Assembly: GCF_026210795.1 (NCBI RefSeq)
Contig: NC_089440.1
Location: 3,906,001-3,970,000 of the forward strand
DNA: 64,000 nt
Source of the DNA: Rhizophagus irregularis
Lineage: Eukaryota > Glomeromycota > Glomeromycetes > Glomerales > Glomeraceae
Direction: 5' to 3'
The translations under genes and the position numbers were made by a program. The notes beneath the pieces are model-generated. The model worked only from the letters and a program-made list of their open reading frames with translations. It ran no database searches and was not told the DNA's origin. Of this stretch, positions 1-64,000 are shown piece after piece; positions within the stretch are counted from its first letter, which is position 1; every line of letters begins with the position of its first letter.

Positions 1-1339
1 AAAAAGAAAAATATTTTTATCCCTAGAAAAAAAAACAAAAATTTTATTTTGGAGGAGAGGCAGAGTGAAATTAATTATACTCGTGAATTTTTTTTTTCAT
101 TTATAATAAATTTTGTAGATCCCATATAAAGAATTATTCAATGAAATTTTGTTAAACAGTCCTTGTGATATACAACATTGTTTTTTATTCGGCCCTTTTA
201 TATAAAAAATGCATTAAGAAAGTTTTTATTTTGAACAAGGTTACCTCGATGTTTGTTTATAAGTTTTTTTTTAGAAGAGATTGCAAGAGATTAGCTTCAA
301 GCCTTTTCATTTTATTAATTTACCGTGGCTGATAAATATGTTGCACTAAAAATCCTTTACAACCAAATCAAGATATTAACAAGATCGCTAAATGTTGTGT
401 AATGTATATATCTTTCCCGCCGTCTCCCATCCCTAACAGCTTTTTTTATTTAATTAATTATAGAGTCGTACAATCAATCAGTGATAATGCACATGAATGC
501 ATTAATTTTGCTCGAGCGTACTACCATTTACTTATTCCCGATTATTCCGATGTGAATTTATGATTACAAGAGTTCCACATGTAAAAAGAGCAACAAGTTT
601 ATAGTCGAAATTTTTGGTTAGGAAATTTGATATTATTATAATATCAAGTTAAACTGCACAGTTTAGAACAATATGAAGATAGGTAAATGCGTTTCTATCA
701 TATGAATTGCATATTTTTGATATTTTTGGTTGTGGTTATCTTATCAAAGAGTACATTATTCTTCATAGTTACTAACCTATTAAAAAGAAATGTGTGTCTG
801 GAGAACGTCCGAAAATTTCCGAAAAGGAAACCACTGAACTTCGTGACGATCTGACGGGATAGGCTTCTTGCATCCGTGCATCCAATATTGTGATCTGTCT
901 TAAGTTTGGCTTGGAATTGAATTTAGTATGTTAAAATTATTCTGTAATTGTTTTTGATGACAAGTGCCTCTAGATACTCATCTTTAATAATGCATCTAGT
1001 CGAAATGGTCGTCTTGAAATAATTCATAGGTTTGTTACGATTCCAATTTGGTTATGAAATTGCTATTACCGGAAACTGTTCTTCGATTGATCCTAATTCC
1101 TAAGGGCATGAAGAGCAATGATAGAACAAAACTTGGAGTTTTTATACAATTTAAAATGTTCTGATATAGCATTAATTCACAATGAGTAAGCTTCTTACAT
1201 TCTAGTATGGAAAATCTTATTCCTTAATAGAGGAAACCTGCACAATGATGTAATTTATGCATCGTCTGATAAGGCTGTACATTTTTTCACAAATATAATT
1301 TCTCTTTTTAACGAACGATCAAATTCAAAAATTAAGATT
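1..1339. other. intergenic, no gene recognised
   Basis: A+T-rich sequence with homopolymer runs. I found no long open frame, no inverted repeat with clear ends and no RNA gene. The stretch near 790-900 is less A+T-rich than its surroundings but gives no readable protein. Confidence 0.5.
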
Positions 1340-1633
1340 ATGAAGTATACGAACGATTTAAACGAGGATGCAATAAAAAAGCTCATAAATGGGCTAGATC
1401 AGGGAGAATTCTGTAATGAAATAATGAACTTGAATAGGGACGAGCTAGAACAGCATATGCATACTAAGTTCAATAAAGTCAAAGATGAGGCAAAAAAAAT
1501 CGTCGAGGATGTAGTCGAGGATATAAAGAATGAAGCTCAGTTACCCGAGGAGCCAAAGATGACAGGCGAGGAGACAGTCGAGGAACATAATACTAAGGTT
1601 AAAGGTAAACGACCCTGTTTTTACTGGAAATGA
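1340..1633 (+). CDS. small hydrophilic hypothetical protein (97 aa)
   Basis: An ATG-to-stop frame coding for a charged protein rich in Glu, Lys and Asp, with a helix-forming middle (about residues 30-65) and a C-terminus ending CFYWK. I do not recognise a family. There is no signal peptide or membrane segment. Its stop codon overlaps by four bases (ATGA) the ATG of a second 70-codon frame at 1630-1842, which could be an unrelated frame or the continuation of the same gene after a frameshift. The ORF is long for such A+T-rich DNA and less A+T-rich than its flanks, which is the main support. It could also be a gene fragment. Confidence 0.35.
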   Translation: MKYTNDLNEDAIKKLINGLDQGEFCNEIMNLNRDELEQHMHTKFNKVKDEAKKIVEDVVEDIKNEAQLPEEPKMTGEETVEEHNTKVKGKRPCFYWK

Positions 1634-1842
1634 ATTTTATCCATATCGTCTCACTACTCCCACACTATTTTAAAGCGTATGAAAAGAATTTAAACGAATG
1701 TAAAATATTTTATCTCTTGAATATGAATAATGTTAAACAAATCGTTAATTGGCTTTCCGAACTACAAAATACGATTACCACGTTTTTTAAGAATTTACGA
1801 TCCTGGATTGCATCCAAGATTAATAATATCTACACAAGGTAA
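1630..1842 (+). CDS. possible small ORF overlapping the preceding one (70 aa)
   Basis: This frame starts inside the stop of the 1340-1633 ORF. It encodes a mildly amphipathic protein with Trp-containing helices near the end (NWLSEL, LRSWIASKI). No family is recognised and there is no intron evidence. It may be a chance frame, or the downstream half of one broken gene with its neighbour. Confidence 0.2.
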   Translation: MNFIHIVSLLPHYFKAYEKNLNECKIFYLLNMNNVKQIVNWLSELQNTITTFFKNLRSWIASKINNIYTR

Positions 1843-2673
1843 ATAGTTACTCTGAATCTTATCTTTTATTTTGTCTTTCCTTTCTCAGAATTAAGTTCAA
1901 TTATTTTTATTCTTCATTTCATTAGAATTCTCGAATTTTTTACTGAGATTGCAAAGATGTTTAGTCGATTGTATAAAATTATCTTTAAAAAAGATTAGTC
2001 GGGTAAAATGAATGGTTAAAATCATTATATCCTATACTTTGTGATTACATTGTTGTCATAATAAAGCATTATTTATTTCCGGCAATAAAACGATAACATG
2101 AAAGATTCATTCTTCCATAAATCGAGTTGGACGTCAACATTAAAAAATTACTTAAATCTGATAGCAAATGAGTTTCCTTCCAAAGCCCGAACGCAAGTCA
2201 CAATGTCGCGATTTTCTCGAGAAAAAAATTATTTTCCAAGTTTTTTACCAATTAATTTTACCGTAATTAATTTTTCAACAAGAATTTATCTAAATTAGCA
2301 GTTAGTGCAAAACGCGTATAAATAAATTAGAATTATTTATTTATTTTTTTTCGAGTATTCAAAAGAATGACGAATCAAACTTAAGCAGGGCTAAATATGA
2401 GGTCGTTCTCTGGATCTTCTAAGTTTATCATTAATATTGGTATATGATTTAAAGTTTCATTAGGTGGAACGTTTACTGTCGATAAAAGATAATGACAAAT
2501 TTAAACTATCTTTATTATTGTACCATTTCGTTTAGCAATTAAATTAATTTACAAAAGCCCTTCAGAGTTCAGGATAATTCTTTTACTATTGACTAGAAAT
2601 CACGTAATTAAGGATAAGGTCTGGAAGGACAACCTACTACACTATCTAAGTGAAAAAAAATTCACCTATTATA

Positions 2674-3072
2674 CTAATTATTCTTTAAACATTCCTTATC
2701 TTTAATTTTTTCCAATAATTTCTTAACTTCTTTATATTTATCATTAATTGAATTACTTAGAACCTCGCGCAATTCTTTCTGTTCCTTCTCTGCTGTTTCA
2801 TTCATTTTACTCGTGCCATAACTGTAAGCATGTGAGAAGACAGGTACAAAATTCACTGCCTGGCTCCAACCAAATTGCGTTGAGGTTCGACTTTCTCGTT
2901 GCAAAGCATGTTCCTCTATTTTTGTTTCATATTCCTTTCTTTTTTCATTATATTCATCAATTTTTTGCTCGAGGTTGTTTATATCAGCTTTTAATGTACC
3001 AATTTCTGCTAGAGCTTTCTCTAGTTGTTCCTTAGCTTGACTCAGTTCTTCTTGCAACTGTTCTTGAGTCAT
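2674..3072 (-). CDS. small coiled-coil protein (132 aa), hypothetical
   Basis: An uninterrupted frame with a strong N-terminal coiled coil over about residues 1-60 (heptads of Leu/Ile with Glu, Gln and Lys, beginning MTQEQLQEELSQAKEQLEKA). A non-helical middle follows, containing FGWSQAVNFVPVFSHAYSYG, then a second charged helix (about 85-128) rich in Lys and Glu. Composition and length are unlike chance frames in this DNA. The uncharged central block between two coiled coils suggests a hairpin or scaffolding protein, but no function can be assigned. No intron is needed. The antisense frame at 2748-3035 is a shadow. Confidence 0.6.
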   Translation of the reverse strand: MTQEQLQEELSQAKEQLEKALAEIGTLKADINNLEQKIDEYNEKRKEYETKIEEHALQRESRTSTQFGWSQAVNFVPVFSHAYSYGTSKMNETAEKEQKELREVLSNSINDKYKEVKKLLEKIKDKECLKNN

Positions 3073-3214
3073 TATAACTTATGTTTTATTTTTTATTTAC
3101 TATTTGAAAGCTAGTAAGCCTCAATATAAGAAATATAACGTGAACATTAACCAACCGTTATACACTGGTTACTTGTCACAAAGTGGTTAGAGTCGCCCAG
3201 GTTACACGCAAGGG

Positions 3215-3392
3215 AGTGATAGTTCATATCAATTAGATATTAAAGTAATTTTTTTTTTTTACACAAAATATATAAAATATAATCGAAATTTGCAACTGAT
3301 AATAATGATTTTGAAGGAAAATACGAATAATCATGTAATAAGGAACTTTGTAACATTCTTTGATGATATTGATAAAGTGAAAAGAATTCGAC
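3215..3392 (+). pseudogene. relic of nucleoside hydrolase exons 2-3
   Basis: This segment resembles the end of exon 2, intron 2 and the start of exon 3 of the gene at 4863-6520. It has the SSYQLDIK-coding run, then a T-rich intron-like stretch, then a diverged version of the ATTTGATGTTATTGATAAAG region. The reading frame is broken after the intron equivalent. Upstream it also shares the 12-mer TTACACGCAAGG with the 5' flank of the intact gene (near 4768), so the duplication included flanking DNA. Exons 1 and 4-6 are absent. Confidence 0.7.
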
Positions 3393-4862
3393 CATAAGAA
3401 AATTACTTCAAATAGATTAAAGTTAAAAAACCTCTAGGGAAATGTGATAATGATAATGGCTTGTCTATATGTTAAAAAACAAAGATTTTTAATTCTATAA
3501 CACCCTTATAATTGAAGATGCAAAGATTAAAATTATTTTTTATTACCAAAAAAATATATTAATCTGAGGCATCTGTAGTAAAATAAAGTATTATTATCAA
3601 TAATTATCAAAATATTAATACTCGAATTTACCTTTTTGTTTCAATAATTTAACTTAATTTTTTTCAATTTATTAAAATGTGAAATAGTGAGACTGTTATC
3701 ACATGATGTGGCGTAGTAGTCCATTATTTAATATAAGTACTGAATATTTTACTTTATACTATCTGTTATAATTTTAATAATTTAAAAAATATGAAATTAG
3801 TATATTAATTTATAAATATATTTTTTTACAAATTTTCTTTTATATAAATATTATTACTTTGTAATTAATATTACTTTATATTAATTACTAATAATTCAAT
3901 TTATTATATTATATACAATTTGTTAAGATTTATATCTTTTAATTAAATATAAACTTAGAAATTATATTTAATACCATTTAATATATACATTTATGAGTTG
4001 AATGGTTATTATGTTAAATGTGATTTTAATATAATCAAAATCCTTTTAATAAATATTAAATAGTACTATATATACATTAAAAAAAAAAAATTTAGAAATT
4101 AGAATTTATTTTTAAAAAATTATATAGTAAATTTTTTCATTTTTAAAATGAATGTATTTATCTATTTTTATTTTATTATATATATTTTTTTTATTTTTTC
4201 TGTTTTTTTTTAACTAAAGTAAAAAAGCATTATGAATCTAATTAATATTATTAAAGTTTTATTTTTTAATTCTGGTTTTATTTATTTTTGTTATATACCT
4301 ATTTTTAAAATTTTAGTCATTTATTATTATTTATTAGTTAATCAAACCCTTTTTTATCTTTTCATTAATTACTTCATTAAAAATAATTATTTTTCTTTTG
4401 TATTATTTTAGGCTCAAATTCTTTTTTGATTTGGAAGGTGGAAAAAAAATTCCTAATTAGGCCATAATTTTTTTTGTTTGATCCTTAATTTCGGCCAAGT
4501 TAACAATAATTCCGGACATGTTTCTAGATTGTTATTGGGCTTCATTATTTCTAAACAATTATTTGTGGTCATGTTACATCTGGTTTAGCAACATGTAAAA
4601 TAATGTTTTTATAATAATTAATATCGCATATCATTAGATTATGATGATGTACGATAAAATAAAGAAAAAATAGATATGATGTACATTATTTATAAATTTT
4701 TGTAGTACATCAAACAGTTCATTTTAAAGCCAAAGACGAATCGACTTCTCTTCAATGAAGTTAAAGTTACACGCAAGGTGATCTACGTGAAAAAGGTATA
4801 AAATTAAATTCATTTTTTAAACTAAATTCATTTTTTTTAAAAAAAAAAAATTTTTTACCAAA
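3393..4862. other. A+T-rich intergenic region
   Basis: Very A+T-rich spacer between the hydrolase relic and the intact gene, dominated by poly(A)/poly(T) and TA runs. No coding frame is supported. The last 100 bp hold the upstream region of the nucleoside hydrolase. Confidence 0.5.
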
Positions 4863-6520
4863 ATGACATCTCGTTCTTCGTTTCCTGTTATAATAGATAC
4901 TGATCCTGGTATATACTTTGGTTTAAATATATATTTATAAAAATCATCTAGTCTTTTTTTAATGTAATTTGATTTTATATATATATATATATAAAGGTAT
5001 TGATGATGCTCTTGCTTTATATCTGGCGCTGAGTTCATATCAATTAGATATCAAATTAATTACTCTTGTATTCGGTATGCATCAAAAGAATTTTTTTTTT
5101 TTTATACAAAATGAATAAAAAATCTAATCGAAATTTATAATGATTTTGAAGGAAATACGAAGATTAATCATGTAACAAGAAACATTATAACATTATTTGA
5201 TGTTATTGATAAAGAGATTGAATATTTAAAAAGTGCACCACCGCCTAATCAAATTGATCCGCAACAATGGGATAAAGAGAGAAAAATACTATTGAATAGA
5301 TTTGAATGGTCAAAACCTATCGTTGCAATAGGTTTGTTTGTTTTGTAATTTAATTTATTAACTCATAATAATTTGACTTCTTTTTTGCATCTTAATTTTA
5401 AACTATTTTGAAAATTAAAGGAGCGGATAAACCTGTGAAAGCCGTAGAATGTTTTGGGACCTATTTTCATGGATCAGACGGATTTGGACAAATTCATACA
5501 ACGGTAAAGTCGAAAGAGTAATATATTAATAATTTAACAAAAACATATTTATTTAAAAGTTTTATTTATTTATTTATTTTTAAAAGCATCCACATTATGC
5601 GCCAGAAAATTGGGAAAATTTAAAATCAGATAGATACGCGATGTCATCTCGAAATGCGGTAGATGAAATTTTATATCAATTACAAAATAATCCACCATTC
5701 ACTATTACAATTATCGGATTGGGTCCTTTAACAAATCTTGCTTTAGCTTATGAAAAAGATAAATATACATTTTCTCGTGTAAAGCAAATAATTTGTTTAG
5801 GGGGTGCTATCAATTCTTGTGGTAATGTTACACCTTGCGCTGAATTTAATTTTTTTGTGGATCCTGATGCGGCAAATATTTTGGCTGAAGCTACTAAAGG
5901 TTTCTCTCCATCGGAAACTATTCAAAATAAAATTGAAAGATTAAATCGTAAAGAAATTTTGCCGTTACATTTCACTGTGTTGCCAATAAATGGTAATATT
6001 AAGATTAGATTATTTCTTTAATATATGATTGAATTAATATTTATTAATAAATTTATTTGCTAATTTGATTTTTTTTTTAGTATCGTCTAATGTTTTCTTA
6101 TCACGTGCAGTTTTTACAAAATATATTACGTCTTTAAATACACCTCTAAGCATTTTTATTTCTGTTTTTATTGATCACGCGTTTAAGAAAATGCAAGAAT
6201 TATGTGGAACCAATGGTCTGGAGTTACATGATCCAGCTGCAATAGCATTAGCGATTGATATGTTATCAAAAAATACTCAATCGTTTACATCAGAATTTGT
6301 TGACATGAAAGTTGAATATCAAGGAATTTATACGAGAGGTATGGCTATAGTTGATACAAGACCTAAAGGTTTTTCAAGTACAAAATCGGCACAAGAAACT
6401 CTTAAAATATGGGATGATGTTAATAATGTTGAAATTATAAATTCTTATAATAGTAAATCATTTATTGATAATTTTTTTAAAATCACTTTTAATGTTGATT
6501 ATTCTGAAGAGAATATATAG
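4863..6520 (+). CDS. inosine-uridine preferring nucleoside hydrolase (410 aa, six exons)
   Basis: Purine/pyrimidine ribonucleoside hydrolase, which splits the N-glycosidic bond of nucleosides for base salvage. Exons: 4863-4908, 4997-5074, 5152-5331, 5421-5503, 5587-5992 and 6081-6520. All junctions are GT...AG and the phases close to 411 codons including stop. The N-terminus carries the calcium/ribose-binding signature DTDPGIDDALALYLAL (Asp cluster, about residues 13-28). Further family motifs are GLGPLTNLALA, AEFNFFVDPDAANIL and, near the end, HDPAAIALAID, whose His-Asp pair belongs to the active site. At 410 residues it is longer than the usual 310-350. The extra length is mainly a Lys/Pro-rich insert in exon 3 (around SAPPPNQIDPQQWDKER). 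No targeting signal is seen, so it is probably cytosolic. Two decayed copies of parts of it lie at 3215-3392 and about 22200-22530. Confidence 0.93.
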
Positions 6521-7327
6521 AATGGAAAAAATAAGATTGTATTATTATAAAAATAAATTAATAAATATGCCAAGTTTACTTTTTAATAATTGTGTGATAT
6601 AAATGCATAGATGAATATATTTATAATTACAGTATCTTCATATTTAACCATTTATAAGACTTAATCATCTTTTTAAATGGAAATCAGAAAAGCTCCCCAA
6701 TCCCTTCTAATTTTATTAGATATTGAACTATGGTTATTTTCAAAATAATTCACAACTATAATCCCAAATGAAGTGAGTCGATATCATCCAAACGAATGGA
6801 TTATGGATACAACGTTTCTTGCGATAATAGAAATAACGTTGGGATGAATTATTAACAAATTATTTAAAGAAAGACATTAGGATTTATAAATTTAAGAGAA
6901 AGAAACCTCAAATAACGTAATTTACATTTGAAGTTTGAATTAAAAGTTGAAATTCTCAATTAAAACCGAGGATTAAATGTGCTATTGCTTAATCGTATTA
7001 TACTGTATATAATAAAATTATACTATAACTTTTTTTTTTTTTTGACTCACGATTCTGGTAAAATATTATACTATAAATTATTTCTAACTGGAAAAATAAA
7101 TAATATTACGAATAATGGGAGAGTTTAAGCAACAACTCTACAAATTCAAGCACACAAACAAACGCGACTTTATAAATCTGAACACTCATTTTATGAATCC
7201 CTTGCCTCTCTTTCATACGATTACTATCATTTTTTGAGACTACGTGAAAAAAAAAGAATGGAAGGGAAAGCTTTTGTGATTGTATTAAACAAGCATATAT
7301 AATGGTGCTTGGTTTAGATGTACAAAA
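6521..7327. other. intergenic, no gene recognised
   Basis: Downstream region of the nucleoside hydrolase, A+T-rich, with several short homopolymers. No frame or repeat structure that I can name. Confidence 0.5.
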
Positions 7328-7435
7328 TCAGGCCGCACTCCTATTAAAAACAAATATATGAATCTTGACCCATCAAAATATGCAACTATATACAAGTTGA
7401 TGTACCCCTTTTTTGTATTAATCTTGACCCAGACG
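7328..7435 (+). repeat. diverged dispersed repeat (copy 1 of 2)
   Basis: This stretch, containing AATCTTGACCCATCAAAATA and TTTTTTGTATTAATCTTGAC, matches the reverse complement of 11338-11440 with gaps. Both copies carry the same internal direct repeat of AATCTTGA. It is probably a fragment of a mobile element whose ends cannot be seen. Confidence 0.45.
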
Positions 7436-7445
7436 CGTGATATTT

Positions 7446-7632
7446 AATGTGATATTTGTAATATTTTTCCGGAGCGAAGCGAAGGACAATATATGTCTAC
7501 GATCTATGAAAAAAAAAATGTTCACGTGAATTTCTCTGTTCGCCATGTGATCGTCACCCAATGAAATCGCAAATCTTAGTTTTTTCGCTCCGGACTTACA
7601 ACGGTTCCCGTTTCCTAGTTGTAATGTGATAT
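7446..7632. mobile_element. possible short MITE-like element with CCGGAGCGAA inverted repeats
   Basis: A perfect 10 bp inverted repeat, CCGGAGCGAA at 7469-7478 and TTCGCTCCGG at 7584-7593, brackets about 105 bp. Outside it the 10-mer AATGTGATAT occurs as a direct repeat at 7446-7455 and 7623-7632, resembling a target-site duplication. A weak TTGTAA inverted match lies between the two. The 81-codon frame on the minus strand here (7418-7663) spans the whole structure and is not credible as a gene. Confidence 0.35.
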
Positions 7633-7796
7633 ACTGATATTTAACAAAATATTTAACAAACAATATTCAAATTGTTTAATTGTTCGAAAAAAAATATAAA
7701 TTTTTTTTTAAATAATCTTACTTGTTTTCGCGTTTTTCACTATAATAAAAGTAACTATGGAAAATTTAACTGTTAATTAAATACAATGATGATGAT

Positions 7797-9648
7797 ACAG
7801 TGAATATGCCGTTTGGACGCGTTGCCGAATGGTATATTTCAAATCACTCACTATTAAAAAATATTAGACTAAAATGTCAAAACAGGAAGAAAATTTCGGA
7901 ACTAGTTAATGAAAATATTATTGCTGTTAGTCGTGTTGAAGGTGTAGTTGATTATATTAAATGGAATACAAAAAAAGGGAGTACAAAATCAACAAATAGA
8001 ATAGATGATATAATTAAATTAACACCTGAAGGTAATGAATATGATAGGCAAATAGAAGCTGGTGAAAAGAAAGATAAAACATGCTGGTATTGGTAATGTA
8101 TTTTTAAGGAGGGGGAATAGTTGTCAACATGAATGTGGAGGAATTGGTAGTTGTAAAGAAAATTGTGCAAATTATTCTCTACCAAATAATATAAAAAATT
8201 ATCATGATATACATCTATGTAAAAGTTCGTGTGATTTCGGAATCAAAACTTTCCTGGCTAAAAAAAGAAAAGCCACTTCGTATTAAAATTATTGGATCTC
8301 ATTTACTGATAAATGCTCTTGCATTACATAATCCTATTATCACTAGACTAAATATATCACGTCAAACAAAAGACAATATTATTATTATTCGAAGAGCTGA
8401 TTGTAAGACAGCAAGATATCAAAGCCAAGTTATTAGCTCCGTATAATAATGCTAGCGAAAATGAATTAAGAGAAGCTTTACTAAAAAAATCAAAAAAACA
8501 CTTTGTAATACTACTAAATTAAGAAGTTTTATAATATATGATGATAGAAGATTAAAAGAGAATGCGGGTCCATGGACTATACTACTTCACTATATGGTTA
8601 TTGAGTTATTAAAGCCAAAGGGATTTGTATTATACTATCAGCAGCCAGATATTACTTTGAACATTACATTATTACCAATTAACTTTTTCTCATGATTTTT
8701 GGACTAATTTTGTATTGGAATTGATGGTAAATATGACTTGAATAATGACAAAGCATTTATATTAACATTTGTTGTTAACACCTTTAGCATTTGGTTTGTA
8801 ATTAATTTATTATTATTATTTAAAGTATTTAATATTTTTTAATATTTTATAATTATAGTTTTAGGCTTAAGTAATAGAGAAAATTCATTAAGTATCCAAT
8901 TAGCTGTTTTAGCTGTAAAGAATAATATTCATTGCAATAATAATAACTGTTCTTATGAATGGTTTATAAAAATTTGCCAAATGAAAAAGGTTTTAGAGGT
9001 TTCAGAGAGTCCTTAAATATAACAAAAATGCATAAACATTGGAAATGTTTCGCAATGATTGATAAAAGCCATCCAACAAAATCTGCAGTAAAAGATATAT
9101 TACATGAAACTTTTTTGTATTGGTTTCATGTAATGCAGACATTAGGTAAAAATTTTAATTAATGGGCAATTCCATGCCAAATACAGTAAAATTTAAATTA
9201 CTTTTAAAATAGCTAATTGTATTGTTTATTATTTAACGTTGCTAACATAATATAGTAAATTGTTTTTTAAGTTATCTGATTGCAATTCATTTAAAATAAT
9301 TAGAAGATCTCATACAGAAGGCATTGAAGCTTAAAACTTAGAAGTTTATATAAATCATTTATTGATAAACTATCATTGTTGGTTGAAGAAAAAATATTAT
9401 TTAAAAATTGGATATATGATGAATGAAGATTAAGCTTAATTGATACTGGAAGAATTTCTAGTGATATTACAGCATTTATTTTATGATATAACAAACAACT
9501 TTATAGAATGTTTTTATTGAAATACAGTATAATAGTATACAAACAGTTGTAAATTTTGTTGAATGTTTATATGATATGAAGCTGAAACATGAAAATATTG
9601 GTAGGAAATTATTTTGAAACAAGTTTAGCTATATTGAACAAGTTTGTA
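7797..9648 (+). pseudogene. decayed MULE-type transposase gene
   Basis: Successive frames on the plus strand give parts of one protein related to the MULE transposase family. These are a Cys-rich stretch (CQHECGGIGSCKENC) at about 8120-8165, RLNISRQTKDN at about 8345, ENAGPWTILLHYMVIELLKP at about 8560, GLSNRENSLSIQLAVLAVKN at about 8875, and AMIDKSHPTKSA followed by YWFHVMQTLGKNF at 9050-9160. Near 9430-9600 come LIDTGRISSDI and NSIQTVVNFVECLYDMKLK. The frame is lost many times and stops are frequent, so it is inactive. A transposon is inserted at its 3' end at 9649, and the sequence after that insertion (16470 on) may be the missing C-terminus. The 98-codon frame at 7800-8096 is probably its N-terminus. 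MULE assignment rests on my recollection of the family pattern (CWFHVMQ-like motif). Confidence 0.7.
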
Positions 9649-10125
9649 CAGTGCGGTACCTCTATAATAGGTACCCTTTATATTTTGTAATCTAATGGTC
9701 AAAATTTTATTAAATTTTAAAATTAAATAACCTTTAAAAAGATAAATACATTAAGCAAATAAAAAAATTTTCTCAATTTTTTTTGCTAACATAATACAAA
9801 ATCACATGACTTAAAATAAATTTGATTGGCTAATGCAATACTTAATATTAATTAGAATTATACATAATTTTTTATATATAATTTATTATTTATTATAATT
9901 ATTTAAAAGTAATTTGATTAAGTATATCATCAGTATAGAATTTATATTTTTTTTAGCAAGTTTTCCTGTAATCCCTTTTTAAGAAATAGGTATAATATAA
10001 TTTATAATAATTAAAAACTACTAAAATTTTTTTTAATTTTTTTTCAAAATTTTTTTAATAAAGCATGAGTAAATTTATAAACTAAAATGATTTATTTTAA
10101 TAAGCACTATCAAATGATTTTTTGT
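9649..10125 (+). repeat. left inverted arm of the TA-site element
   Basis: An inverted partner exists at 11938-12265 plus 16330-16469. Matching blocks include the GATAAATACATTAAGCAAAT run and a TAAATTTGATTGGC region, followed in both by a TAATTATTTAAAAGTAATTT-like run. Confidence 0.75.
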
Positions 10126-10126
10126 A

Positions 10127-10690
10127 GCCGAAAGTTTAGGCAATCAAAAATAAATTTGCTGAAATTTATAATGCCAAAATTATTGCCGAAAGTCCGAAAT
10201 TTGACCGAAATTATTGGTATAATTCTGGCCATTTTTAGGACGTAATTCTGGCCAGAAAATGATCGACATTATAAATTTCCATTTTTGTGAATTTGTGTAA
10301 CTATTGTGAATCCAATTTCACCAATTTTACTGGGAAACAAAATTTCCTTTTTTTGGAAATTGGTGTAACGTCACGTGACACAATATCATAATTTCGGCCA
10401 AATTTTAATTTTGGCTAAAATTAAGACCAAGTTTCGGCCTAATTTCGGCATTTTCGGCATTTGATTTGATTGGCCGAAACCTTTCGGAATTCTTGTGGGG
10501 CTACTGAAAGGGGAGAGTTCTTAGTGCCTGGGGTTGGTTTAAAAGTACCTTCTTTGGGTCGTTATAGTTCAGTTTGTGGCTCTGTCACCTCATGGGGTTT
10601 ACTACTTAGTCATATAATAACTATAATATCTAATGAACTAGAAAAAAAAAAAAAAAGAAACCTTTCAGAATTTTCTTTTAGTTTCGGCAG
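10127..10690. mobile_element. CGGC-rich MITE-like element
   Basis: The left end GCCGAAAGTTTAGGCAATCA and the right-side TTTGATTGGCCGAAACCTTT (ending near 10487, with TTTCGGC again near 10690) form an imperfect inverted repeat. The interior is studded with short GCCGAAA/TTTCGGC words in both orientations, as in foldback-type elements. It lies in the loop of the TA-site element. A poly(A) retroposon at 10494-10656 interrupts its right end. There is no coding content. Confidence 0.55.
10494..10656 (+). mobile_element. short poly(A) retroposon (SINE-like or 5'-truncated LINE tail)
   Basis: A 163 bp insert, markedly richer in G+C than its surroundings, ends in 15 A residues (10642-10656). It is flanked by an 18 bp direct repeat with two mismatches: GAAACCTTTCGGAATTCT at 10476-10493 and GAAACCTTTCAGAATTTT at 10657-10674. 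A target-site duplication of this length plus a poly(A) tail is the signature of LINE-driven retroposition. I see no convincing pol III A and B boxes, so a truncated LINE 3' end is as likely as a SINE. Confidence 0.65.
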
Positions 10691-10699
10691 GCAACCTTA

Positions 10700-11937
10700 A
10701 CACAACCAGTAATTCGATTACTACATTGATTTAGAAATAAACAAAAGAACAATATATTAATAAAAATCCTACCAAATATTATTAAAATAAATGAAATTTA
10801 TTCTAATCTTCCCATATCCTATGCAATAATTGCAAAGTTCTTTTACATTATTATCTTTTACTTCTCAATTATTTATATCTTATTTTTATGCATATTCTAC
10901 ACATTCTTTTACTAGTATTTATCATTTACTTTCTAATTATAAATATTTGCTAAATATGTTAGTAACTCTTTATTTGTTACTTACAAACCCACACTTTCAT
11001 AAAAAACAGAATTTATTAAATTTACATTTGCTTAATGAACAAAAATAGCAGTTTGCCATCCCTTGTCTTCTTCAAATAACTATACTTTGAATAGTAATTC
11101 ATTTACAAATATTAATTCAAATTCAAAGGAAAACAAATAGCTTTGAATATTATTTGTTATAATTATTAATAATAAAGTAAAGAATTTAAAACTCATAAGT
11201 TAAAAACTGCAAATATCAAAAAAATAAACATATTTTTTTTATTTTATAAAATAAAATTACATTTTATTTCATATAGCATTAATACTTAAAAGAAATCATT
11301 TTTGTAAAAAAAAAAAAATTTTTTATTTTTTCCATGCATTCAGGCCAAGATTAATACAAAAAAAAGGTATATTTTGATAAATCAAAATTCATGTATAAGG
11401 TGGATCAAGATTTATATATTCGCCTATTAAAAATGCATTTTAAAATTATTTATTTTTTTGCAGTTTTATATCAAGTGATTGATATACTGTACATATAGAA
11501 TCAATTAAAAAAAACTGCTATTCTAGCTATTATTCAATACAATGCGATATCTCTATAATTTTATAGTCATAATGTAACATTTTCAAACGATGTCACATTA
11601 GCAAAAAATAATATCTTAAAATTCTAACCAATAATTTTAATAGAACATATCAAGAACTTTTAAACTTATCAGTAGTGTTCTTCACGAATCAAGTTGAATC
11701 GAGTTTCAAATCAATTTTTTATATGATAAAATTTGTCTTACACTAAATTTTATAATACTTTAATTATATTATTTATGTAATGCAAGTCTATGCAATCATT
11801 TGAGTCACATATGCAGGACACTACTTATCGGTTTAGATTAAAAAATAACAAATTTTACTAGTATTATATAAATTTGAAGTTCAGGTAATTTATTCTGATG
11901 AGAAAAATTTTAAGAATAAGTGATTGTTGTATAACAT
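10700..11937. other. interior of the TA-site element, non-coding
   Basis: A+T-rich. The frame at 10830-11048 is a Leu/Tyr/Ser-rich chance frame. 11338-11440 is an inverted copy of the repeat at 7328-7435. No transposase can be read on either strand. Confidence 0.45.
11338..11440 (-). repeat. diverged dispersed repeat (copy 2 of 2)
   Basis: The reverse complement aligns with 7328-7435: both have a CCTATTAAAAA-like start, AATCTTGA(C/T)CCA-like words and a T-run followed by GTATTAATCTTG. Confidence 0.45.
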
Positions 11938-12395
11938 AAAAAAAATAATCATTTAATAGTACTTATTCAAATAAATCATTTAGCTTATAAACTTATCCAT
12001 GTTTTGTTAAAAAAATTTTGAAAAAATTTTGGTAGTTTTTATTTATTACAAATTATATTATGCCTATTTTTCAAAAAGAAATTACAGGAAAACTTGTTAA
12101 AAAAAATATAAATTCCATAGAAAAGTTCCTGATAGTATACTTAATCAAATTACTTTTAAATAATTATAATGAATAATAAATCATATATAAAAATTATGCA
12201 TAATTCTAATTAACATTAAACATTGCATTGGCCAATCAAATTTATTTTAAGTCATATGATTCTGCATATGGGCCGATTTGGCTCACTTCGGTTATGTCAC
12301 CTATAAAATGATCAACCGCTGATCATTTACTAATTTACTAAATATCACATTTATTTACATTATTTCTTTTTGAATAACTACGCGAAACTTCTAAA

Positions 12396-13228
12396 ATGAC
12401 ACAGTGTAATTTTCCTTGCTTTTTATGTTCTAAAATTTTTAATACAAGGAAAAAATTGCAAAATCATGAACGAAATGTACATAAAAATAATAAACTTATT
12501 CCACACCGTCATATACTTCATCAACCTTCTAATGAAACAATGTCATTTTATCAAGACGCAATAATAATTCGTTTAAAAAATAGTCTTGGATTTAACAGAC
12601 ATTCAGTTGGAAAAAAACATATAACAATTGACGCGTTTCCAGAGGATGTATTTGTGTCTTTATTTGAAAATGAAGATAATTTCAAATATATACCAAGCCA
12701 GCGAAAATATCAATGTATTTTAGAAGGAACAGTAGGTGAGGAACAATTGAAGAAAATATTTAAATATGACCAAATAATATTTCGTGAAAATATTAATACT
12801 TCAACTCGAGGGTATATATTATTTGAGAATAATGATGGTCAATATAAAGCAATATTTAATTGGAAACAAAAAGAATTGAAAGAAAATACAAGATGTTTTT
12901 TGTCTGGAATTTTGACAATTAACTTTATTGCTGACTCTGGTGAATTCATAAATAAGTAAGATTTATGAAAATTCTGTGTTATTAAAAGATATTTTTGTGT
13001 TAACTTTATTTTATTAATTTTAGTCAAGAAAATTATGTAGCGCCACTTCAACCACTTCAACCGCCATCATCTAATGATGATCATATTTTACATATAATAT
13101 ATTCCAATCCACCTTATAACGCATCTAACAATAAACTTTCATCAAATAATAAATCAACAACCTTTACCAAACCACAATATAGATATATTTTACCACGTCC
13201 CCCTTTATCAAATACAAATAATTCTTAA
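12396..13228 (+). CDS. C2H2 zinc-finger passenger protein of the transposon (254 aa, two exons)
   Basis: Exons 12396-12955 and 13024-13228 are joined by a GT...AG intron whose removal keeps the frame and gives 254 codons plus stop. The N-terminus has one classical C2H2 finger, CFLCSKIFNTRKKLQNHE followed by RNVH (C-x2-C-x12-H-x4-H, about residues 7-28). A region of about 150 residues of unknown fold follows (for example ITIDAFPEDVFVSLFENEDN). The C-terminal tail is Pro/Asn-rich and disordered. The gene lies wholly inside the transposon, about 110 bp from the left terminal repeat, transcribed toward the transposase gene. A DNA-binding accessory role, such as terminal-repeat recognition or control of expression, is inference. 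The frame is intact although the neighbouring transposase is broken. Confidence 0.75.
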
Positions 13229-13366
13229 CAATTTCAATGTAATAAAATTATTGTTTTTGGTAATCAAATTTATTATTATTAATAACTTAACCTCATACAT
13301 CACTTTCGCATCAATTATTAATAAAAACGTAATGGATTTTTAATAATAATAAAATATAATTATTAA

Positions 13367-16216
13367 TTAGCTTTCCTTATTATTGACATCAATGTTTCTA
13401 GCGATAATCTTTTTAGGAGTATTGTTAATTAGGTAAAATAATTGGCGATTTTCAAAAGACATTATATTGTATACTACTGATTTTCCATCAGTTCCCCACC
13501 CATAGTAGTACCTCCAAAAAATAAACAGACCTAGATTAAGAATATATATTAGTAATAAACATAAATTTTTTCAAATAAAAAAAATAATTATAATTTTTTA
13601 ATACATGATTGTGATTTTTTTTTCTATACTTGAAGTAGAAAAAGTTCGTAAAGAAAGGCCAATTTCTTTTAATTGACGCATAAATTGGGGTACATGTTTT
13701 GCAAAAACATGCATATATAGAGTAACATCATCTTTTCGATATAAACCAGGAATTTGTGTACCACTATTCATGTGACCTTGAGTTGGACGATAAAACATGC
13801 GGATCCAATTTTGAGTATCGATTTTAAATTGATCAATTTCTTGATCTGAAAGATATTCTTTGTGTAAAATTGTATATAATTGATAAAACTCTCGCCATAA
13901 TTTTTCTATATCTTTTCCATGAATATCTGGAATAAATTGTGATACTGGAAACTCTTTTAACGTTTTTTTTTTATCTGGTCCCATTAGAGAAGTCCAATTC
14001 CAATTTTTTCCAGATTGAAAAAATTTAAAATGAACTTTAATATTTTTAAATGCTAATTCAACTGCTGGCTTAATTTGCTTTTGAAATTCCTTTTTTTTAA
14101 TTAGATCAGCAAATAAGCACTCCATTAAGACATCTGAAATTCTTAAAAAAAGATGTAATTCATCTGGTATATAATTTTTCTGATTAATTGCAGGAAATAA
14201 AGGAGATTTCCTTTCACCTAAATATTAAGTGTAGTAAATTAAGTTTAAAGTATTGTAATTTAATTAATAAAAATAAATTAATATATCAAGTAAACTTACA
14301 TCTTGTATTTTCTGTATTATTCCATATTTTATCCATATCCCATCGCAATGATGCTTCACAATTGCAATACAAACAAAAATACTTTGAGTTTTGCGCATTT
14401 GTACCCATAATTATGTACATAAATTTCCAATCTCCACAGAAAAAGAGCTCAACTGGCCAATTAACACCATCCTGATCGATAATTCCACTATTTTTCAAAT
14501 CAAATAATTGATCTTGAAATAATTGGCCAACTTTTGCTAAATCTTTATAATTTTCATGACCAATATAAAGGCAAATACTGTAATTATATAAGAAACTAAA
14601 TTAGTTAAAAAATTTATAGTAAAATCAATAGTAAGAATAGTTAAATTTTACCAATATTGATGATCAGGTTTTAAAACCTCTTTTTTTTCGTTTAATAAAC
14701 AGAATGTGATCATTACATGATTCTGACGTCTTCCCACATTTCTGCCATCACCACCTATTTTGATATAAAGAGTATCTCCTGGAAATATTACAGGATTTTG
14801 TCCTGCTTTCCAAATGGGTATTAATATTTTAAGTATATCTAAAATAGAACGAAATGCACCATTTCCTATTTCATGATCATCTACTAAAATATCATTAACA
14901 TTATTATTAATATTATTATCAATATTAGATTGATTATTAATTTCGTTATCTATATTAAAAATTCCTATATGAATTTGCATATTCATAAGTTCGTTCATTT
15001 CATTTCGACGATTAGCAACCAAATATTCACGAAAAAGAGTTGGAACAACTGCAGCTAAATTTCTATATCCATCACGACCTAAGACTGCTTCATCACAAAT
15101 ACGTACAATAGCATCAACTCTTGTTTGAATTGCAGAAGAATTATTTGGATTTTTGAATTTAATATAAGCCTGCTGGTCTTCTTTATAATCAAGTTCAATA
15201 TAACATAAATGGACAATTGGTTCTCCAGATAAGTTTGTCAATTTATGTTTGATAATTAGTTCATCAATTGCTTTCTGCACATCTCTTCCGAAGCTATTCA
15301 GTCTTTTGTTTTGTTGTGATCGTGAAGAAATCTCTTCAAGTGGCCTTTTACGCCTATTATTGTCCTTTATTACAGGTTGTAAACCAATTTGTAAACGAAA
15401 ATTATATAATGGTTCAATATCAAAATCAAATAAACGAGGACCAGAAAGTTTAGTTGATCGATTCTGATTGATTTTCTAATAAAATAATATAAAATTAATT
15501 TGTGTATAAAATAAAAATCATTATATTTCTTTTAATGTAAATATGAATTACATACCTGTAAAAACAAATTAGTAACTGCCGTAGAGGATTTTGTGCTACT
15601 AATATTCCAATCTACACGTCCTTCCTTCCAATTTATAGTATAGCATACTTTTGAATCTGTGATATATTTGGTTTCACACAAGAAAACTCCATTCGTATTA
15701 GCAATTAACATCGAATGTTTCAACAATGTAATCATTTGGTATCGGATATTGAAAAGTACTATTTTGGGATTTTCGAGTCAGTCTTGGTATGGAAGGATAA
15801 TTCCCCACTGCAATAATATTGTAATATGAAATGTATAATCGACCATTTGATATATAACGTGCTTCAATTCTTGAATTATTTGGGTAGTCATGTATAAAAA
15901 CGCGACTAGAAAAAGAGTCTAATAATTAAAAAAAAAAATTTTTAGTATTTTTATTTTTGCTAAAAAATATATACTAGAAAGCATATTACTTTCGTTTTCT
16001 GGTGCTATTTCTACCATTTTGTTTGTAATTTAAAACTAAACAGTTTCGATATTGAACATTTCTAAATATAATACTCACCAAGCCCAAACCCTTAAAACCA
16101 ATTCCAAGACAATTCCCAACAGGTTTCAAAGTTGCAAAATCCAGTTTCGAAAGCATGCGTAGCTGGTGCGTAACCTTCAACAATTGGCTTAAATATGAAA
16201 TCAGCATTAACGTCAT
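13367..16216 (-). pseudogene. frameshifted transposase-like gene of the 4 kb transposon
   Basis: Exons read on the minus strand: about 16216-16084 (N-terminus uncertain), about 15930-15556, 15475-14652, 14577-14300, 14217 to about 13608, and a last exon ending at a stop at 13367-13369. Recognisable blocks in order are IKIGGDGRNVGRRQNHVMIT (first Asp of a likely DDE-type core), VELFFCGDWKFMYIIMG (second Asp), YFCLYCNCE (CxxC), DELHLFLRISDVL, IPGLYRKDDVTLYMHVFAKH and IMSFENRQLFYLINN. I recall similar uncharacterised proteins in cnidarians and sponges. The N-terminal half needs a frameshift near 15690. An A run at about 13613-13621 appears one base short, shifting the end of the exon before the final intron. 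Asn-rich repeats lie at about 14880-14960. Probably inactive; sequencing error in the A run is an alternative. Confidence 0.7.
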
Positions 16217-16471
16217 TATGCATTATTCAAATTTGTCACAAATTTGATGTTTATTTTGATCTCATGTCGATCAAAAATTCATATTGTCACCAAAATTTAT
16301 TTAGTGGTATGAGCCAAATCAGCCCATATGGCAAAAAAAAATCAAGAAAATTTTTTTATTTGCTTAATGTATTTATCTTTTTAAAAGCTATTTAATTTTA
16401 AAATTTTATAAAATTCTAACAATTAGATTACAAGATATAAGAGGTATCTATTATAAAGGTATCGTACTATA

Positions 16472-19197
16472 GAAAGAAAAGGTTAGAGAATTATACATTT
16501 TTTTTTGTTTGATTTTAATAATCTTTAATGAACTCAATGCTAATATTCTAAGGCAAAGCAATTTATATTTTTTTCTAAGTCTTTTTCTTTCTTTTTTTGA
16601 GAATTATTTTACTATTCTATTATTTGCATTATATAGATAATTTGAATAATCTATATTTATATTATCTATGTGATACAGATAATATAAATAAATATAGATA
16701 ATAAAGATAATATTTAAATATTTAACAAATTTATAAATTTAATAAAATTTCAAAAAATAAATACTAAATTTTATTAATTTCTTTATAAATTTCTGATAGA
16801 AAAATATTACTTATAATACCTTTCACTGAAAATTGAAGCAGAAATTGATAAATAATTTTTAGTTAAATTGGAAACCTCTCTTGATTTCCTGCTTATTATT
16901 TAAAATGGTCAGTTTTAAATTATAATTGCAGTAATAAAAGATATTAATTTCATTCAGCATTTTAATTTTCTGAAATATATATATATTCAAGCAATTAATT
17001 TTATTATTATAAAAAATAGTTTCAGATTGACTTTTGACTAAACTAAAATTTTGAAAAAATAGTTTTGGTAAGTATTCTTAGTAATAACATACTTTGAAAT
17101 ATCACAGTAAGATATCATCAATATATTTCTTCGCAGTAACTGCACATTTGTTTTCTATTAGTTAGAAGTGAAAAGAGTCTTCATGATTATCATATGACAT
17201 ACAGTATGCATCATAAGTCAAAACTCTTGAACTTTTGTTCACATGTATTTTTTTGCATATTTTTCCAATAATGCAATAAGAGTCAATTATAAATAAAAAA
17301 AAAAGAAAAAATGTTAATCGCTTATTTAATAAACCATATAAAAGTTTATTATATAACAGTAAAGGATAAAATTGCATTAAGGTACTATTTATTATTAAAA
17401 TGTTGTAAGGATTTGAAAGGCAATATCCAAGTGATTTTATCAATTACTGAAGGGACTTTATACTTGATAGAGCATGATTTAGATTTTAGATGGTAGATTT
17501 TAAAATCACCTATTGAGAAGAAACAATACCTTTTTAACAGTTGAGAAGGAACTTTTTCAACAATCTTTTGATATCTTTTTCATGCCAATTATTTGTTCTC
17601 ATTGAGGTCTTTCTTGAATTCAGAGAACTGGAAGCATATTGTAGCCACAGTTATGGTTCTTCTCTGTTTTTAGGAATTTCCAGATGATAACAAGATTTTG
17701 AGTGCAAGGCTTTTACTGCATGACTAACAGAAATTAGTAAATGTAACTTGATGCAAAACTTTGGGAAAGCTAATAGTAGTTGTATATCACTGAGATGCTG
17801 TGATCTTTTATGTCTTTCTGAAGGATATCTTCATATATTTAAGATTAGGCAAAATGTTCTGTTACCATGCCAATTTAATCATTCATATTTTTTTTGGTTC
17901 AATAGTAACAGTACTCATATTTTTTGTATTTCAGATTATTATTTAGAAGAAGATTGCAAAGTTGATGACAATATGTAATTAAAAATTTTGGACATTGCGA
18001 TTGCATCAATGAAATTCAGTCCAAAGTCAATAAACAAATTCCCTGAATGAATAATAACATTAAATAAATATATACAACATGAATAATTAATTGTATATTC
18101 TTTTTTAAAAATTGTATTTTTAATCCAAAAATAATTTATTTCATTTTCTATTTATAATAATTGTTTATTCTGTTTATTAAAATAAATTAATGATTGAAAT
18201 TATTATGATAATTAAAAATATTTATATTACATAAATTCTACTAGAGTAATTTGAGCACCCTGTGATGCAAGAAATTTCATTGAACTATAAATAATTTGTT
18301 ATAAAAAATATTGTATGTTAATAGAAGGAATGCCTGGAACTCATCCAAGACATACTTTGGCTTTGATGTGTAAAAATAAATATTCCTTATTATCTATTGT
18401 TTAATTATACTTCTTGCAAACAAACTTTCTTATGCATTTAATGTACTTTTATAGGCTCCTCTTTAGTAATTTAACGATAATTCTGGCCCTCAAATCTAAT
18501 ACAATTATCATTATGTTTGCCGCAGCTAAATCGTTCTTGCTGCAACTAAATGTTTTGATTGCCAATTTTGCTTGGTCATCAATACTGAATTGGTTTGATG
18601 CGTTCGGTTGAACTATTAAATAAATTAATTATTAAATTGTTCATTATAACAACGAGAAAAAAAATTAAAATTAAAATACAAAAAAGCTTTAAATAAATAA
18701 GAAGTTTCAAAACTTTTGCTTTGAAATTTACCTATCAAAAATCCAAAGAAGTTAATCGAAACTGACAACTAAAAATTCCTAAATAAAAAAAATCCTCAAA
18801 AGAAGTTTTGAAACTTACATGCCCAAAGTCAAAGGAATCAAAACCAATATCTATAGATAGAGAAAAAAGAAAATGATTTTGAATTAACACTTTGAAAATT
18901 ACTGATTTGACCTGTGTTACAATAGTTAAAAAGAAAGAGTTTATGGAAGTTTTACATGAACGACAATAATATCTAATAATCAAAACCAAAATTAGATACA
19001 AAATTCTCAAACAAAACTTATGGAAAAGACGTGGATATCAATACAGATAGTTATTCATTTGTAGTATTAATGAATTTGGTATTGGTTAAGAGTTTTAAAA
19101 ATTAAAACGTTTATTTTATATATACTTTTTGTAAACATTATTAAAATAACAAAAATAATTATATGAAATAATATGCCACTTTTCTCTCCTACTATTA
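16472..19197. other. intergenic, no gene supported
   Basis: A+T-rich. The first bases may be the displaced C-terminus of the MULE pseudogene (KEKVRELY-like reading), which is speculative. The frames at 17162-17443, 17748-17978 and 18414-18611 are Phe/Tyr/Ser-rich and unsupported. A stretch at 18231-18281 reappears at 30346-30395. The rest shows nothing definable. Confidence 0.4.
18231..18281 (+). repeat. short dispersed repeat (partner at 30346-30395)
   Basis: Both sites share AAATTCTACT, GAGTAATTTGAGC and, after a diverged gap, GCAAGAAATTTCA. The second site directly follows the 299 bp tandem array. Confidence 0.5.
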
Positions 19198-21426
19198 CTA
19201 TTCTTCCTTATTAATTACTTCACATTTTATTATTCTCTCTTTTTCAATTTCTTTCTTAATTATTTCTTCTTCTGTCTTTTCTATTTCTATATTGTTTTTA
19301 CTTTCATTTTCATTTTTAATTTTCTCTTCATTATCCTTATTTTCATCTTTGACATCCTCTTTGATATCTTCTTTCTTCTTATTCTCATCTTTACCTTCTT
19401 CTTTCTCATCTTTGTTGTCGCCTTTGAATTCTTCCCTAACTTCTTCTTTCTTCTCCTTATTTTCGTCTTCGATATTCTCTTTCTTCTCCTTATTTTCATC
19501 TTTAACATTCTCTTTCCTATCCTTGTTTTCGACTTTGACTTCGCCTTTAACTTCTTCTTTCTTCTCCTGATTTTCGACTTTGACTTCCTCCTTCTTCTCC
19601 TTATCATCTTTAACTTCGTCTTTTTCATTCTTGTTTTCATCTTTGACCTCGTCTTTAGCTTCTTCTTTCTTCTCCTGATTTTCATCTTTTACTTCCTCCT
19701 TCTTCTCCTCATTTTCATCTTTAGCTTCGTCTTTTTCATCCTTATTTTCATCTTTGACTTCCCCATTAACTTCTTCTTTATTCTCTTCCGATTCTTCACT
19801 AATACGTTGAGCTTCTCGTAAAGCTTCTTCCTCCATTTGTCTTGCAATTTCTTCGGGTGACATATCTTTATATTTTAAAATTAATTCATAAATTTTTTCT
19901 GGAATAAGGTGAATATCATTACGATACAAAACCATAGTCATCATAACTTCACAAGGAGGTAATAATCTTTCGGGAATTTTTTCAAGAATGTCTTTAGGAA
20001 ATTCGGCTTTAGGATTTTCACTAATAGTTTTATACATTTTTCTAATTTGATAATGAGTACAATAACCAAGGTCAAGATGTACATCCATACGACCAGGACG
20101 AATACAAGCAGGATCAAGATGTTCAACGTGATTTGTTGTCATTATAATAATATTTCCTTCAGCTAAAATATTACCATCCAAACATCCCAAGAAAGTTGAT
20201 AAACTAAATTTTGAAAATAAAGATGGACCCATTGGACCATTTAAACCAGATGGACCAGTGTTATCTTTTTTATCGATAGACAGAGATTCTATAGTACTAA
20301 AAAATGAAGAGGATTTTTTTGTTCGTTTATGTAGAACTTTTGATTGCGTATCAACATCTTCAAGTACAATAATTTGATTAGCAGGAACCGAACTAAATGC
20401 AGCGCTTAATTCATTATCATCCGAAATGGTTTTAAGATTTAAATAATAAGTATCACGAGATAAATGTGAAGAAATAGCATTTATCAAACTAGTTTTCCCT
20501 GTTCCAGGTTTTCCATATAATAAAATACCACGTCGATAAGGTATACCAATTCTATCATAAAAATCTTTATCATTTACAAAAGTATCTAATTCTCTTTTTA
20601 ATAAGATTTCTTGTAATTCATCTAATGCGACACTATCCAAATTTCTAACACAAGATAATGTTTGAACATGATACCAATAAGAACTATTTCTTTCATATCT
20701 TGAACGAACTTTCATTTTTCTTTGAGTTTCTAAATAAGATCGTGTAATTTCATTTAAATAATCAGTTATAATATCAATACTTGTACTCGATTCTTTAGTG
20801 GTTGTAATAAAAATTGAAGGTTTTGGTTTATTTTTACTTGAACTTCCGTAATTATAATAATCATTATTATTGTTGTTGTTGTTATTGTTATTATTATTTT
20901 TATTATCATCTTTCTTTTCTTCAGGAGGCATACTGAATGCTACATCAAATTTTAATCCTTTATATTCAATAGTAATTTGTTGATTTTTCTCGGGAAGAAT
21001 ATTAAAATTTGGAGGAGCACATTCATCATCATCATTATTATTAACTGAATTTGTATGTCGTACAATGAATGCACCTTTATCTAATTGTTTTGTTTGATTA
21101 GAAATCAACCAAGATAAAGCTTCATAAAATATACTAGCAGATAAATCACCATAAATTCCCTCATAATAATATTCAAGTTGAACTGTTACAGTATTTTCAT
21201 TTCTAATTGGATCATTTAATGTCCTTGAACTAATAAATTTATACATCGCAAGAGCAAAAGTGGAAATTCCTGATGCTATAACACTTGTTAAAAACATATC
21301 AACTGTCATTATTCCGGACATGTATGGACCAAATTTCGCTGGAAGCCATGCTAAAAGAACTGTATTCACTTGAGATTGAGTGAATAAATCAATAAAAGGT
21401 TGAAAGACTTCAGAGTATTCAGACAT
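19198..21426 (-). CDS. BCS1-like AAA ATPase with Lys/Glu repeat tail (742 aa)
   Basis: An intronless frame. The N-terminal region has a hydrophobic segment at about residues 40-65 (DMFLTSVIASGISTFALAMY), as in the membrane anchor of BCS1, the inner-membrane AAA protein that moves folded Rieske protein across the mitochondrial membrane. An Asn run interrupts the BCS1-type N domain near residue 180. The AAA module has Walker A (GKPGTGKTS, about 303), Walker B (IIVLEDVD, about 353), NIIIMTTNHVEHLDPACIRP and PGRMDVHLDL with the arginine finger (about 440). From about residue 535 to the end it is a degenerate repeat of KDENKEKKEEVK-like units, absent from ordinary BCS1. The Rieske role is therefore unproven; it is a paralogue with a charged, probably disordered tail. 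Glomeromycotina are known to carry many BCS1-like genes. The other frames across the tail are shadows of its repeat. Confidence 0.9.
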   Translation of the reverse strand: MSEYSEVFQPFIDLFTQSQVNTVLLAWLPAKFGPYMSGIMTVDMFLTSVIASGISTFALAMYKFISSRTLNDPIRNENTVTVQLEYYYEGIYGDLSASIFYEALSWLISNQTKQLDKGAFIVRHTNSVNNNDDDECAPPNFNILPEKNQQITIEYKGLKFDVAFSMPPEEKKDDNKNNNNNNNNNNNNDYYNYGSSSKNKPKPSIFITTTKESSTSIDIITDYLNEITRSYLETQRKMKVRSRYERNSSYWYHVQTLSCVRNLDSVALDELQEILLKRELDTFVNDKDFYDRIGIPYRRGILLYGKPGTGKTSLINAISSHLSRDTYYLNLKTISDDNELSAAFSSVPANQIIVLEDVDTQSKVLHKRTKKSSSFFSTIESLSIDKKDNTGPSGLNGPMGPSLFSKFSLSTFLGCLDGNILAEGNIIIMTTNHVEHLDPACIRPGRMDVHLDLGYCTHYQIRKMYKTISENPKAEFPKDILEKIPERLLPPCEVMMTMVLYRNDIHLIPEKIYELILKYKDMSPEEIARQMEEEALREAQRISEESEENKEEVNGEVKDENKDEKDEAKDENEEKKEEVKDENQEKKEEAKDEVKDENKNEKDEVKDDKEKKEEVKVENQEKKEEVKGEVKVENKDRKENVKDENKEKKENIEDENKEKKEEVREEFKGDNKDEKEEGKDENKKKEDIKEDVKDENKDNEEKIKNENESKNNIEIEKTEEEIIKKEIEKERIIKCEVINKEE

Positions 21427-24400
21427 GATGATTAATTGAGATCTTAATTAATGGAATGAATTTTTTTTTTGAATAATAAGCTGAGTACTTCTTTCACCCC
21501 TTGTTTAAATAACGTTTTGTTTTATCCGCAGAATAATAATTAGTAACAATATGTTAAAGCGAAGAAGTGATTTATTATAACAAATATGGAAAAGAACGAT
21601 CCCAATACGGAAATGAAGTTCAAAATTTAAACAATGAATATTATAAAGGTATGAGACACAATTATACAATAATTATAATAAATTGGTCAATAATCGGATT
21701 CAGGATTTCTAAGCGCCGATTATCTGATTCTTTTAAGAATTCTTCTGATTATCATTAACTAATAATAATAAGTGATCAAGGAAATTTGGTTATGTTTAAA
21801 CCATTTTCTTGGTATGTAAGTTTATAATCAGCTAATAAGTTTTCGTATGATACGTGTGATTCATGACACTTGAGGTTTCGCACCCGTTATACAAGATCTA
21901 TTTATATGTCGTGCCAAGGATCGGTATTTATTAAACAAAGAATGAGATGTCATTAAATTTAAAGATTCTTGAATATCTTTCTTTTTAACGTCGCTTATTT
22001 ATATCTGACCTTGTGTACAAACTTTAATTTATTGGAACATCTTTTCATTGAAATAATAAAAAAAAGTATTAAAGGGTCAGGATTTAAAATATTAATATGG
22101 TAATTCATTATTATTCCCTTTTTTGAAAAAAAAAAAGAAATAAATTAAATAGAGATTAGAGAAACAATAAAATCGTAAATGAATGAATAATCCATTATGA
22201 ACGTTACATTCGTTACATTTAAGGTAACCGATAAGTACGACAGTATGTCATTATTTGATGCTATTGATAGAAATTTAAAATTTAAATGTCATTGAAACAG
22301 CAGATTTATTTATTTATTTATTTATTTTCGGTTCAGACTATCATTTACTTTAATTATTTTTTTCATTACTTTTTTTATTTTAAAAAATTTTAGAAATGTT
22401 AAAAGTTCCAAAATTTCTTGAGATTGATCATACAATGACTTAGCATGGATTTAAACAAATTCATACGAATCATATACTGTAACGGTAAATTAATTTCGAA
22501 ACGAGCATATTATTAATAATTTAAAGAAAGATATTATAAATTTTTATTTTTTATAACATATTCGACTTGCGCAGACATTTTTTTTAACAATTGGTCGTAC
22601 CACTCAATCCATAAATGGTTAAATTTATTAATACTCAATTTAGTACAGTCTATACTCCGAGGTTTTCTTGCCATATATATTAAATCTTTAAATAAATAAC
22701 GCAATATTTCTATTCTTGTGTTCATAGATTATGAGATTATTATGAGGTTATTATGGTAGTACAAGATTTGCAATATCGACTTGTATTATTGTGATGTACA
22801 ACTTGTTTATAATAATACCAACACAAGGAATAATTCTTTGTCAAGGTGGTCCAATAAACGAGTCTCATTTCCCAACTGCGTATAATGTACATGCCTACAT
22901 GCCGCAGATTTTATGACTAATAATGCTCAGCCTCAATGATCTGAAACTGTTTCTTTTTTTATTATCTGATTGTAAAATTGTTCAACATTTAAGACCTAGT
23001 TACAAATTTACTGCGTCTGTGACCAATTTAAAATCAAAATCTAAAAGAGAAGTATAATAATAAAACTAAATTTGCCATTTGTTCACTTGATTTGCTATAG
23101 ATACAATAGGGCAGCTAGAGTACCTTTTTCGTAGTGTTATCTATTAAGTTTAAAATGAAAAATTTATCGGAAAAAAAATCATCAGAATATTTAAATAAAA
23201 CTGATATAATTTGTACCTTATAGCGAAGTAACTGATTTGAATCTAAACCGTGAGCGACCGACCACCATCACCGTACTAAAGAGATGATTTTTCATTGAAA
23301 GAACAATAAAAATCCGCTTCAAAAGAAAGGACATTCGAATATTGAAAAAAAAAAATTAATTCTCCATATAAACAGTTCTACGTAGGTATCGACATGATTA
23401 TCTGAAATCTATTCATGAGGATTTCATTTAAAGAATGAAGTTTTTAAAGTAAACGTTATCGTTGAAAAATATTTTCATAGGTTAAACAAAAACAATATTG
23501 AATTTTTTTTTTAATAAAAAATAATTTTTAGCTATAAAGGTTAGATATAACCCGTATACATTTTTTATAGCTCTCTCACATGTATTCTAGCTCCAATTTG
23601 ACATACTCTATTAGAAACGAAACGTTTAACCTTATTCTTTACGGATTATTTTGTCCTTGCAGGGATATAGAAGGCATATAATATGAAAATGAAAACTTAT
23701 CTCCTATAAATAATTGACCTAAACATTTAACATTTCGTCATACATTAGAACTGCTGTATAGCATGTATTATGTATAACACGAAAAAAAAAATACGCGTTA
23801 CTCTTTCATAGAAAAAGTAAACTGATAGATAGTTTTTCTATAAATATATCTTAGCTTCCTTAACTTTTGTTGACGAAAAAGGAAGCATTATTTAAAACTT
23901 CAAAGAGAAATTAAAGAAAGTACTGTGTTTCTACTAATACCAAAGAAATGAAAGAAACCATTTTCCAACAACATCAAAAAGAGTTATTCATTTATTATCA
24001 CCAAATATCAATATGTAATCTTCTATAAAGCTCTAACATTTTAACCTTAGCTTTTTAAAATCACAAATGTTACTATTATCAAAGAAATTGCTCACTAATG
24101 TCTCAATTTACAATTTTTTTTATTTGGAAATATTAGCAGTGCTCCTACCAAGGTTATGTTATTAGTTTTATCATTTAATGACTAGATTCAAACTAACACA
24201 TCAAATTAGGGGTTTGACATGGGTTGACCTAAGAAAAGGAACATTTATCAGTACATATAGTTGCTGAACCATCTGTGCAGTAACCAATTAATCATATACA
24301 TATTAATACTTAATCTAGAGCATAATCATCAGAAAAAAAAAACCAAAAATTCAATTAGGGTTCGTGCCAGATTTTAGGTAATATTTCAGGGCTAAGTAAA

Positions 24401-24660
24401 ATCTTACGTGACATAAAATAAAATTAATATTATTGATTAACCTGGGATTATTAGATGATATATGTCATTGTCCTTAGCTATATCAAGTCATGATGTTTAA
24501 TATCAGCCAAATACGGTATTACTAATGCCCAGCAAAATATAATTATAATGAATCTTTTTAGTTATTTAATCGTTTTTAATTCACGTGATTCTAGAACTTA
24601 AAGAACATTCGATAATTCTTCTAGATTATTTTCCTATTATACAATATTATTTTTTATTTT
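21427..24660. other. intergenic with one gene relic
   Basis: Contains the second nucleoside hydrolase relic (about 22200-22530). The 63-codon minus frame at 22534-22725 has a Trp-rich middle but no recognisable family. From 24560 on, the sequence is related in inverted form to DNA beside the kinase loci near 42960 and 56400. Confidence 0.4.
22200..22530 (+). pseudogene. second relic of the nucleoside hydrolase gene
   Basis: A TCATTATTTGATGCTATTGA run matches the exon 3 region of the gene at 4863-6520. Further on, CATGGATTTAAACAAATTCA matches the exon 4 end (GFGQIHTT-coding). It is followed by a GTAAAT donor-like sequence and a TATTAATAATTTAA intron match, in the same order and strand as the intact gene. 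Stops and large gaps are present. The match is weaker than for the relic at 3215-3392. Confidence 0.45.
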
Positions 24661-24750
24661 CCTGTACCTGCCGTACCTGCTGCCGCACCTGTCGCAACGC
24701 CTGCTGCACCTGCCGCTAAAAACAGGCGCTACCTGCCACGACACCTGCTA
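24661..24750 (+). repeat. CCTGC-rich island (possible Pro-Ala coding remnant)
   Basis: About 90 bp of sharply higher G+C in A+T-rich DNA, built from CCTGCNGCACCTG-like words. In one plus frame it reads as a Pro/Ala/Val repeat (PVPAVPAAAPVATPAAPAAK) without start or stop context. It could be a simple repeat or a scrap of a Pro-Ala-rich linker exon. Confidence 0.5.
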
Positions 24751-25248
24751 TGCATGTAGATTAAAAAAAACCATCTAATCCATATAAGTCATCAAGTCGT
24801 ACGATCAGTTGATTGAATGAAATCAAGTTTTTGAATCTCGATATCATTATTCATTTTGCTATATTCATTTTTTAAAAATTAATTTATAAGGTTATTACTT
24901 TACATTACATACAGCATCAAATGGACAAGTTCATTAATCGAAAAAAAAGACGCGTTTATAGCATGCTGCGAAAAAAGCATTACAATAAACGAATATTTTA
25001 TATATTTATACATACAATAAACAAACGTTCATCGTAATTTTTTAGGTGGGTGTGAGTCAGCACGTTACACAATAAATTTAATTGTTTACCTATCTTACAT
25101 GGGTCTTATACAGTATTACGTAAGTAATATATAATCACTCATCTATCTATTTTTTTTTTCTTTCTGAAACTTTAAATCCGAATTTTAATGAACCAAACCA
25201 AAAAAAAAGAAATATTTGTCCATGCGATTTTATAATAATAACACAAAA

Positions 25249-25320
25249 GTTCTAAATTAAGGATCATTATGCGATTACTACATTTCCACAATGCTAATTA
25301 GGATAGATTTGCATCGAATG
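25249..25320 (+). promoter_or_regulatory. conserved upstream block of kinase A
   Basis: Contains TTCTAAATTAAGG and CTAATTAGGATAGATTTGCA followed by TCGAATG, ending about 217 bp before the kinase A start. Related blocks occur upstream of kinases B and C and of the kinase relic, in A+T-rich DNA that is otherwise unalignable by eye. Confidence 0.5.
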
Positions 25321-25536
25321 GGGTAATTTCATAACGCCAAGGTTTTTTTTTTTTACATTAGGTTCAACCATTCGTTGCAATTTTTTTTTACTTATTTTGC
25401 TTCCAAAAAAAAAATTATCTTCGTTGCATAAAAAATTAAAAAATTTGATTTTCTACTTCATTTTAATATTTTATCTGTAACAACTCTGCTGTAGTAATAA
25501 GTCCTTTTTTTTCTTATTTATGAAAAAATTTATGAA

Positions 25537-27401
25537 ATGGATACTTCAAGACAAACTGAAGTTAAAAATTTATGGATAGATTATGATCATAGTGATTATC
25601 AGGTAAACTTATTATAAAAATATAAAATTTTATAATATTAAAAATTTTTTTTTTTTAATCATTTATTTTAATAGATGCACGCTACAATTTTTTCCACTGA
25701 TTCAACTGAATCAGATGAAAATACTTCCATTCTTAAAAAAATAAATATTATTGATCTAGAAAAAAGAAAAGAAGTTTACGGAATATGTGGAGAATGTAAT
25801 GAACCAGGTACAGGAGCATATTGGTGTCAACCTTGTAATGCTAAAAGATTTAAGGAAAATTTTAAAAATTGGACTAGTGGAAATAAAAATATTGATGAAT
25901 TAATACAACAATCACAACATAATGCCTTATTTTCTATGAAATGTCTTGAATGGTTACCCTTTGAAAAATTTGAAAATGTTACCTATCTTACTAGAGGTGG
26001 TTTCAGTAAAATTTATTCAGCTGCTTGGCCCGAAGGAAATGTTGTAAGTTGGGATATTGAAAAGCAAAAATGGGAACGATGTCCGGATAGAAAAGTTGCA
26101 TTAAAAAGTTTAGACAATTCATCTAATATAAATAATGATTTTTTAAATGAGGTAATTAAATAAATATTGCTTTTAAATTAAATTTTTATATATTTATAAA
26201 TATAATTTTCTCTTTTAAATATTATTAGATTAAATATTATATTTCAGGTCATTTTCATTTTGTTAATACAGTTATATGTTATGGAATAACTCAAGATCCA
26301 GATACTCAAAATTATATGATGGTTTTACATTATTGTGAAAATGGAAATTTGAGAAATGATTTAATGTGCGGTATAATTCATAAAATCAGTCAGCTATTTT
26401 TAATCATTGAAGGACTTTCAGCTATTCATAATGCTGGAAAAGTTCATAAAGATTTTCACTCAGGTAATATATTAATTACGGAGGTAGGTGATGATGATTT
26501 TAGGGTACCACTTATTGGTGATTTAGGAATGTGTCAACCAGTAAATAATGAAGGGCAATCAGTTAAAGAAGGAGGAGCTTATGGAGTATTACCTTATATG
26601 GCACCAGAAGTTTTATGTGGATATAAATATACAAAAGCAGCAGATATTTATTCATTTGGAATAATTATGAATGAATATATGTCAGAAGAAATTCCTTATA
26701 ATGATATTCCTCATGATCATAATCTGGCTGTTAAAATATGTAAAGGATTTAGACCGAAAATTTCTGAAGTTACACCAAAATTAATTGCAGATTTGATTAT
26801 TAAATGTTGGGATGCTAAAGCAGAAAATAGACCAACTTCTAAAGAATTACATCAAATATTAAGAAAATATATAGATGAAATTAATGATAAAGATAGCAAA
26901 ATTTATTCTCAAATAAAAGAATGTGAAAAAATTAGAGAAAGTGAATTAAAAAACAAAACAAATGAAAATGAATCTAAAAATCTTCAAATACATCCACAAG
27001 CAATTTATACTAGTAGACTTTTAAATTTCAAAAATCTTCCAAAGCCAGTAAATCCAACTGATTATTTATCTTCATTTCAAGGTAAATTTATTAGTACATT
27101 TTTTTAAGAAAAAGAAAAATTGACTTAATATTGACCTGTTTCTTTTAATAGAAACCGTTTCAACAACATTAATAAATCCAAGTAAGTATATAAATAATAT
27201 GTTTAATTCTTAATTATAAATTATTAGTAATATTTATATTGTTATTTATAGTTTCCGAAAGTGTATCCGAAAGATTGAATTATGAATTAAATGAATTAGG
27301 TGAGATAGGATATTTTTTATAGTTATAACAGATAATGTATAATTTTAAATTTTTTTTTTTTAATAGATCTCAATCAAGATGATGATGATTTGATTTTTTA
27401 A
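25537..27401 (+). CDS. protein kinase A copy with N-terminal CxxC module (502 aa, six exons)
   Basis: Exons: 25537-25602, 25675-26151, 26229-27081, 27152-27181, 27252-27299 and 27367-27401. All are GT...AG and phases close to 503 codons with stop. A putative zinc module, CGECNEPGTGAYWCQPC (C-x2-C-x10-C-x2-C), lies at about residues 59-75. The kinase domain follows: Gly loop TRGGFSKIYSAAW (about 126), VALKSL with the ATP-binding Lys, VHKDFHSGNIL replacing the usual HRD loop but keeping Asp and Asn, GDLGMC in place of DFG, MAPEVL, and DAKAENRPTSKELHQILR near the end of the domain. This is the tyrosine-kinase-like Ser/Thr kinase type hugely expanded in Rhizophagus. The tail ends with an acidic DLNQDDDD stretch encoded by three tiny exons. 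The substrate is unknown. Its nearest relatives in the window are the copies at 31800 and 53427. Confidence 0.93.
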
Positions 27402-29213
27402 TTTTAAATATTTTGACCGTTGTTTTTTTAGTCAAATTATAAATTTAAGATTTTATAAATAAATGATTTCTTTTATATATAATATATATATAATATTTTT
27501 TTCAGTTTTTACTTTTATTATTTTTATAGATCTTTATAGTAACTTTTTTTTTTTAATAAATTTGTTTTTACCTATAAAGTAGTAGCTATCATTATATAAC
27601 GTAATATAACGCTTAATCTCGTAGTATAATTAATAGTTATTCGGCACGGAGTGCCGAATAAGTGATGAATATTGCCTGATACACGATTTATTATAACTAT
27701 AAAAAATCACGTGATACCGGGTAATACTAAAGGAAAATTGGTTCAATAGAAAAAAGAATCGAGTAAATTATGCTGCGTGAAAATGTATTAAATGTATTAC
27801 AATGAACGTTTATATATTTGTTCGTAAAAATAATAAGCATTCATCATAGTGTACATTTTATAGAATATTCATTAACATTATACGTATTTTATAATTTAAA
27901 AAGTAAAGTACTGTATGGTAATACAGATTCGGACAGACGTTAATCCTTTTTGTTCGTACGTTTCTAACAGATAAATTTTTATACTAGTACGTACGAATGC
28001 TTTAAAAATTTTTGTATGACTTCGAATTTTCGTACAATTTTGAATTTTCGTACATGTTTTGTTTTTTAATAAAATACTTTATGTTAAAAAATATAAATAC
28101 ATCAATTATACTCTTTGAAGATAAGCTAGGATAAGCTTATAAATTTCTATTTCTCTAATAATATTCAGCTCTACAATTGGGAAGTCTTCAACATCGGATA
28201 TATTATCAATATTCATATTTACAATTATTTTCTTATTCAAAGCAATAAAGATTAAAAAGAGATATTTATGACAAATATACTGTATAATAAACAAAACGTT
28301 AAAATCATTATCAGATTAATTAAATATTAATATGTAATTGTAACATTTTCATTCTCGAAAGTTCTATCACATGATGCTACGATGTAAAGTACGGAAAATC
28401 AAAATTTATTTTTAATAGTCTGTCTGAGTACGGAAAAATTAAAAATTTTTTTTTTCGAACGTTTGTCCAAAATTTGTAGTACCGTACAGTACTACTATTT
28501 TACTATATATTCGAAAATTTACCTTTAGGAATTTTATCTAAATGGCGTACGTTTATAATGTTGAGCACGTCTTAGTAAAATTTATCATTCTGTAACAATA
28601 ATACTAATAAAATTTTCAGCTAGTCGTATAGAGGTTTGCATAGAATTGATGAAAAGATGTTGAGATTATAATCCATCTTCATATCAATAGATTATTTTAA
28701 AAAGGCGTCAGTAAAGTATACAGAATATTTTACACTATATTAACTATATTGTAACCGATTTTATTAATAATTTAAAAAAAAAAAAATATTATTTTCTTTT
28801 CTTTTTCAAATCTTGTTACACAAGCAGAAAAACCAAATAAAAATAGTCATAATAGAGTGGCAAACGATAGCAATAAGTACACCTTTTTTCCGTATTCAAC
28901 CCGCAGCACTTGCTTTTCTAAAATATGATGTCATGATCTAATGATTTTATTTAGTGATAAAAAAACAAATATGGAAATATCGGAAATATCAACATGAGTC
29001 ATGACTTGTAACACTTGCAACCGCGTTGACGCGTCGCGTATAATTATCGTAGTTAATCATAGTTTAAACTTACTCATTACTCATATTTATATAAATACCG
29101 CATCATAAAAAAAGAAACTATATAAATACCTTTACATTTAATTTTTTTTTTGATATTTCGCTCCAGATATTTCACTTTATTTATTAATCTAAATTTTTAT
29201 TTACAGAAATTCC
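27402..29213. other. intergenic with hairpin and shared kinase-flank repeats
   Basis: Includes the 23 bp perfect hairpin at 27638-27660. A stretch near 27770-27860 with ATGCTGCGTGAAAATG is also found, rearranged or inverted, near 24940-25030, 42440-42500 and 56010-56110. ACGCGTCGCGTATAATTAT near 29028-29047 recurs inverted near 57390. No gene is supported; the 62-codon minus frame at 28106-28294 is unsupported. Confidence 0.4.
27638..27660. repeat. perfect 10 bp inverted repeat (hairpin)
   Basis: TATTCGGCAC, loop GGA, then GTGCCGAATA. It lies about 240 bp downstream of the kinase A stop. No T-run follows, so it is not a bacterial-type terminator. It may be a remnant of a mobile-element end or a structured 3' element. 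Confidence 0.6.
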
Positions 29214-29440
29214 TCGTATAATCCTTCTAATGATTATGCAACTAAGTGTTGCTCTCAATAATATAAAAATTCCTTAACAGAAATTGGTGATGATATTCTT
29301 GATTATTAGTTTCATCTGATGAGTTAGCTATCAAAGAATTATTCAACCATGTTCAAGATTACTTAATCAAAAAACAAAAAATGAGTGTGAAGTGGTTACT
29401 CATTTCTTGGAAGAAGAAAGGTCAAATCTACACATTAAGT
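29214..29440 (+). pseudogene. BTB/POZ-domain gene relic
   Basis: After a possible acceptor (TTTACAG) the plus strand reads GDDILD, then, after a break, SDELAIKELFNHVQDYLIKK, resembling the end of a BTB domain and the start of the BACK region in the Kelch/TLD-type BTB proteins abundant in Rhizophagus. Stops interrupt the upstream part and the homology ends at the 299 bp array. A shorter match to the HVQDYLI stretch lies at 46733-46820, and the 29214-29275 segment recurs diverged at about 47830-47880. Confidence 0.5.
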
Positions 29441-30330
29441 GGTACGTATAAATTATAGTTTGCCGGATGGACGTATGAGTAGGTGCGCACTGCAGGGTTC
29501 ACGCCTCGCATGAATCATGCTTGGTGCATCCAAGGTTACAGCTGAAAGTCTTCCGGATGGTATTCTGTTATGGTCAGAATCGTTGATGATTTGCCACTCC
29601 AGTTGTATAGGTTTGGTGGACTGTCAACGATGACATACGTATACTAGTGGCTGCAGACACTTATGAATGTTTGTTAATTATAGGTAATGAAGATAATGAC
29701 GGTGTCTGAAAGCAGAATGAGATTAAGAACACATTAAGTGGTACGTATAAATTATAGTTTGCCGGATGGACGTATGAGTAGGTGCGCACCGCAGGGTTCA
29801 CGCCTCGCATGAATCATGCTTGGTGCATCCAAGGTTACAGCTGAAAGTCTTCCGGATGGTATTCTGTTATGGTCAGAATCGTTGATGATTTGCCACTCCA
29901 GTTGTTTAGGTTTGGTGGACTGTCAACGATGACATACGTATACTAGTGGCTGCAGACACTTATGAATGTTTGTTAATTATAGGTAATGAAGATAATGACG
30001 GTGTCTGAAAGCAGAATGAGATTAAGAACACATTAAGTGGTACGTATAAATTATAGTTTGCCGGATGGACGTATGAGTAGGTGCGCACCGCAGGGTTCAC
30101 GCCTCGCATGAATCATGCTTGGTGCATCCAAGGTTACAGCTGAAAGTCTTCCGGATGGTATTCTGTTATGGTCAGAATCGTTGATGATTTGCCACTCCAG
30201 TTGTATAGGTTTGGTGGACTGTCAACGATGACATACGTATACTAGTGGCTGCAGACACTTATGAATGTTTGTTGATTATAGGTAAAAGATAATGACGGTG
30301 TCTGAAAGCAGAAAGAGACTAAGTATAAGT
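29431..30330. repeat. three tandem copies of a 299 bp unit
   Basis: Copies begin at 29431, 29730 and 30029 with CACATTAAGTGGTACGTATA. They differ by only a few substitutions (for example a C/T near GGTGCGCAC and TATAGG versus TTTAGG) and a short deletion at the end of copy 3. The unit is much richer in G+C than its surroundings. It contains CCGGATGG twice, a 10 bp palindrome GGTGCGCACC (copies 2 and 3), GCATGAATCATGC as a small stem, and CATACGTATAC. There is no long frame through the unit. It is recently amplified or homogenised; origin unknown. Confidence 0.9.
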
Positions 30331-30345
30331 TATAGTTTCTATCAC

Positions 30346-30395
30346 GTAAATTCTACTGAGTAATTTGAGCTTCATATGACGCAAGAAATTTCACC
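30346..30395 (+). repeat. short dispersed repeat (partner at 18231-18281)
   Basis: AAATTCTACT, GAGTAATTTGAGC and GCAAGAAATTTCA occur in the same order at both sites. Confidence 0.5.
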
Positions 30396-30550
30396 ATTTA
30401 CTTTATTATAGGTTTTTTCAAAATTTTACTTTTAATTATGTCCATAGCGTAACGAAGAACTGGCTACAAACTTAATATTTGCGTACAAAAAAATTACTTT
30501 GTTATGAGATCCATACAATTCTAGGTTCATTGTTCGATTACATTTCAATG

Positions 30551-30576
30551 CATATTAGGTAGACTTACATCCAATG
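30551..30576 (+). promoter_or_regulatory. conserved upstream block of the kinase relic
   Basis: ATATTAGGTAGACTTACATC followed by CAATG is a slightly decayed version of the block found upstream of kinases A, B and C, about 222 bp before the relic's former start. Confidence 0.4.
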
Positions 30577-30797
30577 CTGACGAATGAGATTTAGATTAAT
30601 CTCTTCGTAATACTAATTATTTTTTTTATTATTCTTTGCATCGATTATGAGAGTCAAATATCTGGTGCAATTTTTTTTACTTATTTTGTTTCAAAAGAAA
30701 AATTATCTTTATTGTAAAATAAAAAAAAAATTTCTACTTCATTTTAATATCTTATCTGTAGCTCCATAAATTTTTACAAGATAAAAACATTTTTGAA

Positions 30798-31217
30798 ATG
30801 GATATTTTAAAGCAATATTTAGGTAGATACAACATACAACTATAATTCTAAAACTGATAATAGTTAAAGATTTATGGAAAGCAATATTATTATATTATAA
30901 TAAAAAATATAAATTTAAGAAATTAAAACTTTTTTAACCATTTATTTTATTAGAATATTTCATGCTACAATTTTTTCTACTAATTCAATTAAAAAAAAAA
31001 ATATTATGGATTTAGAAAAAAGAAAAAAAAAGTATATTAATGAACTAGGCATAGGATGGCGTTGGTATCGACCTTGTAATGCTAAAGATTTTAAAGATTT
31101 GACGGAAATAATGAATCTATACAACAATCACAATTTAATACTTTGTTTACTTTAAAATTCCTTGAATATCGGATACCTTTTGAAAAATTTGAAAATGTTA
31201 ACTATCTTACCGTGATT
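30798..31217 (+). pseudogene. truncated kinase relic between kinases A and B
   Basis: It starts with an ATGGATATT equivalent of the kinase exon 1 and retains VKDLWK-like coding. After an intron equivalent it reads HATIFSTNSI and MDLEKRK. The CxxC module is then badly damaged (first pair lost, second reduced to RPCNAK), and FEYRIPFEKFENVNYLT is followed by loss of similarity exactly where the kinase Gly loop should begin. The whole catalytic domain is missing. It lies in the same orientation as kinases A and B, so it is probably the remains of a third tandem copy. Confidence 0.8.
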
Positions 31218-31448
31218 AAAGTGATCTAATTCAATTTTCAATACATATTATATATTGGAAAATTGTTTTTTTCTGCAATCTAACTATTTTTTTATTTTTC
31301 GTGTTAAAATTTTCATCTATTGCGAATTTTTCTAAATTTTTATCTAAAAAAGGAAAATTATAAATGCTTACATCTTGCTGTATAATTATCATTAACTAAC
31401 TTAACTTATTATTGAACAAAAAATTGATATTTGTTCATAATGTTAACA

Positions 31449-31509
31449 CAAAAATTCTAAATTAAGGCGATTACACTTCTGTGCAAATTAGGGGGATTTG
31501 CATCCAATG
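31449..31509 (+). promoter_or_regulatory. conserved upstream block of kinase B
   Basis: AAATTCTAAATTAAGG, then CAAATTAGGGGGATTTGCAT followed by CCAATG, about 290 bp before the start codon. The order matches the blocks at kinases A and C. Confidence 0.5.
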
Positions 31510-31799
31510 ACGAATGAGATTTAAATTTCGTAATACCCAATATTATTGGGTACGACGGAAACATGTCATCCATACTGTAGGGTGGGGTGATGTATACCGG
31601 ACGTTGCCATACATTGACCACTATACGTACATACATAGCTCAGTTAGCTCACCGTACGCTACATGTTTTCTATATAATCAATATTATTGCACCGCATTAA
31701 ATTTTGCTTTCTTAAAAAAAAATTATTTTCTTTATAAAATTAAAATTTTGATTTTATCTGTAACTCCATAATTAGTTACTTATAAAAATATTTTGTAAA

Positions 31800-33720
31800 A
31801 TGGATACTTCAAAACAAAATTTAGATGCAACTGAAACTGATGTTAAAAATTTATGGATAGAGTATGATGATAATATTGAATATCAGGTAAAAATTATTAT
31901 TATATTATAATATAAAAATAATATAAATTTTTTATTTATTAAAAACTTTTATTTCTTATACATTATTAATTTTAAAATAGTTACATGCTACAATTTTTAC
32001 TACTGATTCAATTACTGAATCAACTGAATCAGATGAAACTAGTTACCTTCTTAAAAAAATAAATATTATGAATTTAGAAAAAAGAAAAGAAGTTTATGGA
32101 ATATGTGGAGAATGTAATGAACCAGGTACAGGAGTCCATTGGTGTCAACCTTGTAATGCTAAAAGATTTAAGGAAAATTTTAAAAATTGGACTAGTGGAA
32201 ATAAAAATATTGATAAATTAATACAACAATCACAACTTAATGCTTTATTTTCCATGAAATTTCTTGAATGGTTACCCTTTGAAAAATTTGAAAATGTTAC
32301 TTATCTTACCAGAGGTGGTTTTAGTAAAATTTATAAGGCTGATTGGCCTGAAGGAAATATTGAAGATTGGGATATTGAAAATAAAAAATGGAATCGATGT
32401 CCAAATATGAAAGTTGCATTAAAAAGTTTAGATAATTCATCTAATATAAATAATGATTTTTTAAATGAGGTAATTAAATAAATATTGCTTTTAAGTTAAA
32501 TTTATTATATATTTATAAATCTAATTTTCTCTTTTAAATATTATTAGATTAAATATTATATTTCAGGTCATTTTCATTTTATTAGTACTGTTATATGTTA
32601 TGGAATAACTCAAGATCCAGATACCAAAGATTATATGATGGTTTTACAGTATTATGAAGATGGAAATTTGAGAAATGTTTTAATGAATAACATAAATTAT
32701 AAAAATAAAATACAATATTTATTTTGTATTATAGATGGGCTTTCAAATATTCATAATGCTGGAAAAGTTCATAAAGATTTTCATTCAGGTAATATATTAG
32801 TTTATGATACAATCCCATTAATTAGCGATTTAGGAATGTGTCAACCAGTAAATAATGAAGAGCAATCAGTTAAAAAAGGAATTTATGGAGTATTACCTTA
32901 TATTGCACCGGAAGTTTTACATGGATATCAATATACAAAAGCAGCAGATATTTATTCATTTGGAATAATAATGAATGAACTTATGTCAGAAGAAATTCCT
33001 TATAATGATATTTCTCATGATAATAATTTGGCTGTTAAGATATGCAAAGGATTTAGACCAAAAATTTCTGAAGATACACCGAAAATAATTGCAGATTTGA
33101 TTATTAAATGTTGGGATGCTAAGGCAGAAAATAGACCAACAGCTAAAGAATTATGTCAAATATTAAGAGAATATGTAGGTGAAATTAATGTTAAAGATGG
33201 CGAAATTTATTTTCAAATAAAAGAATGTGAAAAAATTAAAGAGAATAGATCAAAAAACAGAACAAATGAAAATGAATCTAAAAAACTTCAAATACATCCA
33301 CAAGCAATTTATACTAGTAGACTTTTAAATTTTAAAAATCTTCCAGAACCAATAAATTCAACTGATTATTTATCTTCATTTCAAGGTAAATTTACTAGTA
33401 CATTTTTTTATTTTTTTTTAAAAAAAAAATTGATATTGACCTGTTTTTTTTTAACAGAAACCATTCCAACAACATTAATAAATCCAAGTAAGTATATGAT
33501 AAATATGTTTATTCATCAATTAATTATTAGTAATATTTTATACTGTCATTTATAGTTTCCGAAAATGTATCTGAAAGGTTGAATTATGAGTTAAATGAAT
33601 TAGGTGAGATGAATATTTTAATTATTTGTTTATAGTTTTTTTTAAAAAAATTATGTTTATAACAGATAACGTATATTTTTAATAGATCTCAATCAAGATG
33701 ATGATGATTTGATTTTTTAA
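31800..33720 (+). CDS. protein kinase B copy with N-terminal CxxC module (508 aa, six exons)
   Basis: Exons: 31800-31886, 31981-32469, 32548-33385, 33458-33487, 33556-33603 and 33686-33720, giving 509 codons with stop and the same intron positions and phases as kinase A. Motifs: CGECNEPGTGVHWCQPC, Gly loop TRGGFSKIYKADW, VALKSL, VHKDFHSGNIL, SDLGMC, IAPEVL and DAKAENRPTAKELCQIL. It differs from kinase A by a longer Thr/Ser/Glu-rich N-terminus and a shorter segment after the catalytic loop. Introns are nearly as conserved as exons, pointing to a recent duplication. Substrate and location are unknown. Confidence 0.93.
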
Positions 33721-34081
33721 ATTTCAATTATTCTGTCCGTTAAAATTCGAAACGATCCCATTTATTTATAGCAATATTTTATATATTTTATGTATAAACA
33801 TTATGTCATTTATTATCATCAAATATTTTCATTTTTTTTGCATAATATTTATTAAATAAAGATTTATTATTTGTCTAAATTAAATGATAAAAATCTTTTC
33901 ACGATATATGTATATATATATATCGCGCAGTAAAGTAACAAACAAAGAAGAAAGAAAAAAAAAAGATAAAACATAAATTTTAAATCTTTGTATCTGATTG
34001 GTTTAAAATGACATATTTATATATATGTACAGATTGAACAAACTGATAATATATCCTCCTTTATATATAAACCCTTTTCTC

Positions 34082-34633
34082 TTACTTGACTGTGTCTATT
34101 GATTGCGGTAAAGAAGTGGTCGAAGGTTGATTACTAACCAAAGAAGTATTTTCATCCGTTGAAGATCTGGTATGTAATTGAGTAGAACTAAAGGAATTCT
34201 TTGTTATCATTGGAGTATCATCCAAGAAATTATTTTCAAAACTTGTATTTGACTTATTATTATTTTCTTCTAAACCTCGAACAGATTTTTCGGTTATAGG
34301 TAAATTATGTTGATCAACATTTTTAGGATGTGTAGGAATGGGAGAAAATCTTGTAAACCAGTGTTGTTTATATTTTGTAATATAAACGCATGGAACTAAA
34401 AATAAAATGATTAAAACGAGAATTACTAAAACTATTATTATAGGTTGAGATAAAGGATGAGCTAATACAGGATGTTTATTTGCTAAAAGAGGAGGTTCTG
34501 AATCATTCGAGCTAGTTGGTGAAGGTGGTGTTAATGTAGGATCTGTAGGATCTTGACTTTCTGTTTGATCTTGACCAAAAGATTTTGAAAATAATATGTT
34601 AAATAATAAATATATTATTATATAAAATTTCAT
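34082..34633 (-). CDS. single-pass membrane protein with signal peptide (183 aa), hypothetical
   Basis: An intronless frame. Residues 1-20 form a signal peptide (YIIIYLLFNILFSKSFG). A short Thr/Ser/Pro-rich extracellular stretch (about 22-60) is a likely O-glycosylated stalk. A strong transmembrane helix (PIIIVLVILVLIILFLVPCV, about 64-83) is followed by a Lys-containing stop-transfer region and a 95-residue Ser/Thr/Asn-rich cytoplasmic tail. The type I topology resembles small fungal wall-stress or signalling membrane proteins, but no family signature is present. Start choice: the first ATG of the frame gives the signal peptide directly. Confidence 0.75.
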   Translation of the reverse strand: MKFYIIIYLLFNILFSKSFGQDQTESQDPTDPTLTPPSPTSSNDSEPPLLANKHPVLAHPLSQPIIIVLVILVLIILFLVPCVYITKYKQHWFTRFSPIPTHPKNVDQHNLPITEKSVRGLEENNNKSNTSFENNFLDDTPMITKNSFSSTQLHTRSSTDENTSLVSNQPSTTSLPQSIDTVK

Positions 34634-35924
34634 TTTCGATTGAAAGATAGAACTTTTTTAAAGAAAAAGAGAGAAAATAATAATCAACAAATAAATAAAA
34701 TAGATAAAATCCTGAATCCTAAAATGTGATGTTCATAACGTGTGACTTACTTGTATAAAGTGGGCTATGTCCGTTCTTTGAGGCTAATTAATCAAAGCCT
34801 CATTTTTACACTGCCATAATTAAATAAACTGTTACTAATCAGGTTTTAATCCAGTTTTAATGATATTTTATTGTATAGATAAATGATTATCAAATTTATC
34901 AATTTTAGAAATCAATACCCTTGAATATTTTATCTTTAAAAGTAAATTTGTGGCAAAGCATACAAAAATATATGTAGGAATTTTAAACTGGCCGAAAATA
35001 TACAAACTACATAAAAATTTAGATCCAACCAGATTGAGCTAATTCAAACTTACGTCATTGCTGTGATAGCTTAATTTCGTATAACGCGATACTTTACGAG
35101 CCAAGACGTAAAATATTACACACTGCGTAATTATTCTAATAAATGGATTAATTGATATCTAAATCCGATGAACTTCCACTTTTAGTAATTTGTCATTAAA
35201 GATTGATATTAAACCGGAAAGTATGATAAGTATATGATTATATTATAAACGTGGTGAATTGATTAAATTACACGCTGCAAAATATGATTTACGTGTTTAT
35301 TGCATATATAATTTGATCGTTATATTTCTTTTTTAATAATATTCTAAAAAATTTAAATAAAAATCTTGAGGCAAGTTCATATTGTGCATTTAAATGGTCT
35401 TTTTCAGCTGTTATTTTATATAATTCAAATGCTTTTGTTTTATTAACTTCAGTTCCAACCCCAAATTGATAATAATATCAGCATTCGAATGATTTTTAAA
35501 TACAATAATAATAATAATAATAAATGAAATAACTAAATTATACGTCCGTACTGTATTACTGTATTATATACTATATATATCGCTCTTCTCATAATCGGAT
35601 GACGGACGAGGACGGAATGACGGATTCACGCTCAAAATGTTCCCGCCTTCCCTTAAAATTTTCCATACATTTGTTATATAAATCATTTCATTTGAAAGAA
35701 TCAGACGATTACTTTGCTAAGAAACTTTTTTTTTATTTGATAAAATCGAATGTATATACTATATAGATATTTTAGAATAAAAAAAAAATCATTGAAACAT
35801 TGAAACATTGAAACATTATAATTAAATCCATCAACGTCATCATCAACGTTGGGATGGTAAATGAATGGTACAAGATTATTTTAAACTAATACAACTTTAA
35901 ATTTTTAAAAATAAATAAAATAAA
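34634..35924. other. intergenic between two minus-strand membrane-protein genes
   Basis: Holds the upstream region of the 34082-34633 gene. It also contains an ATA repeat near 35507-35522 and a short ATTGAAAC tandem run near 35790-35818. No gene is supported. Confidence 0.45.
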
Positions 35925-38900
35925 TTATGTTGATGTAGGTTTTGCTTTATCTGATCCATCATCGACATTAATGTCATCAGCGTCGTTATCAACATTTGAT
36001 TGTTTTTCTGTAATGGTGCCAAGATTTTGTTGATTTAAACTAAGAGAACTTATTTTCTTTTTTAAATTATTATTATCTAGAGAATTATCATCAACTGTCG
36101 AAGCATTAGTTGCCGTTGATCGAGTTGATCGAGTACGATTAATAGTACTACTTCTACCACTACCACTACTAGTATATGGCGTATTACTATCATCTTGATC
36201 TATTAAAATTTCCTCTCTTATGTTCTCACATTCTTCTTTATCATTATGAGTATTACAAATTATTCCAACATTAGATAATCTTTTATCTTGATTATTAGTT
36301 AATCTATCAGGAATATTTTTACTGACTGATACAATACTATCCCCAACCAATTTACCATGAGATAAATTTTTGATTTTTGCTGATAAAGCGTTTTGATCTA
36401 CGGGTTCTTTTAATAAAACTATTGGTTCGCCCGTTCTTTCATCTCTACCAAAGTAATTACCCTCATTTAATGCCATAATACGTTCTGCTAAATCTGATTG
36501 AGAATTATTATTGCTTTTATTGTTGTTATTATCACTACTAGAAAATAATCTTAACGCTTCAGGAAAATAACTAGCATATTGACTACTAATACTATTACTA
36601 CTATTCCTTTTACTATCAACAGTATATTGCCCACTACCAAAGAAACTTCTTTTAGGTTTTTTCCTAAGAAAATCTTCAGGTATAGGAGTAAGTATTGGTG
36701 ATGAATCTGGATAAGAATAATTATCTTTATCATGTATTTTACTTTCACGAGTCGTTACTACTGAACGATCAGATTTTATCCCGTATGGTTTTTTCGGAGT
36801 ATTTGATTTACGATATTTTTGATAATAAATTATTGAAAAAATTGATTTTGTTAATAATACTAATATACATGAAGATAATGTTAATATAGGTATTATATCT
36901 GGAAATATCGTATACACTTGATAAATAATCTAATAATATTTTTAAAAGATTTTTTGATTAATAATTATCGAAGAATTAAAATATATATATAAAAAAAAAC
37001 AATTTTTCTTACTAGGACTATTAATTGAGAAAGATCTTCAATGAGAATAGTAACAATATTTATGATGAATATTTGATATATCGTCTTTTCAGTTAAAGGA
37101 GCACTTAAATTCATTGAATTAAAACTTTTTGATGTCAAGCAATTTAATGATTCTAAATCGGTACCAGCAAGTAAAGTGAATAATAAGGCTGTTTTCGAAT
37201 TATTTATCCACCATTTTGCAAATTTATTATTATCCTTAATTTCTTTACTTATTATTATATAAGTAAACATTAAATTTAATGCTATTGGTATCGTTAACAA
37301 TAGGATACTATTATTAAAATAAAAAAAAAAAAGTTAGTGAATAACATAATAAAGTTCATGCGCATGATATGACCATCTCTATATGTAATATGATAAATTA
37401 AGAATATATCCAAATGTTCATACCTTGTTATATATAACCATGATAAATCACGTCCATGAATTGATACGAATAAAATATCTAACACGAAATCTAACATAAT
37501 AAATGTAAACGTGAATATTACTTCATTATTTCCCTACAATAACGATTTAAAAAAAAAATGATCAATATAATTAAAATTATATCATACATGAAAAATAATC
37601 GTAAAAAATAGGTTAAATGTTACCTTATTGTTACTTTTACGTGCAAAGAAATATAGTATCGTTAATATCACAAATCCAATACCCGCTCCTATTAATATAT
37701 ATCCGTACCTAATCCATAAATCCACTAAACGTGATGTAAAAAAAATTAGAATAAAATTATGACGTCAAAAAAAAAAAATAATGGCACTACTTACGTAAAG
37801 ATTTTGCACCGTAAGACGCGTCAAGTAAAGATGTTGTACTTGTTGTCGACATAGCATTATAATCTTTATTTTTAATTAACAAATCTAAATCTTTAACAAT
37901 TTGTGATGAACTAATATTATCAACGTCCACTTCATTCCTTCCTTCTTTTTTAATAGATATTCGAAGTAATACTTGGGAGGCTGAATCTTTGTCAAATTGA
38001 TAACGACTTTTGATTGATAAATAAGCTACATTACATGGAATTATGAGTGATAAATTTGAAACAAGATCTTTGGAAAATTGATCTTTTTCATTTTGTGATA
38101 AAGAAGTGTAATATGAGGATCCTGCTGGTGTCAATCTTAATATTGCACTTGTTGAACCTAAAAATGATTCAGCCAAATAAGATTTATCTTCCGAATTATT
38201 ATCTATTAAAAAAAAAAAATTATTTTAATTAGTTAAATTATTTCATCATTTTTTCATTTCCTTTCACTCTTTTCCTTTTACATACCAGTAGAAAGATTCC
38301 AAATTCCTTTTTTAATACCTAATAATTCTTGATCAACTCTTGCATCTTTAACGAAACCATTATCAACTAATACATAATATGACGTATCCTTTCTATTAAA
38401 AGTTGTTTCAAATATATCAACTTCCACCGTATTATTATCAATTAAATTAATAAAATTTCCATTATTTTTATTAACATTTTGTCTAATAATATTATTATTA
38501 AGATCAATTATAGATAAATTCCCATTTGATAATTGTATAAAATTTTTAAACTTAATTTTTAATTTTTTAGTTGACATTAAAGGTATTATTGAATTAATTG
38601 ATGGTATAGTTGAATCTATATAAGCATTATCATAAATACCAGGTTTACCAAGATCTGATAATAATGATGAAGAAGTAATAAATGTCCAACTTTCATTATT
38701 ATTATTATTTAAATTTGTTGTTGATGTTGTTGATTTTGACATAATCCAAATAGTATTATTAGGAAATATTCCAACATTTTTCGTTAAATTTAATGATGGA
38801 TTATTTGTTGATATATCCCAAGTAGTATTATATATACCTTTATCATTATATATTATACCATTAATATTCTTATTTAAATTATTTTCTGTTAATATACATA

Positions 38901-40097
38901 ATCCACCATAATGTAATTGTAATATATTCCAAATTATTGTTCCAGTTATTAATTCATTATTCATGACTAATCTTGTCGTACTTGATACTGAACCAGAAGA
39001 AAAAAATTCTACATCTATAATATTAGTTTGACCATCCATTCCAATATAATATATCACACAATTATAACCAAAAGAATTATAAGCTATATTACATTTAAAT
39101 ATATTTAATTGTTGTATATTATTTGAAATTTGTGAATAAATTTGAAATGGTCCTTTAATATCATCTTCTAAAGGTTCAGAAGGGATGAATAAAACGTAAA
39201 TTTTCATTTGTATATCTTGAAATCGTATTGTAGAAATTCCATATCCTCCATTTTCTGTCGCAAAAATTTGAGTAAAAGTTGAAGTAAAATTATTTATATT
39301 ATTAATTGTTCCAGATGATAATGAATTGAATGATCCTGATGAGTCACTACGAAAGAAAGAAAAGAAAGGTGAATATTTATTTAAAAAAAAAAAGAAAATA
39401 CGTTTGTTTACTTACGGAGCGCTTAATTTTCGCCATTTCAATTGATTTGATTCTTGTATGTAACATAACCACAAGAAACCTGTGTTGGCGCTTTGTACGA
39501 CATTAACGTCAGTACAAGAATCTCCTAGAGAATTATTACTAATATAAAAATGTAAAAATTTTAATATATAATAAACTTTTAAAAAGAAAATGAAATAAAG
39601 GTTTCTTACTTTAAGATGTTACCATTCCAATTAATTACCATTCCACATAAATTAAAATTCGAAAAATCACAATAATATGTAACAAATATATAACCGGAAG
39701 ATATTGGGTGAATTTTTACAAAATCAATCGTTGATGAACTTGATATGGAATTATCATTACAAAAATTTTCTAAAGGAATTTGAGGGACGTCAATGTTTAA
39801 ATCTTTAACTGATCCATCCGAAAGAATCAATTTTAAAAATAATTTTGGTTCATTACAATTTGTTGTCGTCGTCGTCGTCGTCGTCGTTGTCGTCGTCGTT
39901 GGTGAAGAAGAAAGAGAAGATGGATATGATAATCTTAATAATAATGTACCGTCACGATAACTCGTTTGTGAAATTAATTGAAAATAATTTGGTGTGTTGA
40001 TAGTTAAGGATTGTGTGGTTACTGCGGATATTTTATGTAATACTAATAATAGAAGTAACAGTATTCTTGCTAATCCAATTTTGTATTGTCCTTTCAT
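35925..40097 (-). CDS. large multi-pass membrane protein (1196 aa, eight exons), hypothetical
   Basis: Exons on the minus strand: 40097-39610, 39538-39416, 39346-38286, 38202-37795, 37724-37624, 37533-37424, 37307-37013 and 36929-35925. All are GT...AG and close to 1197 codons with stop. The N-terminus is a signal peptide (LARILLLLLLVLHKISA). A Ser/Thr/Asn-rich extracellular domain of about 780 residues follows, including a poly-Thr run from a CGT/GTC microsatellite (about 39865-39900). The C-terminal part has about five or six membrane helices, such as YILIGAGIGFVILTILYFFA, TFTFIMLDFVLDILF, LLLTIPIALNLMFTYIII, FIINIVTILIEDLSQLIVLI and IIPILTLSSCILVLL. The last exon encodes a Ser/Asn-rich cytoplasmic tail of about 300 residues. 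I recognise the helix pattern from a widespread uncharacterised fungal family. The architecture suggests a surface sensor or adhesin-like protein; this is inference. Confidence 0.88.
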
Positions 40098-43000
40098 TAT
40101 TTTTTTAAAATATAAAAAAAATATATATATATATAAGCTTTCAAATATTTTTTTTTTTTTTTTTCAAATCGGTCAAAAGTATAACGTTAAACGATATTAT
40201 AATTTTTTATTAAATGAAATAAAGAGAAAGAAGAAGGAAAAAAAGAAGGGAATATTATGACAAAACGATTCAGGTTCTATTTAACATTTTTTTTTTTTCA
40301 GTATATACAGTATATATATATATATTATATTATATTATATTATACAATTTAAAAAAAATAAATAAATAAAATAAATAAAATAAAATAAAAGTATATATAT
40401 TTATTATTTTAAATAACAACAAATATATATATATATACACATATGTATGTATTTCGAAGGGAACAAAAAAAAAAAAAAAATTTTTTTTTTTGTTTTTTTT
40501 TAATATATGCGTTGTATATATAAATGTAAAATACCGGACGGCACGGAAAAGTGAGATTGTTGTTTCGGGCCGCCGATTTTTTCGTGGTACAAAAAAAAGT
40601 TGACCATTTCAAAACTGGCAATACTGTCAAGTGTACATATTATATTATTTCAAGTTGATTTCAAAATCTTTTTTATCGTTAAATAAATATCCGAATAAAA
40701 AAAAAAATCATTATTTATTGACGTTATGTATCCAAGTGTGATAATGTACAGAAATTATCTGATTGAATGCAGTTATACTAAGATGGGATGTTTATTATGT
40801 TTATTTTGGTTATAAGAGGGTTGGTTATTTTTATAAAAAAGTTTTTTATATAAAAAATCCATATTTGATAAATGTATTGTCGTATTTGTCACACCAATGC
40901 ATATACTGTAAATAATTATACAATACAAGGGGGGCATACAGTTATAAACCGAATGCAAAGGTGATAATTTGAATTTTTCGATTATCAGATTTGGCGTTCA
41001 ATAAGGAAAAAGGGAATGAGCACGAACAAAACCATTTTATTAAACTTTAATAAAATCAAAATGAAGGAAAAGAATAATGAAACAATAAGATCATAATAAG
41101 ACCATTATAAAAGGTAAAATTACTTCTGATTAAAGAGTCAAGAGCATATGATGATATATGATGCCATTAAATTTTTTTTTACAATAAACAATGAACCGGA
41201 ACTTTATTTTGTTATACTTTCCCTTCTCCATTTATGCAAAAAAAATTTAAAAAGAAAATTTTTTTGGGCAACAATCGATTTTTTTTGATTTTTTGATTTT
41301 TTTATGGTTTACAATTTTCTTTTTATGGTTTCAGATTGATTGTGATATATAAAAATGTACATGTATATTTTGGCGCGGTTTTTTGAATTTTGGCTGCAAA
41401 GTAAAGAATAAACAAAAAAAAAAAATAAATAAATAAAATTTATTTATAATAACATTTTTGTTTATTTATAGCTTGATACTATTTTTTTTTTGTTAATAAT
41501 ATTCTATAATTAACCACGCTCCAAAGAAAAAAAATCTCACTAATTTTTTTAAAGAAAAAAAGAATGAAATTAATAATTTAAAATTTAATTAATTTATTAC
41601 TGATTATGGAATATAAGAAACAATGAAAATCTTATGGGAAATAAAAAAAAAACAATCATTTTAAAATCAGGTTGATTGACAAAGTAAAAAATGATCAGTT
41701 ATTCCAATTTACGAAAAGTTCGAAAAGTTTTTTATAAAAGTTTTAAATATTTTGTAATAAGAATTTTTTTTTTTCTAAAACGCAAATTTTATCCTGGTTG
41801 CATAAAATATGATGTATTTTGCATAACATATTATTGAAATATCGGTAAACGGAATATATAATGAACCTTAAATTGGATTTCTTTGTGTTCCATTAATTTT
41901 TAATTGGGTTAAAACTCCGCTTAAATTGGTTTAAGATAAAATTTCATGATTGGAAAAGAATTTGGTTCGATAATTAGGTTTTGTTTCGGTTTTTTAAAAC
42001 AAGTTTCAGATGAGAACAAAGTCATCTATTTTTTTTCTTTCTTTTCTTTTTTGTTTTATTTAAATTTTCCTATTAAAGTAATGTACCGATAATAGCGAGC
42101 AGTAATATCCTTTCGTAATGATGATTTTTTTTTTTCAAAAAGCTAATAATATTTCTTTAATGTTTTTTAATTGGTTAAATAAAATTAAAAATGGAATCTA
42201 AGATTATTTTTATCTGAATCTAATTTTTTTTTTAAAAAAATAAAAAGTGTATATATATATATATATTATTTGTATGTATATAATTTTTTATTGATAAACG
42301 AATATTTAATAACAACGTTTCACACGAAGAAACCAATAAAATACCGAATTCAAATAGAACGATCTTTTCTAAAATTAGTCAATACATAGAATTATAATGA
42401 AACTTCCATAAAATATTTATATTAATCTCGTGCTATGAATGTTTGTTTATTGAATGTCATTGTAATGCATTTTTCACGCAGCATGATATAATCGCGTCTC
42501 TTTTTTTTCCTATTAACGAACTTATTGCTTTACATTACATACAGAATTAAATAATAGGATAGTTTTATTTAATGTACTGTATATATTACTATACTGTATA
42601 GTGTATATACCTCGATTATAACTAAAGTTTTATTTCTTGTGTTTGGGGATTGTAAATCAATTTTTAATTTTTTTTTTTTTAACTGAATATAGTAAAAACA
42701 AATATGTATTTACATATAAATAAATGATGTGATTGATTTAAAACATCACTTTTTTCGGTTGAATAATGAAATCGAGATTTTAAACTTGATTTTCATATTT
42801 TCATTCAATCAACTGATCGTATCAATCGATTGAATAGATTTGATGGCTTTTATTTCCATGTGAAAATAGACATAAAAAATTATATATAATAGGAAATATA
42901 ATGATCGGAGTTATTGCGTTTATTTATATATATATACTTTATATATAGAATGTTTTTTCGATTAAATGAAATCATCGAATGTTCTAAAGTTCTTGAATCA

Positions 43001-43519
43001 CGTGAATTATTTTATTTATCTGTTATTCCCCAAAAATCATCGTGATTGATTTATACTATATTAAGTATAGAAAATTTGAGAATTTAAATAGATATCGCAA
43101 CAAAAAAAAAAAATTAATACTAAATTTTAAATTTGGTTAAAAAATATATTTTTATTTATATAACAAATAATTTCGTCTCAAATAATAAAGAATAAAATAG
43201 TATGATATGATCGTATATTTTATCCTATATTTTAAATTTCATTTTATAAAGTCATGTGATTTACAACTTCGTTCGTTATAATGTATAATATTTTTTTTTT
43301 TAAATTTTTATATTTTAAAGTATTTTGTAAGGAATATAATAATAAAATATTGAGAATCCAAAAAAATTTATAAAAAATGAAGTAGTTTATATAAAATAAA
43401 AATTTGAAAATATACTAATTTAAAAATCCAAGTAAGTGAATTTGGTAAGAAATTGTTTTTATGTATATGAAAATATGAAATTACGTTAATTAACTTAATT
43501 ATTTTTTATTTCTTATTTT
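40098..43519. other. long A+T-rich intergenic region
   Basis: Many simple repeats: TA runs and ATATT units near 40310-40345, AAATA units near 40360-40395, and A and T homopolymers. From about 42440 to 43330 the sequence is related to DNA flanking kinase C (about 53150-53350 and 55990-56400), including CAACTGATCG and GTCATGTGATTTACAA words. No gene is supported. Confidence 0.45.
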
Positions 43520-43708
43520 TTTGAATAGTTCTCAATCAGAATAATCAGTATGGCAACCCAGACATTCAGAAACTATTAATAAATGATATAATCTTTGATA
43601 ACGCGAGTATATACAGTACTTACTTGAAGTTGATGAACGAGTTCTATTAAAAATAAATAAACTTATAAAATATATAATTTTTTAAATGTATTAGTTAATG
43701 GTTACAGT

Positions 43709-43862
43709 ACGTTTCTCCAAAGTATATTTCACTGAAGCCCATTTCACCGAGGCCGTTTCGTCGAATGGAAGTTTCGCCGAAAGAATATTTCGTCGAATGG
43801 ACGTTTCGTCGAATAGGCATTTCGCCGAATCCTCATTTCGTCGAAAGACATTTCGCCGATAA
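43709..43862 (+). repeat. 15-16 bp minisatellite of TTTCGTCGAA units
   Basis: About ten units, such as TTTCGTCGAATGGAAG, TTTCGCCGAAAGAATA and TTTCGTCGAATGGACG, more degenerate toward the left end. A degenerate reverse-complement set follows at 44037-44095, so the pair may form the arms of a foldback element of about 390 bp. Confidence 0.85.
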
Positions 43863-44036
43863 TGTTAGTGATTAACATAATTCCTTAATCATTAACAATT
43901 CGATAAAAATGTTTCGGAAAATTGTTAAGTACGACGAAATTGTTAAATAAAATTAATTTTCCTTTAATAAAATAAACGTGTAAATAATTTGTTTGTCATA
44001 AAAAAAAAGAAAAGGAAAATTGAAAAATTCCATATC

Positions 44037-44095
44037 TTCGGCGAAATGCCTTTAGGTAAAATGACCATACGGGAAAATGGTTTCAGCGAAATGGC
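44037..44095 (-). repeat. inverted partner of the TTTCGTCGAA minisatellite
   Basis: TTCGGCGAAATGCC, AGGTAAAATGACC, CGGGAAAATGG and CAGCGAAATGGC are reverse-complement forms of the units at 43709-43862. Kinase pseudogene sequence resumes immediately afterwards. Confidence 0.6.
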
Positions 44096-44960
44096 ACTAT
44101 TTTGGCATATCTTCAGAAATTTATGGTCCAAGTCCTTTACATATTTCAAACATCCAAAATATGATCATGAGAAATATCATTATAGTTCGTTAATCATTAT
44201 ACCAAATGTGCAAATTTCTTATATTGATCCTGAGTTATACTATAACATACGACGGTATATTAAACAAAAAAAAAGGACCCGAAATATAATATATAAAGGA
44301 GAAATTTATTAACAAATATGTATCAATACATAAATATAAATTAAAAGCAATATTATTTTAATTGCCTCATTCAAAAAATTATCACTTTATTAAATGAATT
44401 ATCTAAACTTCTTAAGTCAACTTTTATATTTAAAATTCGGTCTCACTCTTGACCTCTGATAATATAGGTAACATTTTTAAATTTTTCAAAAAGTAAAAAG
44501 TATCCATTCAAGGCATTTATAACAATAAGTTGTGATTGTTGTATCAACATTTTTATTTTCATTAGTCCAATTCTTAAAATTTCCTTAAAACTTTTAGCAT
44601 TACAAGGTTGACACCAACATTACCTAGTTTACTACATTCTCCACATATTCCTATTCAAGAAGTGAATAATAATTACATTATTTTAATTTTAATAATAATT
44701 TTATATTATTGAACATTATTTATTTATTTATGTACTTGATTCGGTTTTTTCCATAAATTTTTAGCGTCAGGTTTAAAATTATTTTCTATTGTAATGTATG
44801 TTTTCAAAAATGATGGGAAGTTTATTTGTGATTGTATATTTTCGAATTTCGAATAATCAATATTCGTCCTGTTTTCACCTTTTTTTGTCCAGTTATCGTC
44901 CTGGTTTTCGGGTTTCTTTTCAAATATAACTGCATATACCATTTTGAAAATACAGGTCAT

Positions 44961-45650
44961 AAATTGACATTTTTCAAATCACAGACCAATAAGTTGAGTC
45001 AAAAATCGCAGATCATAAGATCAGGGTCATATAAAATCGTCAGGTTATAATTGAAAATCGTTCAGATCATAAAACTCCAATAATCATCAAATAATGCAAT
45101 TCCAATTATAGGTAATGTAAAGTTTATGTAAAAAATCAAGAATACGAGAATGCGCCAAGGCCTGATGGTCTTTTTTATAGTTTTAGTAAAAGTGCAAAAC
45201 TATTTATAGCTCGCAACAATAAACAAATAAAACAAATAAATTATAGCTAAAATAATGAACTATAATGTCTGTTCATATATGTATTATCAATTGATCTACA
45301 GTATAACCTTTACGAAGACAAGTAGAATCGGATATTCAACTTATGTTCCCGATTCGTATGAATCAGAATATTTTTGTCATAAAACCAGAACGTTTAACAG
45401 TGGTGACCCCTGAATTAAATAACAAAACGTTTCTGAAGATTAGAAATAACCAAGATTTGATCAAACTGAAGTATTTCTCAGGTTGCATCCTTGATTTGTG
45501 TATTAAAAAATGACGGAACATTATTTAAGCCCTTCCTGAATTTATTTTCTTATTATCACATTATAATTTTTAATTCATAGTTATAAACATATTTAAAAAT
45601 CGTTAGTATTTGTTGCTGACTTAGCCAAGTCTTTTAAAAACTTGTTGTCA
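44961..45650. other. intergenic, no gene recognised
   Basis: A+T-rich; no supported frame. It ends in an inverted repeat CCTGATCA...TGATCAGG (45649-45688) that borders the purine satellite. Confidence 0.4.
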
Positions 45651-45686
45651 CCTGATCACCACGTTGAGGTGCAGCAACATTGATCA

Positions 45687-46624
45687 GGGGGGAAGAAGGG
45701 AAAGGGAAAACGAAGGGGAAAGGGAAAACGAAGGGGAAGGGGAACACAAAAGGGAAAGGGAATGCGAAAGGAAAGGGGAAAACGAAGGGGAAGGGGAAAT
45801 AAAGGGAAAGGGGAAACGAAGGGGGAAACGAAGGGGAAAGGGAAAACGAAGGGGAAAGGGAAAACGAAGGGGAAAGGGAAACGAAGGGGAAAGGGGAAAA
45901 CGAAGGGGAAAGGGGAAAACGAAGGGGAAAGGGGAAAACGAAGGGGAAAGGGGAAAACGAAGGGGAAAGGGGAAAACGAAGGGGAAAGGGGAAAACGAAG
46001 GGGAAAGGGGAAAACGAAGGGGAAAGGGGAAAACGAAGGGGAAAGGGGAAAACGAAGGGGAAAAGGGGAAAACGAAGGGAAAGGGGAAACGAAGGGGGAA
46101 ACGAAGGGGAAAGGGAAAACGAAGGGGAAAGGGGAAAACGAAGGGGAAAGGGGAAACGAAGGGGAAACGAAGGGGAAAGGGAAACGAAGGGGAAAGGGAA
46201 AACGAAGGAGAAAGGGGAAAACGAAGGGAAAGGGGAAAACGAAGGAAAAGGGGAAAACGAAGGGAAAGGGGAAAACGAAGGGAAAGGGGAAACGAAGGGG
46301 GAAACGAAGGGGAAAGGGAAAACGAAGGGGAAAGGGAAACGAAGGGGAAAGGGAAACGAAGGGGAAAGGGAAACGAAGGGGAAAGGGAAACGAAGGAAAA
46401 GGAAACGAAGGGAAAAGGGGAAAACGAAGGGAAAGGGGAAAACGAAGGGGAAGGGAAAACGAAGGGGAAGGGGAAAACGAAGGGGAAGGGGAAAACGAAG
46501 GGGAAGGGGAAAACGAAGGGGAAGGGAAAGGAAACACGAAGGGGAAATGGAAAACGAAAGGGAAGGGGAAACGAACAGGAAAGGGGAAAGGGGAAACGAA
46601 AAATGAAGGGAAAAGGGAAAGAGA
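45687..46624 (+). repeat. polypurine satellite (G/A only apart from CGAA spacers)
   Basis: About 940 bp of the plus strand made almost entirely of G and A, in 17-19 bp units such as AAAACGAAGGGGAAAGGGG. The most regular part is about 45885-46075. Variants drop or add single A or G residues. Long frames exist in both directions (Lys/Gly/Arg/Glu repeats on plus, Phe/Pro/Ser repeats on minus), but these follow from the absence of stop codons in the repeat and are not genes. The strong strand asymmetry and G runs could allow triplex or G-quadruplex structure. Confidence 0.95.
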
Positions 46625-46732
46625 CACAACCCACACTCCCACCTACATACCTAAAAGAAGATGTAAAAAAGGAACCGAAAAGAAGACCTAATAAAAAGAA
46701 GACCTAAAGAGAAGAAGTCCTATCGGGTGAAG

Positions 46733-46820
46733 ATACCATGTTCAAGATTATTTAATTGAAGGCCCAAGAGAAGAGAAAGCAAACTCCAGAGAGACGCCTA
46801 AAAAAAAGAGTTCGTTAAAC
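46733..46820 (+). pseudogene. fragment of a BTB-type gene
   Basis: The sequence ATACCATGTTCAAGATTA and its continuation read HVQDYLIEG, matching the relic at 29214-29440 (NHVQDYLIKK). Nothing else of the domain is present here. Confidence 0.35.
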
Positions 46821-48234
46821 TAAGGTATTGGAGACATATTTATATTATTTATGTTATATATTCATAAATAATTACTTGTATGAGTAACTTTATTCGTTAG
46901 TAATATATTATATCAAATGAGTAATATAGATTTATATTTATTACTCAGATCTAGTGATTATCAAAAATATTTCAACAACGTTGATTTTTTTGCTTAATTT
47001 CTGTATAAAAAAAATATAAAGAATTTGAGATTTTAGTGCATTAGATTTTAATAGGCTTTAACGTTCTCAATCAGTAAAACAATATAATATTACTAATATT
47101 ACAATTAATAGCGGCTATAATACTGTATGTATTGTCACACGATACAAGCCGTCAAATCATGTGCACGTAAAGTAAGATGAGCTGGAAATTTTTTAACTAA
47201 TTAGTAATAATCATATTTGATTATGTCACGATTTTTTATACTTTGGCCTATCACTAACTTACGTAACTTTATTGTCGCATACTTTTTTTTCTAATCAATA
47301 TTAGACCTGAATTTTACTAATATACACCTCTTCAAGAACTAAATATGAATGAATAAACCTTAAAAAAATATTTTGAAACTTTATGATATTTAAGATAATA
47401 TGATTTTGATATTATGGAAAGGTAAAATTATATTACGCGAGACACTATGGGAAATATTTAGTTATAATATTAGTTATGACTCATAAGTTAATGAGTCATA
47501 ACTAATTAATTTCGTTGGAAAAACTACTCATACCTCAAAAAAAGTAAGATTTTTTTTTTCTTACAATACATTTTACTCTTTTCTACACTTTATAACACAA
47601 TTTTTTTTTTTTTACAATATGATAATTTTTCTAAACTTTATAACGAATTTTCTACACGGTACAACAATATTTCACTCTTTTCTACATTTTTTTTTACATT
47701 TTCACATTTTCTAAACTTTATAACAAATTCTCTACGCGTTTCATTTTTTTTTTTTTTTGAAACTCTCACCAATAAGTCTTTCAGGGCAGCATGACATTCC
47801 TTTCTCACGCTAATGTCCAGTATTATCCCTCATATTAATCCTTCTAATAACTATGCAACTAAGCATCACTCCCAATATACATTTGTGGTAAGGTGACAAA
47901 GGAAAAAATATTCTGCTGATAATAGTTTTAACATTTTTCGTATTAGATATCTAATAATATTTATATTATTTACTTTACAACAGAGAGACTTCAAGCTATT
48001 AGAAGATGCTATCTGAAGAAGCCTAACAAACAAAGATGTCACGTATGCCTAAGAAAGGGACAAAGTGACGTTCGTGACCAAAATTTCTGCTGATATTTTC
48101 AGCAAAGCTAATAGTAAATATTTAATCATTTTTTTTATTATAGAGTGATAGGATAAAATGAAGATGAAGGTGCACATAAAACACTCCACATATTATTTGT
48201 GCAGTTTTCAGTTGTTTTATAAACTTATTTCTTA
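46821..48234. other. intergenic with degenerate local repeats
   Basis: Between 47560 and 47745, words such as TCTAAACTTTATAAC and TTTTCTACA repeat irregularly. At about 47830-47880 a diverged match to 29214-29275 occurs. No gene is supported. Confidence 0.4.
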
Positions 48235-49790
48235 GAGGAGTTCTTGAAAAAGGGTGCGTATCAAATATTAAAAACACGAAATTTTTTTTTTTGATGTTTA
48301 TACTTATATTTTATATTTGTTATCTGACTTCTTATCATTGGATCATATTTATTCCTTTTTTTATTTATCAGTTATAGCACTATTTTGTATTGAAACATCA
48401 GACAACAGATAAAAGCTCTCTGAATGGTGCATTACCAGTTTTCTAAATGAGTGTAAAATGGCTCAAGAGACTTTAAAAAAGGTGTGTATTTTTTTATTTG
48501 CAAAGTGGGTAACTTCCTAAGCTAAAATTAGAACAGATAACTCATTGAGTCGGGGAGTTCACAAATTTTACTTAGGAGGGTACTGGATTTATTTGTTTGG
48601 GTTGGGTAAGGGTGAGCAAAGTAGGTAATTCCTATGAAATTACCTGCTTTTTCTTTTTTATTTTATTTTATTTTTATTTTTATTTTTATTTTTTTATTCC
48701 CTTTTTTTCTTTTTTCTTTTTTCTTTTTATTTTTTTTATTTTTTTTTATTTCTTTTGTTCACTTGATAACCAACTCAAGCAAATAATATCCTACTTTGTT
48801 ATTGATAAAGTCTGCTAATTCTAAAGGAGGAATTGGCTATGTCTTCTTTACCATTAAATAAAAATTTAGCACACTATTAATAATTTTTTTTTCTTATAAT
48901 AGGTAAATGCAGAGATTTACAATCACTGGTAAAATGAAGAAATTTTCTAGAGGAATTCTTGAAAAAGAATGCATATCAAATATTAAATATGTGAAAATTT
49001 TTTTATGTTTATACTTTATATTTGTTATTTAATTTCTTATTATTGAATTGTATTCAATTATTTATTAATTACAGCATTATTTTGTATTAAAATACTGGAC
49101 AACAGATGAAAATTCTTTAAATGGAGCATTACTGATTTTTAGATAAGTGTAAATGGCTTATTAAGAGACTTTAAAAGAGGTGTATATTTTTTTATTTGCA
49201 AAGTGGGTAACTTCCTAAGCTAAAATTAGAACAGATAACTCATTTGAGTCGGGGAGTTCACAAATTTTACTTAGGAGGGTACTGGATTTATTTGTTTGGG
49301 TTGGGTAAGGGTGAGCAAAGTGGGTAATTCCTATGAAATTACCTGCTTTTTCTTTTTTATTTTATTTTATTTTTATTTTTTATTTTTATTTTTTTATTCC
49401 TTTTTTCTTTCTTTTTTTTTTATTTCTTTTGTTCACTTGATAACCAACTCAAGCAAATAATATCCTACTTTGTTATTGATAAAGTCTGCTAATTCTAAAG
49501 GAGGAATTGGCTATGTCTTCTTTACCATTAAATAAAAATTTAGCACACTATTAATAATTTTTTTTTTCTTATAATAGGTAAATGCAGAGATTTACAATTA
49601 CTGGTAAAATGAAGAAATTTTCTATTTATGTTTTTACTTTATATTTGTTATCTGATTTCTTATTATAGGATTGTATTTATTCCTTTTTTTCTTTTTTTTA
49701 TTTCTTTTTCTTGTTCACTTGATAACCAACTCAAGCAGACAACATCCTACTTTGTTATTAGTAAAGTCAGCTAATGAGCTACAATTTATT
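48235..49790. repeat. tandem duplication of a ~700 bp block (two copies plus a partial third)
   Basis: Copy 1 starts near 48235 (GAGGAGTTCTTGAAAAAG) and copy 2 near 48950 (GAGGAATTCTTGAAAAAG). A partial third follows from about 49622. The first about 255 bp of the two copies differ at many positions. From the GCAAAGTGGGTAACTTCCTA run (48500 and 49198) to the GGTAAATGCAGAGATTTACA run they are nearly identical, apart from T-run length. The T-rich 73- and 64-codon frames inside are not genes. Confidence 0.85.
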
Positions 49791-50219
49791 CTGAAAGATC
49801 TGAACATGCAGATATTTTCTTTGGTATTGAATCTCCACACTATGTCAAAAAACTGTAGATTATGATGAATAACACTCTGGCAATGAATTAATTACAAGTG
49901 ATCAGAGAGATTCAGATCATTTATATTGTGTGGAAAACATTTACAGAAATAATTCCAAGAAATTTCAATCCACAGAAACCATTTCCTTTGGATATTAAGA
50001 AAAAGTTTGATAATTTCTTAGATTTGACTCTTGGAATCATATTTAGTTCAAAGCATAAAGAATTAGGTTTTATAAAATAAAGTTTTATAATGAAAAATAT
50101 AACTAATTTTTTATTAGTAAAATTACTTTTTATATAACTTTAAATGTGAATCACAATAAAGGCATTTTTGGATATTAATAAAAAACATGTTTTTCAAAAA
50201 TTATCATAGTTTTTAATTA
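49791..50219. other. short intergenic region with a possible small ORF
   Basis: A 60-codon plus frame at 49898-50080 (with IPRNFNPQKPFPLDIKKKFD) has protein-like composition but no recognised family and no context. It may be an exon of a decayed gene. Confidence 0.25.
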
Positions 50220-51139
50220 TTATTTAACAACAATATGTACGCTTGCTATATGTTTTAACATGGCAAAAACCTGAGCAAAATGTGAACCACAATAAGGGCA
50301 TTTATCTTCAATTTCATCACAATCCTATGAAAAAAAAAATTATATGTGAATAAAAAGATAGAACATTGCAACATAAAAGCAATAGAATCAATATATACCC
50401 GTGAAACAATTTTCTCAATTATTGATATGTTTAAAGTAAAACCTGGTAAAGTGTCGCCCCCATCTAAATCTTCCCATTTACAATTATTACGAATAATTTC
50501 ATTATTATTCTTCTTATAAGTACAGATCATGCTGTTCTTTGCATCAATTAACCATCCTAGCTCTACAGACGTACCCATTGCAAAGTAATCATTTTTGAAT
50601 CTATTATCAACTTCATTAAGTATTTGATCACTTGTACTATTTACAACCTCAGCAACAAATATGGGAGTAAAAGGTCGGCCATGCAAAGTCCAAAGTTGTT
50701 TTGCATTAAGTGAGTTGTAAGTATCTGCAGATATAAAAGCAACGTGTGGTGCTCGGATTTTTTTTGGAGCAGTGGTACTAAAATTAAAAGCCCCTTGAGA
50801 TGTAGTAACAACACCATTTTGGCAGGTATCAATATTCCAGTTACCAAGTTGTCTGGCAATCTCATGTACAACAGCTTCATGAGCAATTGGAGTTTGAGGA
50901 AGAGAGATTAGCCTTCCATTTTCAAAATTAGTACGAACTTTAAGATATTTGTTAATTTGTTCAAGTTCCTCTGGAGTGTAAGTATGGGCGAGATTCAATT
51001 TGTTCAAGTCTAATGAAAGAGAGAATTAGTATTAAAAATGTTTGGTGCAAAAGTCAGAATTATTTCTTAATTGTTTCTTAATCACAAAAAATCAAAAAAT
51101 TACTTTACCAAGATTTTCAGGTTCTTTATTTTTTGACAT
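50220..51139 (-). CDS. Uma2-fold (restriction endonuclease-like) protein with C-terminal C2H2 finger (248 aa, three exons)
   Basis: Exons: 51139-51109, 51009-50399 and 50324-50220, all GT...AG, giving 249 codons with stop. Residues about 20-200 match the Uma2/DUF820 family, a PD-(D/E)xK nuclease fold. The core reads IRAPHVAFIS, then FTPIFVAEVVNSTSD, then YFAMGTSVELGWLIDAKNSM. The metal-binding Asp usual in a PDV motif is His here, and the downstream catalytic Lys is not obvious, so cleavage activity may be lost. The last exon encodes one classical C2H2 finger, CPYCGSHFAQVFAMLKHIAS followed by VH (C-x2-C-x12-H-x4-H), which could add DNA or RNA binding. Uma2 proteins are mostly bacterial and are expanded in Rhizophagus. 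The role is unknown; domesticated transposon function is one possibility. Confidence 0.85.
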
Positions 51140-51154
51140 GTTGCTTAAATTTAA

Positions 51155-51300
51155 TAAAATATTTAATATGGAAAATTGTAAAATATTTAATACGTAAATA
51201 TGGAAAACTGTAAAATATTTAATACGGAAAACTTGGAAAATATTTAATACGTAAATATGGAAAACTGTAAAATATTTAATACGGAAAACTTGGAAATCTG
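51155..51300. repeat. minisatellite upstream of the Uma2-finger gene
   Basis: Alternating AAATATTTAATACG and AAATATGGAAAACTG words form a higher unit of about 57-60 bp repeated about twice, just upstream of the start codon at 51139. The 71-codon minus frame here is the repeat read through. Confidence 0.8.
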
Positions 51301-53426
51301 TTTCCATTTATATACTTTTATTCTGACATATACTTGGTCAAAATTGCAAATTTGTAGTCATTATGATGACAAATGTTTTATATAGATCTTGTTTCATATG
51401 ATAGTTTTTTTACTATGTTTCAAATTGATATTTTATTATAATATTAGCAATAACGTTACCTATCTTAATAATAATAATAATCAAGCTGATGTTAACTTGC
51501 ATAACTGATGATTAATTTTCACGTAAAAAAAAAAAATCGAAATAGAATTATACATTTTTACACAAGTACATATTACCGAAATAGTATAAAATAATATGAT
51601 TCTCACGACAACACAATATGTAACAATTAATCACCTGGCCCACATTACAGTATAACTCCGGCCATTATGTTTATACATCACGCTATGTGTTGACAGTGAA
51701 ATGATTGTTGTCAAACCGTCTATCGGTAACACACTGAAACTTCCCTGTAATTCGTGAATATATGATACATTTATGGAAAAATCTCAGTAAGCAATTAAGG
51801 TAATTTCCATGTTTTGAGGCAATAAATTTTGTGAATATGATACATTCGTGTAATAACATGTTTACCAATCAGTTTTAAGGCCCTAAAGGTCAACATGATT
51901 GCGAGGTACTAGGCATAGGTGTTTATGCGAGACCTTAAAATTACTTCTATTCTTTTCCGACTGTTTTCTCCATGAAGCAAGGAGCGAGCTATTTACATAA
52001 GGAAGGTCATTCAAGCTTTCCAAAGTGCGAAAGGACAACAAAAGAAACATATCTCTACGTTCTTCATAAACTTTCCTTCTGACAATACTTCTGGTAGAAT
52101 ATACTCACTATACCTGGCTAGTTAAATTATTATGTTTTTTCATTGCTACTACTTTATCTTCATGTCTCGTAGAGATTAACCAAGTCTATTTTTGCAATTC
52201 TTTCTTTATTAGTGAAATCTTGTTCTATGTTCTATGTTACATCAATATCATTACATTATGGTTTCCAAATACAAACCATGTTTCATTCATTCATTTTACT
52301 ATAATTATAATTTGTTTTACTTACAAGTGATTTTTTTAATAAAAATAATATTTAAATAAACTTTAACTTAAAAAGCAATACGTCTAAGTAACAACTCATG
52401 AAAATCTTATAGTAAATAGATATTACTAAAAATTTTGTTTTAACAAGAGAAGGATAAACAAAGCAATTCTTAAATGATGTAATTGAATAATCAAGAATTA
52501 TTCTGATTAATAATAACTATCATTATTTAATATTAAGAACGCTCCCTATAGATTTACCAGTCGGGACCAGAAATAGCTAAACCGAAATTGATCATATAAT
52601 TAGAAGTTCCTGAAACAACAGTTGGAGCTTGAAAATATGATATTTTTATATTGGTTTTCTTCTTATAGTCTTTCATTACCCTAAATTCTTCAACTAATTT
52701 GCAAACTGACTTGGATAAGTTGGATTAGGCCTTTATAGATAGTCCAATCTCAATAGTTTCCTCCAAGTGCAATAAAATGATATATATTAAGTAATAGTTT
52801 CTCACTTTACAAGGGGTTAGAGAAAGATGCCAACATAAAGTTTATCATATTTCATACTATCGGAAATAGTCTCGATTGAAATCCTAGATGCAATATTATG
52901 ATCACAAAAGTATTCTTAGTTGTATTTATACTTTGTTTCAATATATTCATTTTATAAATATTTTCTAATATATTTAGTAGTGTTAAATTGTAAATAAATA
53001 AATAAATTCTTGTATAAAAAATAATCCGGAATTCGACTAATTTCGTACTAGTAGTTACAGACAAGATATTAAAACGAAGCAGAAAATCAAACTTTACAAT
53101 GAAGATAACATTTTTAGAAAGTAAAATAGGTTATTTGAAAAAAGAAGAGGATGTATATATATTTATTTTATTTTTTATTTTTAATTTCCATGTGAACAAA
53201 GTCACGATACAAATTACAGGGACGAGATTGTATATTTATTCAATTCATTTTTCTTTGATCCGATAAAGTCATGTGATTTACAATATACTATGATAAAAAA
53301 AAAATTTTTAAATTTTGCATGTTTTTTTCTAAAAATATTTTTGTAAGGAAAATAATAACAAAATATTGAGAATCAAAAAGAATTCATAAAAATGAAGTAA
53401 TATACTGTACGTATTATAAAAAAAAT
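51301..53426. other. intergenic with one possible gene fragment
   Basis: Mostly A+T-rich without readable frames. One stretch (52554-52724) could be a C-terminal coding fragment. The region from about 53150 matches DNA upstream of kinase pseudogene D and near 60240-60310 (GTCATGTGATTTACAA-like words). Confidence 0.4.
52554..52724 (-). pseudogene. possible C-terminal gene fragment, family unknown
   Basis: The minus strand reads KLVEEFRVMKDYKKKTNIK, then SYFQAPTVVSGTSNYMINFG and LAISGPDW before a stop at 52554-52556. The composition is protein-like and unlike the surrounding A+T-rich DNA. Upstream, similarity to a coding frame seems to continue in another phase (GLIQLIQ region), suggesting a frameshift. 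No family is recognised. Confidence 0.25.
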
Positions 53427-55275
53427 TTAAAAAATATCATCTTGATTGAGATCTATGTAAAAAATAATTATTAAATTGAATTAACATGATTCAGATATTT
53501 AAAAACAATTGAAATATCTTACCTAATTCACTTAATTCATAATTCAGGCGTTCAGAAACTATAATAAATAGAAATCCATTAATATAATAATTACAACAAT
53601 GTTTAATAAAGCGTATATACTGTATATACTCACTTGGATTTGCTGATGTTGACGAAATGGGTTCTATTAATAAATAAATCAGTAAATTATATAGTCCCCA
53701 TAAATAATTTTATTAATGTATTAATAAATTTACCTTGAAAAGAAGATAAATAATCAATTGAATTAACTGGTTCTGGAAGATTTTTAAAATTTAAAAGTCT
53801 GCTAGTATAAATTGCTTGTGGGTGTGTTTGAAGATTTTTAGGTTTATTTTCTTTTGTTCTGTTTTTTAATTTATTCTCTTTAATTTTTTCACATTCTTCT
53901 ATTTGAGAATATATTTCGCCAACTTCTTCGTTAAGTTCATCGAAATAGTTTCTTAATAGTTGAAATAATTCTTTAGCAGTTGGTCTATTTTCTGCTTTAG
54001 CATCCCAACATTTAATAATCAAATTTCCAATTAATTTTGGTGTATCTTCAGAAATTTTTGGTCTAAATCCTTTACATATTTTAACGGCCAAAGTACGATC
54101 ATGAGGAATATCATTAAAAGCAATTTCTTCTGACATAAGTTCGTTCATTATTATTCCAAAAGAATAAATATCTGCTGCCGTTGTATATTGATATCCACGT
54201 AAAACTTCTGGTGCCATATAAGGCATTACCCCATAAATTCCTTTTCGCTCATTATCATTTACCGATTGACACATTCCTAAATCACTAATTAATATAAGTC
54301 TTCGATGAACTAGTATATTGCCTGAATGCAAATCTTTATGAACTTTTCCAGCATCGTGAATAGCTGAAAGTCCATCTATGATCCAAAATAAATATGGAAT
54401 TTTAATCTTATATTCTACTAAATCATTCATTACATTATTTCTCAAATTTCCACTCTCATAATACTGTAAAACCATCATATAATTTTGAGTATCTGGATCT
54501 TGAGTCATTCCATAACATATGACGGTATTAACACAAGAAAAATGACCTGAAATATAATATTTAATCTAATATAGATTATTTAAGAAGAGAAACATTTTAT
54601 TAACAAATATGTATTAATAGAAATTAAAGTAATATTATTTTAATTACCTCATTCAAAAAATCATTACTCATATTAGATGAATTATCTAAACTTTTTAATG
54701 CAACTTTTACATTTAATTCTCGGACCCATTCTTGATTTTCAATATCCCAATATTCAATATTTCCTTCAGGCCAGTCAGCCGAATAAATTTTACTGAAACC
54801 TCCTCTGGTAATATAGGTAACGTTTTTAAATTTTTCAAAAGGTATCCATTCAAGACATTTAAAAGTATGTAAAGCATCAAGTTGTGATTGTTGTATTAAT
54901 TCGTCAATATTTTTATTTCCACTAGTCCAATTTTTAAAATTTTCCTTAAATCTTTTAGCATTGCAAGATTGGCACCAACACCATCCTGTACCTGGTTCAT
55001 TACATTCTCCACATACCCCGTAAACTTCTTTTCTTTTTTCTAAATCCATAATATTTATTTTTTTAAAAAAGGAATTAGTTTCATCTGATTTAATAGTTGT
55101 ATCAGTGGAAAAAATTGTAGTATGAATCTATTGAAATATAAAAAAAAAAAGTTTTTTAATAAAAATATATATTATCCATCATTATTTATGATAATAAATT
55201 TACTTGATGTATTTCATCCCATTCTTTCCATAAATTTTTAACACCAGTTTTAGAAGAATTTTCTAATGTATTCAT
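53427..55275 (-). CDS. protein kinase C copy with N-terminal CxxC module (491 aa, six exons)
   Basis: Exons on the minus strand: 55275-55204, 55127-54648, 54565-53734, 53663-53634, 53558-53523 and 53452-53427, giving 492 codons with stop. Intron positions match kinases A and B. Motifs: CGECNEPGTGWCWCQSC, TRGGFSKIYSADW, VALKSL, VHKDLHSGNIL (closer to the canonical HRDL), SDLGMC, MAPEVL and DAKAENRPTAKELFQLL. Exon 5 is 36 instead of 48 nt and exon 6 lacks two Asp codons, both in-frame. Its opposite orientation and greater divergence indicate an older duplication than the A/B pair. Confidence 0.93.
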
Positions 55276-56415
55276 TTTATATATATTTTTCTAAAAAAAA
55301 AAAAAATAACGAATATTGTTATAGCAGTTATCTTGCTTTAGCGAAAATATTTAAATTCTTGTATAAAAATAATTCAGAATTCGACTAATTTCGTACTAGT
55401 GGTTTGTTTATTCAAACAAGCAAGATATTAAAATGAAGTACTAGAAAATCAAAATTTACGATGAAGATAATTTTTAAGAAAACAAAAAGAAAATAATTAA
55501 ATTGCAATGATATTTGATTCTAATATAAAGAAAAGACTCAAAAGAGGTTTCAAAAAAAAAAAAAAGAAAAAAAAAAATAGTTAAATAATGGCGTTACGGA
55601 ATTCTTATTTTTGAATATTCCTCATTGGATGCAAATCTACCCTAATTTCATTAAATCAATGAAAGCCTTAATTTAGAATTTATGTGCTAATGTTATGAAT
55701 TAAAACTATCTCATGACTAAAGATTTCTTTTTTTGGTTCTGCAGTAAATAAGATTTGGAATTAAAAGTTTCAGAAAAAAAATCAACCGATTTTCATTCTT
55801 TTGTTAATTTCCTTTTTAATACAACAAAGAAATATTTATAAATTTCCTTTTTTAGATAAAAATTTTTCTGATAAAAAATTAAAAAACGGAATCTCAACTA
55901 ATTATTTTTACTTCATTAATATAAAGATAGATGAAAATTTAAAAAACGTTTCACATAAAAATGCAATACATGTAAATACCGAATTGAATTAGAACACTTA
56001 TTTAATCGCAAAATTTGAATGTACACTATGAATGCTTATTTACAAAATATTTAAACGTTCGTGTAATGTCATTTTCACGCTGCATGATATCATATAATCG
56101 CGTCTTTTTTTTTATTAGATATAATGTAAAACAATAGCAAATTTGTACTGTACAGTATATACTGTATACCTGCTTCGATTATAATCTTATGTCCTTATCA
56201 ACTCATCCATCATAAAATCAATTTTTAAAAAATCTCGATGTTATTATTCAGCCAAAGAATTAATCAATCACATCATTTTAAATACATTTTTGTTTTTAAC
56301 GTATTCATTCATATTTAAAACTTGATTTTTTCAATCAACTGATCGTGCGAAGTCTCAATTGATCGAATGATTTGTTGATTTTTCTTTTATTTCCATAATA
56401 AGATTAGAACATTCG
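55276..56415. other. upstream region of kinase C
   Basis: Holds the conserved kinase upstream block (55623-55690). It also has two stretches shared with other kinase flanks: TTTCACGCTGCATGATAT near 56075 (compare 42475) and CAACTGATCG near 56335 (compare 42806 and, inverted, 24800). The 63-codon plus frame at 55801-55992 is unsupported. Confidence 0.4.
55623..55690 (-). promoter_or_regulatory. conserved upstream block of kinase C
   Basis: On the minus strand: AAATTCTAAATTAAGG, then AATTAGGGTAGATTTGCATC followed by CAATG, ending about 348 bp before the start codon. Same order as at kinases A and B. Confidence 0.55.
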
Positions 56416-56439
56416 ATAATTCGTTTAACCAAAAATATT

Positions 56440-56618
56440 CGTCATAATGTACCAGTACTTAATGGTCTTAATTTAAACATTAAACCAGGTCAATTCGCTG
56501 CATTGGTTGGACCATCAGGATGTGGTAAAAGTACTACAATAGGATTAATTGAAAGGTTTTATGATGTGATAAGTGAAACAATTCAAATAGATGGGTTGAG
56601 AACATACAATGGTATCGA
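56440..56618 (+). pseudogene. ABC transporter (B-type) nucleotide-binding domain fragment
   Basis: The plus strand reads [20 protein letters not shown] followed by [20 protein letters not shown] and YDVI...IQIDG. This is the Walker A region of a P-glycoprotein/Ste6-type ABC exporter half. The Q-loop, signature motif, Walker B and all membrane helices are absent. The bases just upstream (about 56405-56438, ending TTTAACCAAAAATATT) belong to a repeat also found inverted near 61655-61690, so the fragment abuts a dispersed repeat. The frame is open to 56673 but similarity stops earlier. It cannot encode a working transporter. Confidence 0.85.
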
Positions 56619-56673
56619 TCAAATTGATAATTCTAAAAATTTTGATTCTATTTTGACGATCCTTTTTCATTAA

Positions 56674-57536
56674 AGTTTGTTTTAGGCATTTTCACAACTA
56701 TATTAACTCTGTTGACATAATTTTTACATTGGAACACTCTTGGAACTGACTCTAAAAGATAGAAATATTTTAATAATTATTTAATTATATTTATTTATGA
56801 AATTATGAGTTGTATTTTGTAACAAAAAATGTAAAATATAAATAAAGGTAATAAAGAGTACAAAATTTTATTTACTATCTATTCTAGAATATATTACTAT
56901 TTGTGTATAAAATACGAATATTAAAACATAAAGTTTGCTGGCTAATAGATGACAAATTGTTAATTGTTTCACTAAAAAATTACTTTGAGGAGTTGAATTT
57001 TGTTTTCTTCACTCCCTTTTTTAAAAATAAAAATAACATCGCGAAATTTTTTCTAAGACAAATGTTACACAAAACAATCTTTATCGATGGTCCAGGATAA
57101 GCATCTAGACGACTAGACCATGGTCCAGGAAAGGACGCTCGTTTGAATTCCTATAATGTAAATGTTAGTAAGTAAAATGTACTTACCGTTATTTAAAAAA
57201 GTTTGGTCAGTAATCATAGATTTTAGATGTAAATGTCATCTTCACTTCGAATAATTATTAAATGATTTCATTTAGAATATATTTATTATTATATTATATT
57301 TACACATTTACTAAAATATTCGGTTAAATCTGCGGAAATCGGAACCTCAAATTGTGATTTTGATCAGTTAACAATTTCCTATTATAATAATTATACGCGA
57401 CGCGTAACATACGATCAATATAATCAATATAATTATGAGTCATCTTTTATGGAAAAATTTTTATGATGTAAATATTAGTCACAATTTATAAAGTATAAAA
57501 ACTATAAAAACCCTCTATCCACTTTCACTTATTCAC
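56674..57536. other. intergenic with a possible minus-strand exon
   Basis: Minus-strand 57145-56985 is open and follows an intron-like sequence: donor GGTAAGTACA near 57187, branch-like TTACTAAC and acceptor ATTATAG at about 57146. It then reads EFKRASFPGPWSSRLDAYPG. A match to the intron end and exon start (ATTATAGGAATTCAAAC) occurs near 60612-60660. No family is recognised. The rest is A+T-rich. Confidence 0.3.
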
Positions 57537-57702
57537 TTGTCCTCTTGTTGTCTAGGACCAAGAAGAAGAAAAAAAAATAATTTTTTTACTGCTCTACGGA
57601 CGCCTCCTGCTAGACAGTATTTCGAAGGTAAACTTACGAAATTCTGTTTGTTTTTTTTTTTATTTAGCGAAACGTTTACTAACGTTTCAGCTGTAAACGT
57701 TT

Positions 57703-57822
57703 CTGCTTTCTCTTTTGTAGGTCCACGGCTTTCTGGACGTTTTATTTTTTCGTCTCTCCCCTTTCTCTTTTGTAGGTCCACAGCTTTCTGGACGTTTTAT
57801 TTTGTCGTCTCTCCCCCTTCCT
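57703..57822 (+). repeat. 59 bp tandem duplication
   Basis: Two copies of a unit containing TTTTGTAGGTCCAC, GCTTTCTGGACGTTTTATTT and TCGTCTCTCCC, differing at a few bases. The two overlapping frames here (57533-57781 minus, 57537-57887 plus) span the duplication and are not supported as genes. Confidence 0.8.
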
Positions 57823-58097
57823 CTATAGTCGATTTTTATAATTTTCCTTTTCACCGTCTGTCTAAGGAAATATTTTTTTTTTTATAAATTGCACCGCATT
57901 TCCAATCCCCACAAAACAAAAAATTAGTATGTGTCCCTGAAAACCCCAAACTAAATCAAGACTCCTATGTTAAACACCACGAGTCGACTAGCAAACAAAC
58001 CTTAGCACTCGTTGCACCCTGAAAAACTTTGATATCGGAAAAATTTTTTACGTGTAATCACGTGACTTCGAATGACGGGGAGCAACGACAGCAACGT

Positions 58098-58715
58098 GCA
58101 TTATTTCTTTTCGTCCCTCAGGAAATTATTCATTTTCATTACCCACTCTTTCATCTTTTCCAAACTCCCGATCCGCAATGTGTTTAGCGCCTCCGTTCTG
58201 ATGTGTTCCCATTTTATATACGTAGAAGCTGTTGTATTAATCTCTTCCAGTTCTATCAGCTTCTCCTTTAGACCTTCGGATGCATCATCAGTCACTTTGT
58301 TTCGTATGTGCTTTATTTTCCCGTCCACGCGATACTCCTTTATGACTTCAATGGCTTCCTTCGGCGCAATGTTATTTCATTTCAGAGGCATTTTGGTCGT
58401 GACTTCTACTTTGTTGGCTTTGTCCTCTGAATCCAAATCTGAGCTCGAGTCTCCTCCTACTCGCCATTTGCTAATCACGTCCACTATTACCTCTTGGTTA
58501 TTGAGGTTCGGTTTTGATATCTACTGGCCGCCATTTTTCTAACTTTATGTATATTTTATCTGTCTGCAGTGTAGCAATATTTACCGGAAGACTATCTAGT
58601 GGTGTCGTAGCAGGCACTTTCGCCTTCTCCCTTTCTTTCTTCGTCTTGAAATTCCGCACCTTCCATATCATCTCCGCATTACACTGCCGTTTGTCTAAGG
58701 AAATATTTAAGTAGT
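58098..58715 (-). pseudogene. decayed gene of unknown family
   Basis: Less A+T-rich than its surroundings. From 58710 the minus strand reads MIWKVRNFKTKKEREKAKV and TPLDSLPVNIATLQTDKIYI, then shifts frame near 58510 to VDVISKWRVGGDSSSDLDSE. It passes one in-frame stop near 58375 and continues APKEAIEVIKEYRVDGKIKH and LNTLRIGSLEKMKEWVMKMN to a stop at 58101. The charged, helical character suggests a transposon-encoded or DNA-binding protein, but I cannot name it. The 156-codon plus frame is its shadow. Confidence 0.45.
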
Positions 58716-58731
58716 CTTTCGGGTATTTAAT

Positions 58732-59830
58732 GGAGCAGCATGATGCTATGCATGGGTGGGAGCATAGAGTGCTTACATTGTAAGTCTGTGAGTACCAGCT
58801 TTTGCTGCAGTCTCACAGTAGGGCTGGTTGGTTGTGGTACGGCATGGTGCTATGCGTAATTTTCATGGGAGGAGCATAGTGCGCTTACTTTTAGTAAGTT
58901 CGCGGGTACCAGTTTTTGCTGCAGTCCTGCGATAGGGCCGAAGGTAAGTGCACTTTTTTGTTATTTTTCAAGTTTTTTTTTTTTTTTTATGATTTTTTTA
59001 TTTCTTCATTATTTTTAGCTTGGGGTATTTTATCGGAGCAGCATGATGCTATGCGTTGGGTGGGAGCATAGCGTGCTTACATTGTAAGTCTGTGAGTACC
59101 AGCTTTTGCTGCAGTCTCACAGTAGGGCTGGTTGGTTGTGGTACGGCATGGTGCTATGCGTAATTTTCATGGGAGGAGCATAGTGCGCTTACTTTTAGTA
59201 AGTTCGCGGGTACCAGTTTTTGCTGCAGTCCTGCGATAGGGCCGAAGGTAAGTGCACTTTTTTGTTATTTTTCAGTTTTTATTTTTTATTTTTATGATTT
59301 TTTTTATTTCTTCATTATTTTTAGCTTTGGGTATTTTATTGGAGCAGCATGATGCTATGCGTTGGGTGGGAGCATAGTGTGCTTACTTTGTAAGCCTGTG
59401 AGTACCAGCTTTTGCTGCAGTCTTACAGTAGGGCTGGTTGGGAACTTGGATCGGTATAGTACTATGCGAGGGTTGGAGCATAGACGCTTACTTTTAGTAA
59501 GCTCGTGGGTACCAGTTTTTGCTGCAGTCCTGCGATAGGACCGAAGGTAAGTGCACTTTTTGTTATTTTTCAGTTTTTTTTTATTTTTTTATGATTTTTT
59601 TATTTCTTTATTATTTTTAGCTTTGGGTATCTTTATTGGAGCAGCATGATGCTATGCGTTGGGTGGGAGCATAGCGTGCTTACTTTGTAAGCCTGTGAGT
59701 ACCAGCTTTTGCTGTAGTCTCATAGTAGGGCTGGTTGGTTGTGGTACGGCATGGTGCTATGCGTAATTTTCATGGGAGGAGCATAGTGCGCTTCTTAGGA
59801 AGTCCCTTGTGGTAGGGCCGTAATACTAAA
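58732..59830 (+). repeat. tandem array of dimeric hairpin units (~300 bp, four copies)
   Basis: Copies start at 58732, 59035, 59341 and 59638 with GGAGCAGCATGATGCTATGC. Each copy holds two related halves (a and b). Each half has the same series of stems: CTATGC/GCATAG, CTTAC/GTAAG and an outer stem (CTGTGAG/CTCACAG in a, TCGCGGG/CCTGCGA in b) around CAGC-TTTT-GCTG. Copies are separated by T-rich linkers of about 75 bp beginning GTAAGTGCAC and ending TTTTTAG, which look like introns. The last half is truncated. Substitutions in the outer stem mostly keep pairing through G-U or compensation, consistent with a folded RNA. No protein frame runs through it. Confidence 0.85.
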
Positions 59831-61879
59831 TCATATGATAAAGTGCAAGATTTTAAAAAATGTGGATCACTAAAGCTATGATCATTTAAATATCTGAAAA
59901 TAAAGATATATAATATAATCGCGCCTTTTTTTTTCTTATCGTTATCCTTTAATATATAATATAAAACAATAATAAATTAGGTTGTATTGTATATAACTGT
60001 ATAGGTGCCTCAATTATATCAACTCATCCATTATAAAATTTTTTAAAAAACCCTCAATATTATTATTATTTTGTATAATAGTTTTGGAATCGCGTAGATT
60101 ATTTGTAATTTCGCCTACCAAATTAAGTATAGGACAGAATTTGTTATAAAAAATGTGGCAAAATCACAAAAGAATATTCGTACGTCTCATTATAGAGAAC
60201 AAAATAAGTAGAATGATATAATGGTATATTTATTCTGTACTTTATTTATTTATTTATTTATTGATCCAATAAAATCGTACGATTTACAACTTCCCGCTCG
60301 TTATATTGTATAATAGATTTTTTTATATTTTATAATTTTTTTTTGCATTTTCTTTTCTAAAGAAAATTCGGTAAGATAATATAATAATAAAGTGATGAAA
60401 ATCAAAAAGAATTTATAAAAAATGAAATAATATATGATAAAAAAGAAATTACAGTACTAAAAATTTTGAAATACTAAAATTCATTCATCATCGTCTTGAT
60501 TAAAGATCTATTTAAAAATAAATAAAAATTATTTGCTGTTTAACGTACCCTTCCCCCTCTATTTTTTCAAAAATCTAGATTCTATTAAACGTATAGTAAT
60601 AAATATGTTTTAAAAATGTTTGAATTCCTATAATATAAAATGTACTCGCCGTCAAAGAATATAAAATGATAAGATTAACTAAAAAAAAAATTGCATTATA
60701 ATAATATTCATATATTCGGTATCTGCTATCATGATACGATAATTTAACATAGCTATTAAATAAAAGTTTATAGCCAGGATGAAATAAATGCATATTTATT
60801 ATTGTGCAAAAAAAAAAAACTGCGTGTTAATTTCAAGTTACGGTAATCACAGATTTTAGCCGATTTGTGAAAAAAGATTGCAGAGTTTTAAAAATAATTA
60901 ATAATATATTTATTTAATAAATATTTCTTATTTGTAACATTTTCTTATTCTGTTCTAATAATAGCTAACAAAATACGTTATAAATAAATAAGCTTATCAT
61001 TTGAGAATTCAATTAGTATGTGACTTGCGGAGGTGCGTTGATAGTATTTGATGATATTTTGATATGTTTTACGATTAAATATTATTAATTGTAAACCTAT
61101 CAATAGCATGTTATAATATAAGTCTTTTAAGAAATCTACCTAAAATTTGAACATTAAAAGTATATAATTTTCTGTAAACTTTTAAAAAAAACAAATCTTA
61201 TTTACTAATCAAATGTAAATAAGTCAAACTAGGAATCTAGTCGTGAATATTAGTATAATAAAAAATTCCGATTGATAATATCAGTATAATTGTAAGTGCT
61301 AGTGATATTCGCATTCATGTAATAAATTAATTCTCTTTCTAATTATTCTTATCATGTTCTCATCTCACTTAGGTACATAGTCTAAAAGAAAACATCATGG
61401 TTGAATTTCAAATTCTTATTTTATATTTATTTACAAATAGTCTGTTCCACGATTGAAAGAACTGTATCTTTCAATTGTAATCCTTTGAAAGTATATACGA
61501 TTATCATAATTGAAAAGTCTGAGTGTTGGATCAAGGTCGTTCAAGTGGATTTATAACGTCGAGAATACGATTATACTAGATAACGTACGTATAACCTTTG
61601 TATTAATGAATGTTGCCCTATTTTTGATCTTCAGAACATTGTTTTTTATGTAGAATAATATTTTGGTTAAACGAATTATCGGATGTTCTAAAGTTCTTGT
61701 TATATTATCTGAAGAAGAATGCAAAAAGCTAGATAGAAAACTTGTCAAGAATAAACTAGGTCTAGCGTTAATCGACGCCAAATAATGTAATAAGAGGTAT
61801 TAGGATGTAAAATTGTTTGGAGATGTAGGTGGGGACAATCATGAGAATTAAAATAGCAACATTTAAAGAAATATTTTGG
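59831..61879. other. intergenic with kinase-flank remnants
   Basis: A short relic of the last kinase exon (DLNQDDD-like, minus strand) lies near 60480-60512. DNA shared with other kinase flanks lies near 59915-60020 and 60280-60310. A GAATTC-bearing match to 57145 lies near 60612-60660. The repeat at 61655-61690 matches the upstream edge of the ABC fragment. No gene is supported; the 72- and 76-codon minus frames are unsupported. Confidence 0.4.
60480..60512 (-). pseudogene. relic of the last kinase exon
   Basis: The minus strand has an AG acceptor followed by ATCTTTAATCAAGACGATGA, matching the final exon of kinases A-C (DLNQDDD). The usual following ATT TTT TAA end is changed. DNA beyond it (60240-60420) aligns with the downstream flank of kinase C, so a kinase copy once stood here. 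Confidence 0.45.
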
Positions 61880-61883
61880 TTTA

Positions 61884-63660
61884 ATGCTTGTATATTCAAA
61901 GAAATTAGTCCTATACCAGACAATAGGGAAAATATTACAATTATTAGAAGCGTTAAAAATTATTAGAGAAAAATGTTATAAATTATACTCACATAATAAT
62001 GATTATGAACATGTACTAGTCAAAGGTGGGTATATTACGATAGATGAAATGTTGAACGCGAAATTTCTTAACAAAAGTATCAAGAGTTTGAAATAGTAAA
62101 TATCTTGTATATAACGCAATTAACCAAAGAAAATAAGTTAAAGACATGGCAACAAATAACTAGAGAAGCAAGAAGAAGTAATAAAGGAGCAGTACCTAGA
62201 TAGTATAGAGAACTAGAAGACGAAAATGATAAAAGATCAAGTAAGTAGAGAAGTAATCAATATTTATGAAATAAGTAAAAGTAAACATAAAGAACTAGAG
62301 GGTATGTATAGATTACGAAAGATGGGATAAATATTTGATAAGAGAATAGAAATGAAATATTAAGAATAAATGAATGATTTGAATTAATAGATAGGATAGG
62401 TAATGAAGAAAATATAGGAAAGAATTATATGAAAAATGGTTAAAGGTGGTGGATAATAATGAAAGTGTTTTAATATTTTATACATATGACTCGATTAGAG
62501 AAGATATATCATAGGAGAGGTATAGGATGGTTAGAATAGAAGAAACAGGTAAGGTGTTAGATAAATTTAACGCAAAAATTAAAAATAAATGAGCATACTG
62601 AACCTAGAGAGACAGCAGTAGTTATTGCGTTAGTAAATATCATGTCCATCGAACAGTAAAATTATAATAAAACCAGACTGTGAGAATATAGTAACGCGTA
62701 CAAACTAATAAATAGTAAAGAAACGGATATATAGAAGAATATGTGTTGGATATATAAATTCATTAAAGATGGGAACATAATGTTAAATTTGAAAAAAATT
62801 CAAGCATATATAAGAATCATGGGAATATAGATTGTACCGGAATTATAGATTAATAACGGAAAGCCCTAGAAAGTTTATGAATCAGGTTAATCAGTTCAAT
62901 CATAAAGCGTAGTTTGTATGGCGAAAAATTACTATACAAGAAAATTGACAAGTTATAGAATAAAAAGTTTTCTGGACATACTGCCGACATTGGATCATTT
63001 AAATAAAAGACATCCAGACATATATAAAGACGTGACAAAGGCGCGTGTTGTATTAGATGTAAGAGAGTATTGGAAAACTGGAAACATATTTGGAATTGCA
63101 AAGAAACAAAAACACATTTAATATGTGTTTAGTGGAGCCTTTAAATAATATGGAACAAAAAATAAATGACGTGACAAGAAGATGCAAAATGGAACATTGG
63201 AAGATAAACTGGTGAAAATATTTAATCAAGAGTCAATGATTTATTTAACGCCAAATGAAACGATAAAAGGAATAATTAACAATATTCTTTATTTTAGGAT
63301 CACAAGGCAAAGAATTCAAAAACGTGGCCAAAGAATTGGTAAATTAAATAGTTTATAACGTAGAAAAGTGCATCTGTAAAGAGAGATGTGAAGAAATTAA
63401 TGAATGGGAAATTGCAAACAATATAACAAAAAAAGACAAGAGAGAGCCAGGTAAAGGCGAAGGAGAGAAGGAAGATAAAAAAGAAAATGTCAAATATAAG
63501 ATGTTTGACAGACTGAAGTCCTATTCAAAAAAAATATAAAAGGAAGGCGAATAATAAATCTCTAGACAATGCTCAGGTGTGGTCTAAAGTAGAAATAGGA
63601 GAATTTTGGATAAAGGATAAATATACGATATAATATTAGAAAAAAATTATACATTTGTAT
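61884..63660 (+). pseudogene. decayed LINE-like (non-LTR) retrotransposon, 3' part
   Basis: The plus strand keeps protein-like stretches across shifting frames, with many stops. They include GGYITIDEMLNAKFLNKSIK at about 62020-62080, NEHTEPRETAVVIALVN near 62590-62640 and IKSFLDILPTLDHLNKRHPD with IYKD near 62960-63030. The ILPTLDHLNKRHPDIY pattern resembles the end of LINE polyproteins common in Rhizophagus, just before a Cys/His motif; that family recollection is unverified. No poly(A) tail or target duplication was located before the window ends. Confidence 0.4.
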
Positions 63661-64000
63661 TCTAAAGTAACGACCCATAAAAAAAATTGTAGCGGATTTT
63701 TTCACCAGGTTTACTCATGATCTGCGCACATGATCCGGACGGTAATTCGAAATATTTTTTTAAAAAATTGTTAACACGTCATATCAACAACAAAATAAGG
63801 CTTGTAGCGTATTATTAGAGAAATCACGAAATAAACCAAATTGTCATCTATGGTTTAAAATATTTGGCCGAATTTTAAATTATTGGAAAAAATGAATGAT
63901 GATATTATAGCACTAAAAAAATCGCCAAACTACACCAAGAACTTGGAGAGATTTAAACCGTATTGGTAGCATGTTTAATAATATTTATAATGTATAAGAA
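63661..64000. other. window end, no gene recognised
   Basis: Somewhat less A+T-rich in parts than typical intergenic DNA. It may continue the decayed LINE-like element, but no readable protein remains. Confidence 0.3.

Follow-up and report, generated by a model that had tools for sequence, protein, structure and literature searches.

A 64,000-nt stretch of the Rhizophagus irregularis genome, hereafter the window, contains a tandem array of eight related modules that is best interpreted as one of the arrays of an apparently undescribed fungal family of non-coding genes, which would be transcribed by RNA polymerase II (Pol II) and spliced into multivalent cloverleaf RNAs. Judging from the sequence, the probability of this interpretation is estimated at roughly 0.6. 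The four-way cloverleaf fold itself is well supported, and the array displays a feature of a tandem-repeat structured long non-coding RNA (lncRNA), namely, a repeated fold held through sequence change on one strand.

The array in the window

A tandem repeat with a period of 304 bp and 3.6 copies was called at 58716–59793 of the window, and a covariance model run over the whole window (E up to 0.1) detected eight modules, all within 58731–59823 on the + strand, in the order a-b, a-b, a-b, a-c. The repeat call and the mapped module positions confirm the four ~300-bp units, each with two related halves, that were described in the initial annotation, and the stems named there are found in the sequence. 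The outer stem given for half b, TCGCGGG/CCTGCGA, holds for copies 1 and 2 but not for copy 3b, which has TCGTGGG/CCTGCGA. The single-base changes to G-U pairs in copies 3a and 4a are present as stated, and the stem in the truncated last half indeed reads CTTC-TTAG-GAAG. All three linkers of the array run from GTAAGTGCACTT to TATTTTTAG and are intron-like, as had been claimed. The surroundings of the array are AT-rich, with ~26% GC. The features of the locus are as follows.

57436–57510, + strand: candidate promoter, with TGAGTCA at 57436–57442, TATAAA at 57487 and more TATAAAA at 57494 and 57503, in the same order as in 18 of the 49 loci
58101–58812, − strand: broken frames akin to those of a family of repeat proteins of ~690 aa, lying antisense over the upstream part and not a component of the RNA
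58721–58730, + strand: conserved GGGTATTT stretch directly 5' of the first module, where the strong conservation of the family starts
58731–58831, + strand: module a, copy 1 (cloverleaf P1–P4)
58837–58940, + strand: module b, copy 1 (c-type at the 5' side and b-type at the 3' side, with P1 still paired)
58944–59018, + strand: intron-like linker 1, GTAAGT...TTTTTAG, 75 nt
59034–59135, + strand: module a, copy 2
59141–59244, + strand: module b, copy 2 (c/b chimera like copy 1)
59248–59324, + strand: intron-like linker 2, 77 nt
59340–59446, + strand: module a, copy 3
59447–59543, + strand: module b, copy 3 (standard b)
59547–59620, + strand: intron-like linker 3, 74 nt
59637–59738, + strand: module a, copy 4
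59738–59823, + strand: terminal module c, the truncated half, a short cloverleaf with P3 = CUUC-UUAG-GAAG

The b copies 1 and 2 are chimeras that combine a 5' part from module c with a 3' part from module b. In these chimeras, the c-type 5' strand of P1, CGGC, faces the 3' strand GCCG (normally ACCG in b), and the closing pairs are retained because the 3' end is GGGCCG rather than the GGACCG of b.

A four-way cloverleaf maintained through sequence change

Each module (~100 nt) can form a four-way cloverleaf that consists of the three hairpins noticed originally and a closing stem, P1. The P1 strands are CAGC/GCUG in a, CGGU/ACCG in b and UACGGC/GCCGUA in c; P2 is CUAUGC/GCAUAG with extensions; P3 is GCUUAC/GUAAGC, replaced in c by CUUC/GAAG that mostly closes a UUAG or UUCG loop; P4 comprises 7 bp, an internal loop (UAC/YAGU) and then CAGC/GCUG, reduced in c to CCCU/AGGG. 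The UUCG and UUAG variants, present in most of the c modules, are presumably YNMG tetraloops.

Pairing was assessed at 27 pairs in 60 modules (59 distinct), of which 27 a and 28 b modules were chosen for diversity and five came from the window. Pairing is possible in 99.3% of the 1586 cells, compared with 94.2 ± 0.3% in shuffles (0 of 500 as high) and 22–42% in slid controls. In the same set, both sides change in 11 of the 27 pairs (5.7 ± 1.4 in shuffles; 1 of 500 as high), and the covariation score reaches 0.295, against 0.186 ± 0.006 in shuffles (0 of 500) and 0.04–0.11 in slid controls; the number of further pair types, 29, shows no excess over the 28.9 in shuffles. RNAalifold, with no structure supplied, recovers the same four-way fold with two extra pairs in P2.

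The changes within single module types point in the same direction. In P2–P4b, Watson–Crick pairs changed to G-U in 52 events, to A-C in 12 and to other mismatches in 10, and four double changes keep a Watson–Crick pair; for the matching transitions in unpaired columns, the ratio is 49:68 (Fisher P = 1.9e-7 for 52:12). Tolerance of G-U over A-C on the + strand points to a + strand RNA, not to DNA palindromes, and together with pairing beyond that of the shuffles supports the original proposal of a structured RNA on this strand. P1 behaves differently, with pairing broken by 12 single changes, kept as G-U by two and maintained through two double changes. One-base length changes occur in the P4 loop and would break a reading frame, which argues against coding.

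Other measures are neutral or run the other way. The fold energy of one module is not unusual (z = −0.93), and for a solo abc copy z is −1.66 on the + strand and −4.93 on the − strand, so that energy alone favours the opposite strand. A tree-conditioned G-test of covariation listed nothing with E of 2 or less among the a and b modules; when c was included, the best values, E = 0.06 for a P1 pair and 0.15 for a P4 pair, were not significant, and the structure contains none of the other eight listed pairs. The power of this test is low because the a/b/c split is one old event. Minimum-energy folds of single sequences hold each helix in 68–75 of 78–80 a modules and in 35–43 of 44–45 b modules, and for c they hold P2, P3 and P4 in 14–16 of 36 modules and P1 in 29 of 36. 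Counts over the modules in all of these analyses come from related copies and are not independent, and gene conversion could also keep modules alike. A stem P0 closing the whole RNA (5' GUAY with 3' RUAC) looked suggestive in many loci but was left out of the structure, given C-A mismatches in five loci (L015, L029, L037, L039 and L040) and its absence in others.

A genome-wide family of arrays and dispersed copies

The window region and a single solo copy served as queries against the whole genome (146.7 Mb, 32 contigs). Copies were collected on many contigs, which bears out the expectation of a genome-wide family, and 49 loci were examined, all locus counts being lower bounds ('at least') that refer to the best-scoring candidates. 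These loci include 14 arrays (the window and L009–L021), 29 dispersed abc copies, two odd forms (L022, with abc twice, and L033, with a-c) and four relics with damaged modules (L053–L056), the latter indicating that copies are born and lost. The dispersed copies, some of them incomplete, comprise 24 within L023–L047 plus L049–L052 and L057; L042 has an incomplete c, and L050–L052 are partly decayed.

In a first scan, which did not include the window and yielded 39 loci with 171 modules (82 a, 51 b and 38 c), the first module is a in all 39 loci and the last module is c in 37, with L018 and L042 as the exceptions. Eight arrays (L009–L016) follow the pattern (ab)n and then ac; in L019–L021, ab is succeeded by 4 to 8 a modules and a final c; L017 and L018 combine the (ab)n and the ab plus serial a patterns.

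For 12 chosen paralogue pairs, the module bodies are 97.2% identical (3429/3527), compared with 71.6% (1824/2546) for the upstream 230 bp and 73.2% (1475/2016) for the downstream 200 bp; low values are inflated by the forced global alignment, and individual flanks are in some cases up to 92% identical. In many solo loci the modules are preceded by a pyrimidine-rich stretch, and directly upstream of 12 dispersed copies there is a short piece of a module with GGTAAGT after it. In one subfamily (L025–L027, L029–L032, L034, L036 and L038–L040), pyrimidine-rich repetitive leaders of several hundred bases precede the modules and hold module remnants with splice-like ends; these leaders are perhaps decayed arrays.

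Intron-like linkers and promoter-like signals

The linkers between module blocks, described as intron-like from the window alone, retain this character across the family, with GT...AG ends, a consensus donor and a U-rich acceptor. Among the 42 linkers (56–85 nt) identified by pattern in the arrays and in L022, a search that missed those of L009 and at least one of L017, the donor is GTAAGT in 37, GTAATT in three, GTAATG in one and GTAAGA in one, and the acceptor is TTTTAG in 36, ATTTAG in three and another sequence in three. Given that 170 of the 171 modules align over at least 80% of the query in one piece, the linkers sit between modules and none lies inside a module. These features suggest that the linkers are removed by splicing.

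Upstream of the modules, a recurrent pair of signals suggests transcription of the family from the + strand. Within 1.2 kb upstream of the modules (51,743 bases over the 49 loci), TGASTCA occurs 41 times, at 29 loci, compared with six times, at five loci, within 1.2 kb downstream (52,029 bases), the loci being related and not independent. TATAAA follows within 20–100 bp at 24 of 45 TGASTCA sites found within 1.5 kb, compared with 6 of 45 on the control side, before the site, and this order is seen at 18 of the 49 loci. Runs of five or more T inside 25 of the 28 solo bodies and the absence of a B box (GGTTCRANTC) from all 28 argue against transcription by Pol III. AATAAA or ATTAAA is found downstream of 26 of the 28, which is uninformative in an AT-rich genome.

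The window as a whole contains 12 TGASTCA sites, where shuffling predicts 4.3 and none of 100 shuffles reached 12; TATAAA follows within 20–100 bp at five of the 12, the site of the array included, and precedes none. With this order at five of the 12 sites, the signal may not be special to the array and may belong to promoters of this genome in general.

A possible mode of expression and its implications

In the proposed gene family, a Pol II-type promoter, TGAGTCA followed by TATA, would drive + strand transcription through a pyrimidine-rich leader into the module blocks. Dispersed members would have one block with modules a, b and c, and in array members blocks of ab, or of a by itself, would recur with ~75-nt GT-AG introns between them, a-c being the last block. 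Splicing, which would join AAG to CTTTGGGTA across the linkers, would yield mostly 3 to 11 tandem cloverleaves with a c cap. Every full cloverleaf could offer a partner a G-rich loop on P2 and the same conserved internal loop in P4, in which UAC faces YAGU, so that the number of binding sites would be set by exon duplication. An analogy to tandem-fold lncRNAs, the conservation of the P4 internal loop and the variable number of modules give rise to the idea of a multivalent RNA scaffold or decoy, which is the likeliest action in our view but a guess and, in our estimate, a doubtful one.

The odds seem about even that these loci exemplify a distinct gene organization, poly-cloverleaf RNA genes shaped by exon duplication, in which each exon holds one to three structured domains, introns never interrupt a domain, a special domain closes the series and a gene mostly has 3 to 11 domains. 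If so, such genes would parallel repeat-domain proteins at the level of RNA. To our knowledge, new structured RNA gene families beyond the classical set are rare in eukaryotes, and we know of no description of a family whose exons coincide with RNA folding domains; an open-literature search, within the terms used, returned none. If expressed, the family would provide, within a single organism, a natural series of RNAs bearing the same fold 3 to 11 times, in which RNA multivalency could be tested directly.

Alternative explanations

A SINE-like non-autonomous retroposon, whose folded RNA is copied by the reverse transcriptase of another element and whose arrays are nested or tandem insertions, would account for the scatter of 29 dispersed copies and four relics, and SINEs are reported to be among the newly curated repeats of Rhizophagus irregularis (PMC11075540). 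This origin nevertheless appears unlikely: the B box is missing (0 of 28 solos), T runs interrupt 25 of the 28, and the promoter-like signals lie hundreds of bases upstream, where RNA copying would not carry them. Moreover, the homologous flanks end at places that differ by pair (−1004 to +1914 for L030/L034; −334 to +2005 for L041/L044), which suits segmental duplication, and the retroposon amplification considered in the initial annotation is so far not supported. The modules also do not look like part of the element that adjoins them in the window. The minus-strand frames at 58101–58812, for which Pfam gave no match in the pieces from the window, correspond to a family that is dispersed in the genome and whose frames are as long as 695 aa (686 aa in L048). 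Next to arrays, copies of this repeat protein are short or interrupted by stops (145 aa at most, in L011), and the long open copies, such as that at C16:613897 (686 aa), are absent from the module places among the matches listed. Within these matches, the adjacent frame thus represents another repeat family, and the array was not identified as an ordinary part of a known transposon.

More improbable still are two readings in which there is no independent RNA gene. Palindromic stems, tandem arrangement and AT-rich surroundings, along with the weak + strand fold energy, are what would be expected if the palindromes were protein-binding sites at a transposon end or in satellite DNA, with RNA folding incidental. 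Such DNA-level repeats do not account for the far better tolerance of G-U than of A-C on one strand, the UUCG/UUAG loop variants in most of the c modules or the splice-like linkers that the loci have in common, and no intact transposon gene was found adjoining. Pol II-type signals and intron-like linkers would likewise be present if the modules were a structured UTR or regulatory element of a protein-coding mRNA; among 25 two- or three-module loci (L023–L047), however, a + strand frame of at least 100 aa starting past the modules was found in L039 only, in a scan of 1.7–2.1 kb downstream per locus that short peptides and intron-split frames could escape.

Relation to known RNAs

Rfam 15 gave no match in the window at the gathering score, and in positions 1900–2400 of L024, at E up to 5, a single snoRNA model matched on the other strand with 20.8 bits, against a gathering score of 90. 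Rfam includes hammerhead models, and a hammerhead retrozyme or other ribozyme element, considered as a candidate, has no Rfam support in the window or in L024. Two exact module patterns had no matches in viral contigs, and no homologue beyond this genome was found in that search.

The closest analogues in organization are the roX stem-loops and the Xist A-repeat lncRNAs, in which tandem folded elements lie in one RNA: several similar folds on one Pol II transcript, fit for multivalent binding. Here, by contrast, the repeat unit is a whole cloverleaf on exon-like blocks at ~49 loci, and we know of no sequence relation between the two. Retrozymes and hammerhead viroid-like elements are also small structured RNAs whose units stand in tandem in genomes, but the present family gave no Rfam ribozyme match in the window or L024, its linkers are intron-like and its promoter-like signals lie outside the units. 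SINE retroposons resemble it in their size of a few hundred bases, dispersal and non-coding nature, but in the cloverleaf family no B box was seen in 28 solos and no fixed ends in the pairs compared. The arrangement of three hairpins around a four-way junction, closed by a further stem, recalls tRNA and viral cloverleaf RNAs, from which the modules differ in stem lengths and loops, and no tRNA or other Rfam match was obtained in the window.

Other features of the window

A second tandem repeat, at 29430–30323, consists of a 299-bp unit in three head-to-tail copies (98%) and has relatives at many sites elsewhere in the genome (at least 48 matches, full-length or partial, some with a part-unit beside a unit). 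At 45698–46589, a purine-rich 18-bp unit of the GGGAAAGGGGAAAACGAAG type is repeated about 50 times and forms a strongly skewed minisatellite. A minus-strand frame at 50255–51025 matches Uma2 (PF05685, E = 1.2e-14), a family of putative restriction endonucleases, here in a eukaryotic genome, and the window also holds a kinase and an ABC transporter.
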